Shown one piece after another: positions 1-36,300 of a stretch of DNA of 36,300 nt (positions within the stretch are counted from its first letter, which is position 1; the number at the start of each line of letters is the position of its first letter). A program made the translations under genes and the position numbers. A model generated the notes under the pieces. That model had not been told where the DNA came from, ran no database searches, and saw only the letters and a program-made list of their open reading frames with translations. This DNA is from Nitrospiraceae bacterium (GTDB lineage: Bacteria; Nitrospirota; Thermodesulfovibrionia; UBA6902), in the NCBI GenBank assembly GCA_020346765.1, contig CP070788.1, positions 2,497,119 through 2,533,418 of the forward strand. The letters run 5' to 3'.

Positions 1-51
1 TGATTGATGATAAAACAGAATTAAAATAATACCAGCTCACCGGTCATTAAA

Positions 52-804
52 TCAATCATCAGGGGACGCGCCGGGGAAAGACTTTTTGATCTCATCAAGG
101 AGTTCCCTGTCCTCGGCGCTCAGTTGAAGTTTGTCAAGAAGGTCAGGCCTCACCAGCATCGTTTTCATAAACGCCTGCTTTCTCCTCCACAAATCGATCT
201 CCCTGTGATTGCCGCAAAGGAGCACTTGAGGGACACCAAGACCCCTGAATTCCCTGGGCCTTGTATAGTGGGGATACTCAAGCAGCCCCCAGGTAAAGGA
301 CTCATGCTCGGCAGATCTCTCGTCGCCGAGCGCACCGGGGACAAGACGCGTCACAGCGTCAATGATGACAAGCGCCGCCAGTTCGCCCCCTGTCAGCACG
401 TAATCGCCCACGGATATTTCTTCATCCACCAGTGTCTTCACTCGCTCGTCAATGCCTTCATAGCGGCCGCAGAGGAACACGAAGCGTCTCCTTTCCGCTG
501 CGAATGCCTCAGCCAGGGCCTGACTGAACGGTGTTCCCTGAGGTGTCAGGTAGACCACCCGCCGGGATTCACCGTCCTGCCGGAGAAAATCCATGGCCCT
601 GAAAATAGGCTCGGGTTTCAGCACCATCCCTGCCCCTCCACCGAAGGGATAATCGTCAACACTTCTGTGGGGGTCCGTTGTGAAGTCCCTGATATTCAGA
701 ATCCGCACGTCAAGAAGGTTTTTTGCCCGGGCGCGTTTAAGGATGCTTTCGTCAAGGTAGGCGCTGCAGACGCCGGGAAAAAGCGTTAAGAGGTCACACT
801 TCAT
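52..804 (-). CDS. trmD: tRNA (guanine-37-N1)-methyltransferase TrmD
   Basis: SPOUT-class enzyme that methylates G37 of tRNAs reading CNN/GGN codons, using S-adenosylmethionine, and so prevents +1 frameshifting. The 250 residues match the usual family length. The N-terminal LTLFP, the GGGAGM loop (about 55-60), CGRYEGIDERV (112-122) and the trefoil-knot SVGDYVLTGGE (131-141) are present, followed by the YTRP and GNH signatures. Arg153 aligns with the catalytic Arg154 of E. coli TrmD. By the same count Glu168 (in HESF) falls where E. coli has the catalytic Asp169 (EDSF), an unusual but conservative change. It is last in the trxA-trxB-ffh-rpsP-khpA-trmD run. rimM, which usually lies just upstream of trmD, is absent. 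The ATG at 804 has no evident Shine-Dalgarno sequence. Confidence 0.97.
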   Translation of the reverse strand: MKCDLLTLFPGVCSAYLDESILKRARAKNLLDVRILNIRDFTTDPHRSVDDYPFGGGAGMVLKPEPIFRAMDFLRQDGESRRVVYLTPQGTPFSQALAEAFAAERRRFVFLCGRYEGIDERVKTLVDEEISVGDYVLTGGELAALVIIDAVTRLVPGALGDERSAEHESFTWGLLEYPHYTRPREFRGLGVPQVLLCGNHREIDLWRRKQAFMKTMLVRPDLLDKLQLSAEDRELLDEIKKSFPGASPDD

Positions 805-831
805 TGTTCAGGATAAGGAGGCGGTTCAGCA

Positions 832-854
832 GGGAGAAGGGGCTGCCTTCTCCC
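832..854. other. 9-bp hairpin in the khpA-trmD spacer
   Basis: Positions 832-840 (gggagaagg) are the exact reverse complement of 846-854, around a 5-nt loop. No T-run follows on the minus strand, so it is not a canonical terminator. It could be an RNA-processing or pausing structure ahead of trmD, in the place where rimM normally sits. Confidence 0.5.
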
Positions 855-907
855 CTCATATATCCCCATGATGATATTGTGCGTTTCCTGATGATGGAAT
901 GATAAAA

Positions 908-1138
908 CTACTCGAGAATCTCAAGGACACAGCGCTTGCCCAGCTTCGTTCCTGCTGCGCTCAGGATGGTCCTCATTGCCCTGGCGGTCTTTCCCTGCTT
1001 TCCAATAACCTTCCCCAGGTCGCTGGTGGCAACGCGCAGTTCATATACCGTGGTCCGTTCCCCGTCAACCTCAGCAACTGCAACTTCCTCCGGCTTATCG
1101 ACCAGAGCTTTCGCCATTTCTTCAATAAGCAGTTTCAT
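908..1138 (-). CDS. khpA: KH-domain RNA-binding protein KhpA
   Basis: Small single-KH RNA chaperone of about 76 residues, the normal KhpA size. In Gram-positive bacteria it partners KhpB/Jag and affects cell division and sRNA metabolism. The helix-turn-helix GXXG loop is GKQG at residues 46-49 inside the signature [15 protein letters not shown]. The reading frame stays open upstream to 1168, but I chose the ATG at 1138 because GGAGGT lies 7 nt before it and the family starts with MK at this point. It lies between rpsP and trmD, its typical position in many bacteria, which supports a role in ribosome-associated RNA biology. Confidence 0.93.
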
Positions 1139-1168
1139 ATCCACCTCCATAGGGGCCCGGCATCTCAC

Positions 1169-1405
1169 TTAAAGGCCGGAAATGTTCAAAAGTTTCCTCA
1201 CCGCAGAAGTCGGTTGTGCACCGCAGCCGATCCAGTATTTTGCCCTGTCCGTGTCAATGTTCACTTCAGAGGGGTTCTTCAGGGGGTCATAGGTCCCGAT
1301 TATCTCGAGAAAGGAACCGTCTCTCCGCGTCCGCGATTCAGCAACAATGACCCTGTAGAAAGGTTTCTTTTTTGCGCCTTTTCGTGTGAGCCTTATTTTA
1401 ACCAC
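1169..1405 (-). CDS. rpsP: 30S ribosomal protein S16
   Basis: Ribosomal protein bS16 of the small subunit, 78 residues. The diagnostic N-terminus VKIRLTRKGAKKKPFYRV and the YDPLKNP segment are present, as is the C-terminal WIGCGAQPTSAVRKLL. It starts with GTG at 1405, preceded by GGAGG about 8 nt away; the nearby upstream ATG is out of frame. It follows ffh with a 116-nt spacer containing an attenuator-like structure, and khpA begins about 30 nt after its stop. ffh-rpsP-khpA-trmD is a widely conserved translation operon. Confidence 0.98.
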   Translation of the reverse strand: MVKIRLTRKGAKKKPFYRVIVAESRTRRDGSFLEIIGTYDPLKNPSEVNIDTDRAKYWIGCGAQPTSAVRKLLNISGL

Positions 1406-1469
1406 AGTACATCCTCCATATTCAGTTACGTAATGTTATCGCACGTGTACATGATACACGATTCCCGGC

Positions 1470-1515
1470 AAAAAAAGCGCACAGGCGGTCCTGTCCTGAA
1501 CAAAAAACCCTGTGC
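1470..1515 (-). terminator. Attenuator-like terminator between ffh and rpsP
   Basis: Read on the minus strand, a 7-bp stem is formed by 1509-1515 and 1479-1485 and is followed two bases later by seven T (1470-1476). A second hairpin (1490-1494 with 1481-1485, 4-nt loop) uses the same right arm, so the two stems exclude each other, as in attenuators. It could reduce read-through from ffh into rpsP. The loop of the long form is large (23 nt), which lowers confidence. Confidence 0.45.
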
Positions 1516-1521
1516 CGAATA

Positions 1522-2841
1522 TCAAAACTTGAATTGCGGCATCCGGAATCCTTTGCCGCCTTTCAGCTTTTTCAGCATCTTTTTCATTGTCAGATGCTGC
1601 TTGATTATTTTGTTGACATCGGCAACGCTCGTGCCGCTGCCCGCGGCAATGCGCTTTTTGCGGCTGCCGTTAAGTATAACATAATTCCTTTTTTCCTGCA
1701 TTGTCATGGAGTTGATGATCGCTTCCACCTTGACAAAGGCCCTGTCATCGATGGTGACTCCCTTCAGCTGCTTTCCCAGCCCCGGGATCATACTCAGGAT
1801 GTTCTCGAGCGGCCCCATCTTTTTTATCTGTCTGATCTGGCTAATCAGGTCCTCGAAGGTGAAGCGGTCCTTTTTTATTTTATCCTCGAGTTTAAGTGCC
1901 TCCTCCAGGTCCACGGCCTCCTGGGCCTTCTCCACGAGGGTGACTACATCGCCCATGCCCAGTATCCTTGACGCCATCCGCTCCGGGTGAAAGGGCTCCA
2001 AAAAATCGATCTTCTCGCCAACACCTATGAATTTGACAGGTTTGCCCGTGACATGGACAATGGACAGCGCTGCACCGCCCCGGGCGTCACCATCCATCTT
2101 GGTTAGGATAACCCCCTGCAGGCCAAGCCTTTCGTCAAAGGAACTGGCAATGTTAACTGCATCCTGCCCTGGCATGGCATCAGCCACGAGGAGAATTTCG
2201 TGGGGGGATGCCTCCTTTTTCAGGTCTTCAAGCTGACGCATCAGGTCTTCGTCTATGTGGAGCCTGCCGGCCGTGTCCAGGATCAGGATGTCCCGGCCCT
2301 CAAGCCTGGCCTTTTTCAGGGCCTCGGGGTATATGGCCACGGGATCGTCCCCCGGTTTCGTTGCATGCACAGGGACGTCGATCTGGGCGCCCAGTGACTT
2401 CAGCTGGTCAATTGCCGCAGGCCTCCCCGTATCGAGCGCCACGAGCAAGGGCCGCCTTCCCTCTTTCTTGAAGGTGTGTGCAAGCTTTGCAGAGGTGGTC
2501 GTCTTTCCCGAGCCATGGAGGCCGACCATCATGATCACCGTAGGCGGGTTTGCCGCGAGATTTATCTTGCGGTGGCCGCCTCCCAGGAGATCCACAAGCC
2601 CGTCGTTGACGATTTTCACGACCTGCTGCCCCGGCGTAATGCTTTCGATTACCTCTTTGCCAACGGCCCGCTCCCTGATTTTTTCAACAAAGTCCTTGAC
2701 GACCTTGAAGTTCACGTCGGCCTCGAGCAGGGCCATCCTGATCTCCTTGAGGGCAGCAATGACGTCCTCCTCCTTGAGAAGGCCGCGGCCCTTCAGCTTC
2801 TTGAAGATACCTTCCAGTCTGTCCGAGAGTGATTCAAACAT
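1522..2841 (-). CDS. ffh: Signal recognition particle protein Ffh
   Basis: GTPase subunit of the signal recognition particle. It binds signal sequences and 4.5S RNA and targets nascent membrane proteins to FtsY. It has the N-terminal four-helix domain (1-95), the G domain with P-loop GLHGSGKTTT (108-116), DTAGR (189-193), TKMDGDARGG (247-256), and a C-terminal M domain from about 325 with the MIPG and NGSRKKRIAAGSG RNA-binding segments. The 439 residues are normal length and the C-terminus ends in a short basic/Phe tail. ATG at 2841, with AGGA about 9 nt upstream. It follows trxB by a spacer made of heptamer repeats. Confidence 0.98.
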   Translation of the reverse strand: MFESLSDRLEGIFKKLKGRGLLKEEDVIAALKEIRMALLEADVNFKVVKDFVEKIRERAVGKEVIESITPGQQVVKIVNDGLVDLLGGGHRKINLAANPPTVIMMVGLHGSGKTTTSAKLAHTFKKEGRRPLLVALDTGRPAAIDQLKSLGAQIDVPVHATKPGDDPVAIYPEALKKARLEGRDILILDTAGRLHIDEDLMRQLEDLKKEASPHEILLVADAMPGQDAVNIASSFDERLGLQGVILTKMDGDARGGAALSIVHVTGKPVKFIGVGEKIDFLEPFHPERMASRILGMGDVVTLVEKAQEAVDLEEALKLEDKIKKDRFTFEDLISQIRQIKKMGPLENILSMIPGLGKQLKGVTIDDRAFVKVEAIINSMTMQEKRNYVILNGSRKKRIAAGSGTSVADVNKIIKQHLTMKKMLKKLKGGKGFRMPQFKF

Positions 2842-2850
2842 TTCTGAATT

Positions 2851-2925
2851 CCTGGCTGTAAGCCCTCAGCTTCCAGCGTTAATTTTTAAGTCCCTGTTCC
2901 TGATGGCTGACAGCTGATTGCTGTC
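2851..2925 (-). repeat. Heptamer-periodic array in the trxB-ffh spacer
   Basis: Directly after the trxB stop (minus strand), five consecutive 7-nt units occupy 2925-2891. They share the core CAG, as in ATCAGCT (2912-2918) and GTCAGCC (2905-2911). After a 10-nt A/T segment, four more 7-nt units with a GCT/GCC core lie at 2878-2851. The A/T segment (2881-2890) is also an exact 10-nt inverted copy of 2925-2934, which spans the trxB stop. The period is strict but the units are degenerate, so ordinary exact-repeat finders would miss it. Confidence 0.6.
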
Positions 2926-3846
2926 TTAAAAATTCTCCTCGATGTATTTTTCCGCGGCAATGGCGGCCGTGGCCGCATCGCCCACGGCAGTGGCAATCTG
3001 CTTTGACGGCTTTGATCGAACGTCTCCCGCAGCAAAAACGCCCGGTGCCGATGTGGACATGTTGCTGTCGGTGACGATGTAATTGTCCGTGTCGAGATTG
3101 GCCAGTCCGGCCAGGAATTCCGTGTTGGGGTTGTACCCGACATAAATAAAAACACCCTGGACATCGAGAACGGACCGCCTGTCGTCCTTGCTGTTCCTGA
3201 GCTGAATAGCAGTCACTCCCTTGTCATCACCGGTGATTTTTTCTGAAACAGTGTCCCAGACAAATTCGATCTGCCTGTTTGCGAAGGCCCGCTCCTGGAG
3301 AATCTTTTCTGCCCTCAGTTTATCCCGCCTGTGAATGATATAAACCTGTTTGGCGAACTTCGTAAGAAAAATCCCCTCCTGCACAGCCGAGTCCCCTCCG
3401 CCGACAACGGCAATGTTTTCCCCTTTAAAAAAGGCACCGTCGCAGGTGGCACAGTAGGAAACACCTTTACCCCTGAATTCGTCTTCTCCGGGTATCTTGA
3501 GCTTGCGCGGGTGTGCACCCGTGGCCAGTATAAGGGCCCTGGTGTCATACTGCCTGTCCCCATCCACAACGACCCTCTTGGTCTTGCCGTCAATCGAAAC
3601 TCCGGTAACAGATCCATTGATGATCTCGAGGCCGAAACGCGTGGCCTGTTTCTCCATCTTCCGGGCAAGTTCCGAGCCCAGAATGCCTTCCTCGAATCCG
3701 GGGTAGTTTTCAACCCACTCGGTCGTCGTAACAAGGCCGCCGATGAGCCCCTGTTCGATGAGCAGGCTCTTCAGTTTTCCCCTGGAACTATAAAGCCCTG
3801 CTGTCAGGCCAGCAGGGCCTCCACCGATTATGATAACGTCATGCAT
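2926..3846 (-). CDS. trxB: Thioredoxin reductase (NADPH)
   Basis: FAD enzyme that passes electrons from NADPH to thioredoxin. 306 residues, with an N-terminal FAD Rossmann motif GGGPAG (8-13), redox-active CATC (132-135), NADPH-binding GGGDSA (149-154) and HRRDKLRA (172-179), and a C-terminal FAD motif APGVFAAGDV. All expected catalytic and cofactor residues are present, in contrast to the second TrxR-like protein at 20004. The start ATG at 3846 lies 15 nt after the trxA stop, so trxA and trxB form a matched redox pair under the trxA promoter. Confidence 0.98.
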   Translation of the reverse strand: MHDVIIIGGGPAGLTAGLYSSRGKLKSLLIEQGLIGGLVTTTEWVENYPGFEEGILGSELARKMEKQATRFGLEIINGSVTGVSIDGKTKRVVVDGDRQYDTRALILATGAHPRKLKIPGEDEFRGKGVSYCATCDGAFFKGENIAVVGGGDSAVQEGIFLTKFAKQVYIIHRRDKLRAEKILQERAFANRQIEFVWDTVSEKITGDDKGVTAIQLRNSKDDRRSVLDVQGVFIYVGYNPNTEFLAGLANLDTDNYIVTDSNMSTSAPGVFAAGDVRSKPSKQIATAVGDAATAAIAAEKYIEENF

Positions 3847-3861
3847 GGTCTGTCTGAAACT

Positions 3862-4191
3862 TTACCCGAGATGGGAGTCGAGCTTTGACTTCAGCTGGGC
3901 CTTCGGCACCGCACCCACAACCTGGTCCAGCACTTTGCCTTCCTTGAAAAAAATGAGCGTGGGAATGCCCCGGATATTGTACCGGCTGGCAAGGTCCGGG
4001 TTCTCATCGGTATTGACCTTGCCGAAGGTGACCCTGCCTGCATATTCCTTGGCTAGTTCTTCAACAACGGGGGCTACTATCTTGCAGGGGCCGCACCATG
4101 TGGCCCAGAAATCAACCATCACGAGACCCTGGGATTTCAAGACCACAGAATCAAAGGTATCGTTTGTAAGGTTTGCGACTGCATCTGACAT
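3862..4191 (-). CDS. trxA: Thioredoxin
   Basis: Small dithiol reductant of 109 residues. The active site WCGPC is at 32-36 within FWATWCGPCK, the cis-proline loop is GIPT, and the fold ends with the usual GAVPKAQL helix. It serves as electron donor for ribonucleotide reductase, peroxiredoxins and similar enzymes. ATG at 4191 with a strong AGGAGG just upstream. It is the first gene of the minus-strand run and has its own consensus promoter (4249-4278). Confidence 0.98.
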   Translation of the reverse strand: MSDAVANLTNDTFDSVVLKSQGLVMVDFWATWCGPCKIVAPVVEELAKEYAGRVTFGKVNTDENPDLASRYNIRGIPTLIFFKEGKVLDQVVGAVPKAQLKSKLDSHLG

Positions 4192-4248
4192 AAATTAAAC
4201 CTCCTGATTATAATTTGCATTGCCTGTCATATATAAATGGATCCACTG

Positions 4249-4278
4249 ATTATATTTCCTGAGTGCCGTCTTTGTCAA
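4249..4278 (-). promoter_or_regulatory. Sigma-70-type promoter of trxA
   Basis: On the minus strand, TTGACA (4273-4278) is followed after 18 nt by TATAAT (4249-4254), both exact consensus. The predicted start near 4242 gives a leader of about 50 nt carrying the trxA ribosome-binding site. Confidence 0.8.
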
Positions 4279-4379
4279 TTTGGACGAAACCTGAAGTGAG
4301 GAAAAAGCAAAAAAGACATCCCTGTGGTAAAATCGTATGTTCAAATCAGACAGGGGCAGGCACAGTCCAGGGAGGAAAA

Positions 4380-4760
4380 ATGGCAGAGATAAGAAGCCGC
4401 GAGGAACACCCCATTCCGGGAGTTGCCTACTCGGCACTACACATACCCGATGAGTACAACCTCGGCACAGGGACGTTCACCACGATGGTGGAGGCCGGTG
4501 CACTGGCAAAAATAAATCCCATCATCAGCAACATTATGAACGAACCCTACTTCCTCATGATCGTGACCGTTAACCTGGGAATAGACCAGGTGACGGCCCT
4601 CCTTGGAAAGGCCCATGATGAAGGCCCCATCTCGCGCAAGGTTTTTGACATACCCGGCGACATTAACACAGGCGATGCGCATGATTTTACCGTAGTGTTC
4701 AGGGACTGGGACATTCACGATATCACGCTGGACGGGACTTCCCTGAAGCCGGCTCAGTAA
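4380..4760 (+). CDS. Conserved-looking hypothetical protein, 126 aa
   Basis: I do not recognise this family. The frame is open from 4263, but the ATG at 4380 is preferred because GGAGG lies 5 nt before it and the upstream residues look non-coding. The protein is soluble and acidic, with no signal peptide, membrane segment or cysteine cluster. It is rich in predicted beta strands (FLMIVTVNLGI, DFTVVFRDWDIHDITLDG), with a motif VFDIPGDINTGDAHDF near residue 84. A weak -10-like TAAAAT lies at 4328. It is divergent from trxA and followed 52 nt later by the Slp lipoprotein. Function unknown. Confidence 0.75.
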   Translation: MAEIRSREEHPIPGVAYSALHIPDEYNLGTGTFTTMVEAGALAKINPIISNIMNEPYFLMIVTVNLGIDQVTALLGKAHDEGPISRKVFDIPGDINTGDAHDFTVVFRDWDIHDITLDGTSLKPAQ

Positions 4761-4800
4761 GGAGAGGCTCGTCCCGGACGCCTTCGCCGTTCCTTTGCGC

Positions 4801-4806
4801 TATACT
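4801..4806 (+). promoter_or_regulatory. -10 box abutting the slp start codon
   Basis: TATACT at 4801-4806 lies six bases before the slp ATG (4813). Transcription would therefore start at or next to the A of the start codon, giving a leaderless mRNA. No Shine-Dalgarno sequence lies close to the ATG and no clear -35 box is visible. Confidence 0.4.
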
Positions 4807-4812
4807 ATTCCT

Positions 4813-5295
4813 ATGAAACTGTTAATGGCAAGTATCCTTGTGGCCCTGCTCACCGCCGCCTGTTCCCATGTTGTGTCCCGGGAAATGCGTACTCTTGCAG
4901 GGAATGACATCACGGCCCGCCAGGTGTTCCAGAACCCCGACGCCTATCTGGGAAAACTGGTTATTCTCGGCGGCATGATCGCCAGCACCCGCAATGCCCG
5001 TGAAGGCACCTATATGGAAATCGTCGAGAAAGAACTGGACTACCGCGGCATGCCAAAAGCGACTGACCGGTCGCAGGGCAGGTTCATTGTCCTTCATGAC
5101 GGTTATCTCGACAGGGCCATCTTTTCAACGGGCAGGTATGTGACTGTTGCCGGTGTGGTCATGGGCAGGCAAGTCCGTCCGCTGGGAGAAATGGACTACT
5201 CCTACCTCATGCTCAAGAGCAGGGAAACCCACCTGGTTGACCGCAGCGAGGGAATCCCCGTAACGTTCGGCATCGGGATATTTCACAGCTTTTGA
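4813..5295 (+). CDS. slp: Slp-family outer-membrane lipoprotein
   Basis: Starvation-inducible Slp-type lipoprotein, 160 residues. The signal peptide has lipobox LTAAC (lipidated Cys at about 17). The family core follows: a YLGKLVILGG strand, TRN, SQGRF, GYLDRAIFSTGR-VTVAGVVMG and the IGE/LGEMDY..Y motif near the C-terminus. In enterobacteria Slp is anchored to the outer membrane and induced by starvation or acid; its molecular function is not established. The ATG at 4813 fits the signal peptide; an in-frame TTG at 4795 is less likely. Convergent with the HD-GYP gene. Confidence 0.9.
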   Translation: MKLLMASILVALLTAACSHVVSREMRTLAGNDITARQVFQNPDAYLGKLVILGGMIASTRNAREGTYMEIVEKELDYRGMPKATDRSQGRFIVLHDGYLDRAIFSTGRYVTVAGVVMGRQVRPLGEMDYSYLMLKSRETHLVDRSEGIPVTFGIGIFHSF

Positions 5296-5361
5296 CAAAC
5301 CCTCACGTCCCTTCCCGCGGCATGCAAAGTCCGGAGAGGGTACATTCATGACACATGAGTA

Positions 5362-5928
5362 TTAAAGCAGGTATTCGGCAAGGCTGACTTTGTACTCACC
5401 GGGGTCAAGCGTCTGTGCCACCGATCTCAGGTATGTCCCGGAAGGGTCTGTCTCCGTCAGGTCGGCAACGTGCCCGGGAACCTGATTGCCTGCGTTGTCC
5501 ATGACAATCATGACCTTCGGGCGGTCGGGCGCCGAGCGGCTGCCCTCAAACACAAGTCCCATTTCTCCTGTATCGAGGGACACGAGCGCCCCTATGGGAT
5601 ACCTGCCGACCATGTTGATGAAGAGTTTCAGGAGGACGGGGTCGATTTCAGAAACGCTCTTGTCGGTCAATACCCCCAATGCCATGTCAGGCGCCAGCGC
5701 CTTTGTGTTGTATACCCGGGAGGATGTCATGGCGTCATATTGGTCGGCAATGGATATGATGCGTGAATAGAAGGATAGTTCCATGGGATGCCGCAGCCGG
5801 GGGTACCCGGACAGGTCACAGTTCAAATGATGCTGAAACGCGGCGATGGCGCTCTGCATGGAAACCTCATCAATGCCCTTGATCTTCAGGAGGAACAGGG
5901 CCCCGAGATAGGAGTGCCTCCGCACCAC
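5362..5928 (-). pseudogene. C-terminal part of a UGA-interrupted HD-GYP protein
   Basis: Same frame as the fragment at 5992-6762, from which it is separated by one TGA codon (5992-5994) and 22 further in-frame codons. It carries the second half of the HD-GYP domain: RRHSYLGA, a degenerate HH..SGYP (HHLNCDLSGYP where HHERxDGxGYP is usual) and IISIADQYDAMTS. A small beta domain follows (VGRYPIGALVSLDTGEMGLV), common at the end of HD-GYP proteins. Intact HD-GYP proteins hydrolyse cyclic di-GMP. Independent translation would need a restart near 5928 and could not rebuild the metal site, so I treat it as the tail of a broken gene unless the stop is an assembly error or is read through. Confidence 0.8.
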
Positions 5929-5991
5929 CTCCCACTCCTCCTCAGTGAAAGACGCGGGCTTATTGAGGATCTCCCGGGGGATCAGCGTCTT

Positions 5992-6762
5992 TCAGATATC
6001 GTGGAACAGGGCAGCGATCCCCAGGGCCGTAATGTTCTTTCTGCTCATACCCATCCTCTGACCCATGGCAATGGAGAGGATGCTCACATTGACCGAATGG
6101 TGATAGGTATATTTGTCGTAGTCTTTTATGGCCGTCATGCCGATGAGCAGCTGCTCCTCGGCGAGGACGGCATCAACCATGGATTCCACAACCCGCTTCG
6201 CCTTCTTCATCTGCATCTTTTCACCGGCCGGGACAGCTGTCATGATGCTCCTGCAGAAGCACACGGCGTTGAAGTAGGTCTTCTTGACCGCCTTGCGCTT
6301 GCTAAGGTCATCATCCTTCTTAACAGCCTTCGTACGCTCAATGGCAATATTCTCCACACCGTCCAGAAGCTGTACCATGTTATCAAAGGGTTCTTCAGAG
6401 CCTGCGGTACGCATGAAGGCAGAAAGAAACATCTTGAATTCTGCGGTCTCCATGGCGGCGAGAAAGCTTATGGAGCCGATGTCCCTTGCCCTCAGCTGCT
6501 CCGTGAGATAGTCAAAGTTCAGAAGATATTCCAGTGGGTACCTGATTCTGACATCGTTTACATACAAAAAATCACCGACCAGGTCTATCCGGAGAAACCC
6601 CTCGGCCTCAATGAACGGGTTAACAGCATCAATCACCTTTCCCATCGCCACCAGGACAGCGTTGTTTTCAATATTGTGGAACTGCCCTGTCCTCAGGGCG
6701 ATGGAGAGCTGGTTGATGATTTCCTTTGCTTGTGCCGTTTGCTCCCGCTCCGATTCTGCCAT
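5992..6762 (-). pseudogene. N-terminal part of a UGA-interrupted HD-GYP protein
   Basis: Starts at ATG 6762 with AGGAG 7 nt upstream, just after the stop of the HEAT-repeat gene, so the two are translationally linked. Residues 1-110 form an alpha/beta module resembling the N-terminus of that HEAT protein (LRI..., ISFL, E.K.FL pattern). From about 190 the HD domain begins (KYTYHHSVNVSILSI, ALGIAALFHDI). The frame stops with TGA exactly where the invariant Gly of HDIGK belongs. The next in-frame codons continue the family consensus (KTLIPREILNKP), so a single G-to-T change of GGA to TGA accounts for the break. Whole gene 5362-6762, about 466 residues if read through. Confidence 0.85.
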
Positions 6763-6764
6763 GG

Positions 6765-8387
6765 TCAACTCCTGTTCAGGATTTCCTGCGCCTCTGCCCG
6801 GAGCAGCCTGTTCCCGGATTTTCTGAACCGCTCGATCAGGGGGCGTGCAGCGCCGTCACCGATAATCCCGAGGCTGTGGAGGGCCGCTGCCCTGGTCTCG
6901 TTGTTGCGGGCCCTTTTAAAAAGGGCCCGCCGCTTTACCATCCGTGTGAGGAAACTGACGACATCGCTGTCACCCCACCGGGCAAGCACCCTGAGCAGTT
7001 CCTTCTTTTCAGGGAAGCTGCATTCCCGGAACTGACTGGTGCTGGCGTGTGCAAGGATCATCTTCTTCGCCTGAACAGTGCCGATACGGCCAATCGCGGC
7101 AAAGGCCGCCACCCGCACTGTGTCAGCCTCGTCATGCATGCGCTCCTGTAGGGCGTCAAGGGAGCTCTCGGCGCCCAGTTCTCCCAGTGCCCGCACTGCT
7201 TCCTTCCTCACCCGTGTGTCCCGGTGACTTGCAGAGTGGACGATGTACGCCGCTGCGCCTGTGTCGCCAATCCGTCTGAGGACGTAAATAACGTTGCGCA
7301 CCACGTACCATCTTTTATCGCCAAGCCTGGCGGCAATGCTTTTCATGTCCCTTCTCCCCAGTTCTGTCAGAAGATAGATAATGGCCCGGCGTGATGGAAT
7401 CGTCTCCGACTCGCCAAGAACCTCAATAAGGTGCGGGACAGCTTCGGCACTGAGTGATAATGAGAGTTCATCCAAGAGTTCCCGGGGCATCTCCCGTCTG
7501 CTGGTCATGACGTCTCCGAGGAGGCTGATAAAGGGAGAAGAGCTGATATAGGTGCGAATCATCCTTACAGCGGTCGCCTCCTCCCTGCTGCAGGAGGGAT
7601 TTGCCTCAGCGCTCCTTATCCAGTTCAAAACCCTGTTCATTGCATCGGTACATCCGGTGGTCAATGCATAATTCAGGGTCTCCTTCATGCATCGCGCAAT
7701 GTCCTCACACTCCTCCCGCCCCCCGGCCAGCGAAAACATCTCAAAGAGCATGCACACAAGGTCGGTGGCCTTTTCAGACCGGTCATTTTCCATTTCTTCA
7801 GAAATGCGCCTGATGTCCTCATCACTGAGGGGAAATACCTCTGTTCCAGACATGCTTCCGGAGCCCTTCCGCACGTCCTCGAAGGCCTTTATGATTCCTC
7901 CATTGCCAACGCAGGCACTTTTCGCCTGCTCAGCGGCATCACGCTCATAAGCATCCCCTTCATACAGTATGGCATCATCGACAACATACCTTATATGCTG
8001 AAAGTCTCTTTCCCAGAGCAACGTGACGATGTCATCGTCGAGGACCACCTTCTCAAAGTCAAGGGAAATTATTTCCAGGAAGTCCTTTATTTCCTCGTGA
8101 CTCATGCCTTTCAGAAAGGTAAGCTCCCGCAGCCCGTCCTTGAAAAAAAAGAGGGACAGGCTTTCTTCCCTGTCTCTGCTGTGGTATACGACACTGTCTT
8201 CATGGAGGATATCGTACTGGTTTATTCTGAGGGTATATGATTGATCTTCCAGCACGCGGGACATAAAAGCGCAGAAGTCGTTAATCGTCTTTTCATGCAT
8301 GGGGTGCCCGTCAGGATACATGCGGAGGTTCTTCCTGGCCCTTACCAGGGACCTCGTCAGTTCTGCCACATTGTCTGAATCAATCAT
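6765..8387 (-). CDS. HEAT-repeat protein with N-terminal module shared with the HD-GYP neighbour
   Basis: About 540 residues from the ATG at 8387. The frame is open to a GTG at 8558 overlapping the thiC stop, but those 57 extra residues look non-coding; no start has a good ribosome-binding site, so the start is uncertain. Residues 1-110 (RARKNLRMYPDGHP, YTLRINQYDIL, GLRELTFLKG, EEIKDFLEIISLD) resemble the N-terminal module of the HD-GYP protein downstream. The C-terminal half has at least five HEAT/PBS repeats, for example DKRWYVVRNVIYVLRRIGD and DTRVRKEAVRALGELG. HEAT arrays act as protein-interaction scaffolds. It is probably a partner of the HD-GYP protein in cyclic-di-GMP signalling; the exact function is unknown. 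Confidence 0.85.
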   Translation of the reverse strand: MIDSDNVAELTRSLVRARKNLRMYPDGHPMHEKTINDFCAFMSRVLEDQSYTLRINQYDILHEDSVVYHSRDREESLSLFFFKDGLRELTFLKGMSHEEIKDFLEIISLDFEKVVLDDDIVTLLWERDFQHIRYVVDDAILYEGDAYERDAAEQAKSACVGNGGIIKAFEDVRKGSGSMSGTEVFPLSDEDIRRISEEMENDRSEKATDLVCMLFEMFSLAGGREECEDIARCMKETLNYALTTGCTDAMNRVLNWIRSAEANPSCSREEATAVRMIRTYISSSPFISLLGDVMTSRREMPRELLDELSLSLSAEAVPHLIEVLGESETIPSRRAIIYLLTELGRRDMKSIAARLGDKRWYVVRNVIYVLRRIGDTGAAAYIVHSASHRDTRVRKEAVRALGELGAESSLDALQERMHDEADTVRVAAFAAIGRIGTVQAKKMILAHASTSQFRECSFPEKKELLRVLARWGDSDVVSFLTRMVKRRALFKRARNNETRAAALHSLGIIGDGAARPLIERFRKSGNRLLRAEAQEILNRS

Positions 8388-8554
8388 ATTCGTGCCGAAA
8401 GACAGCGCAGCGTCATGGGGCCGCGGCACCTTTCCGGAGCGGTCTTCATCCTGACCACCCACGGTCCTGCCGAGGACACCCATGCTTCTCTTATTTCGGG
8501 TACCTGGCAGGATTTCTTTAAGCAGCGGGGCAGGGAGAGGGGGGAGACATAACG

Positions 8555-9850
8555 TCACTTTTTCTTCAGCGCGTCCTCAACGGTCTTTATGGCACAGAAC
8601 TCGCCGCACATGCTGCATACCCGCGACTCGCCGGGAGGCACCTCGGAACGCCAGTTCCTGACCCTTTCGGGGTTCAGTGACAGGGCGATCTGGCCGTTCC
8701 AGTCCAGGGCCTTTCTCCGGCGGGCCATTTCATTGTCAGCTTCGATTGCCCCCCTGACGCCCTTGGCAATGTCAGCGGCATGGGCGGCTATCTTTGAAGC
8801 AATGACACCCTCTTTGACGTCCTCCACACCGGGGAGCCTGATATGCTCAGAAGGCGTCACGTAGCAGAGAAAGTCAGCACCCGCTGCTCCGGCAATGGCT
8901 CCGCCGATTGCCGCCGCGATGTGGTCGTATCCCATGGCAATGTCCGTCACGAGAGGGCCAAGGACGTAGAAGGGTGCCCCCTTGCAGATTTCCTTCTGCA
9001 TCTTCATGTTCAGCTCAACCTGGTTCAGGGGGACGTGGCCGGGCCCTTCGATAATGACCTGGACCCCCCGGGCAAGCGCCCTGTCCCTCAGTGCACCGAG
9101 GGTGAGAAGCTCATCGATCTGCGTCCTGTCCGTTGCATCGGACAGACACCCGGGACGGGCCCCGTCGCCAAGGCTAAGGGTGAGATCATACTTCCGGGAA
9201 AGCTCGAGGAGGCGGTCAAACTGTTCATAAAGGGGGTTCTCCCTGTCGTTGTATATCATCCACTCCACGAGGAATGCGCCGCCGCGGCTCACGATGTCGA
9301 GGATCCGTCCGTCAGCCCTGAGGGTTTCGATTGTCCTCCGTGTCAGACCGCAATGAACCGTCACAAAGTCAACGCCCTCTTCAGCATGCCCCTCGATGGC
9401 ATCAAAGAGGTCGTCAACGGACATCTTCGCGATGGAGCCCCTCTCTTCAGCCGATCTGGCGACGGCCTCGTAGATGGGGACCGTTCCCACGGCAATGGAC
9501 GATTTCCTGAGGAGCAGCCGCCTGATGTCACCTATGGGACCTCCGGTGGAAAGGTCCATCACGGCGTCTGCACCGTATTGAATCAGCACATCCAGTTTCT
9601 CCATCTCTTCATCAAGGGAAACCCTGTCCCGGGAAGTTCCTATGTTGGCGTTTATCTTGGTCCGCAGCCCCCTGCCAATGCCGAGGGGTTTTATGGTGTG
9701 CCGCACATTCCTGGAGATAACCGTACGGCCTTCAGCTATGTCCCGCGAAAGGAGTTCGGGATCGATTCGTTCATCGTCGGCCACCTGCCGCACCTCCTCG
9801 GTGACGATCCCCTTGACGGCAAGCTCTATTCTTGTCTGTTCAGATTTCAT
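8555..9850 (-). CDS. thiC: Phosphomethylpyrimidine synthase ThiC
   Basis: Radical-SAM enzyme that rearranges aminoimidazole ribotide into 4-amino-5-hydroxymethyl-2-methylpyrimidine phosphate, the pyrimidine half of thiamine. 431 residues, the short form found in anaerobes and archaea. Recognisable segments include NANIGTS, MDLSTGGPIG, DFVTVHCG, SRGGAFLVEWM, EGPGHVPL, LGPLVTDIAMGYDHI and PSEHIRLP. The C-terminal [4Fe-4S] motif is CSMCGEFC (Cys412, 415, 419; C-x2-C-x3-C), whereas the long E. coli-type enzyme has x4 in the second gap. ATG at 9850 with AGGAGAAGG upstream. Last biosynthetic gene of the TPP-controlled operon. Confidence 0.97.
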   Translation of the reverse strand: MKSEQTRIELAVKGIVTEEVRQVADDERIDPELLSRDIAEGRTVISRNVRHTIKPLGIGRGLRTKINANIGTSRDRVSLDEEMEKLDVLIQYGADAVMDLSTGGPIGDIRRLLLRKSSIAVGTVPIYEAVARSAEERGSIAKMSVDDLFDAIEGHAEEGVDFVTVHCGLTRRTIETLRADGRILDIVSRGGAFLVEWMIYNDRENPLYEQFDRLLELSRKYDLTLSLGDGARPGCLSDATDRTQIDELLTLGALRDRALARGVQVIIEGPGHVPLNQVELNMKMQKEICKGAPFYVLGPLVTDIAMGYDHIAAAIGGAIAGAAGADFLCYVTPSEHIRLPGVEDVKEGVIASKIAAHAADIAKGVRGAIEADNEMARRRKALDWNGQIALSLNPERVRNWRSEVPPGESRVCSMCGEFCAIKTVEDALKKK

Positions 9851-9871
9851 ATGTATCCCTTCTCCTGCTGA

Positions 9872-10570
9872 TCAGGCGTTCATGATCCTCGCCGGTCTGC
9901 TCCCGGCGAAGGTGTTTTGTATCAGGGAAAGCAGCTCCCCTGCCTTCTGTTCTATATGTCGGGCACCAAATACTTCCGATATGAGGGCCACACCATGGGC
10001 ACCCGTCTCGTGCACGTCTCCCAGACGGCGGCTCTTTATTCCGCCAACAGCAAATACAGGGATACTGATCCGGCCTGCAGCCCTTCTGAGCGCATCAAGT
10101 CCCGCCGGCGGGCCGTACCCGAGCTTTGAGGGGGTACGGTATACCGGCCCGAAGGTTATAAAATCAGCTCCTCCCCGTTCAGCCGCCCTGGCCTCGCTTA
10201 TCGAGTGGGTCGAGACGCCGATAAGGAGCTTCCGCCCTGCCGCAGCCCGCACTGCCCCCGCGGGGATACTTTTCTGAGTAAGGTGGACTCCGTCTGCCCC
10301 AACGGCAAGGGCGATATCAAACCGATCATTGATAAAAAGTCGTGCACCAAATTCATCTGTCAGTGTTCTCATTCTGTAGGACAGTTTCAGAAGTTCCCTT
10401 GTGCCCAGGTCCTTTTCCCTGAGCTGGACCGCCGTTACCCCGCCCTTCAACGCCCGTCTCACCGCTGATATCAGCGAACAGCGATCAGCATGCAGCTTTC
10501 TGTCCGTTATCAAATAAAACCTGAAATCGATCATTACCACATTCACAGGCAGACGGAAGGGCGTGGTCAC
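9872..10570 (-). CDS. thiE: Thiamine-phosphate synthase ThiE
   Basis: TIM-barrel enzyme coupling HMP diphosphate with thiazole phosphate to thiamine monophosphate. Motifs: FYLITDRK near the N-terminus, VTAVQLREKDL, INDRFDIALAVGADGVHL (substrate and Mg binding), GVSTHSISEA, DFITFGPVYRTPSK and VFAVGGI. The GTG at 10570 has a GAGG-like site and gives 232 residues. An ATG at 10534 (MIDFRFYLITDRK) matches where the family usually begins but has no ribosome-binding site, so the start is ambiguous. 23 nt after thiG and 21 nt before thiC, in the same operon. Confidence 0.96.
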   Translation of the reverse strand: MTTPFRLPVNVVMIDFRFYLITDRKLHADRCSLISAVRRALKGGVTAVQLREKDLGTRELLKLSYRMRTLTDEFGARLFINDRFDIALAVGADGVHLTQKSIPAGAVRAAAGRKLLIGVSTHSISEARAAERGGADFITFGPVYRTPSKLGYGPPAGLDALRRAAGRISIPVFAVGGIKSRRLGDVHETGAHGVALISEVFGARHIEQKAGELLSLIQNTFAGSRPARIMNA

Positions 10571-10593
10571 CCCGCCTCTGCACTCAGCAATTG

Positions 10594-11364
10594 TTACAGC
10601 ATTCCCTCGATGGGGCTGCTTGCAGTGGCATACAGTTTTTTCGGAATCCTTCCTGCCCTGCGGGCCAGCCGACCCGCAATGACGGCATGCTTCATTGCCT
10701 CGGCCATGGCAATGGGATCAGCTGCTCCCGCGATCGCCGTGTTCAGCAGGACAGCGTCACATCCCAGCTCCATGGCAACAGCAGCGTCAGAGGCAGTGCC
10801 CACACCCGCATCAACAATGACAGGTACCTTCGCCTGCTCCAGGATGATCCGGATATTATAGGGATTCCGTATCCCCAGCCCTGAACCGATAGGCGCAGCA
10901 AGAGGCATCACGGCAGCGGCCCCCGCATCAACCAGCCTCAGTGCCATAACAGGATCATCGTTGATATAGGGAAACACAATAAACCCTTCCCCGGCGAGAA
11001 TTTCCGTTGCCGTGAGCGTGGCGCAGGCGTCAGGGAAAAGGGTCTTTTCATCACCAATGACCTCAAGCTTTATGAGGTCCGATACCCCGGTCTCTCTGGC
11101 AAGCCGGGCGTATCTCAGGGCGTCCTCCATGGTGTAGCAGCCTGCCGTATTCGGAAGGATCTTGTACTTCTTCGGATCAATAAAATCGAGAAGATTTTCA
11201 GAGTCGCGGTCAAATATATTCGTCCTCCTGACGGCAACGGTTACCACATCGGCACCTGATGCCTCGATTGCCCGGGCCGTTTCTTCAAAGTCCTTATATT
11301 TTCCTGTCCCGACCCAGAGCCGAGACCGAAACTCTATGCCCTTTATGACCAGCCTGTCATTCAT
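10594..11364 (-). CDS. thiG: Thiazole synthase ThiG
   Basis: Assembles the thiazole ring from deoxyxylulose phosphate, ThiS thiocarboxylate and dehydroglycine. 256 residues with the normal start ([19 protein letters not shown]). The Schiff-base lysine is Lys99 in LIKLEVIGD. Phosphate-binding loops [12 protein letters not shown] and [20 protein letters not shown] are intact. ATG at 11364 behind AAGGG. Separated from thiS by an unusually long spacer for an operon (204 nt) holding a hairpin and two heptamer arrays. Confidence 0.98.
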
Positions 11365-11401
11365 GACTTACCCTTTCTTTGCTAAATATACTGTGAAGAG
11401 G

Positions 11402-11539
11402 TTCCCGGTTCCTGATACCAGATGCCAGACACCAGAAAAAAAACTTCCGATTATTACGATCCTCAGGGAAAACGTTCCCATATTACGTGCTGATACCATG
11501 ACTGAAAATTTGCAATTTGGAATTTGGGATTTATCATTT
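11402..11539 (-). repeat. Two heptamer-periodic arrays in the thiS-thiG spacer
   Basis: Minus strand, from thiS towards thiG: five 7-nt units of the form AAATNNN occupy 11539-11505 (for example AAATCCC, AAATTCC). A second block of five 7-nt units, mostly TCTGGNN (for example TCTGGTG, TCTGGCA), occupies 11436-11402. Each block is exactly 35 nt with no phase slip. A run of T separates the second block from the unique sequence between them. Word sequence differs between blocks but period and unit number are the same. Confidence 0.65.
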
Positions 11540-11568
11540 ACCGCTTTTACCTTCCCGGTCAAAGCGGT
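11540..11568 (-). other. Hairpin immediately after the thiS stop
   Basis: 11540-11547 (accgcttt) is the exact reverse complement of 11561-11568, with a 13-nt loop, directly abutting the thiS stop codon. No T-run follows. It may protect the thiHS part of the operon transcript or slow exonucleases, so allowing different amounts of thiHS and thiGEC. Confidence 0.45.
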
Positions 11569-11772
11569 TTATCCTCCCCCTACAAAATTCACGATCTCCA
11601 CCGTGTCACCGCTCCTGAGGACCTGTTTCTCATATGCAGACTTCTTCACGATAGCAAGATTGACTTCAACGGCAACGCGGGCAGGCTCAATCCCCAGCTG
11701 TTTCAGAAGCCCGGAGACGGTGAGGCTGCTCTGGCTAAACTCAATCCCTTTTCCGTTTATTGTGAGCGTCAC
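11569..11772 (-). CDS. thiS: Sulfur carrier protein ThiS
   Basis: Ubiquitin-like carrier of 67 residues whose C-terminal Gly is converted to a thiocarboxylate that gives sulfur to thiazole. The beta-grasp pattern is clear (LTINGKGIEF, VAVEVNLAIVKKSAY, LRSGDTVEIVNFVGGG) and the chain ends in Gly-Gly-Gly. It starts with GTG at 11772 behind GAGGAG, 17 nt after thiH. No ThiF-type adenylyltransferase is in the window and one must be encoded elsewhere. Confidence 0.96.
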   Translation of the reverse strand: MTLTINGKGIEFSQSSLTVSGLLKQLGIEPARVAVEVNLAIVKKSAYEKQVLRSGDTVEIVNFVGGG

Positions 11773-11789
11773 TATGTGCTCCTCAGCCG

Positions 11790-13106
11790 TTAAATGTGAA
11801 CGTCCCTTGTGCCGGACTCAATACGCTGTATCTTTTCAGCCAGGCCGTTCCTGCTTTTCGCGACCTCTTCATTCAGAAGCCGTTTCAGTTGCTCCCTGAC
11901 CTCCGGGTTCGCACACTCCCGCACATACTCTGTCAGTGAGAGGATAGCGTTTTCATGGCAGAAATTCCCGATCACCGCCTCTTCAGCGAGTTCCCTGAAG
12001 CGTGCTCCGCTCCTGCCCTCACGGTAGCAGGCGGTGCAGAGGCTCGGAATCATCCCGAGGCCTGCTATTTTCCCGATCACCTCTTCCAGGCTCCGACTGT
12101 CGCCGATTTCAAACTGCTCCGTATCGCCGTCATTAAGGTACCCCCGGGGGCTTGTCTTTGAGCCCGCTGATATCTGGGACGCTCCCAGCGCAAGCAGTTC
12201 GTCCCGCAGGCCAGCCGGTTCCCGCGTGGAGATAACCACACCCACATAGGGCAGAGAGAGCCGGTATATGGCGACGATCTTTTTCAGGTCTTCCCCCGTG
12301 ACCCGGTACCGTTCAAGGTCAGCCCTGGCACCCGGAGCCGGCTGGAGCCGCGGAACGGACAGCGTGTGGGGCCCGAATCCATACTTACCGATAAGCCGAC
12401 GGCAGTGGGCGATCAGCGCGGCAACATCCCAGCGCCAGTCATAGAGGCCGAGGAGCACGCCCATGCCTACATCTTCAAACCCTCCTTCAATGGCCCTGTC
12501 CATGGCATGAAGCCGACCGTCATAGTCCGCCTTTGCCCCGTGCCGGTGATAGGACCGGTATGAAGGGAGATGATATGTTTCCTGGAAGCATTGGTAGACA
12601 CCAACCCCCGAAGCCCGAAGCCTCCTGAAATCTTCCACGCTCATGGGGGCAGCGTTTACGTGGAGGATCCGGATATCCGTCTCACGGTAAATGGCCCCAA
12701 CCGTCTTCTCAATATAATCGATCCCCGCGCGCTTCGGATGCTCACCAGCGACCAGGAGAAGCCTCCGGTAGCCTCTTCCGGCAAGAAGGGCTGCTTCTTC
12801 AACGGCCTCTGCAGCGCTCAGGGTCTTTCTCCTGGCATCGCTGTTGCCAGTCCTGAAACCGCAGTACAGGCAGTCGTTGGAGCACTCATTTGAAAGATAG
12901 AGAGGGGCGAAGAGGACGATCCTCCTGCCGTAGACCTTCTCCTTCACCCTGCGGGCGGCATGGAAGACCTCATCCCAGAGGTCCCGGTCCGAGAGTGCAA
13001 GGAGAGAAGAAACCTCGGACATGTTTAACGTCTGCAGCCTGAGGGACCTGTCCAGAATATCCCGAATGCGATGCCTGTCCGGTCCTGTCATGTTATGGTT
13101 CACCAT
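11790..13106 (-). CDS. Radical-SAM tyrosine lyase, HydG-type, in the thi operon
   Basis: 438 residues. The radical-SAM cluster motif is CSNDCLYC (Cys75, 79, 82; C-x3-C-x2-C). The barrel contains LLVAGEHPKRAGIDY, FQETYH (175-179), AMDRA, GMGVLLGLYDW and GPHTLSVPRL, a pattern closer to HydG than to E. coli ThiH. The C-terminus adds Cys357, Cys360 and Cys383 (C-x2-C-x22-C), the second-cluster motif that marks HydG and is lacking in ThiH. Both families cleave tyrosine to p-cresol and dehydroglycine; HydG then makes CO and cyanide. Position directly before thiS and behind a TPP riboswitch argues that here it supplies dehydroglycine to ThiG. ATG at 13106 with AGGAAA upstream. Confidence 0.9.
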   Translation of the reverse strand: MVNHNMTGPDRHRIRDILDRSLRLQTLNMSEVSSLLALSDRDLWDEVFHAARRVKEKVYGRRIVLFAPLYLSNECSNDCLYCGFRTGNSDARRKTLSAAEAVEEAALLAGRGYRRLLLVAGEHPKRAGIDYIEKTVGAIYRETDIRILHVNAAPMSVEDFRRLRASGVGVYQCFQETYHLPSYRSYHRHGAKADYDGRLHAMDRAIEGGFEDVGMGVLLGLYDWRWDVAALIAHCRRLIGKYGFGPHTLSVPRLQPAPGARADLERYRVTGEDLKKIVAIYRLSLPYVGVVISTREPAGLRDELLALGASQISAGSKTSPRGYLNDGDTEQFEIGDSRSLEEVIGKIAGLGMIPSLCTACYREGRSGARFRELAEEAVIGNFCHENAILSLTEYVRECANPEVREQLKRLLNEEVAKSRNGLAEKIQRIESGTRDVHI

Positions 13107-13139
13107 GCGTTTCCTGTTTGCCCGTTGGGAGGCAGAACT

Positions 13140-13184
13140 AAAAAAAACCGTATTCCCTGCGATTCTGCCCGCGGGAATACGGTT
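13140..13184 (-). terminator. Riboswitch-controlled intrinsic terminator
   Basis: A perfect 12-bp stem (13173-13184 with 13146-13157, 15-nt loop) runs into a T-tract (complement of 13140-13147) on the minus strand. It lies between the TPP aptamer and the thiH start, as expected for an expression platform that stops transcription when TPP is bound. Confidence 0.93.
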
Positions 13185-13197
13185 AAAACATTATCCT

Positions 13198-13285
13198 GTT
13201 CCCTTTCCTCCGCTGGCACTAACCAGTTCAGGTTCAAGGGGTCTCCCGTCTCATCGGGACTCTCAGGCATTGCCTCCCCCAGGGT
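13198..13285 (-). ncRNA. TPP riboswitch (THI element)
   Basis: Minus-strand leader containing the THI-box hallmarks: CTGAGA (complement of 13261-13266), the CCCTTGAACCTGA segment, ACCTGAACTGG (complement of 13223-13233), the following TTAGTGCCAGCGGAGG and the closing AAGGG. It begins at the predicted transcription start. It senses thiamine pyrophosphate and, with the terminator just downstream, lowers thi operon transcription when TPP is plentiful. Confidence 0.96.
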
Positions 13286-13291
13286 AATGTA

Positions 13292-13320
13292 AGTATACCG
13301 CTTCAGTCAGAGGCTGTCAA
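13292..13320 (-). promoter_or_regulatory. Sigma-70-type promoter of the thi operon
   Basis: TTGACA (complement of 13315-13320), 17-nt spacer, TATACT (complement of 13292-13297). The predicted start near 13285 coincides with the 5' end of the TPP aptamer. Confidence 0.88.
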
Positions 13321-13413
13321 GAACAGCGGCACGGGACAAAGGGCCACTCCAGGGCAGGAGAAAAAGCGCAGCCCGCATCCAGGATAGGAAAAACCAGAGA
13401 AAATAATTTATTA

Positions 13414-14301
13414 TTGGAGGTGCGCGCAGTCATCACAGCAGTATTTCTCAGTATCCTGTTCGGGGCCCGGTCATCCGCATCAGGGGTATTTCCTCTTGAT
13501 ACCGCCTCGTCCTCCATGATAGGACTTTCGAAGACACACACCATACAGAACAGGGAATCGCTCATTGATCTTGCCCGGACATATAATGTGGGATACAACG
13601 AAATCACAGCTGCCAACGCCGGCATCGACCCCTGGGTGCCTGATGAGGGTACTGACATCACCATCCCCACGGCATGGATTCTCCCGGAGTCGTCCCGGGA
13701 AGGCATGGTGGTCAATCTCGCGGAAATGCGGCTTTATTATTTTTTTTCCGTAGAGGAAAAGAACTATGTTTCAACCTTTCCCATTGGCATCGGGGCCGAG
13801 GGTTTCGGTTCACCCACGGGCGAGTTCATCATAACAGCCAAGGTAAAAGACCCGGTCTGGCGCGTACCCGGGAACATCAGGCAGGAGAAGCCCGAGCTGC
13901 CGCCCTATGTCCTGCCGGGGCCGGAAAACCCCCTGGGCGGATACTGGCTGCAGCTTTCCGTAAACGGATACGGTATTCATGGAACGAACAGGCCTTACGG
14001 GATCGGGCGACGGGTAAGCCACGGCTGCATTCGTCTCTATCCCGAAGATATCGAGATGCTCTTCAGCCTGGTCAGGCCGGGCATAAAAGTCAGGATTGTT
14101 GAAGAACCGGTGAAAACAGACATCATTGACAACAGGGTGTTCATTGAAGTGCACCAGTCAGAGAAAGAAGAGGATGAGGAATTGCTCACACGTGCAGTGG
14201 AAAACCTCGGCAGGAAGCGTCTGCTTGAGCACGTTGATACTCCGTCGCTCATTCAGGCTATAAAAAATGCCACAGGGCTTCCTGCCGTGATTTCCCGGTA
14301 A
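13414..14301 (+). CDS. L,D-transpeptidase with LysM domain (YkuD family)
   Basis: Exported cell-wall enzyme of about 295 residues: signal peptide (1-23, hydrophobic AVITAVFLSILFGA), LysM (about 42-86, HTIQNRESLIDLARTYNV and the ITIP end), then a YkuD domain (97-230). The catalytic motif is complete: IHGTN (188-192) and VSHGCIRLY (201-209) with nucleophile Cys205. A charged C-terminal tail follows. Such enzymes make 3-3 peptidoglycan crosslinks or, in enterobacteria, attach Braun's lipoprotein to peptidoglycan. The start is TTG 13414 or GTG 13420; neither has a normal Shine-Dalgarno sequence. It converges on a lipoprotein gene whose stop is 2 nt away. Confidence 0.92.
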   Translation: MEVRAVITAVFLSILFGARSSASGVFPLDTASSSMIGLSKTHTIQNRESLIDLARTYNVGYNEITAANAGIDPWVPDEGTDITIPTAWILPESSREGMVVNLAEMRLYYFFSVEEKNYVSTFPIGIGAEGFGSPTGEFIITAKVKDPVWRVPGNIRQEKPELPPYVLPGPENPLGGYWLQLSVNGYGIHGTNRPYGIGRRVSHGCIRLYPEDIEMLFSLVRPGIKVRIVEEPVKTDIIDNRVFIEVHQSEKEEDEELLTRAVENLGRKRLLEHVDTPSLIQAIKNATGLPAVISR

Positions 14302-14303
14302 AC

Positions 14304-14651
14304 CTATTTCATCTGCTTCATTTCAAAGGCCTTTACCGACTTCTCGGCAGCCGAGACAGCCGTTGAGGCAGATCTCTCAGCATTGTTCGCAGACCTTTCA
14401 GCATTGGCAGCAGCAGTCTCCGCCCTTGCCGCAGCATTTTCAGCCTTGCCGGCTGACTGCGCTGCGCTGTTCGACTGCTCAGAGACTTTGCCCAGTGCCG
14501 CGTTTGCCGCCTCCGCCGAGTCTTTGGCATCCTTTGCAGCGTTCAGGGCGTTTTCCAGAAGTGCCTTGTCATCGGGACTGAAGGTATACTTGGTAGTGCA
14601 TCCCGCCATCATGAAGGCAAGCATGCTTAACAGCACGAGTGTTGTTTTCAT
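14304..14651 (-). CDS. Ala-rich coiled-coil lipoprotein, Lpp-like, C-terminal lysine
   Basis: 115 residues. Signal peptide with lipobox MMAGC (lipidated Cys18), then a long alanine-zipper helix (about 30-105) of heptad/undecad repeats such as AENAAARAETAAANAERSA. The last residues are EMKQMK, ending in lysine. Braun's lipoprotein has the same layout: lipid anchor, Ala/Leu zipper, C-terminal Lys linked to peptidoglycan by L,D-transpeptidases. This protein is longer than E. coli Lpp and has no clear sequence identity, so Lpp-like is inference from architecture and the neighbouring L,D-transpeptidase. Strong AGGAGG before ATG 14651, its own promoter and a leader hairpin suggest high expression. 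Confidence 0.88.
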   Translation of the reverse strand: MKTTLVLLSMLAFMMAGCTTKYTFSPDDKALLENALNAAKDAKDSAEAANAALGKVSEQSNSAAQSAGKAENAAARAETAAANAERSANNAERSASTAVSAAEKSVKAFEMKQMK

Positions 14652-14676
14652 AGGTTCCTCCTTTCCTGATCGTTTC

Positions 14677-14695
14677 TATCTTGTATTTCAAGATA
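14677..14695 (-). other. 7-bp hairpin in the lipoprotein mRNA leader
   Basis: 14677-14683 (tatcttg) pairs exactly with 14689-14695 around a 5-nt loop, close to the predicted 5' end (about 14703) and clear of the ribosome-binding site. Such 5' stems often stabilise abundant mRNAs such as those of outer-membrane proteins. Confidence 0.45.
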
Positions 14696-14709
14696 TTTAG
14701 TTACTACTA

Positions 14710-14738
14710 TAGATATACTATTCTCAGCCCATTTGCAA
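14710..14738 (-). promoter_or_regulatory. Promoter of the Ala-zipper lipoprotein
   Basis: TTGCAA (complement of 14733-14738), 17-nt spacer, TATCTA (complement of 14710-14715). The leader would be about 50 nt. The same TTGCAA -35 hexamer appears at the aconitase promoter. Confidence 0.6.
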
Positions 14739-14745
14739 GCTTTTT

Positions 14746-16662
14746 CTACTGCCGCCGTACGGAATTCAGCAGGCCTCCCGCAAGGAGTATTTCCCGCTGC
14801 CTTTTGCTCAGGCCATGCTCCGCTGTATAGGTCCTGCCATTCTCATCATCAATAAGCGTTATGAACGGCGAATTCCTCACCTCCTCAGCCAGCCGGGGAA
14901 ATTCAATCCGGCTGTCCCGGTCAAGGGAGTCATAGACCTCGGAGGGAACAGTAAGGGGCAGAATACCGAAGTTGATGAGGTTGTCCTTGTGGATCCGGGC
15001 AAAAGACCTGGCAAGCACAGCCTTGACCCCCAGATACATGGGCGCCAGGGCAGCATGCTCCCTGCTTGAGCCCTGGCCGTAGTTCAGCCCTCCCAGGATG
15101 ATGCCCCCGCCCGAGGATTTGGCCCGTGACGGGAATTCAGCGTCAACCTTGGCAAAGACATACTCGGAAATGGCAGGGATGTTCGACCGCAGGGGCAGTA
15201 TTTTTGCACCGGCAGGCATAATGTCATCGGTGGTTATGTTGTCTCCTACCTTGAGGACAACCCGGGTCCTGAGGGACTCTTCGAGGGGCCCCTTGACCGG
15301 GAAGGGCTTGATGTTCGGGCCCCGTTCAATCCGGACGCTTTCAGGATCCTCCGCAGGAGGAATGATCATGGAGTCATCGCTGATATACTGTTCGGGAAGG
15401 CCGATCCTGAGGGAATCCTTCACCAGGTCACGGGGGTCGGTGATTGTACCGGTAATGGCCGAGGCAGCAGCGGTCAGGGGGCTGCAGAGATATACCTGGT
15501 CATTGACAGTGCCGCTCCTGCCCGGGAAGTTCCTGTTGAACGTTCTCAGTGACACGGTGTTCGTCGCAGGAGACTGGCCCATGCCGATGCAGGGGCCGCA
15601 GGTACACTCCAGTACTCTCGCCCCTGCGGCAACGAGGTCGGCAAGGGCACCGTTCTGTGTGATCATCTGCAGCGCCTGCCGGGAACCGGGGCTCACGGTG
15701 AGGCTCACATCGCTGTGTATCCTTTTCCCCTTAAGAAGCGCGGCGGCGGTCATGAGGTCCGCAAAGGATGAGTTGACACAGCTCCCGATGCATACCTGCA
15801 TTACGGGTGCTCCCGCCACTTCCCTGACGGCCCTGACATTGTCGGGGCTTGACGGCGCGGCAATGAGCGGCTCCAGCAACGCCAGGTCAATCTCGATCTC
15901 TTCATCATAGCGGGCGCCTGCGTCAGGCTTCAGCTCCACCCAGTCCTTCTCCCGGCCCTGGGCCTTCAGGAACTCCCTCGTCTGTTCATCGGAGGGAAAT
16001 ACCGAGCAGGTAGCGCCCAGTTCAGCGCCCATGTTGGTGATGGTTGCCCTCTCGGGAACCGTGAGGTTCCTGATACCCACACCGCCGTACTCGATGACCT
16101 TGCCCACACCGCCTTTCACAGTCATTCTCCTGAGGACCTCCAGAATAATGTCCTTGGCAGTGACGCCTGCCCCGAGTTCTCCCTTCAGGACGACCCGGAC
16201 CACCTGGGGCATGACAAGCCAGAATGGCTCTCCCGCCATGGCCAGCGCCACACTGAGTCCGCCTGCGCCGATGGCAATCATACCGATGGCACCGGCGTTA
16301 GGAGTATGACTGTCCGAACCGAGCAGGGTCTCGCCGGGGCAGGCAAACCTTTCAAGGTGGACCTGGTGGCAGATGCCGTTTCCGGGCCGGGAAAAATAAA
16401 CACCGTATTTGCTCGCGATGGTCCTGAGAAACCGGTGATCATCGGCATTTTCATACCCCGTCTGGAGGGTATTGTGGTCAACGTAGCTGACGGACAGCTT
16501 TGTCCTGACTCTGGGAATACCCATGGCTTCAAACTGAAGATATGCCATCGTTCCCGTGGCATCCTGGGTCAGTGTCTGGTCTATCGAAATGGCGATCTCG
16601 CTTCCCGGCGTCATTTCCCCTGACACAAGGTGTGTTGATATAATTTTCCCTGTTACGTTCAT
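14746..16662 (-). CDS. Aconitate hydratase, Aquifex-type
   Basis: [4Fe-4S] enzyme interconverting citrate and isocitrate. 638 residues, the short single-chain form first known from Aquifex, not the 850-900-residue AcnA/AcnB. Active-site and cluster segments are intact: LGSDSHT (114-120), cluster cysteines in CIGSC (291-295) and CGPC (355-358), and in the swivel domain GDNITTDDI and YGQGSSREHAAL. Homoaconitase or isopropylmalate isomerase large subunits are shorter and lack the fused swivel domain. It stands alone in its own transcription unit with a consensus-spaced promoter and an 11-bp palindrome at the predicted transcript start. ATG 16662 with GGAGG about 10 nt upstream. Confidence 0.95.
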   Translation of the reverse strand: MNVTGKIISTHLVSGEMTPGSEIAISIDQTLTQDATGTMAYLQFEAMGIPRVRTKLSVSYVDHNTLQTGYENADDHRFLRTIASKYGVYFSRPGNGICHQVHLERFACPGETLLGSDSHTPNAGAIGMIAIGAGGLSVALAMAGEPFWLVMPQVVRVVLKGELGAGVTAKDIILEVLRRMTVKGGVGKVIEYGGVGIRNLTVPERATITNMGAELGATCSVFPSDEQTREFLKAQGREKDWVELKPDAGARYDEEIEIDLALLEPLIAAPSSPDNVRAVREVAGAPVMQVCIGSCVNSSFADLMTAAALLKGKRIHSDVSLTVSPGSRQALQMITQNGALADLVAAGARVLECTCGPCIGMGQSPATNTVSLRTFNRNFPGRSGTVNDQVYLCSPLTAAASAITGTITDPRDLVKDSLRIGLPEQYISDDSMIIPPAEDPESVRIERGPNIKPFPVKGPLEESLRTRVVLKVGDNITTDDIMPAGAKILPLRSNIPAISEYVFAKVDAEFPSRAKSSGGGIILGGLNYGQGSSREHAALAPMYLGVKAVLARSFARIHKDNLINFGILPLTVPSEVYDSLDRDSRIEFPRLAEEVRNSPFITLIDDENGRTYTAEHGLSKRQREILLAGGLLNSVRRQ

Positions 16663-16717
16663 GGCAGTCGATCCTCCGAAGAATAGTGATGAGCCGCTCT
16701 ACCGGGCAAGAAGCATT

Positions 16718-16748
16718 CCCGTTAGAAGACCTTCGTCCTTCTAACGGG
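16718..16748. promoter_or_regulatory. 11-bp perfect palindrome at the aconitase transcript start
   Basis: 16718-16728 (cccgttagaag) is the exact reverse complement of 16738-16748, 9-nt loop. It begins within a few bases of the predicted aconitase start (about 16746) and has no T-run. It could be a 5' stem-loop in the mRNA or an operator overlapping the start site. Confidence 0.6.
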
Positions 16749-16752
16749 GTAA

Positions 16753-16781
16753 AGTTTAATGGAAGCTGCTGTTTTTTGCAA
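16753..16781 (-). promoter_or_regulatory. Promoter of the aconitase gene
   Basis: TTGCAA (complement of 16776-16781), 17-nt spacer, TAAACT (complement of 16753-16758). The leader to ATG 16662 would be about 85 nt. Confidence 0.65.
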
Positions 16782-16856
16782 TAAAAGCAGAAGACAAACG
16801 CGGGACTGAACGGGGCCCGTTCATGCGTAAACCGCCCGTTTCAGCAACCGGCAGCT

Positions 16857-16885
16857 TTCACATTTCCCCTGAATTGTGTTATAGA
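16857..16885 (+). promoter_or_regulatory. Promoter of the membrane-anchored protein gene at 16952
   Basis: TTCACA (16857-16862), 17-nt spacer, TATAGA (16880-16885) preceded by TGTG, an extended -10. It is divergent from the aconitase promoter 76 bp away. Confidence 0.65.
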
Positions 16886-16901
16886 TAAACAGGAACAACG
16901 C

Positions 16902-16982
16902 ATGTCAGGAAGACCCAGCCTGCGCAGAAGGCGGCCTTCCGGAGCAGAACGATGGACGAGGGAAAAAGCAGGAGCACAATGA
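16902..16982 (+). CDS. Possible Arg-rich leader peptide (26 codons)
   Basis: ATG at 16902 with AGGAA 6-7 nt upstream opens a 26-residue frame rich in arginine (MSGRPSLRRRRPSG...). It overlaps the start of the next gene in another frame. Its TGA (16980-16982) overlaps an in-frame ATG (16979) of that gene, an ATGA arrangement typical of translational coupling. No homology is recognised; it may be chance. Confidence 0.25.
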   Translation: MSGRPSLRRRRPSGAERWTREKAGAQ

Positions 16983-17650
16983 ACGGAAACGAAGCCGGCT
17001 CTTCACGGTGGGTCCGCGTGTTGAGCATTACCGCTATCTGCCTTTCCGTTATCGCCATAAGCATCGCCATCTGGGTCAAGTTCAATATATATGCCTCTTT
17101 TTTTAAGCCCACACAGCTCTCCGCCCGGGAGCAGAAGGCGCTGGACTCCAAGCTCTCCCTGCTCATGGAATCACAGAACCGGAAACCCCCGGCAGAAAGC
17201 CCTTACTATGAACCGGAAGGCCCGGTCAAGCCCGAACCCTATAGTGAAAAGGGAGCAAAGCGGGAGATCAGCCTCACGGAAAAGGAACTGAACGCCATAA
17301 TTGCCAACAACCCCGAGGTCGCCCGGAAAGTTGCCATTGATTTATCGGACAACCTGGTAAGCGTCAAACTGGTCATCCCCGTTGATGAAGACGTCATCAT
17401 CCTGGGCGGCAAGACGCTGCGCATCAGCTTGGGCATCATGCTGGGATATGAAAAGGACAAGCCTCTTGTGGGAATCAGGGGCGTCTCCCTCGGAGGCATC
17501 CCCCTGCCTAATGCCTGGCTGGGCTATATGAAGGACCGGAACCTCGTCGAGGAGTTCGGCACCGAGTCAGGCTTCTGGAAACTCCTTGCCGACGGCGTTC
17601 AGGACCTCAGGGTAAAAGACGGGCATATCCTGATCCGCCTGAAGGAGTAA
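16952..17650 (+). CDS. Membrane-anchored protein with YpmS/DUF2140-like extracytoplasmic domain
   Basis: 232 residues. A short cytoplasmic N-terminus is followed by one hydrophobic helix (about 24-45, VLSITAICLSVIAISIAIWV), a Pro/Glu-rich linker (65-100) and a C-terminal domain starting REISLTEKELNAIIANNPE. The ISLTEKELNAII pattern followed by amphipathic strands and LGGIPLPNAWLG recalls YpmS/DUF2140 or other lipid-binding-like domains. The resemblance is weak, so function is unassigned. ATG at 16952 (GGAG 7 nt upstream) or ATG 16979 (AGGAG 4 nt upstream) are both possible. Single gene between two transcription units. Confidence 0.8.
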   Translation: MDEGKSRSTMNGNEAGSSRWVRVLSITAICLSVIAISIAIWVKFNIYASFFKPTQLSAREQKALDSKLSLLMESQNRKPPAESPYYEPEGPVKPEPYSEKGAKREISLTEKELNAIIANNPEVARKVAIDLSDNLVSVKLVIPVDEDVIILGGKTLRISLGIMLGYEKDKPLVGIRGVSLGGIPLPNAWLGYMKDRNLVEEFGTESGFWKLLADGVQDLRVKDGHILIRLKE

Positions 17651-17697
17651 TGTCCCGCGCCAGTCCCTGTGCCCCCCTATCTCCCTCAATTTTTTTC

Positions 17698-17726
17698 TTG
17701 CACAATTAATAAACTACGTGTTAGAC
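17698..17726 (+). promoter_or_regulatory. Possible promoter of the cold-shock gene
   Basis: TTGCAC (17698-17703), 17-nt spacer, TTAGAC (17721-17726). The -10 is weak. If used, the transcript would start near 17733 and carry the hairpin and T-run at 17759-17795 in a leader of about 115 nt. Confidence 0.4.
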
Positions 17727-17758
17727 TTTTTTAAGTTCAGAAGTTTTTGTACTGGAAA

Positions 17759-17795
17759 GGGCCACAAAGACTTTTAGCTTTGTGGCCCTTTTTTT
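17759..17795 (+). terminator. Intrinsic terminator upstream of the cold-shock gene
   Basis: A perfect 11-bp stem (17759-17769 with 17778-17788, 8-nt loop) is followed by seven T. It may end the transcript of the gene at 16952-17650 (108 nt upstream) or act as a premature terminator inside the cold-shock leader. Confidence 0.92.
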
Positions 17796-17848
17796 GTGGC
17801 GGCTATCATTCTGAAACTTTATTCAACAGCAAGGAGGTAAAAAGCACC

Positions 17849-18049
17849 ATGCCCAGCGGTACAGTAAAGTGGTTCAACGAATCCAAAGGATACGGATTCA
17901 TATCAGGCGAGGACGGAACAGACGTGTTCGTTCATTACTCAGCCATAACCGGCAACGGATACAAGACACTTGCCGAGTTCGACAATGTAAGCTTTGAAGT
18001 TGAGCAGGGCCCCAAAGGCCCCAAGGCAGTCAATGTGGTAAAACTGTAA
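17849..18049 (+). CDS. Cold-shock protein (CspA family)
   Basis: 66-residue single cold-shock domain that binds single-stranded nucleic acid and melts RNA structure. Both RNA-binding motifs are present: RNP1 KGYGFIS and RNP2 VFVHYSAI. The N-terminal [11 protein letters not shown] and the [10 protein letters not shown] end are typical. ATG at 17849 behind a very strong AAGGAGGT. The upstream frame extension (to 17747) runs through the terminator and is not coding. Followed at once by its own terminator. Confidence 0.97.
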
Positions 18050-18057
18050 CCTCGAAT

Positions 18058-18093
18058 GACGGGTTCCCCTTTCATGGGGGGCCCGTCTTTTTT
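18058..18093 (+). terminator. Terminator of the cold-shock gene overlapping the amidohydrolase 3' end
   Basis: Stem gacggg (18058-18063) with cccgtc (18082-18087), extended by six further pairs (two G-U) around a 6-nt loop, then six T (18088-18093). The stop codon of the convergent amidohydrolase (18072-18074) lies in the loop region, so the two genes share this segment. Confidence 0.88.
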
Positions 18094-19157
18094 CTGAATT
18101 CCCTGCTCTTCACCCACCTGCCGTTCAGACATATCTCTTTTAATGAAATACCCTGGAGGACAAGAAAGTCTGCCGGCGCATCCTTTTTCAGGGGCCCGAC
18201 AGAAGCCGAGGAAAGAACGGTCTCAGGGGATAAACCGCTTTTTCTGAAAAGCCCCACTTCCTCCCACAGAGACGCTCCGAAGGGGATGAAGGAAGGGCCT
18301 GAGTCACTTCCCGCAAGCAGCGTCACACCCCGGGCCTCTGCCTCCTTTACGGCCGAACAGTGCTGCCCGACTGCACGGGCAATGCTGCTGTATGCCCTGC
18401 CCGATCGGTACGTCTTCTGAAGGCTCTCAAAGGCAATGAGCGTAGGAATCAGTGCAACACCCCTGTTCGCCATCACGTCAAGAACAGGGGGCGAGACGCC
18501 AAGGCCATGAACAATAACGTCCGCCCCGGCCTGGACTGCATCACGAATCGCCCCTTCGCCATTGGCATGGCAGGCAACCTGAAGCCCCCGGGATTTGGCG
18601 CATTCCGCCATATGCGTCAGTTCGGAGAGAGAGAAACCACCGGGGGAAATGTCCCCTGTGTCAGGCATGAAGATACCCGAATTTATGATCTTGATATAAT
18701 CCACGCCTTCACCAGCCAGCCTGTCAATAAGGCCCACAGCCTCTTTCAGGCTCTCAACGCCCTGCCCGAAGTGCCTCCCGTAGGTTCCCGTTCTGAAAAG
18801 GGCCGGTCCAGATGCTCTTACGGCAAAACCCGCTCCTGCCAGATTTTTCAGCTCGCATGCTGAAATTAACCTCCCGCCTCCGTCCCATGCAGCGGTAATG
18901 CCGCATGCAAGAAGCTCATCGATGGCATTTCTGGCCTCCCATACTGGTCCGCCGGGGATATGAAGATGGTGATCGCAGAGGGGGGGCGTTATGGTGCACC
19001 CCGGGAAGTGAAATCTTCTCTCCCCCCTTGCATATGACCCGTTCCGGCTGATCTCCGCAATGATCCCGTCCCTCACCCGCAGGGCCATGCCCGGTACCAG
19101 GCCCTCAGCAGTGAAGAGCGCATCGGCTGTCACAAGAAATTCTTCATGTTTTGCCAT
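18072..19157 (-). CDS. Metal-dependent amidohydrolase (imidazolonepropionase/prolidase-like)
   Basis: 361 residues. The fold is a small N-terminal beta sandwich followed by a TIM barrel. Metal-site residues are visible: DHHLH (HxH on strand 1, about residues 62-66), YIKI near residue 155 (Lys that can be carboxylated), CHANGE with His on strand 5, HGLG with His on strand 6, and GSDSG with the strand-8 Asp. This pattern fits the imidazolonepropionase-like/Xaa-Pro dipeptidase group; the substrate cannot be told. It stands alone between csp and the zinc-ribbon gene. TACAAT (19167-19172, minus) lies only 9 nt before ATG 19157, so the mRNA would be nearly leaderless. Confidence 0.9.
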   Translation of the reverse strand: MAKHEEFLVTADALFTAEGLVPGMALRVRDGIIAEISRNGSYARGERRFHFPGCTITPPLCDHHLHIPGGPVWEARNAIDELLACGITAAWDGGGRLISACELKNLAGAGFAVRASGPALFRTGTYGRHFGQGVESLKEAVGLIDRLAGEGVDYIKIINSGIFMPDTGDISPGGFSLSELTHMAECAKSRGLQVACHANGEGAIRDAVQAGADVIVHGLGVSPPVLDVMANRGVALIPTLIAFESLQKTYRSGRAYSSIARAVGQHCSAVKEAEARGVTLLAGSDSGPSFIPFGASLWEEVGLFRKSGLSPETVLSSASVGPLKKDAPADFLVLQGISLKEICLNGRWVKSREFRKKTGPP

Positions 19158-19221
19158 TGCCCCTGCATTGTATCACAGTGCCCTCCGTGATTGAAGCAGG
19201 CCTGGTTACCTTGTGAACTGA

Positions 19222-19250
19222 ATCACAGATTCGGGCAGGTTTTATATAGT
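19222..19250 (+). promoter_or_regulatory. Promoter of the zinc-ribbon gene
   Basis: ATCACA (19222-19227), 17-nt spacer, TATAGT (19245-19250), giving a transcript start near 19257 and a leader of about 40 nt to ATG 19297. Confidence 0.5.
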
Positions 19251-19296
19251 ATCATGATCTTGAGAACATACGATTATGAAGGCAGGTGCGTCAGAT

Positions 19297-19812
19297 ATGA
19301 AATCCTTATGTCCTTCATGCGGCCATTTGGAATTTGACCCTGTCCGGCAGTGCGAGTGCGGGTATCATGCCGATGACATGGTGACCTCAAAATCGATTAT
19401 GAACGTACTGACAAAGACGGAACCGGGCGAAGCAAAAGAAAGCTCATCAAAAAGACCCCGGCATTCAAAATCACATGCCCCTGATGAAGATGAAGTCATC
19501 AGGGAAATCGACTCATGGCGCTTTTCCTATTCCGAAGAGGATGAGAGCATCTGCCTGGGCACACCGGCGCTGAAGTCATTCAGGCTGCTGCTCAACGCGG
19601 ATACTCTGGAAGAGCTCCTGGAATACCTCTATGCCAGGACAGGCAGAGAGAAGACTCTGAGACGGCTTGAGCTCAATGAGGGCGATCTTGCCGACCTTGT
19701 CCACACCATCCAGAGGATAACCGAAGAAAAACGGTCAAAGATTTCCCTTGCCTTTGACAGCGATGAACTCCGGAAGATAGAGGCCCTGGTCAGCCTGAAG
19801 CTCAGGGCATAA
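19297..19812 (+). CDS. Zinc-ribbon protein of unknown function
   Basis: 171 residues from ATG 19297, chosen because AGGTG lies 8 nt upstream and the zinc ribbon then starts at residue 4; an ATG at 19276 is also in frame. The N-terminal ribbon is CPSCGHLEFDPVRQCECGY (four cysteines as CxxC and CxC). A polar linker (35-70) follows, then a helical acidic C-terminal domain (DEVIREIDSWRFSYSEEDES, TLEELLEYLYARTGREKTLRRLELNEGDLADLVHTI). I do not recognise the family. The ribbon suggests nucleic-acid or protein binding. Confidence 0.8.
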   Translation: MKSLCPSCGHLEFDPVRQCECGYHADDMVTSKSIMNVLTKTEPGEAKESSSKRPRHSKSHAPDEDEVIREIDSWRFSYSEEDESICLGTPALKSFRLLLNADTLEELLEYLYARTGREKTLRRLELNEGDLADLVHTIQRITEEKRSKISLAFDSDELRKIEALVSLKLRA

Positions 19813-19869
19813 ATCCTTTTCTCCGTTGACTCCCCCTGTGAACCTGGTGCGCTCAGTACGCCTCATGAG

Positions 19870-19898
19870 TTGACAAATCACAAGACTGCATTTAGAAT
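19870..19898 (+). promoter_or_regulatory. Sigma-70-type promoter of the TrxR-like gene
   Basis: TTGACA (19870-19875, exact consensus), 17-nt spacer, TAGAAT (19893-19898). The predicted start near 19905 leaves a leader of about 100 nt before ATG 20004. I see no riboswitch in it. Confidence 0.82.
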
Positions 19899-20003
19899 TT
19901 TTACAATCAGGCTTATTCCGTTCATGACGTTATATGACCGGCAGCAAACAGGAGAATCTGTCTCTCTCATCAATCACGATGGTAAAGAAAGCAGGACAGT
20001 GCC

Positions 20004-20954
20004 ATGCGCGAAATACTCTATGATGTCATCATCATAGGAGGCGGCCCGGCGGGCCTGAGCGCTGCCCAGTACGCGGCGCGGGCAAACCTTCAGACCGTTG
20101 TACTTGATAAATCTCCATCCGCAAGCGCCCTTTCCTACACAGGCAGGATTGAAAACTACCCGGGCCTCCTTGAACCACTCCCGGGAAAGGAACTCCTGGA
20201 CAGGTTCCGCGATCAGGCCATAAAGTTTGGCGCTGAATATGTGGAAACGCAGGTCGTGGGGGTGAACTTTGATGCGGACATCAAGGAAGTTCTTGCAACA
20301 GAGCGCGTGTACAAAGGCAAGACCGTCATTATCGCCACAGGCTCCATGGGCAGGAAGCCGGACATCCCCGGTGAGGAGAAGTTTCTCGGCAAGGGCGTCA
20401 GCTACTGTGCCACCTGTGATGCCGCCTTTTTCAAAGGCGAGACCGTGTGCATTGCCGGTGAATCCGATGAAGCAGTCAAGGAGGTGGACGTGCTGACGGG
20501 TTTTGCCAAAACAGTCTATGTTATTGCTCCCTCGGAAAAGCTGAATGCCTCTGCAGGCTCTCCCCCGCTCAACCACCCTTCGGTAAAACTTCTCGCCGGA
20601 TACCGGATCGTCAATATCCAGGGTAACGAAATCGTCGCATCAATCACCATACGGAACACGGAAACAGGTGAGGAACGCGGTCTCGATATGGCCGGAGTCT
20701 TCCTGTATCTCCACGGAAGCAGGCCCGTGGTCAACTTCCTCGATGCAGCGCTTCCGCTGAGTGAAACATCATGCGTTGTCACGCACCGGACAATGGAGAC
20801 CTCTGTGCCCGGTGTCTACGCCGCCGGTGATGTCGCCTGCGGGGAGGTGCGGCAGGTGGTCATTGCCTCGGCATACGGCTGCATAGCAGCCCTTTCCGCA
20901 GAAAAGTTTATCCGCCAGAGAAAACGTATGAAATATGACTGGGGCAAATCCTGA
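20004..20954 (+). CDS. Thioredoxin-reductase-like flavoprotein lacking NADPH-binding motifs
   Basis: 316 residues. The FAD motif GGGPAG (12-17), the redox-active CATC (135-138) and the C-terminal VPGVYAAGDV are intact. The pyridine-nucleotide domain is not: GESDEA (152-157) replaces GGGDSA, and APSEKL (175-180) replaces the HRRDxxRA that binds the NADPH phosphate. Clostridial FFTR and the cyanobacterial DDOR-type flavoproteins show the same losses and use ferredoxin or another flavin route, so this is probably not an NADPH enzyme. The window also encodes an orthodox TrxB (2926-3846), which argues for a separate role. ATG 20004, AGGA about 9 nt upstream, own promoter. Confidence 0.92.
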   Translation: MREILYDVIIIGGGPAGLSAAQYAARANLQTVVLDKSPSASALSYTGRIENYPGLLEPLPGKELLDRFRDQAIKFGAEYVETQVVGVNFDADIKEVLATERVYKGKTVIIATGSMGRKPDIPGEEKFLGKGVSYCATCDAAFFKGETVCIAGESDEAVKEVDVLTGFAKTVYVIAPSEKLNASAGSPPLNHPSVKLLAGYRIVNIQGNEIVASITIRNTETGEERGLDMAGVFLYLHGSRPVVNFLDAALPLSETSCVVTHRTMETSVPGVYAAGDVACGEVRQVVIASAYGCIAALSAEKFIRQRKRMKYDWGKS

Positions 20955-21119
20955 GGGTTCCGCAGTTCCCTAGTGCCATAAAGCCATAGAACTACAGTGC
21001 CACAGGAGTTGAGGGTGCGGAACCGCGCCCCCTGCAACAGCGCTTACCCATTTTCCCGCTTAGGGTGAGGGTACCGCACCCCTGTTCTGACACTTTGGAA
21101 CACGGCACTGTGGCACTTC
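20954..21119 (+). repeat. Octamer-periodic array with inverted second half
   Basis: Starting on the last base of the TGA stop of the TrxR-like gene, seven 8-nt units run to 21009, mostly of the form NNAGTGCC or NNAGTTCC (CTAGTGCC at 20970, ACAGTGCC at 20994). The reverse-complement word GGCACTNN appears in tandem at 21104-21119. An 8-bp inverted pair (21013-21020 with 21074-21081) lies between, and 20996-21005 pairs with 21108-21117. The whole could fold into one long imperfect hairpin in the spacer before the QueG-like gene. Confidence 0.65.
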
Positions 21120-21135
21120 TGTGTTACAATGATCC

Positions 21136-21861
21136 ATGGACCTCACGGCAGAGATCAAGGCCTTCTGCAGAAAAAGCGGAGCAGATTGTGCCGGCATTGC
21201 AGACCTTGTCCTAATTGACGGCCTTCCCGTCATTCCCTCTGATCTACTGGTTCTGTACCGCTATGCCGTGACCGTGGGGATAGGCCTCAGGAACGACATC
21301 GTTGACACCATCATGAACAGACCCTCCGCAAAGTACGCCAGGCATTGCCGGGAGGTCAATCAGGTTTTAAATGATCTTTCGTCCCGTATTTCACACTGGA
21401 TCGAGGAGAAGGGGTACAAGGCTGAAGCAATTCCCGCGTCACAGAAAGTGGACGATGAAGGTCTCTGCGGAAGCATTTCCCATAAGGCTTTAGCCCGGCT
21501 TGCCGGCCTGGGATGGCAGGGGAAAAGCCTCCTTTTGGTCACTCCCGCCTTCGGCCCGAGGGTCCGGCTCACATCGATCCTCACAGACATGCCGCTTCAG
21601 CCGGACAGTCCGCTAAAAAACCGGTGCGGCACATGCACGGAATGCACAGAGGCCTGCCCTGCGGGGGCCATTAAAAACGTCTCAACGGAGAGTCATTATG
21701 CAACTCGCGAGGAGGCGCTCCACCTGGACAGGTGCCACCATCAGCTCCTTGAGTTTCAAAAACTTCCCGAGATCGGATACACCTTCTGCGGGGTGTGCAT
21801 CAGGGTGTGTCCCTTCGGGAAAAAGAAATCGGCCAGAAAGAAAAAAACTGCGGGTCAATAA
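21136..21861 (+). CDS. Double [4Fe-4S] protein, epoxyqueuosine reductase (QueG)-like
   Basis: 241 residues. The C-terminus holds two ferredoxin-type clusters: Cys164/167/170/174 in RCGTCTECTEACPAGAI and Cys218/221/225 in CGVCIRVCPFGKK, plus Cys200. The N-terminal part (GADCAGIADL, GIGLRNDIVDTI, KVDDEGLCGSISHKALARLAGLGWQGKS) has the cobalamin-reductase-like layout of QueG, including the RLAGLGWxGKSLLLVT segment. It is shorter than QueG (about 350-380) and lacks its HEAT-like tail, so it is a relative common in anaerobes rather than QueG proper; the substrate is unknown. TACAAT (21125-21130) lies 5 nt before ATG 21136 and no Shine-Dalgarno sequence is seen. Confidence 0.88.
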   Translation: MDLTAEIKAFCRKSGADCAGIADLVLIDGLPVIPSDLLVLYRYAVTVGIGLRNDIVDTIMNRPSAKYARHCREVNQVLNDLSSRISHWIEEKGYKAEAIPASQKVDDEGLCGSISHKALARLAGLGWQGKSLLLVTPAFGPRVRLTSILTDMPLQPDSPLKNRCGTCTECTEACPAGAIKNVSTESHYATREEALHLDRCHHQLLEFQKLPEIGYTFCGVCIRVCPFGKKKSARKKKTAGQ

Positions 21862-21883
21862 TTTCAGTATCCGGACCGTTCCA

Positions 21884-22891
21884 TCAGGGCATACCCTCCA
21901 GCGGCCCTCCCCCTACCAGCCTGTCCGCCAGGTGGCACACGGCAAGGGCATAGAGGTGGGAGGGATTCCAGCGCATGACAGCGCGGTAATTCTGGTAAAC
22001 TAGGAAGGCAGGGCCCTCAATACCCGAGGGAAGGACAAGGGAGGCGTCTGTGTCATAGACCGGCAGGTTCTCGCCGTCCACTTTCCGCACCCCTGCCTCC
22101 TGCCACGCGGCAAGCGACGTTTTCAGGCTCAGCCCCGATGCATTCTCATCATACCCATCTGGCAGTGTGACCTGCCGCCCCCAGGTCATTTCAGCACGCC
22201 AGCCATAGTCGGAGAGATAGTTCGCTGCCGATGCAAAGGCGTCAGGGAGGCTGCTCCAGATGTCCTTGCGGCCGTCCCTGTCCTCATCTACGGCATAGCG
22301 CACATAGGTGGACGGCATGAACTGTACCTGTCCCATGGCGCCGGCCCAGGACCCTTCCATATTCGTAATGCCAATCCGGCCTTCGTCAAGAATTTTCAGT
22401 GCATGCAGGAGCTCAGCCTCGAAAAAAGCGCTCCGCCGCGAATCATGGGCAAGCGTGGCCAGGGCCCCAACAACGGGAAAACCGCCGCTCATACTGCCGA
22501 AGTCCGTCTCAAGCCCCCACAGGGCCACGATAAACCGGGGCTGAACACCGTAGTGCCTCCTGATCTTTTCAAGGATCTCACTGTGGCGTGCCAGCATCAG
22601 GCGGCCCCGGGAGATCCTCCGCTTATTCACCATCAGATCCAGATATGCCCGGAAGTCCTTCTTGAACTCAGGCTGGTTCCGGTCAAGCTCTATCACGAGG
22701 GGAATGGGCTCCACACCTGCAAATGCCCTTTCAAGCGTGTCCTCCGTGATGCCCTGTGCCCGCGCCTCCTGCCTGAAGGCGTCAAGCCACTCAGCGAACT
22801 CAACTGCCCCGGCATGAACGCAGGGCATCGCGGTTACGGCAAGCATTGCCAGGAAGACCACGATGAAATAATCGCGCATTGACTTTTCCAT
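21884..22891 (-). CDS. mltB: Lytic murein transglycosylase MltB family
   Basis: Cleaves peptidoglycan glycan strands, forming 1,6-anhydro-muramyl ends. 335 residues with an N-terminal signal peptide (about 1-27, cleavage near VHAGA). No lipobox Cys is well placed, so it may be periplasmic rather than lipid-anchored. Catalytic Glu128 is in ALWGLETDFG. The GSWAGAMGQVQFMPSTY and DVDxDG-like DEDRDGRKDIWSSLPDAFASAANYL segments identify the family. ATG 22891 behind AGGAAA. Convergent with the QueG-like gene, 22 nt between stops. Confidence 0.95.
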   Translation of the reverse strand: MEKSMRDYFIVVFLAMLAVTAMPCVHAGAVEFAEWLDAFRQEARAQGITEDTLERAFAGVEPIPLVIELDRNQPEFKKDFRAYLDLMVNKRRISRGRLMLARHSEILEKIRRHYGVQPRFIVALWGLETDFGSMSGGFPVVGALATLAHDSRRSAFFEAELLHALKILDEGRIGITNMEGSWAGAMGQVQFMPSTYVRYAVDEDRDGRKDIWSSLPDAFASAANYLSDYGWRAEMTWGRQVTLPDGYDENASGLSLKTSLAAWQEAGVRKVDGENLPVYDTDASLVLPSGIEGPAFLVYQNYRAVMRWNPSHLYALAVCHLADRLVGGGPLEGMP

Positions 22892-23231
22892 ATGCGGTTT
22901 TCCTATTTAATCAGATTTTCTGCTTTTTATAAAGCCGGGGGTACACACGGTCTTCACGTTTACGTATTATCCGCATTTTTCCCAAATATCGAATTTTTCA
23001 TTTAACATCTTTATATGCACAAAGGGGACCCTGCTCGTTTTTCATAGATATCGCATAGCACTTCCTTACCAGCCTCCCCTTGTGCTCCCATTGGGATGCA
23101 GTTAGCCATGAATCATGCAGGTCGTCGCTCATAACGGTTCCGTCCCGGTATAATAGAAGAAGCAGGCAGTATCCGTATACTGACTGTTGTGATACGAGGA
23201 CAGAACTTCGGCATCGGGAAAGGGACTGACC
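22892..23231. other. 340-bp spacer upstream of mltB
   Basis: Separates mltB (minus) from the coiled-coil gene (plus). It holds a plus-strand TATAAT (23149-23154), a 6-bp leader hairpin (cagtat/atactg near 23166-23181), and one small minus-strand frame (22998-23132). Otherwise it is A/T-rich without recognisable features. No clear mltB promoter is evident. Confidence 0.5.
22998..23132 (-). CDS. Possible 44-residue small protein
   Basis: Hydrophilic frame starting MSDDLHDSWLTASQWEHKGR and ending in AYKDVK. TATTAT lies about 14 nt before its ATG on the minus strand; the ribosome-binding site is weak. It is divergent from the coiled-coil gene. No family recognised; it could be chance. Confidence 0.3.
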   Translation of the reverse strand: MSDDLHDSWLTASQWEHKGRLVRKCYAISMKNEQGPLCAYKDVK

Positions 23232-23432
23232 ATGGAACGTGCACTGCGGGAAGAATATGAACAGACGGTAAAAAAGCGGGATGAAGTGCGGGAACACCTC
23301 AGAAAACTGGAGGCTGAAAAGCCTAAAGACCATTACAACATCACGATTACCCGCGACCGGCTTGCCTACTGGGAGGGAAAGACAGAGGGCCTGAAGTTCG
23401 CCCTTGATCGTCTTAGTGCCAAAGAACCTTAG
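23232..23432 (+). CDS. Small coiled-coil protein, 66 aa
   Basis: Charged helical protein (ALREEYEQTVKKRDEVREHL, then a second helix YNITITRDRLAYWEGKTEGL) that looks like a helical hairpin. AAAGGGA lies about 7 nt before ATG 23232. Upstream, TATAAT at 23149 gives a leader of about 70 nt with a small hairpin. The last codons (AKEP-stop) fall inside an octamer array. Function unknown. Confidence 0.7.
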   Translation: MERALREEYEQTVKKRDEVREHLRKLEAEKPKDHYNITITRDRLAYWEGKTEGLKFALDRLSAKEP

Positions 23433-23492
23433 TGTCACAGTGCCGAAGCATTACAGAACTACGGCACTATGGCACTTCTGCTCTATGGAACT
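23413..23492 (+). repeat. Octamer-periodic array, ten units
   Basis: Ten consecutive 8-nt units without phase slip from 23413 to 23492. Units 1-4 are NNAG(T/A)(G/A)(C/T)C types (TTAGTGCC, AAAGAACC), units 7-8 are the reverse-complement word (ACGGCACT, ATGGCACT) and unit 10 is ATGGAACT. 23431-23445 pairs with 23462-23476 with three mismatched positions, making a hairpin with a 16-nt loop. Unit 2 and unit 3 encode the final KEP-stop of the coiled-coil gene. Confidence 0.72.
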
Positions 23493-23563
23493 GTCATACG
23501 TCTTGTGGCGCCACCTATCCTGTGATACAGTTTCTTCAGAGATGGAGGAAAGGAGAACGGACC

Positions 23564-23991
23564 ATGACTAGCCCCGTAAACAGAAAAAAATTCGAAGAAC
23601 TCATCAAGAACTGGATCGTGATGGAAGACAGCACCATTGAATCAGCCGTAGACCTTATCGGTCAGAGCAAAACCCGCTGCTGAAGACCATGATCGAGATG
23701 GTCAAGATGGACTCACAGAAACATCGCCGGATACTTGAAGCAATCAGGCTCAGCCTGGACTCGACAGTGACTTTTACCACCGATGACCTCAAGGTCATTG
23801 ACTTCTTTGTGGATAAGCACGCCCTCATAGAGAAAAACGCCATTGAGACGGCCGAGCAGGCGCTGGCAATGAGCAGCCTCCCCATCCCGAAGATGCTTCT
23901 TGAGCACCTGCTGGAAGATGAAAAAAAACACGATGCGTACATGGGCGAGCTTAATGAAATAAAGCTGTACATGGCCAAGGGGGCGGACTGA
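23564..23991 (+). pseudogene. Ferritin-like helical protein with a -1 frameshift
   Basis: Two adjoining frames form one protein. The first starts at ATG 23564 (AGGAG upstream; MTSPVNRKKFEELIKNWIVM) and stops at 23683. Shifting -1 in AGCAAAACCC (23666-23675) continues as NPLLKTMIEMVKMDSQKH and onward to 23991, about 142 residues in all. The result is a four-helix pattern with carboxylate/His motifs (MEDSTIE, DSQKH, KHALIEKNAIE, EDEKKH), as in diiron ferritin-like or rubrerythrin-like proteins. Possible causes are loss of one A from a five-A run, an assembly error, or programmed -1 slippage on the A-run. The second half alone could start at ATG 23689 but would miss helix 1. Confidence 0.75.
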
Positions 23992-23993
23992 CG

Positions 23994-24101
23994 ATAGTGC
24001 CATAGAGAAGAAGTACCAGAGGGCCGGAGCTTTGAGTGAGCGGAAACCAAGACCGTTCCTTAGTAGTTTGGAACTACAGATGTAGGGAACTATGGTTCTT
24101 T
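23994..24101 (+). repeat. Octamer-periodic array between ferritin-like and Nudix genes
   Basis: Beginning 2 nt after the ferritin-like stop, five 8-nt units run from 23994 to 24033 (ATAGTGCC, then GAAGTACC at 24010, AGAGGGCC at 24018). After a less regular stretch, the inverse word GGAACTNN recurs in 8-nt register at 24070, 24086 and (as GGTTCTTT) 24094. The last units enter the 3' end of the Nudix gene and supply its KEP-stop. Confidence 0.6.
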
Positions 24102-24566
24102 CGATCGGAGATGCGCTTCAATCATTCCCCGTGCCTTGCGCAGGATGTCCCGTTCGCTGTTATAGGAGAGCCGCCCCAGAGCATCGTCGATGGCAAACCA
24201 TCGTGCTTCGTCCACTTCATGGTCATGATCATCGGTACTTCCCTCCAGGTATTTCAGCAGGAAGAAGTGGACCGTCTTATTTACCTTCCGCTGCTCCTGC
24301 CTGAGAAAATACCAGTAGGATATCTGCCCGATCCTGCTGATGATCTCCCCTGTCAGGCCTGTTTCCTCCCGGACCTCCCTCAGTGCGGCGGCAGGGGCGT
24401 CCTCACCCTTGTCAATCATGCCCTTGGGCAGGCACCAGGACCTGCTGCCCCTCACCGCGACAAGGGCCACCGCTGTTCCCTGCCCGGGGTCATCGCCGTG
24501 CCCGTGCGGGCGGAATATGACCCCTCCCGATGAGATCCGCTTTTCTATTGACGGCGGCCGCGACAT
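24090..24566 (-). CDS. Nudix hydrolase
   Basis: 158 residues. The Nudix box is complete at about 49-71 (G-x5-E-x7-REVREETG), with Mg-binding glutamates in REVREE. The preceding SWCLPKGMIDKGE and following YWYFLR...KTVHFFLL strands resemble diadenosine polyphosphate/(d)NTP hydrolases of the MutT/Ap4A group; exact substrate unknown. ATG 24566 is 8 nt before the rseP stop end on the same strand, so it is probably the last gene of the rseP transcription unit. Its C-terminal KEP-stop is formed by octamer-array units. Confidence 0.93.
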   Translation of the reverse strand: MSRPPSIEKRISSGGVIFRPHGHGDDPGQGTAVALVAVRGSRSWCLPKGMIDKGEDAPAAALREVREETGLTGEIISRIGQISYWYFLRQEQRKVNKTVHFFLLKYLEGSTDDHDHEVDEARWFAIDDALGRLSYNSERDILRKARGMIEAHLRSKEP

Positions 24567-24573
24567 GGGTATC

Positions 24574-25683
24574 TTACCCTGAATTCACGGACTCCTGCAC
24601 CCAGGGTATCACAATTCTCACGATATCATTGTAGAAAACAAACAGTATAAGCAGAAACAGCAGTGCCATGCCCACCTTGGTGGCAGCGCCCATTATTTTT
24701 TCGCTCAGGGGTCTGCCTCTCAGTGCTTCAATGCAGAAAAAGAGAATGTGCCCGCCGTCCAGAACAGGAACGGGCAGCAGATTGAGAATTGCAAGGTTAA
24801 TACTGATGATGGCAATGAAATTGAAATAGGTAAAGGCCCCCACGGCCGCTGCCTTTGCGGCAGCGTCAACAATCAGTATGGGCCCGCCGATCTGCTTCGC
24901 CGACACACCGCCCGTAAAGAGCTTGACGACGACCTCAAGCGTCAGGGCACACCACCCATAGACGGCCTGCAGCCCTTTAAAGGGCGCGTCAAAGAGGCTC
25001 GTGCTCTCGATGACCGTGGCATCCATTTTCTTCGAGATGCCGATCCTCCCGATGACGACCTCTTTCCCCTTTTCATCTGTTACGGTTGTGGGCCTCGGTG
25101 TAACGGTCATGTCCAGTGTCCTCTCACCCCGTTTCACCTTGAGGGCCAGTTCCTTCCCGGGATTATCGGACAATATCCCGGACATCTCATTCCAGTCATG
25201 GACTGATGTCCCGTCAACGGACAGGATAGTGTCGTTGCTCCTGAGCCCGGCTTCAGATGCCGGTGAACCCTCGGCAACGGCTTCTATGGTCGTGGTAATG
25301 CTGTCCAGATCAGGGATCGCCACGGGCAGTTTCAGCCCCAGAAAAACCGTAAAGATCAGAAAGGCCAGCACGAGATTGAACACGGGACCGGCGACCACAA
25401 TGGCCGCCCTCTTCCACACAGGCTGAAAGTTAAAAGCCCGCTGCCTGTCCTCTTCAGCGATTTCCTCGCCAGGTTCTTCTCCTAGGGGCTTCACATAGCC
25501 GCCAAGGGGAACCAACGAGATGCGGTACTCTGTTTCGCCTATTTTTTTCCCGATCAGCTTGGGGCCGAACCCCAGCGAAAACTTCAGGACCTTGACCCCC
25601 GTGAGTTTGGCCAGGATGAAGTGGCCAAGCTCATGGAAAAATATCAAGAGACCAAAAAGAACTACTGCCCAGATTAATGTCAT
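24574..25683 (-). CDS. rseP: Site-2 intramembrane metalloprotease RseP
   Basis: Membrane zinc protease that cuts anti-sigma factors and remnant signal peptides. 369 residues. TM1 carries the HELGH zinc site (about 17-21, FFHELGHFILAKLTGV). FSLGFGPKL and GGYVKPLGE follow, then TM2, a single PDZ domain (about 130-200, SPASEAGLRSNDTILSVDG), TM3 with NLLPVPVLDGGHILF (third zinc ligand Asp) and TM4. E. coli RseP has two PDZ domains; one is common outside gammaproteobacteria. ATG 25683, AAAGGA upstream. In the conserved uppS-cdsA-dxr-rseP order. Confidence 0.97.
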   Translation of the reverse strand: MTLIWAVVLFGLLIFFHELGHFILAKLTGVKVLKFSLGFGPKLIGKKIGETEYRISLVPLGGYVKPLGEEPGEEIAEEDRQRAFNFQPVWKRAAIVVAGPVFNLVLAFLIFTVFLGLKLPVAIPDLDSITTTIEAVAEGSPASEAGLRSNDTILSVDGTSVHDWNEMSGILSDNPGKELALKVKRGERTLDMTVTPRPTTVTDEKGKEVVIGRIGISKKMDATVIESTSLFDAPFKGLQAVYGWCALTLEVVVKLFTGGVSAKQIGGPILIVDAAAKAAAVGAFTYFNFIAIISINLAILNLLPVPVLDGGHILFFCIEALRGRPLSEKIMGAATKVGMALLFLLILFVFYNDIVRIVIPWVQESVNSG

Positions 25684-25777
25684 GATGAAATATCCTTTAT
25701 TCCTGTGATTTGAGCGTTACCATTTATTATAGTTTTTTTAGGGTTTAAATCAAAAGGCCGATATACCCGCCCGGCAG

Positions 25778-26935
25778 TCAGCGCGTTTCCGCTTTCATGA
25801 TGATCTCCGCTGCCCTCTTCATTGCCCATTCTGAAGCATGCATCACGTCATCAATGGTTTCGCCGCTGCCCGGCCTGTGTCCGGCCATGGTTTCCGACAC
25901 AACGCGGGGAATGTCCATGAAGGATATCTCTTCATTGAGAAAGGCCTCAACGGCAATCTCGTTGGCCGCGTTCAGCACGCAGGGCATTGTCCCTCCCCCC
26001 CTGAGGGCCTCAAAGGTGAGGGCAAGGCAGGGATACTTTTCGCGGTCAGGCTCCCGAAAGGTGAGCTCCCCGATCCGCGCCAGGTCAAGGGTCGGCAGGA
26101 CGTTCCCAAACCGGCCGGGGTATGACAGGGCATAGCTGATAGGCCCCTTCATATCCGGCACAGACATCTGGGCGATGACGCTGCCGTCAATGAATCTGAC
26201 CATGGAATGAATAATGCTCTGGGGGTGAAGAATCACCCCTATCTTTTCCACGGGGACAGAAAAGAGCCAGTGCGCCTCGATAACTTCAAGTCCCTTGTTC
26301 ATCAGCGTGGCCGAGTCAATGGTAATCTTCCTGCCCATCTCCCAGTTCGGATGCCGTAATGCCTCGGCAGGGGTCACATGGGCCAGCTCACCGGCGCTCC
26401 TGTTCAGGAAGGCCCCGCCCGATGCGGTCAGGACAATCTTCTCCACGTCCTCCATGGATCTCCCTTCCAGGCACTGGAACACGGCACTGTGCTCGCTGTC
26501 AACGGGAATTATCCGCACGCCCTGCCTGGAGGCCTCTGACATGATGACGCTGCCTGCCATGACCAGGGTCTCTTTTGTTGCCAGGGCAATGTCCCGGCCA
26601 GCGCGGATCGCCTCATAGGTAGGGATAAGGCCCGGAGACCCCGCGATGGCCGACACTACCATGTCAACACCAACAAGGGTGGCAGCTTCGACCAGGCCAT
26701 CTGTTCCCTCACATACGGCAATCGACGGGTTCCTTTTCCTGAGCCGCTCTGCTGCTTCACCGTCAAAGAGGGCCACAACCTTCGGCCTGAACTGTTCTAT
26801 CTGACGTTCCAGGAGATCAGTATTGTTCTTCGCAGCAAGGGCAGAAACCCTGAACCTCTCCGGGTGCCTGGCAACAACCTCGAGGGTGTTTCTTCCTATG
26901 GAGCCTGTTGAACCGAGGATGGCAATGTTTTTCAC
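25778..26935 (-). CDS. dxr: 1-deoxy-D-xylulose 5-phosphate reductoisomerase
   Basis: NADPH enzyme making 2-C-methyl-D-erythritol 4-phosphate, the committed step of the MEP isoprenoid pathway that feeds undecaprenyl synthesis by UppS. 385 residues. The NADPH loop GSTGSIGRNTLEV is at 8-20. Metal and substrate residues are in PVDSEHSAVFQ, TASGGAF, HPNWEMGRKITIDSATLMNKGLEVIEA. ATG 26935 overlaps the cdsA stop by 4 nt (ATGA), indicating translational coupling. Confidence 0.98.
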   Translation of the reverse strand: MKNIAILGSTGSIGRNTLEVVARHPERFRVSALAAKNNTDLLERQIEQFRPKVVALFDGEAAERLRKRNPSIAVCEGTDGLVEAATLVGVDMVVSAIAGSPGLIPTYEAIRAGRDIALATKETLVMAGSVIMSEASRQGVRIIPVDSEHSAVFQCLEGRSMEDVEKIVLTASGGAFLNRSAGELAHVTPAEALRHPNWEMGRKITIDSATLMNKGLEVIEAHWLFSVPVEKIGVILHPQSIIHSMVRFIDGSVIAQMSVPDMKGPISYALSYPGRFGNVLPTLDLARIGELTFREPDREKYPCLALTFEALRGGGTMPCVLNAANEIAVEAFLNEEISFMDIPRVVSETMAGHRPGSGETIDDVMHASEWAMKRAAEIIMKAETR

Positions 26936-27753
26936 AGATACCTCACGACCAGATAGAGGACCGGCCCGGCAGCGAGCAGGCCGTCCAGTTTGTCCAGAAT
27001 TCCACCGTGCCCCGGTATAAACATGCCCGAGTCCTTCACCCCTGCATCCCGTTTGAACATGGATTCAATGAGATCTCCCAGAAGTGCCGCAATGCCCATG
27101 ATCACTCCCGTTCCCGTTGCCGCGGCCAGGGACATCCCGTCCATGGCAAATACCGTTTTAATGACAACTGCCCCCAGGACACCTCCCAGAACGCTTCCTG
27201 CAGCCCCTTCCCACGTCTTGTTCGGGCTGACCGAAGGGTAAAGCTTGTTCCTTCCCAGGTAGGTCCCCATATAAAAAGCCCCGCTGTCCGCAAGCCAGAC
27301 AGAAGCATAGAGAAGAAATATGTACTCCATGCCTGCTTCCATCCTGAGCAGCCACTGGAAGCCCAGAAACCCTCCCACATAGAGGAGCCCCATCCCGAGC
27401 GGGCCCATCTCCGTCATTGAGCCTGACGGGGTCTTCGCGGAAAAAAGCCTGATGAGCATCAGGAGAAAAAGGGTGATAAAAAATCCGTTCATCAGAAGGG
27501 GGGGATGATGGCAGAAGAGATAAAACAGTACGCCTCCCAGCAGCACTCCGGGGATGCGGAGTACGGCGGTCACCCGGTACATGGCATAGAATTCCCAGAG
27601 GGCAGTCATCATAGCGAGCAGCAGCAGTGCGAAAAACCAGGGGAAGGGGGGGAGGTAGTACAGATAGGCAATAAAGAGGGGCACAAAGGCCGCTGCCACA
27701 AAATGCCGCTTAAACACGGTGCCGGATTTTTTTCTGTTCTGTATCTCAGTCAT
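26932..27753 (-). CDS. cdsA: Phosphatidate cytidylyltransferase CdsA
   Basis: Makes CDP-diacylglycerol from phosphatidate and CTP, precursor of all phospholipids. 273 residues with about seven to eight membrane helices. The signature region is intact: SPNKTWEGAAGSVLGG, then DLIESMFKRDAGVKDSGMFIPGHGGILDKLDGLL near the C-terminus. It starts 5 nt after the uppS stop and overlaps dxr. Confidence 0.97.
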   Translation of the reverse strand: MTEIQNRKKSGTVFKRHFVAAAFVPLFIAYLYYLPPFPWFFALLLLAMMTALWEFYAMYRVTAVLRIPGVLLGGVLFYLFCHHPPLLMNGFFITLFLLMLIRLFSAKTPSGSMTEMGPLGMGLLYVGGFLGFQWLLRMEAGMEYIFLLYASVWLADSGAFYMGTYLGRNKLYPSVSPNKTWEGAAGSVLGGVLGAVVIKTVFAMDGMSLAAATGTGVIMGIAALLGDLIESMFKRDAGVKDSGMFIPGHGGILDKLDGLLAAGPVLYLVVRYL

Positions 27754-27758
27754 GGAAA

Positions 27759-28466
27759 TCAGATCTCTGCCTTCAGCCCTCCAAACCTTCTCTCCCTGTT
27801 TCGGAAATCCTCGATGGCTGCGAAAAACTCTTTCCTGCTGAAATCAGGCCACAGCACATCGGTAAAATAGAATTCCGCATAGGCCGACTGCCAGAGAAGA
27901 AAATTGCTCAACCGCATTTCGCCGCTCGTCCTTATAATCAGGTCGGGATCAGGAATACCCACGGTATAGAGATGGTCCCCGATCGTCTTCTCGTCCAGGT
28001 CAGGGGCAGCGATTCCCTTCTCCATGATCCGCCTTACGGCATGGACGATTTCCGCCCTTCCGCCGTAACTGAGGGCGCTCGACACAATGAGGCCCGTGTT
28101 CCCGCGGGTGAGCTCTTCAAACTCTGAAAGAACCTTCTGCACTCCCCGGGGCAGCCTGCCGATATCGCCGACCGCCCTGAACTGGATGTTTTTCTCATGA
28201 AGCCTGTTCATTTCTTTTTTCACAAAATCCTTCAGAAGGCCCATGAGAGCGTTAACCTCGAGCCGGGGCCGCTGCCAGTTTTCCATGGAAAACGTATAGA
28301 AGGTGACTGCCTGAAGGCCCTGATCAAGCGCCGCATCGATGATTTCATTGACCCTCTTGACGCCGTTCCGGTGCCCCTCGATCCGCGAACGTCCCCTGAG
28401 TTTGGCCCAGCGGCCGTTTCCGTCCATGATCAATGCCACATGCCTAAGCTTCATTTCCCTCTGCAT
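27759..28466 (-). CDS. uppS: Undecaprenyl diphosphate synthase (cis-prenyltransferase)
   Basis: Adds eight isopentenyl units to farnesyl diphosphate, giving the lipid carrier for peptidoglycan and O-antigen. 235 residues. Conserved regions: IMDGNGRWA with catalytic Asp (about 15), GHRNGVKR, TFYTFSMENWQRP, SYGGRAEIVHAV, and the C-terminal PDLIIRTSGEMRLSNFLLWQSAYAEFYF. The start may be ATG 28466 or the internal ATG four codons later (MKLRHVALIMDG), which has an AGAGG close by. 29 nt downstream of the propeller lipoprotein. Confidence 0.97.
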   Translation of the reverse strand: MQREMKLRHVALIMDGNGRWAKLRGRSRIEGHRNGVKRVNEIIDAALDQGLQAVTFYTFSMENWQRPRLEVNALMGLLKDFVKKEMNRLHEKNIQFRAVGDIGRLPRGVQKVLSEFEELTRGNTGLIVSSALSYGGRAEIVHAVRRIMEKGIAAPDLDEKTIGDHLYTVGIPDPDLIIRTSGEMRLSNFLLWQSAYAEFYFTDVLWPDFSRKEFFAAIEDFRNRERRFGGLKAEI

Positions 28467-28495
28467 CTGCGGGCACGCATGAAAAGCCGTTCATA

Positions 28496-30346
28496 CTACT
28501 GGGCATTCTCCAGCGGGGCAAAACTGTAAAAGTAGAGCATGCTGCCTTTTGATAGTTCTCCTTTGATCAGATTGCCGAACAGCGTATAGAGGCCTCCACG
28601 GGAAATGATGTAAAGGTCCCTTCCCTGGATCCAGAAGTCTGTTACCGCACCGGGGATCTCATCAAGGACCATCCGCGTATCCATGCCCCCGCCGTCCCAC
28701 CACAGCGAAAAAACGCGGGCATTTTTGATCCCGAGGCCCGGGACGTTGGGAAGCAGGGGCGACCTTTTCAGGACAACGATCTCCTGTCCGCGGTCCGTCC
28801 TGATGGGGGAGAGTCTTCCCCGAAGGGACCATTTGACTGTCCGGTTTACCGGCGACGTGGTCCTGCTTTCAAAGGAGAAGGGGAACGGTCCGTAGGAATC
28901 GGGGCTCCGCCATTTCAGGTGTCCATCCTGGCCGTAGAGGTACAGGTGGCCGTTGCTGTCAAAGGTGAGCAGGTCAGTCACACCGGTGCTGTTCCAGTCA
29001 ACGTAGGTAAACCCGTAAATGTCTGCCTGCTCCGGAAGCTCTAGGGCGTCGCCGGGCATGTAGCGCTGGTCCTTGCACAGGGCACTGTAGACAGGGCCTC
29101 TGAAAATATGCTTTGCATTAAAACCCTGCATGAGCAGGGTCTTGCCCATGACCCTCAGAAAGTAAGGAATGTTGTCTGCGATTCTCTCATATCCCTGCGA
29201 CGGGTCAAATTCCAGGACAAAGGAGTTCACCCTGATCGGTTCCGTGTACAGTTCGTGCACTTCGGGGCTTATCTTTCCCGCGTTCACTACGGAGGTCACA
29301 AAGATCTCGGCCCGTCCGTTTGCGTTACAATCGAGAACATCCAGGGAGAGGTGCTCGCCTTCGCCCTCTCCCTTTATATTCCATAATTCACGGAGTTCCC
29401 TGTCCACGCTGTAAATCTGAATGTCTCTGCCGTCGCTCACGATGAAATCGGCCGTACCATTGCCGTCCACATCGCCCATGGCTACGAGCTGACCACCGGG
29501 GAGGCTTAACTTTCTCCAGGGTTCCCTGTCGGTAAAAGACCTGACGATAAACTCCTCTTCGGGCAATACAACAGCAGCAGCGTCCTGGACCTTTTCCTCG
29601 ATAGACGCGAAATGGTCCCTGTCCTCGACCCAGTAGAGTTCCGCGCTCAGCACTCTCGCCCCCTCCCTGAGCGGGGTCGATAGTATCAGGACTGCCTCCG
29701 CTCGAAGATTACCGGCTATGTTCAGCACGGAGTCGGGATTGATGTCCGGTGCATAGGATTCAACAAGTTCAAAGCGTCCCGAATCTCGCAGCTCATTGTA
29801 AAAAGCCTCGGACACAGGCCAGTTCGCTTTCCTGTCCTGAAAAAAAGCGAGCTTTATTTTTGAGGAACTGATCCGGGCCCTGTCCCCTTCCCTGACGTCG
29901 CCGCTGAGAACAGTGCAGGGGTACATCCCGCTGCTTCCCTCTTCCCCGGCAGTTTCAATGCGGCCGACAAACTCTTCAGTCCTGCCAATGAGTTCATTGG
30001 TAACAGGATGATAGAAAGGTTCACCCTCCCGGTAGACGGAAAGCCTCATCCCTCTCCGGACAGGTCCCCCCTCATCAAGACTGATTGTTACCTCTGTCCC
30101 GTCCTGCTCCGTCACAAGGCCATTCAGCGGCTCAAAATATGCCAGCACCTTTTTCCCCGCTGCAGACACTCCTGCCCTCACAGGGGCCGGCCTTTCAGTG
30201 CCCCTGACCGGCGGTGGCTGAACAGTGTCACTTCCCGTCCTCACGTCCTTCTTTGAACAGCCTGCCGCAAGGGCCATGCCTGAAAGGGCAATCACCATGA
30301 ATATTCTCATGCTGCGTAACATTCTCTGTGTCTTTTTCCGGTACAT
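28496..30346 (-). CDS. Lipoprotein with FlgT-like, TolB/CsgG-N-like and FG-GAP propeller segments
   Basis: 616 residues. Lipobox LAAGC (Cys30). Residues about 65-160 (LNGLVTEQDGTEVTISLDEGGPV, GMRLSVYREG, SGDVREGDRARI) resemble the FlgT C-terminal type of domain. Residues 163-260 (KLAFFQDRKANW, ELRDSGRFELVES, LRAEAVLILSTPL) resemble the CsgG/FlgO/TolB N-terminal fold. The rest carries FG-GAP/VCBS-like calcium motifs (GDVDGNGTADFIVSDG, DCNANGRAEIFVTS, DWNSTGVTDLLTFDSNG) typical of beta-propellers. No single known family covers it; an envelope scaffold is inferred from its place between mlaD and uppS. AGGAAC lies before ATG 30346, but TATACT only 10 nt upstream suggests a very short leader. Confidence 0.85.
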   Translation of the reverse strand: MYRKKTQRMLRSMRIFMVIALSGMALAAGCSKKDVRTGSDTVQPPPVRGTERPAPVRAGVSAAGKKVLAYFEPLNGLVTEQDGTEVTISLDEGGPVRRGMRLSVYREGEPFYHPVTNELIGRTEEFVGRIETAGEEGSSGMYPCTVLSGDVREGDRARISSSKIKLAFFQDRKANWPVSEAFYNELRDSGRFELVESYAPDINPDSVLNIAGNLRAEAVLILSTPLREGARVLSAELYWVEDRDHFASIEEKVQDAAAVVLPEEEFIVRSFTDREPWRKLSLPGGQLVAMGDVDGNGTADFIVSDGRDIQIYSVDRELRELWNIKGEGEGEHLSLDVLDCNANGRAEIFVTSVVNAGKISPEVHELYTEPIRVNSFVLEFDPSQGYERIADNIPYFLRVMGKTLLMQGFNAKHIFRGPVYSALCKDQRYMPGDALELPEQADIYGFTYVDWNSTGVTDLLTFDSNGHLYLYGQDGHLKWRSPDSYGPFPFSFESRTTSPVNRTVKWSLRGRLSPIRTDRGQEIVVLKRSPLLPNVPGLGIKNARVFSLWWDGGGMDTRMVLDEIPGAVTDFWIQGRDLYIISRGGLYTLFGNLIKGELSKGSMLYFYSFAPLENAQ

Positions 30347-30524
30347 GCAGGTTCCTAGTATACCCTATTTCAATAACTTATTTTATTGTGCCTTTGCCCC
30401 CTGCGGGCCCGTGAAAAGCGCAGGGGTCCGGTGCCATGGTCAGGCCGGGGAAGTCCCGGCGGGTGCATTGCCGGCGAGCAGGACGAGCAGCGCAGAAGGG
30501 GAAATCTGCCCGGAGGCGCTCCCG

Positions 30525-32000
30525 TCACTGAAGATTAATGCTGGGGGAGTTCCCGAAGAGATATTTAAGGTCTTCGTCTTCAAACTTCACGCCTCCACCC
30601 ACGTACACCCCCCGGCGATCCGAATTGAGGAAGTTGTCAATGCCGCCGCTGACAAAGAGGTATTTGAAAATACTGTAATCGATCCCCAGCCGACCATGGG
30701 CATTGTCCGCATCTACCTCATCGGCGCTGAAGTCCCACAGGTCCAGTTTTATCCGCCCCCGGTCATCGTAGAAGAAGTAATCCGCTCCAACGCCAAAGGT
30801 GTTCTCCATCAGTCCGACCCTCAGGGCAACATCATTAAAGCGCTTGGCGAACTGGGCCGTAAACTCCACCTTGCTCTTCACTTCCTCTTCGGTCACAGTA
30901 AACCCGTTTATCGTCGTCTCCGTAGTCTCCACGGAACCCCGGGGGTCTGACACGAGACCGAGAATATAATACTTGTCCTTCTGCGGCTGCAGCGTCAGGT
31001 CAAAATAACCCTTCCACTCCGATTCCCCTGTATTGTATTCCGTATAGAAATCCAGATAGGTCCTGAGCCGTTCCACAAAATCAAAGGACTTTTCTGCTGT
31101 CTGTGAGATCTTCGTCAGTGAGTTATAGAGCGTATCATCCTTTGAGAGCTTACCCAGTGTGCCCTCGCCCTGCTCGATTTTCCTGGCTATCTTCGTTGCC
31201 GACTCTGAAGCTTCCCTGATATTGTCCATGCTTTCCCGGAAGGCATAGCGATTTTCTCCAATGACCTCTTTCAGTTCCCGGGCAGCCTCGTCAAGGTTGT
31301 CGATGAGTGCCGGGCCTTTCTCGTTCAAGGTCCTGGCCACGCTCCTCATGTCCTCCACAAACCCCGGGCCGTCTTCACTGAGGGACCGGGTAAAGACATC
31401 AAGCTGGGCAATGATCCTTCCCATGGGCTCCTTGCTGTCCTGTGACAGCTCCCTGAGGTTTCCCGTGATGACCCTGAGATTGCCGATGGACTCCCTCAGT
31501 TCCTCCCGCTGGGTTTCACCAAGGACGTTGTTGAGGTTCTCCGTGAGGTCCCTCAGATATGACGCTGCCGTGGCAAGCTGGTCAGCAAGCATCCCGATAT
31601 CAGCAGCGGGAACGGCGTATTCAATGGTATCACCGTTTCCCAGCACCGGCTGGTCTGAAGTCCCCGTTGTCAGGGACAGGGACCGGGTGCCCAGCAGGCC
31701 CGACATTCTCAGGGAGGCCTTTGCGTTTTTGAAGATCCTGATGTCGGGGTTGATGAGCAGCGTCAGCCGCGCCCTGCCTTCCGTAAGCTCGATTCTGTCG
31801 ACCACGCCCGCTTCAACACCGGCAATGGTCAGCCGGGACTGTTCATCGAGACCGCTGATATCATCGAAATACACATACAGGCGGTAGCCCTTTTCCCAGA
31901 TCATGGGGAGGCTCCCCACCTTGAACGTCATATAGGTAAGAAAGACGATGACGATGATCGCGAAGAGACCGACCTTCAGTTCTGTCGACGCTTTTCTCAC
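30525..32000 (-). CDS. mlaD: MCE-domain lipid-transport protein (MlaD) with barrel-like C-terminus
   Basis: 491 residues, far longer than E. coli MlaD (183). TM helix 10-27 (VGLFAIIVIVFLTYMTFKVG), one MCE domain (about 38-115, LYVYFDDISGLDEQSRLTIAGVEAGVVDRIEL), a long helical region (140-310) forming the needle/coiled coil, then from about 325 alternating amphipathic strands (WKGYFDLTLQP, YYILGLV, VEFTAQFAKRF, LRVGLMENTFGVGADYFFY, GRLGIDYSIFKYLFVSGGIDNFL, GVYVGGGVKFE). MCE proteins carry phospholipid across the periplasm. The strand-rich tail looks like an outer-membrane barrel or docking domain. GTG 32000 overlaps the mlaF stop (GTGA). Confidence 0.93.
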   Translation of the reverse strand: MRKASTELKVGLFAIIVIVFLTYMTFKVGSLPMIWEKGYRLYVYFDDISGLDEQSRLTIAGVEAGVVDRIELTEGRARLTLLINPDIRIFKNAKASLRMSGLLGTRSLSLTTGTSDQPVLGNGDTIEYAVPAADIGMLADQLATAASYLRDLTENLNNVLGETQREELRESIGNLRVITGNLRELSQDSKEPMGRIIAQLDVFTRSLSEDGPGFVEDMRSVARTLNEKGPALIDNLDEAARELKEVIGENRYAFRESMDNIREASESATKIARKIEQGEGTLGKLSKDDTLYNSLTKISQTAEKSFDFVERLRTYLDFYTEYNTGESEWKGYFDLTLQPQKDKYYILGLVSDPRGSVETTETTINGFTVTEEEVKSKVEFTAQFAKRFNDVALRVGLMENTFGVGADYFFYDDRGRIKLDLWDFSADEVDADNAHGRLGIDYSIFKYLFVSGGIDNFLNSDRRGVYVGGGVKFEDEDLKYLFGNSPSINLQ

Positions 32001-32755
32001 TTCTCTATACCTTCCAGGATAATGGGGCCCTCGGCACGCCCCTCGATGAATTGACTGACAACGGGGTCTGACGTGTTCCGGATTTCAGCGGGTGTTCCTC
32101 TCGCAATAATCACCCCATTATAAAGCATCGCGATGGTATCCGCAATCTTGTAGGCGCTCTTCATGTCATGGGTAATGGTCACGGACGTCACATGCAGGGT
32201 CTCTCGCATCTTTATAATCAGGTCATTTATTGCGTCGGCCATGATGGGGTCAAGCCCTGTTGTGGGTTCATCGTACAGAAGGATTTCGGGCTCCATGGCG
32301 ATAGCCCGGGCAAGCCCCACCCGTTTCCGCATTCCTCCCGAGAGCTGGGAGGGCATGACGTCTTCGATTCCCACAAGACCCACCATCCCAAGCTTGCGGA
32401 CGGCCACGTCCCGGATCTCTGAATCGTTCATCCGCGTGTGGCGCTTCAGGCTGAACCCCACATTCTCCCAGACCTTCATGGAGTCAAAGAGGGCAGCTGA
32501 CTGGAAGAGCATACCGAACTTCTTCCTTACCTCGTGGAGGCCGTCCTCATCCATGCGGGACAGGTCCGCCGAATCGATCAGCACCGATCCCCGGTCCGGC
32601 TCAAGGAGTCCGATAATATGTTTCAGGAGCACGCTCTTGCCGGAACCGCTTCCGCCGATCACGACAATACTCTCTCCCCTCTCTACCCTCAACGTCACCC
32701 CCCGGAGGATATGATTCTCCCCGAAAGATTTATGGACATCCCTGAGTTCGATCAT
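31997..32755 (-). CDS. mlaF: ABC transporter ATP-binding protein MlaF
   Basis: 252-residue ATPase of the MlaFE(B)D inner-membrane complex that powers phospholipid transport. Walker A GGSGSGKS (about 34-41), Q-loop FQSAALFDSM, signature LSGGMRKRV, Walker B EILLYDEPTTGLDP and switch His in VTITHD are intact. It also has the MlaF-typical C-terminal RGTPAEIRNTSDPVVSQFIEGRAEGPI. 60 nt after mlaE, overlapping mlaD by 4 nt. Confidence 0.97.
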   Translation of the reverse strand: MIELRDVHKSFGENHILRGVTLRVERGESIVVIGGSGSGKSVLLKHIIGLLEPDRGSVLIDSADLSRMDEDGLHEVRKKFGMLFQSAALFDSMKVWENVGFSLKRHTRMNDSEIRDVAVRKLGMVGLVGIEDVMPSQLSGGMRKRVGLARAIAMEPEILLYDEPTTGLDPIMADAINDLIIKMRETLHVTSVTITHDMKSAYKIADTIAMLYNGVIIARGTPAEIRNTSDPVVSQFIEGRAEGPIILEGIEK

Positions 32756-32815
32756 GTCATGGTCCTGTAATCGTCAGCAGTTCTTTCTCCGTCAGGGCAG
32801 GCAACCGCGTCCTCC

Positions 32816-33592
32816 TCATTTAAAAAGCCATGCCGAAAGGAAGTAGTCCGATATGAGGATCGTCATGGACGAGTAGACAACGGCGCCTGTGGTCGCCCGC
32901 CCGACGCCTTCGGCCCCTCCCGTGGTATAGAATCCCTTGTAGCAGCTGATCAGCGTGAAGGCCGCCCCGAAAAAGCAGGCCTTGACCAGACCGTTGTAAA
33001 TGTCCTGGACCTGGAGAAAGTCCCAGGTAGCCCGCAGATAGGACCTTGAATTCGTGCCGAGCAGCAAGACGCTCACCACGTACCCGCCGAGTATCCCCAC
33101 GATGTCCGTGACAATGGCCAGGGCAGGGAGCATGACAATCCCCGACATGAACCGGGGGACGACAAGGTACTTTACGGGGTTCGTGGCCATGGCCTCCAGG
33201 GCGTCGATCTGCTCGGTGACCCTCATTGTACCCACTTCAGCGGCAATGGCCGCGCCAGCGCGGCCTGTAACGATCAGCGCTGAAAGGACCGGCCCCAGTT
33301 CCCTCGTCATGGAAAGGGCGACAACGGTGCCCACAAGCCCCTCGGCCCCGAAACGCTTAAACCCCGTATAGCTCTGCAGTGCAAGCACCATCCCGGTAAA
33401 CACGGCCGTGATCAGCACCACCGGGAGGGAGTTTACGCCGATCTCGAGCATCTGCTTTACCACGCTCTTCATTTCAAAGGGAGGACGCGCCATCAGCTTC
33501 AGGGTGGAACCCAGCAAAAGAATGATCCGTCCAAGCCCCAGGAGGGGCCCCTCGAGGAGGGCACCGATGAATTCGATAATTCGTACAATCAT
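32816..33592 (-). CDS. mlaE: ABC transporter permease MlaE
   Basis: 258-residue permease with five to six helices. The family core is clear: NSLPVVLITAVFTGMVLALQSY, FGAEGLVGTVVALSMTRELGPVLSALIVTGRAGAAIAAEVGTMRVTEQIDALEAMATNP, and the C-terminal CYKGFYTTGGAEGVGRATTGAVVYS. No mlaA, mlaB or mlaC is in the window. ATG 33592 has no visible ribosome-binding site although its promoter is good. First gene of the mla unit, 86 nt downstream of rodA. Confidence 0.97.
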   Translation of the reverse strand: MIVRIIEFIGALLEGPLLGLGRIILLLGSTLKLMARPPFEMKSVVKQMLEIGVNSLPVVLITAVFTGMVLALQSYTGFKRFGAEGLVGTVVALSMTRELGPVLSALIVTGRAGAAIAAEVGTMRVTEQIDALEAMATNPVKYLVVPRFMSGIVMLPALAIVTDIVGILGGYVVSVLLLGTNSRSYLRATWDFLQVQDIYNGLVKACFFGAAFTLISCYKGFYTTGGAEGVGRATTGAVVYSSMTILISDYFLSAWLFK

Positions 33593-33631
33593 GACGGAGT
33601 CAGAAACGGTTTACCAGCCAAGGTGAATTGT

Positions 33632-33660
33632 ATTATAGCTGTTCCGGACAGTTCTGCAAA
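33632..33660 (-). promoter_or_regulatory. Promoter of the mla operon with a CTGT-N5-ACAG element
   Basis: TTTGCA (complement of 33655-33660), 17-nt spacer, TATAAT (complement of 33632-33637). The spacer contains the dyad CTGT-N5-ACAG, in a position where a repressor would block RNA polymerase. Confidence 0.6.
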
Positions 33661-33678
33661 CCCTGGACACCGCCCGCA

Positions 33679-34800
33679 TCAGTAGTAGGACGCAAACCTT
33701 CTCATCCTTACGTTTTCTATCATGCTCAGGGCCAGGAAGTTCGAAAGCAGGGCCGTTCCCCCGTAGCTCATGAGGGGAAGCGGCACACCAACGACGGGCA
33801 TCATCCCCAGGGTCATGCCGATATTGATGAAAAAGTAGAGTGAAAACATCAACGTAACGCCCAGGGCAAGGAAACTTCCCTCTGCGTCCCGCGCCTTGGC
33901 CGCCGTGTCAAACCCTCGCCATATGATATAGAAGTACAGGAGAAACAGTATCAGGCTGCCTGCAAACCCCCACTCTTCGGCAAAGATGGAAAAGATAAAG
34001 TCCGTGTGGTTTTCCGGTAAAAAGCGGTAAGGCCCCTGGGTGCCCTTCAGGTATCCCTTCCCCCAGAACCCCCCGGACCCGACGGTAACTTTCGACTGGT
34101 TGATGTGATACCCCACGCCCTGGGGGTCTGCCTGGGGGTCGATAAAGGCGATGATCCGCTGTTTCTGATACTGCTTCATCCCCTTCCAGGCCATTTTCCC
34201 TGCAAAGGGAAGGGCAATGAGCCCGGCGATGACGATCGTCAGGAGAATTTTCCTCCGGATCCCTGCTGCAAGAATCATTCCGACAAAAATGAAGCTCAGC
34301 AGCAGCATGGTCCCGAGATCAGGCTGTTTGAGGATGAGGACAGCAGGAACCGTGAGAAAGATGAGGACCATTCTGAGCAGTTCCCTGTATCCCAGTCCTG
34401 CCCCAGGCCTGAAAAAAGAGAGGTAGCGGGACAGGGTAATAATGAAAAATACTTTGAAGAACTCCGACGGCTGAAACGAAACAACCCCCAGGTGTATCCA
34501 TCTCTGGGCGCCCATTCCTGTTCTTCCGATCATCAGGACCAGGACGAGGAGGACAACTCCAAAAACAAAAATGACATAGGCGAGTTTGAGATACAAGCGG
34601 TAGTCAATGCTCACCATGACAAAAAAAGTGATCAGGCTCAGGGCGATCCAGTAAAGCTGCCTCATGTAAAAGGTTTTCTGCGCCGCCTCATGCAGGGGGC
34701 GGGTAGCACTGTAAATGGTCATGACGCCGATGAGGGACAGCACAACTGCCACAAGCAGAATGGTCCAGTCAAAGTTGGCGATAAGTCTCCGGTCTATCAT
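33679..34800 (-). CDS. rodA: Peptidoglycan glycosyltransferase RodA
   Basis: SEDS-family polymerase that builds glycan strands for rod-shape growth with PBP2. 373 residues, about ten membrane helices. Family marks: RWIHLGVVSFQPSEFFK (about 102-118), LILKQPDLGTMLLL, the long extracellular loop with the QGVGYHINQSKVTVGSGGFWGKG segment and PENHTDFIFSIFAEEWGF, and PLPLMSYGGTALLSN near the end. The catalytic Asp lies in the NHTDFIF loop. 25 nt after mrdA, its partner gene. Confidence 0.97.
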   Translation of the reverse strand: MIDRRLIANFDWTILLVAVVLSLIGVMTIYSATRPLHEAAQKTFYMRQLYWIALSLITFFVMVSIDYRLYLKLAYVIFVFGVVLLVLVLMIGRTGMGAQRWIHLGVVSFQPSEFFKVFFIITLSRYLSFFRPGAGLGYRELLRMVLIFLTVPAVLILKQPDLGTMLLLSFIFVGMILAAGIRRKILLTIVIAGLIALPFAGKMAWKGMKQYQKQRIIAFIDPQADPQGVGYHINQSKVTVGSGGFWGKGYLKGTQGPYRFLPENHTDFIFSIFAEEWGFAGSLILFLLYFYIIWRGFDTAAKARDAEGSFLALGVTLMFSLYFFINIGMTLGMMPVVGVPLPLMSYGGTALLSNFLALSMIENVRMRRFASYY

Positions 34801-34825
34801 CGTAACCCTGATCCTCCAGCCCTGT

Positions 34826-36300
34826 TCACGTGCCCTGCGGGCCGGGCCGGTTTTCTTCTTCTCCTTTGTCTTTATCGTAATATGCCTCGATTACCCTTTT
34901 GGCAATCGGGGCCGCCGCAGAACTCCCGTGTCCTCCATGCTCGACAAATACGGCCACGGCAATTTCAGGACGCTCCACAGGAGCGACTGCAACGAACCAG
35001 GCATGGTCCCTGAACCTGTGCGGCAGGTCTTCCTCGCGGGTTACGCCGCTAATCACCTGGGATGTGCCCGTCTTTCCTCCGATGCTGACGACCTCTGATT
35101 CAGCCAGATGTCCCGTGCCCTTTTTCTCCCTTACAACACCGGCCAGTGCCTCCCTGATTAACCGGAGGTTTTCGGGATGTATCTTTACCTGGCCCACAGT
35201 CTTGGGACCCTGTCCGGATTCCATGACAATAGTGGGTTCATACAGCCTTCCACCGTTCGTGACCGTTGCAATGGCCCGGGCCATCTGGATGGGCGTGGCC
35301 GACACGTAACCCTGCCCGATCACCGTGTTCAGCGTTTCCCCGGTGTACCATCCTTCCTTCCTGGTCCTTGACTTCCAGCCGCTTGTGGGAATCAGTCCGG
35401 ACACTTCGCCTTCAAGGCCTATCCCCGTGGGCCTGCCCAGTCCATATCCAAAGGCATACTGGGCCAGCACGTCAATGTTCAGCTCTTTTCCGACTTCATA
35501 AAAGTATACATCACAGGACTCGACGATGGCCTTGTGCAGTTGAACGGCCCCATGGCCCGCGGCCTTCCAGCATCGAAAGACCCGTCCAAAATACAGGGAG
35601 CCATTACAGTAGAAATCGGAATGATCGGACACGATGCCCTGCTCCAGGGCTGCAATGGCCGTAATGATCTTGAAGGTAGACCCCGGCGGGAACTGGCTCT
35701 GGATTGCCCTGTTCAGCAAGGGTTTCCCGGGATCATTGATGAGTTTCCTCCACTCCTCCTGCCTTATTCCCCTGACAAAGAGGTTGGGGTCAAAGGTGGG
35801 AGAACTGGCAAGGGCCAGCACCTCCCCCGTGTCCGCCTTCAGCGCCACAACAGCGCCCGCCTTTCCGCGCAGGCTCTCTTCAGCTTCGACCTGAAGGTCG
35901 ATGTTGATGGTAAGCCTGATGTTCCGACCATTGATCGGCCGCTGGATCCTCACGACCTTCACGATCCTGCCGATGGCGTCGACTTCAATGACCTTTTTTC
36001 CTGAAATCCCCCGCAAGACCTCGTCGTAAACCTTTTCGATGCCATACTGCCCGATAATGGATTCGGGAGGAATGTCACTGTACTTGGGCTCCGCCATCTG
36101 CCGGGCGGACATGCTTCCGATATACCCCAGGACATGGCTTGCCGAATGCCCATACAGGTATTCCCTCCCCCCGACAACCTCGATCTGGAGTCCGGGGAAA
36201 TCCAGCAATCTGGCCTCGACTTTCGCAACCTCTTCAAATGTCACGTCTTCCTTGAGCGTCACGGGCTCGAAGGGCTTTGCCGCCTTCCTGTTAAGCTTTC
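34826..36300 (-). CDS. mrdA: Penicillin-binding protein 2 (5' end outside window)
   Basis: Transpeptidase partner of RodA in the elongasome. The frame stays open to the window edge and continues upstream of the ATG at 36262, where residues such as RKAAKPFEPVTLKED match the PBP2 pedestal, so this is a partial gene. Seen in order: dimerisation region (DFPGLQIEVVGGREYLYGHSASHVLGYIG, SIIGQYGIEKVYDEVLRG), then the transpeptidase domain with the active-site STFK in FPPGSTFKIITAIAAL, SCD in ESCDVYFYEVG as the SxN-equivalent motif, and KTGT in GGKTGTSQV. The C-terminus ends in a short charged tail. Same transcription unit as rodA. Confidence 0.96.
   Translation of the reverse strand, partial: KLNRKAAKPFEPVTLKEDVTFEEVAKVEARLLDFPGLQIEVVGGREYLYGHSASHVLGYIGSMSARQMAEPKYSDIPPESIIGQYGIEKVYDEVLRGISGKKVIEVDAIGRIVKVVRIQRPINGRNIRLTINIDLQVEAEESLRGKAGAVVALKADTGEVLALASSPTFDPNLFVRGIRQEEWRKLINDPGKPLLNRAIQSQFPPGSTFKIITAIAALEQGIVSDHSDFYCNGSLYFGRVFRCWKAAGHGAVQLHKAIVESCDVYFYEVGKELNIDVLAQYAFGYGLGRPTGIGLEGEVSGLIPTSGWKSRTRKEGWYTGETLNTVIGQGYVSATPIQMARAIATVTNGGRLYEPTIVMESGQGPKTVGQVKIHPENLRLIREALAGVVREKKGTGHLAESEVVSIGGKTGTSQVISGVTREEDLPHRFRDHAWFVAVAPVERPEIAVAVFVEHGGHGSSAAAPIAKRVIEAYYDKDKGEEENRPGPQGT

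Follow-up and report, generated by a model that had tools for sequence, protein, structure and literature searches.

The octamer array at 23413-23492 of the window (the whole 36,300-nt stretch of DNA that was analysed, from a Nitrospiraceae bacterium) belongs to a family of inverted octamer arrays. We favor, at a probability of roughly 0.6, the reading that members of this family are dispersed palindromic elements like the Rickettsia palindromic elements, built of degenerate octamers and kept where they are harmless. The family has a recurrent anatomy, a near-fixed polarity and unit words that are specific to each genome. Its copies lie mostly behind stop codons in the window's genome, and the same kind of element sits in frame within FolC, CarA, NadE and UvrA in another genome, G178, with empty sites in relatives. 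To our knowledge, peptide-encoding palindromes within working genes are mainly known from Rickettsia. Pattern matches reach about two hundred per genome in one class, which probably belongs to Nitrospirota, and the origin of such elements, the protein sites that tolerate them and the cause of the genome-specific words can now be tested.

Anatomy of the window array

Ten octamers follow one another without a slip from 23413 to 23492, and our reading of the sequence bears out the preliminary description on this point. The period-8 self-identity of the array, 35/64, is the joint top value in the window; it was equalled at lag 8 in 2 of 200 Markov-2 windows, and at any lag from 5 to 15 in 7 of 100. 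Lag-8 periodicity taken alone is marginal and lends the array weak support, and we dropped it as the only evidence because it is too weak against the Markov-2 windows. A chance pattern in a single intergenic region would fit this marginal periodicity, but it is refuted by the scans described below, in which counts exceed those of reversed and shuffled controls both across the genome and across the class, and its probability is close to nil.

The array as a whole is an in-register quasi-palindrome. Its 34-nt arms (inverted-repeat pair I1), at 23415-23448 on the plus strand and 23459-23492 on the minus strand, are 74% complementary and enclose a 10-nt spacer, or loop, at 23449-23458. No other palindrome of such quality is present in the window, and six shuffles yielded none. 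Unit by unit, the left (F) arm, AGTGCCAA AGAACCTT AGTGTCAC AGTGCCGA AG, stands opposite the right (R) arm, AGTTCCAT AGAGCAGA AGTGCCAT AGTGCCGT AG, and the units are of the GGMACTNY type. All AGTNCC-type words lie to the left and all GGNACT-type words to the right. The earlier account of two word orientations in one register was incomplete: the array holds both because it is a fixed-polarity palindrome and not a mixture.

We compared the array with a canonical 34-nt arm, AG(NNCNNNAG)4, placed in F orientation on the left and R orientation on the right. The four octamers of the right arm fit this grammar strictly on the minus strand. On the left, AG keeps its 8-nt spacing between 23415 and 23455, and the C of unit position 5 is absent in two of five units, so that the left arm falls short of the strict grammar by two C misses while the array as a whole has the canonical form. 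A 66-codon ORF on the plus strand (23232-23432), which has no Pfam match, ends within the left arm with the residues SAKEP and a TAG stop.

Copies behind genes in the window's genome

The window's genome (G000) is a single contig of 2.69 Mb with an estimated completeness of 80%. The preliminary description had named as its refutation a genome-wide scan with no excess of arrays over control sequence, and such scans did show an excess. The pattern GGMACTNYGGMACT matches the genome 27 times, against 4 matches for the reversed pattern, while the genomes of family members hold 0-2 matches, on par with their controls. Strict arms, defined as AG(NNCNNNAG)4 with at most one C missing, number four in 436 kb of this genome, two of them inside the window; Markov-3 shuffles gave 0.05 and reversed sequence gave none. 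At one locus of the genome, L308, both arms are strict. A 24-position arm profile, which was partly trained on sites that it finds and is not independent of them, gave 32 matches at E<=1 in the window's genome and 0-2 in most relatives. Its best match in the genome is the window array itself (23456-23477, corresponding to G000:2520574-2520595). The profile also singles out G011 and G007 among the relatives, because their octamer arrays share the register, though with a different word, AGTGCAAA/AGTGCAGA. A further pattern, GGNACTNNGGNACT, was discarded as too loose, with 41 matches against 39 in the control. The preliminary description had proposed a degenerate octamer family that exact-repeat tools would miss; these scans, together with the class-wide survey below, reveal one, and the simple grammar AG(NNCNNNAG)4 finds its elements where such tools fail.

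Two further copies lie within the window. The first, at 20954-21127, consists of an F array (20956-21005) and an R array (about 21094-21119) around an inner inverted repeat (21013-21024/21070-21081), and it is flanked by a thioredoxin-reductase-like gene that ends at 20954 and a 4Fe-4S-protein gene that starts at 21136. The other, at 23994-24101, has a strict four-octamer left arm on the plus strand (23996-24029), which begins 5 nt past the stop of an ORF at 23689-23991, and a right array on the minus strand (24068-24101), which extends over the terminal part, stop codon included, of a NUDIX gene (24090-24566, minus strand) whose product has the C-terminal residues RSKEP. The ORF at 23689-23991 and its neighbor at 23564-23683 form a pair that looks helical and ferritin-like, apparently split by a frameshift near 23680, and that has no Pfam match. 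In two other genomes, G061 and G062 (loci L220 and L221), the orthologue of the NUDIX gene, annotated MutT, is followed directly past its stop codon by words of period ~7 of the GAGAGCT or AGCTGAT type. Because relatives do not share the sequence 3′ of the NUDIX gene, we found in them no clean site that lacks the window copy.

All 26 copies examined in the window's genome lie between genes or at gene ends, mostly at gene 3′ ends as far as location relative to genes was compared. By our own gene calls, made from ORFs and a codon score, 20 of them fall in tandem gaps, 6 in convergent gaps and none in divergent gaps, against a background of 50 divergent gaps in 242; two copies called tandem, L008 and L013, may be divergent by eye, so the depletion of divergent gaps is only a trend. 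The arms often begin no more than ten bases from a stop codon or include it, as behind the C-termini SAKEP, RSKEP and YYIVP. Unit position 8 is mostly T in this genome (59%), which produces TAG at unit borders. The idea that arms serve as suppliers of stops in all frames was dropped, since G178 and a Saprospiraceae genome, G069, use stop-free words.

This placement raises the question of whether the elements are functional RNA hairpins at mRNA 3′ ends, in which folded inverted arrays would act on transcription, by pausing or terminating it, or serve as a barrier to 3′ exonucleases. The proximity of arms to stop codons and the scarcity of divergent gaps would both suit such hairpins, as would the RNA folds of the window copy (z = -3.3) and of L011 and L019 (z = -5.4 and -5.4). 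The inverted structure proposed in the preliminary description turned out to be larger and stronger than noted, and as DNA the window copy folds with z = -3.5. Against this, no U-tract lies past the window array, where GTCATACG comes next to the right arm, and no terminator was called at the array. A scan of the array with Rfam 15 returned sub-threshold microRNA and lncRNA matches only, with no family that fits. Many copies are one-armed, and the elements of G178 sit within genes.

The matching of arms to one another points in different directions in different genomes. In G069, the two arms of an element fit each other better than swapped arms do (z = 5.2), as expected of a selected hairpin, but in the window's genome own arms have no advantage over swapped ones (n=9, z = -0.3). 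At the two variable positions N3N4, the fit of own arms is poorer than that of swapped arms, both in G178 (p about 0.015) and in G057 (p about 0.002, where copies are not independent). Arm covariation, strong in G069, absent in G000 and reversed at N3N4 in G178 and G057, was therefore dropped as general proof of a selected hairpin. A tentative reading of the N3N4 mismatch is that perfectly paired arms are avoided, for instance because they could be cleaved as palindromes or by RNase III. Each copy could form a hairpin as RNA, which in G178 would be a ladder of short helices and internal loops; the predicted RNA folds of several G178 elements are made of 6-bp helices and 2x2 internal loops at N3N4, every 8 nt. 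Taking both sides together, we consider a hairpin function at mRNA 3′ ends unlikely as the explanation of the family. Of the earlier suggestion, the ability to fold stands, as does a mostly 3′ placement in the window's genome, but a role at mRNA 3′ ends alone does not generalize, given the in-frame elements of G178. Under our preferred reading of dispersed elements kept where harmless, an effect of the copies on mRNA 3′ ends in the window's genome is plausible as a by-product.

A class-wide family with genome-specific words

We surveyed 198 genomes of the phylum by pattern, counting four consecutive units of AG--C--- and of the reversed pattern. Matches numbered 207 versus 0 in G057, 82 versus 3 in G014, 67 versus 3 in G166, 54 versus 0 in G176 and 52 versus 1 in G178, with 39 versus 17 in the window's genome and zero in many others; G058-G060 and G180 have about none. 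A separate four-unit GGMACT scan, run on GTDB contigs, yielded for the most part perfect microsatellites from unrelated taxa and was used only to find degenerate inverted cases.

The canonical octamer palindrome was defined from G178, G057 and G129. In forty loci the F arm is AG(NNCNNNAG)n, where n is mostly 4, and a spacer of 3-114 nt separates it from the reverse-complement form. Polarity is near-fixed, with the AGNNC arm on the left and the GNNCT arm on the right: within 150 nt we counted 43 F..R pairs and no R..F pair in three genomes, and further loci added 11 F..R pairs and one R..F pair. The four-plus-four form also occurs in loci of one Nitrospinota and one Phycisphaerae genome, as well as in two ‘Nitrospirae’ genomes; their RseP shares 53% identity with that of the window, and the phylum is therefore probably Nitrospirota. 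Unit words are specific to each genome, and within the octamer only AG--C--- is nearly fixed. The Saprospiraceae genome G069, at first assigned to the family, fails this strict grammar and was kept only as an analogue. The roughly 40 hairpin elements examined there (L197-L251) have GGTTCC/AGTTCC units and mirrored arms, and they include register slips and an inner GGGTT...AACCC; they represent an analogous, laxer family in another phylum.

Unit similarity in G178 is 0.69 within an arm, compared with 0.54 between arms and 0.55 between elements. Copies have no master sequence in common, and growth in place therefore suits the data at least as well as copying. The spacers of four loci in G178 and G057 (L370, L371, L374 and L391) have a T-rich stretch and an AAGGAA...TTCC inner palindrome in common across families, a sequence likeness hinting at common descent of that subtype.

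The likeness of units within arms is what neutral degenerate microsatellites would also produce, that is, tandem octamers made by slippage that last where they are harmless and have no identity as elements. Perfect octamer tandems of similar words do occur in many unrelated genomes, and other short-period arrays fill the same FolC loop in other genomes. Slippage, however, leaves the polarity of 43 out of 43 pairs in three genomes unexplained, along with the usual four units per arm and the pairing of inverted arms, and we regard this explanation as highly improbable.

The preliminary description knew of no octamer family like this one, a statement that does not hold: Geobacter metallireducens has 24 inverted pairs of class-1 sites, each of four tandem octanucleotides GTTGCTYN, listed as ‘predicted global regulator binding sites’ (PMC2700814). 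By description, these sites resemble our elements in having four octamers per site on opposite strands at variable distance, in multiple intergenic copies, and the layout, the closest in print, recurs in our family, with a modal unit number of 4 and 43 inverted pairs. GTTGCTYN also fits AG--C--- on the other strand if YN = CT, and G057 arms hold GTTGCTCT, so that the wider family is compatible with this consensus while the window copy does not match it. The Geobacter sites differ from our elements in that they use a single fixed word in one genome, with conserved inner units, whereas here the word varies by genome and copies enter genes.

This comparison suggests that the four-octamer arms might be a paired protein-binding array in which a nucleoid or regulator protein bridges the two sites, a model put forward for G. 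metallireducens. The published layout, with inverted pairs of four-unit arms at variable distances, speaks for such an array. So does the makeup of the unit, in which AG and C5 are fixed and N3N4 vary in one arm independently of the other. Yet the unit word differs between genomes of one family, and a fixed binding protein would need to follow it; in-frame insertion in unrelated housekeeping proteins is unexpected for regulatory sites; and there is no known protein. We thus judge a protein-binding array quite unlikely, less so than slippage and more so than a 3′-end hairpin.

Several other repeat families invite comparison with the dispersed octamer elements. REP and REPIN sequences are accompanied by a RAYT transposase. 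Like our elements they are small, dispersed, extragenic palindromes, and according to PMC3733652 and PMC3116915, REPs are 20-40 bp long and most carry GTAG or CGTC tags. Cyanobacterial STRRs and the TAACTGA heptamers of Beggiatoaceae are likewise short-period, tandem and intergenic, with lineage-specific copy number (PMC4679880 for TAACTGA), but they are direct, exact or nearly exact heptamers, unlike the window array with its period of 8 and inverted arms, which places that array outside the STRR type. The TAACTGA heptamers lie mostly just 5′ of start codons and have no predicted fold (PMC4679880). Among the papers searched for the unit strings themselves, none was relevant.

In-frame copies in G178 and empty sites in FolC

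In G178, 16 of 17 paired elements lie in frame within stop-free ORFs. The host genes encode CarA, FolC (two elements), NadE, UvrA, LpxK, a P-type ATPase, ComEC and a BadF-type protein (three), and the inserts encode peptides such as RAEEQKSRRAEEK-TSELPNFRTSEL. In most host proteins, Pfam domains flank the insert on both sides or run across it. Rickettsia palindromic elements (RPEs) are similarly dispersed small palindromes that lie in frame in unrelated metabolic genes and add a peptide (PMC10969869). The likeness to G178, where unrelated protein genes are the hosts, is drawn at the level of function. RPEs are about 150 bp long and encode conserved peptides, whereas the octamer elements are about 65-180 bp long and made of degenerate octamers, and the copies of the window's genome, unlike RPEs, lie outside genes.

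FolC, compared across 13 genomes, provides filled and empty versions of the same sites. The first loop holds an insert in G178, G176 and G129 and lacks it in G209, G180, G052, G166 and G000. An insert in the second loop is common to G178 and G176 and absent in G209, G166, G000 and G057. Other short-period arrays occupy the second loop elsewhere, namely CATCACTC x4 in G129 and an inverted heptamer array (AGGCTAA / TTTGCCC) in G180. As an observation in its own right, the FolC loop (L410-L416, in G178, G176, G129, G180 and G209) looks like an insertion hot spot for differing short-period arrays.

Unit position 8 differs between genomes in a way that fits tolerance of the arms. It is A in 78% of G178 units, which gives no TAG, and the copies lie inside genes; it is mostly T in the window's genome, which gives TAG, and the copies lie behind genes. 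G057 has C or T at this position, and its copies are mostly intergenic. We propose that elements without a gene of their own arrive by insertion or local build-up and survive only where they are least harmful, in the manner of RPEs. In the window's genome, a unit-final T before AG would create TAG stops, and an arm would be tolerated only behind genes; in G178, a unit-final A would create no TAG, and an arm could be tolerated within genes. We saw no insertion event with a target-site duplication. In a more specific version, which we consider possible though doubtful, the elements are a class not described before, and a dedicated process builds them octamer by octamer (about four per arm, with heptamers in some genomes). 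They would occupy surface loops of proteins and the spacers behind stop codons in Nitrospirota and several further phyla; each genome would set its own word, and the arms would be kept imperfect at two of eight positions.

PARCEL palindromic coding repeats are also peptide-encoding palindromic DNA that spreads among genes, but they are tandem 25-residue repeats that form whole domains, whereas the octamer elements are short inserts in housekeeping proteins (PMC2996958). Three G178 copies are placed close to the beginning of a protein, in apparent signal-peptide regions. At L374, L377 and L378 in G178, near the start of secreted proteins, the T-rich spacer encodes part of an apparent hydrophobic signal segment.
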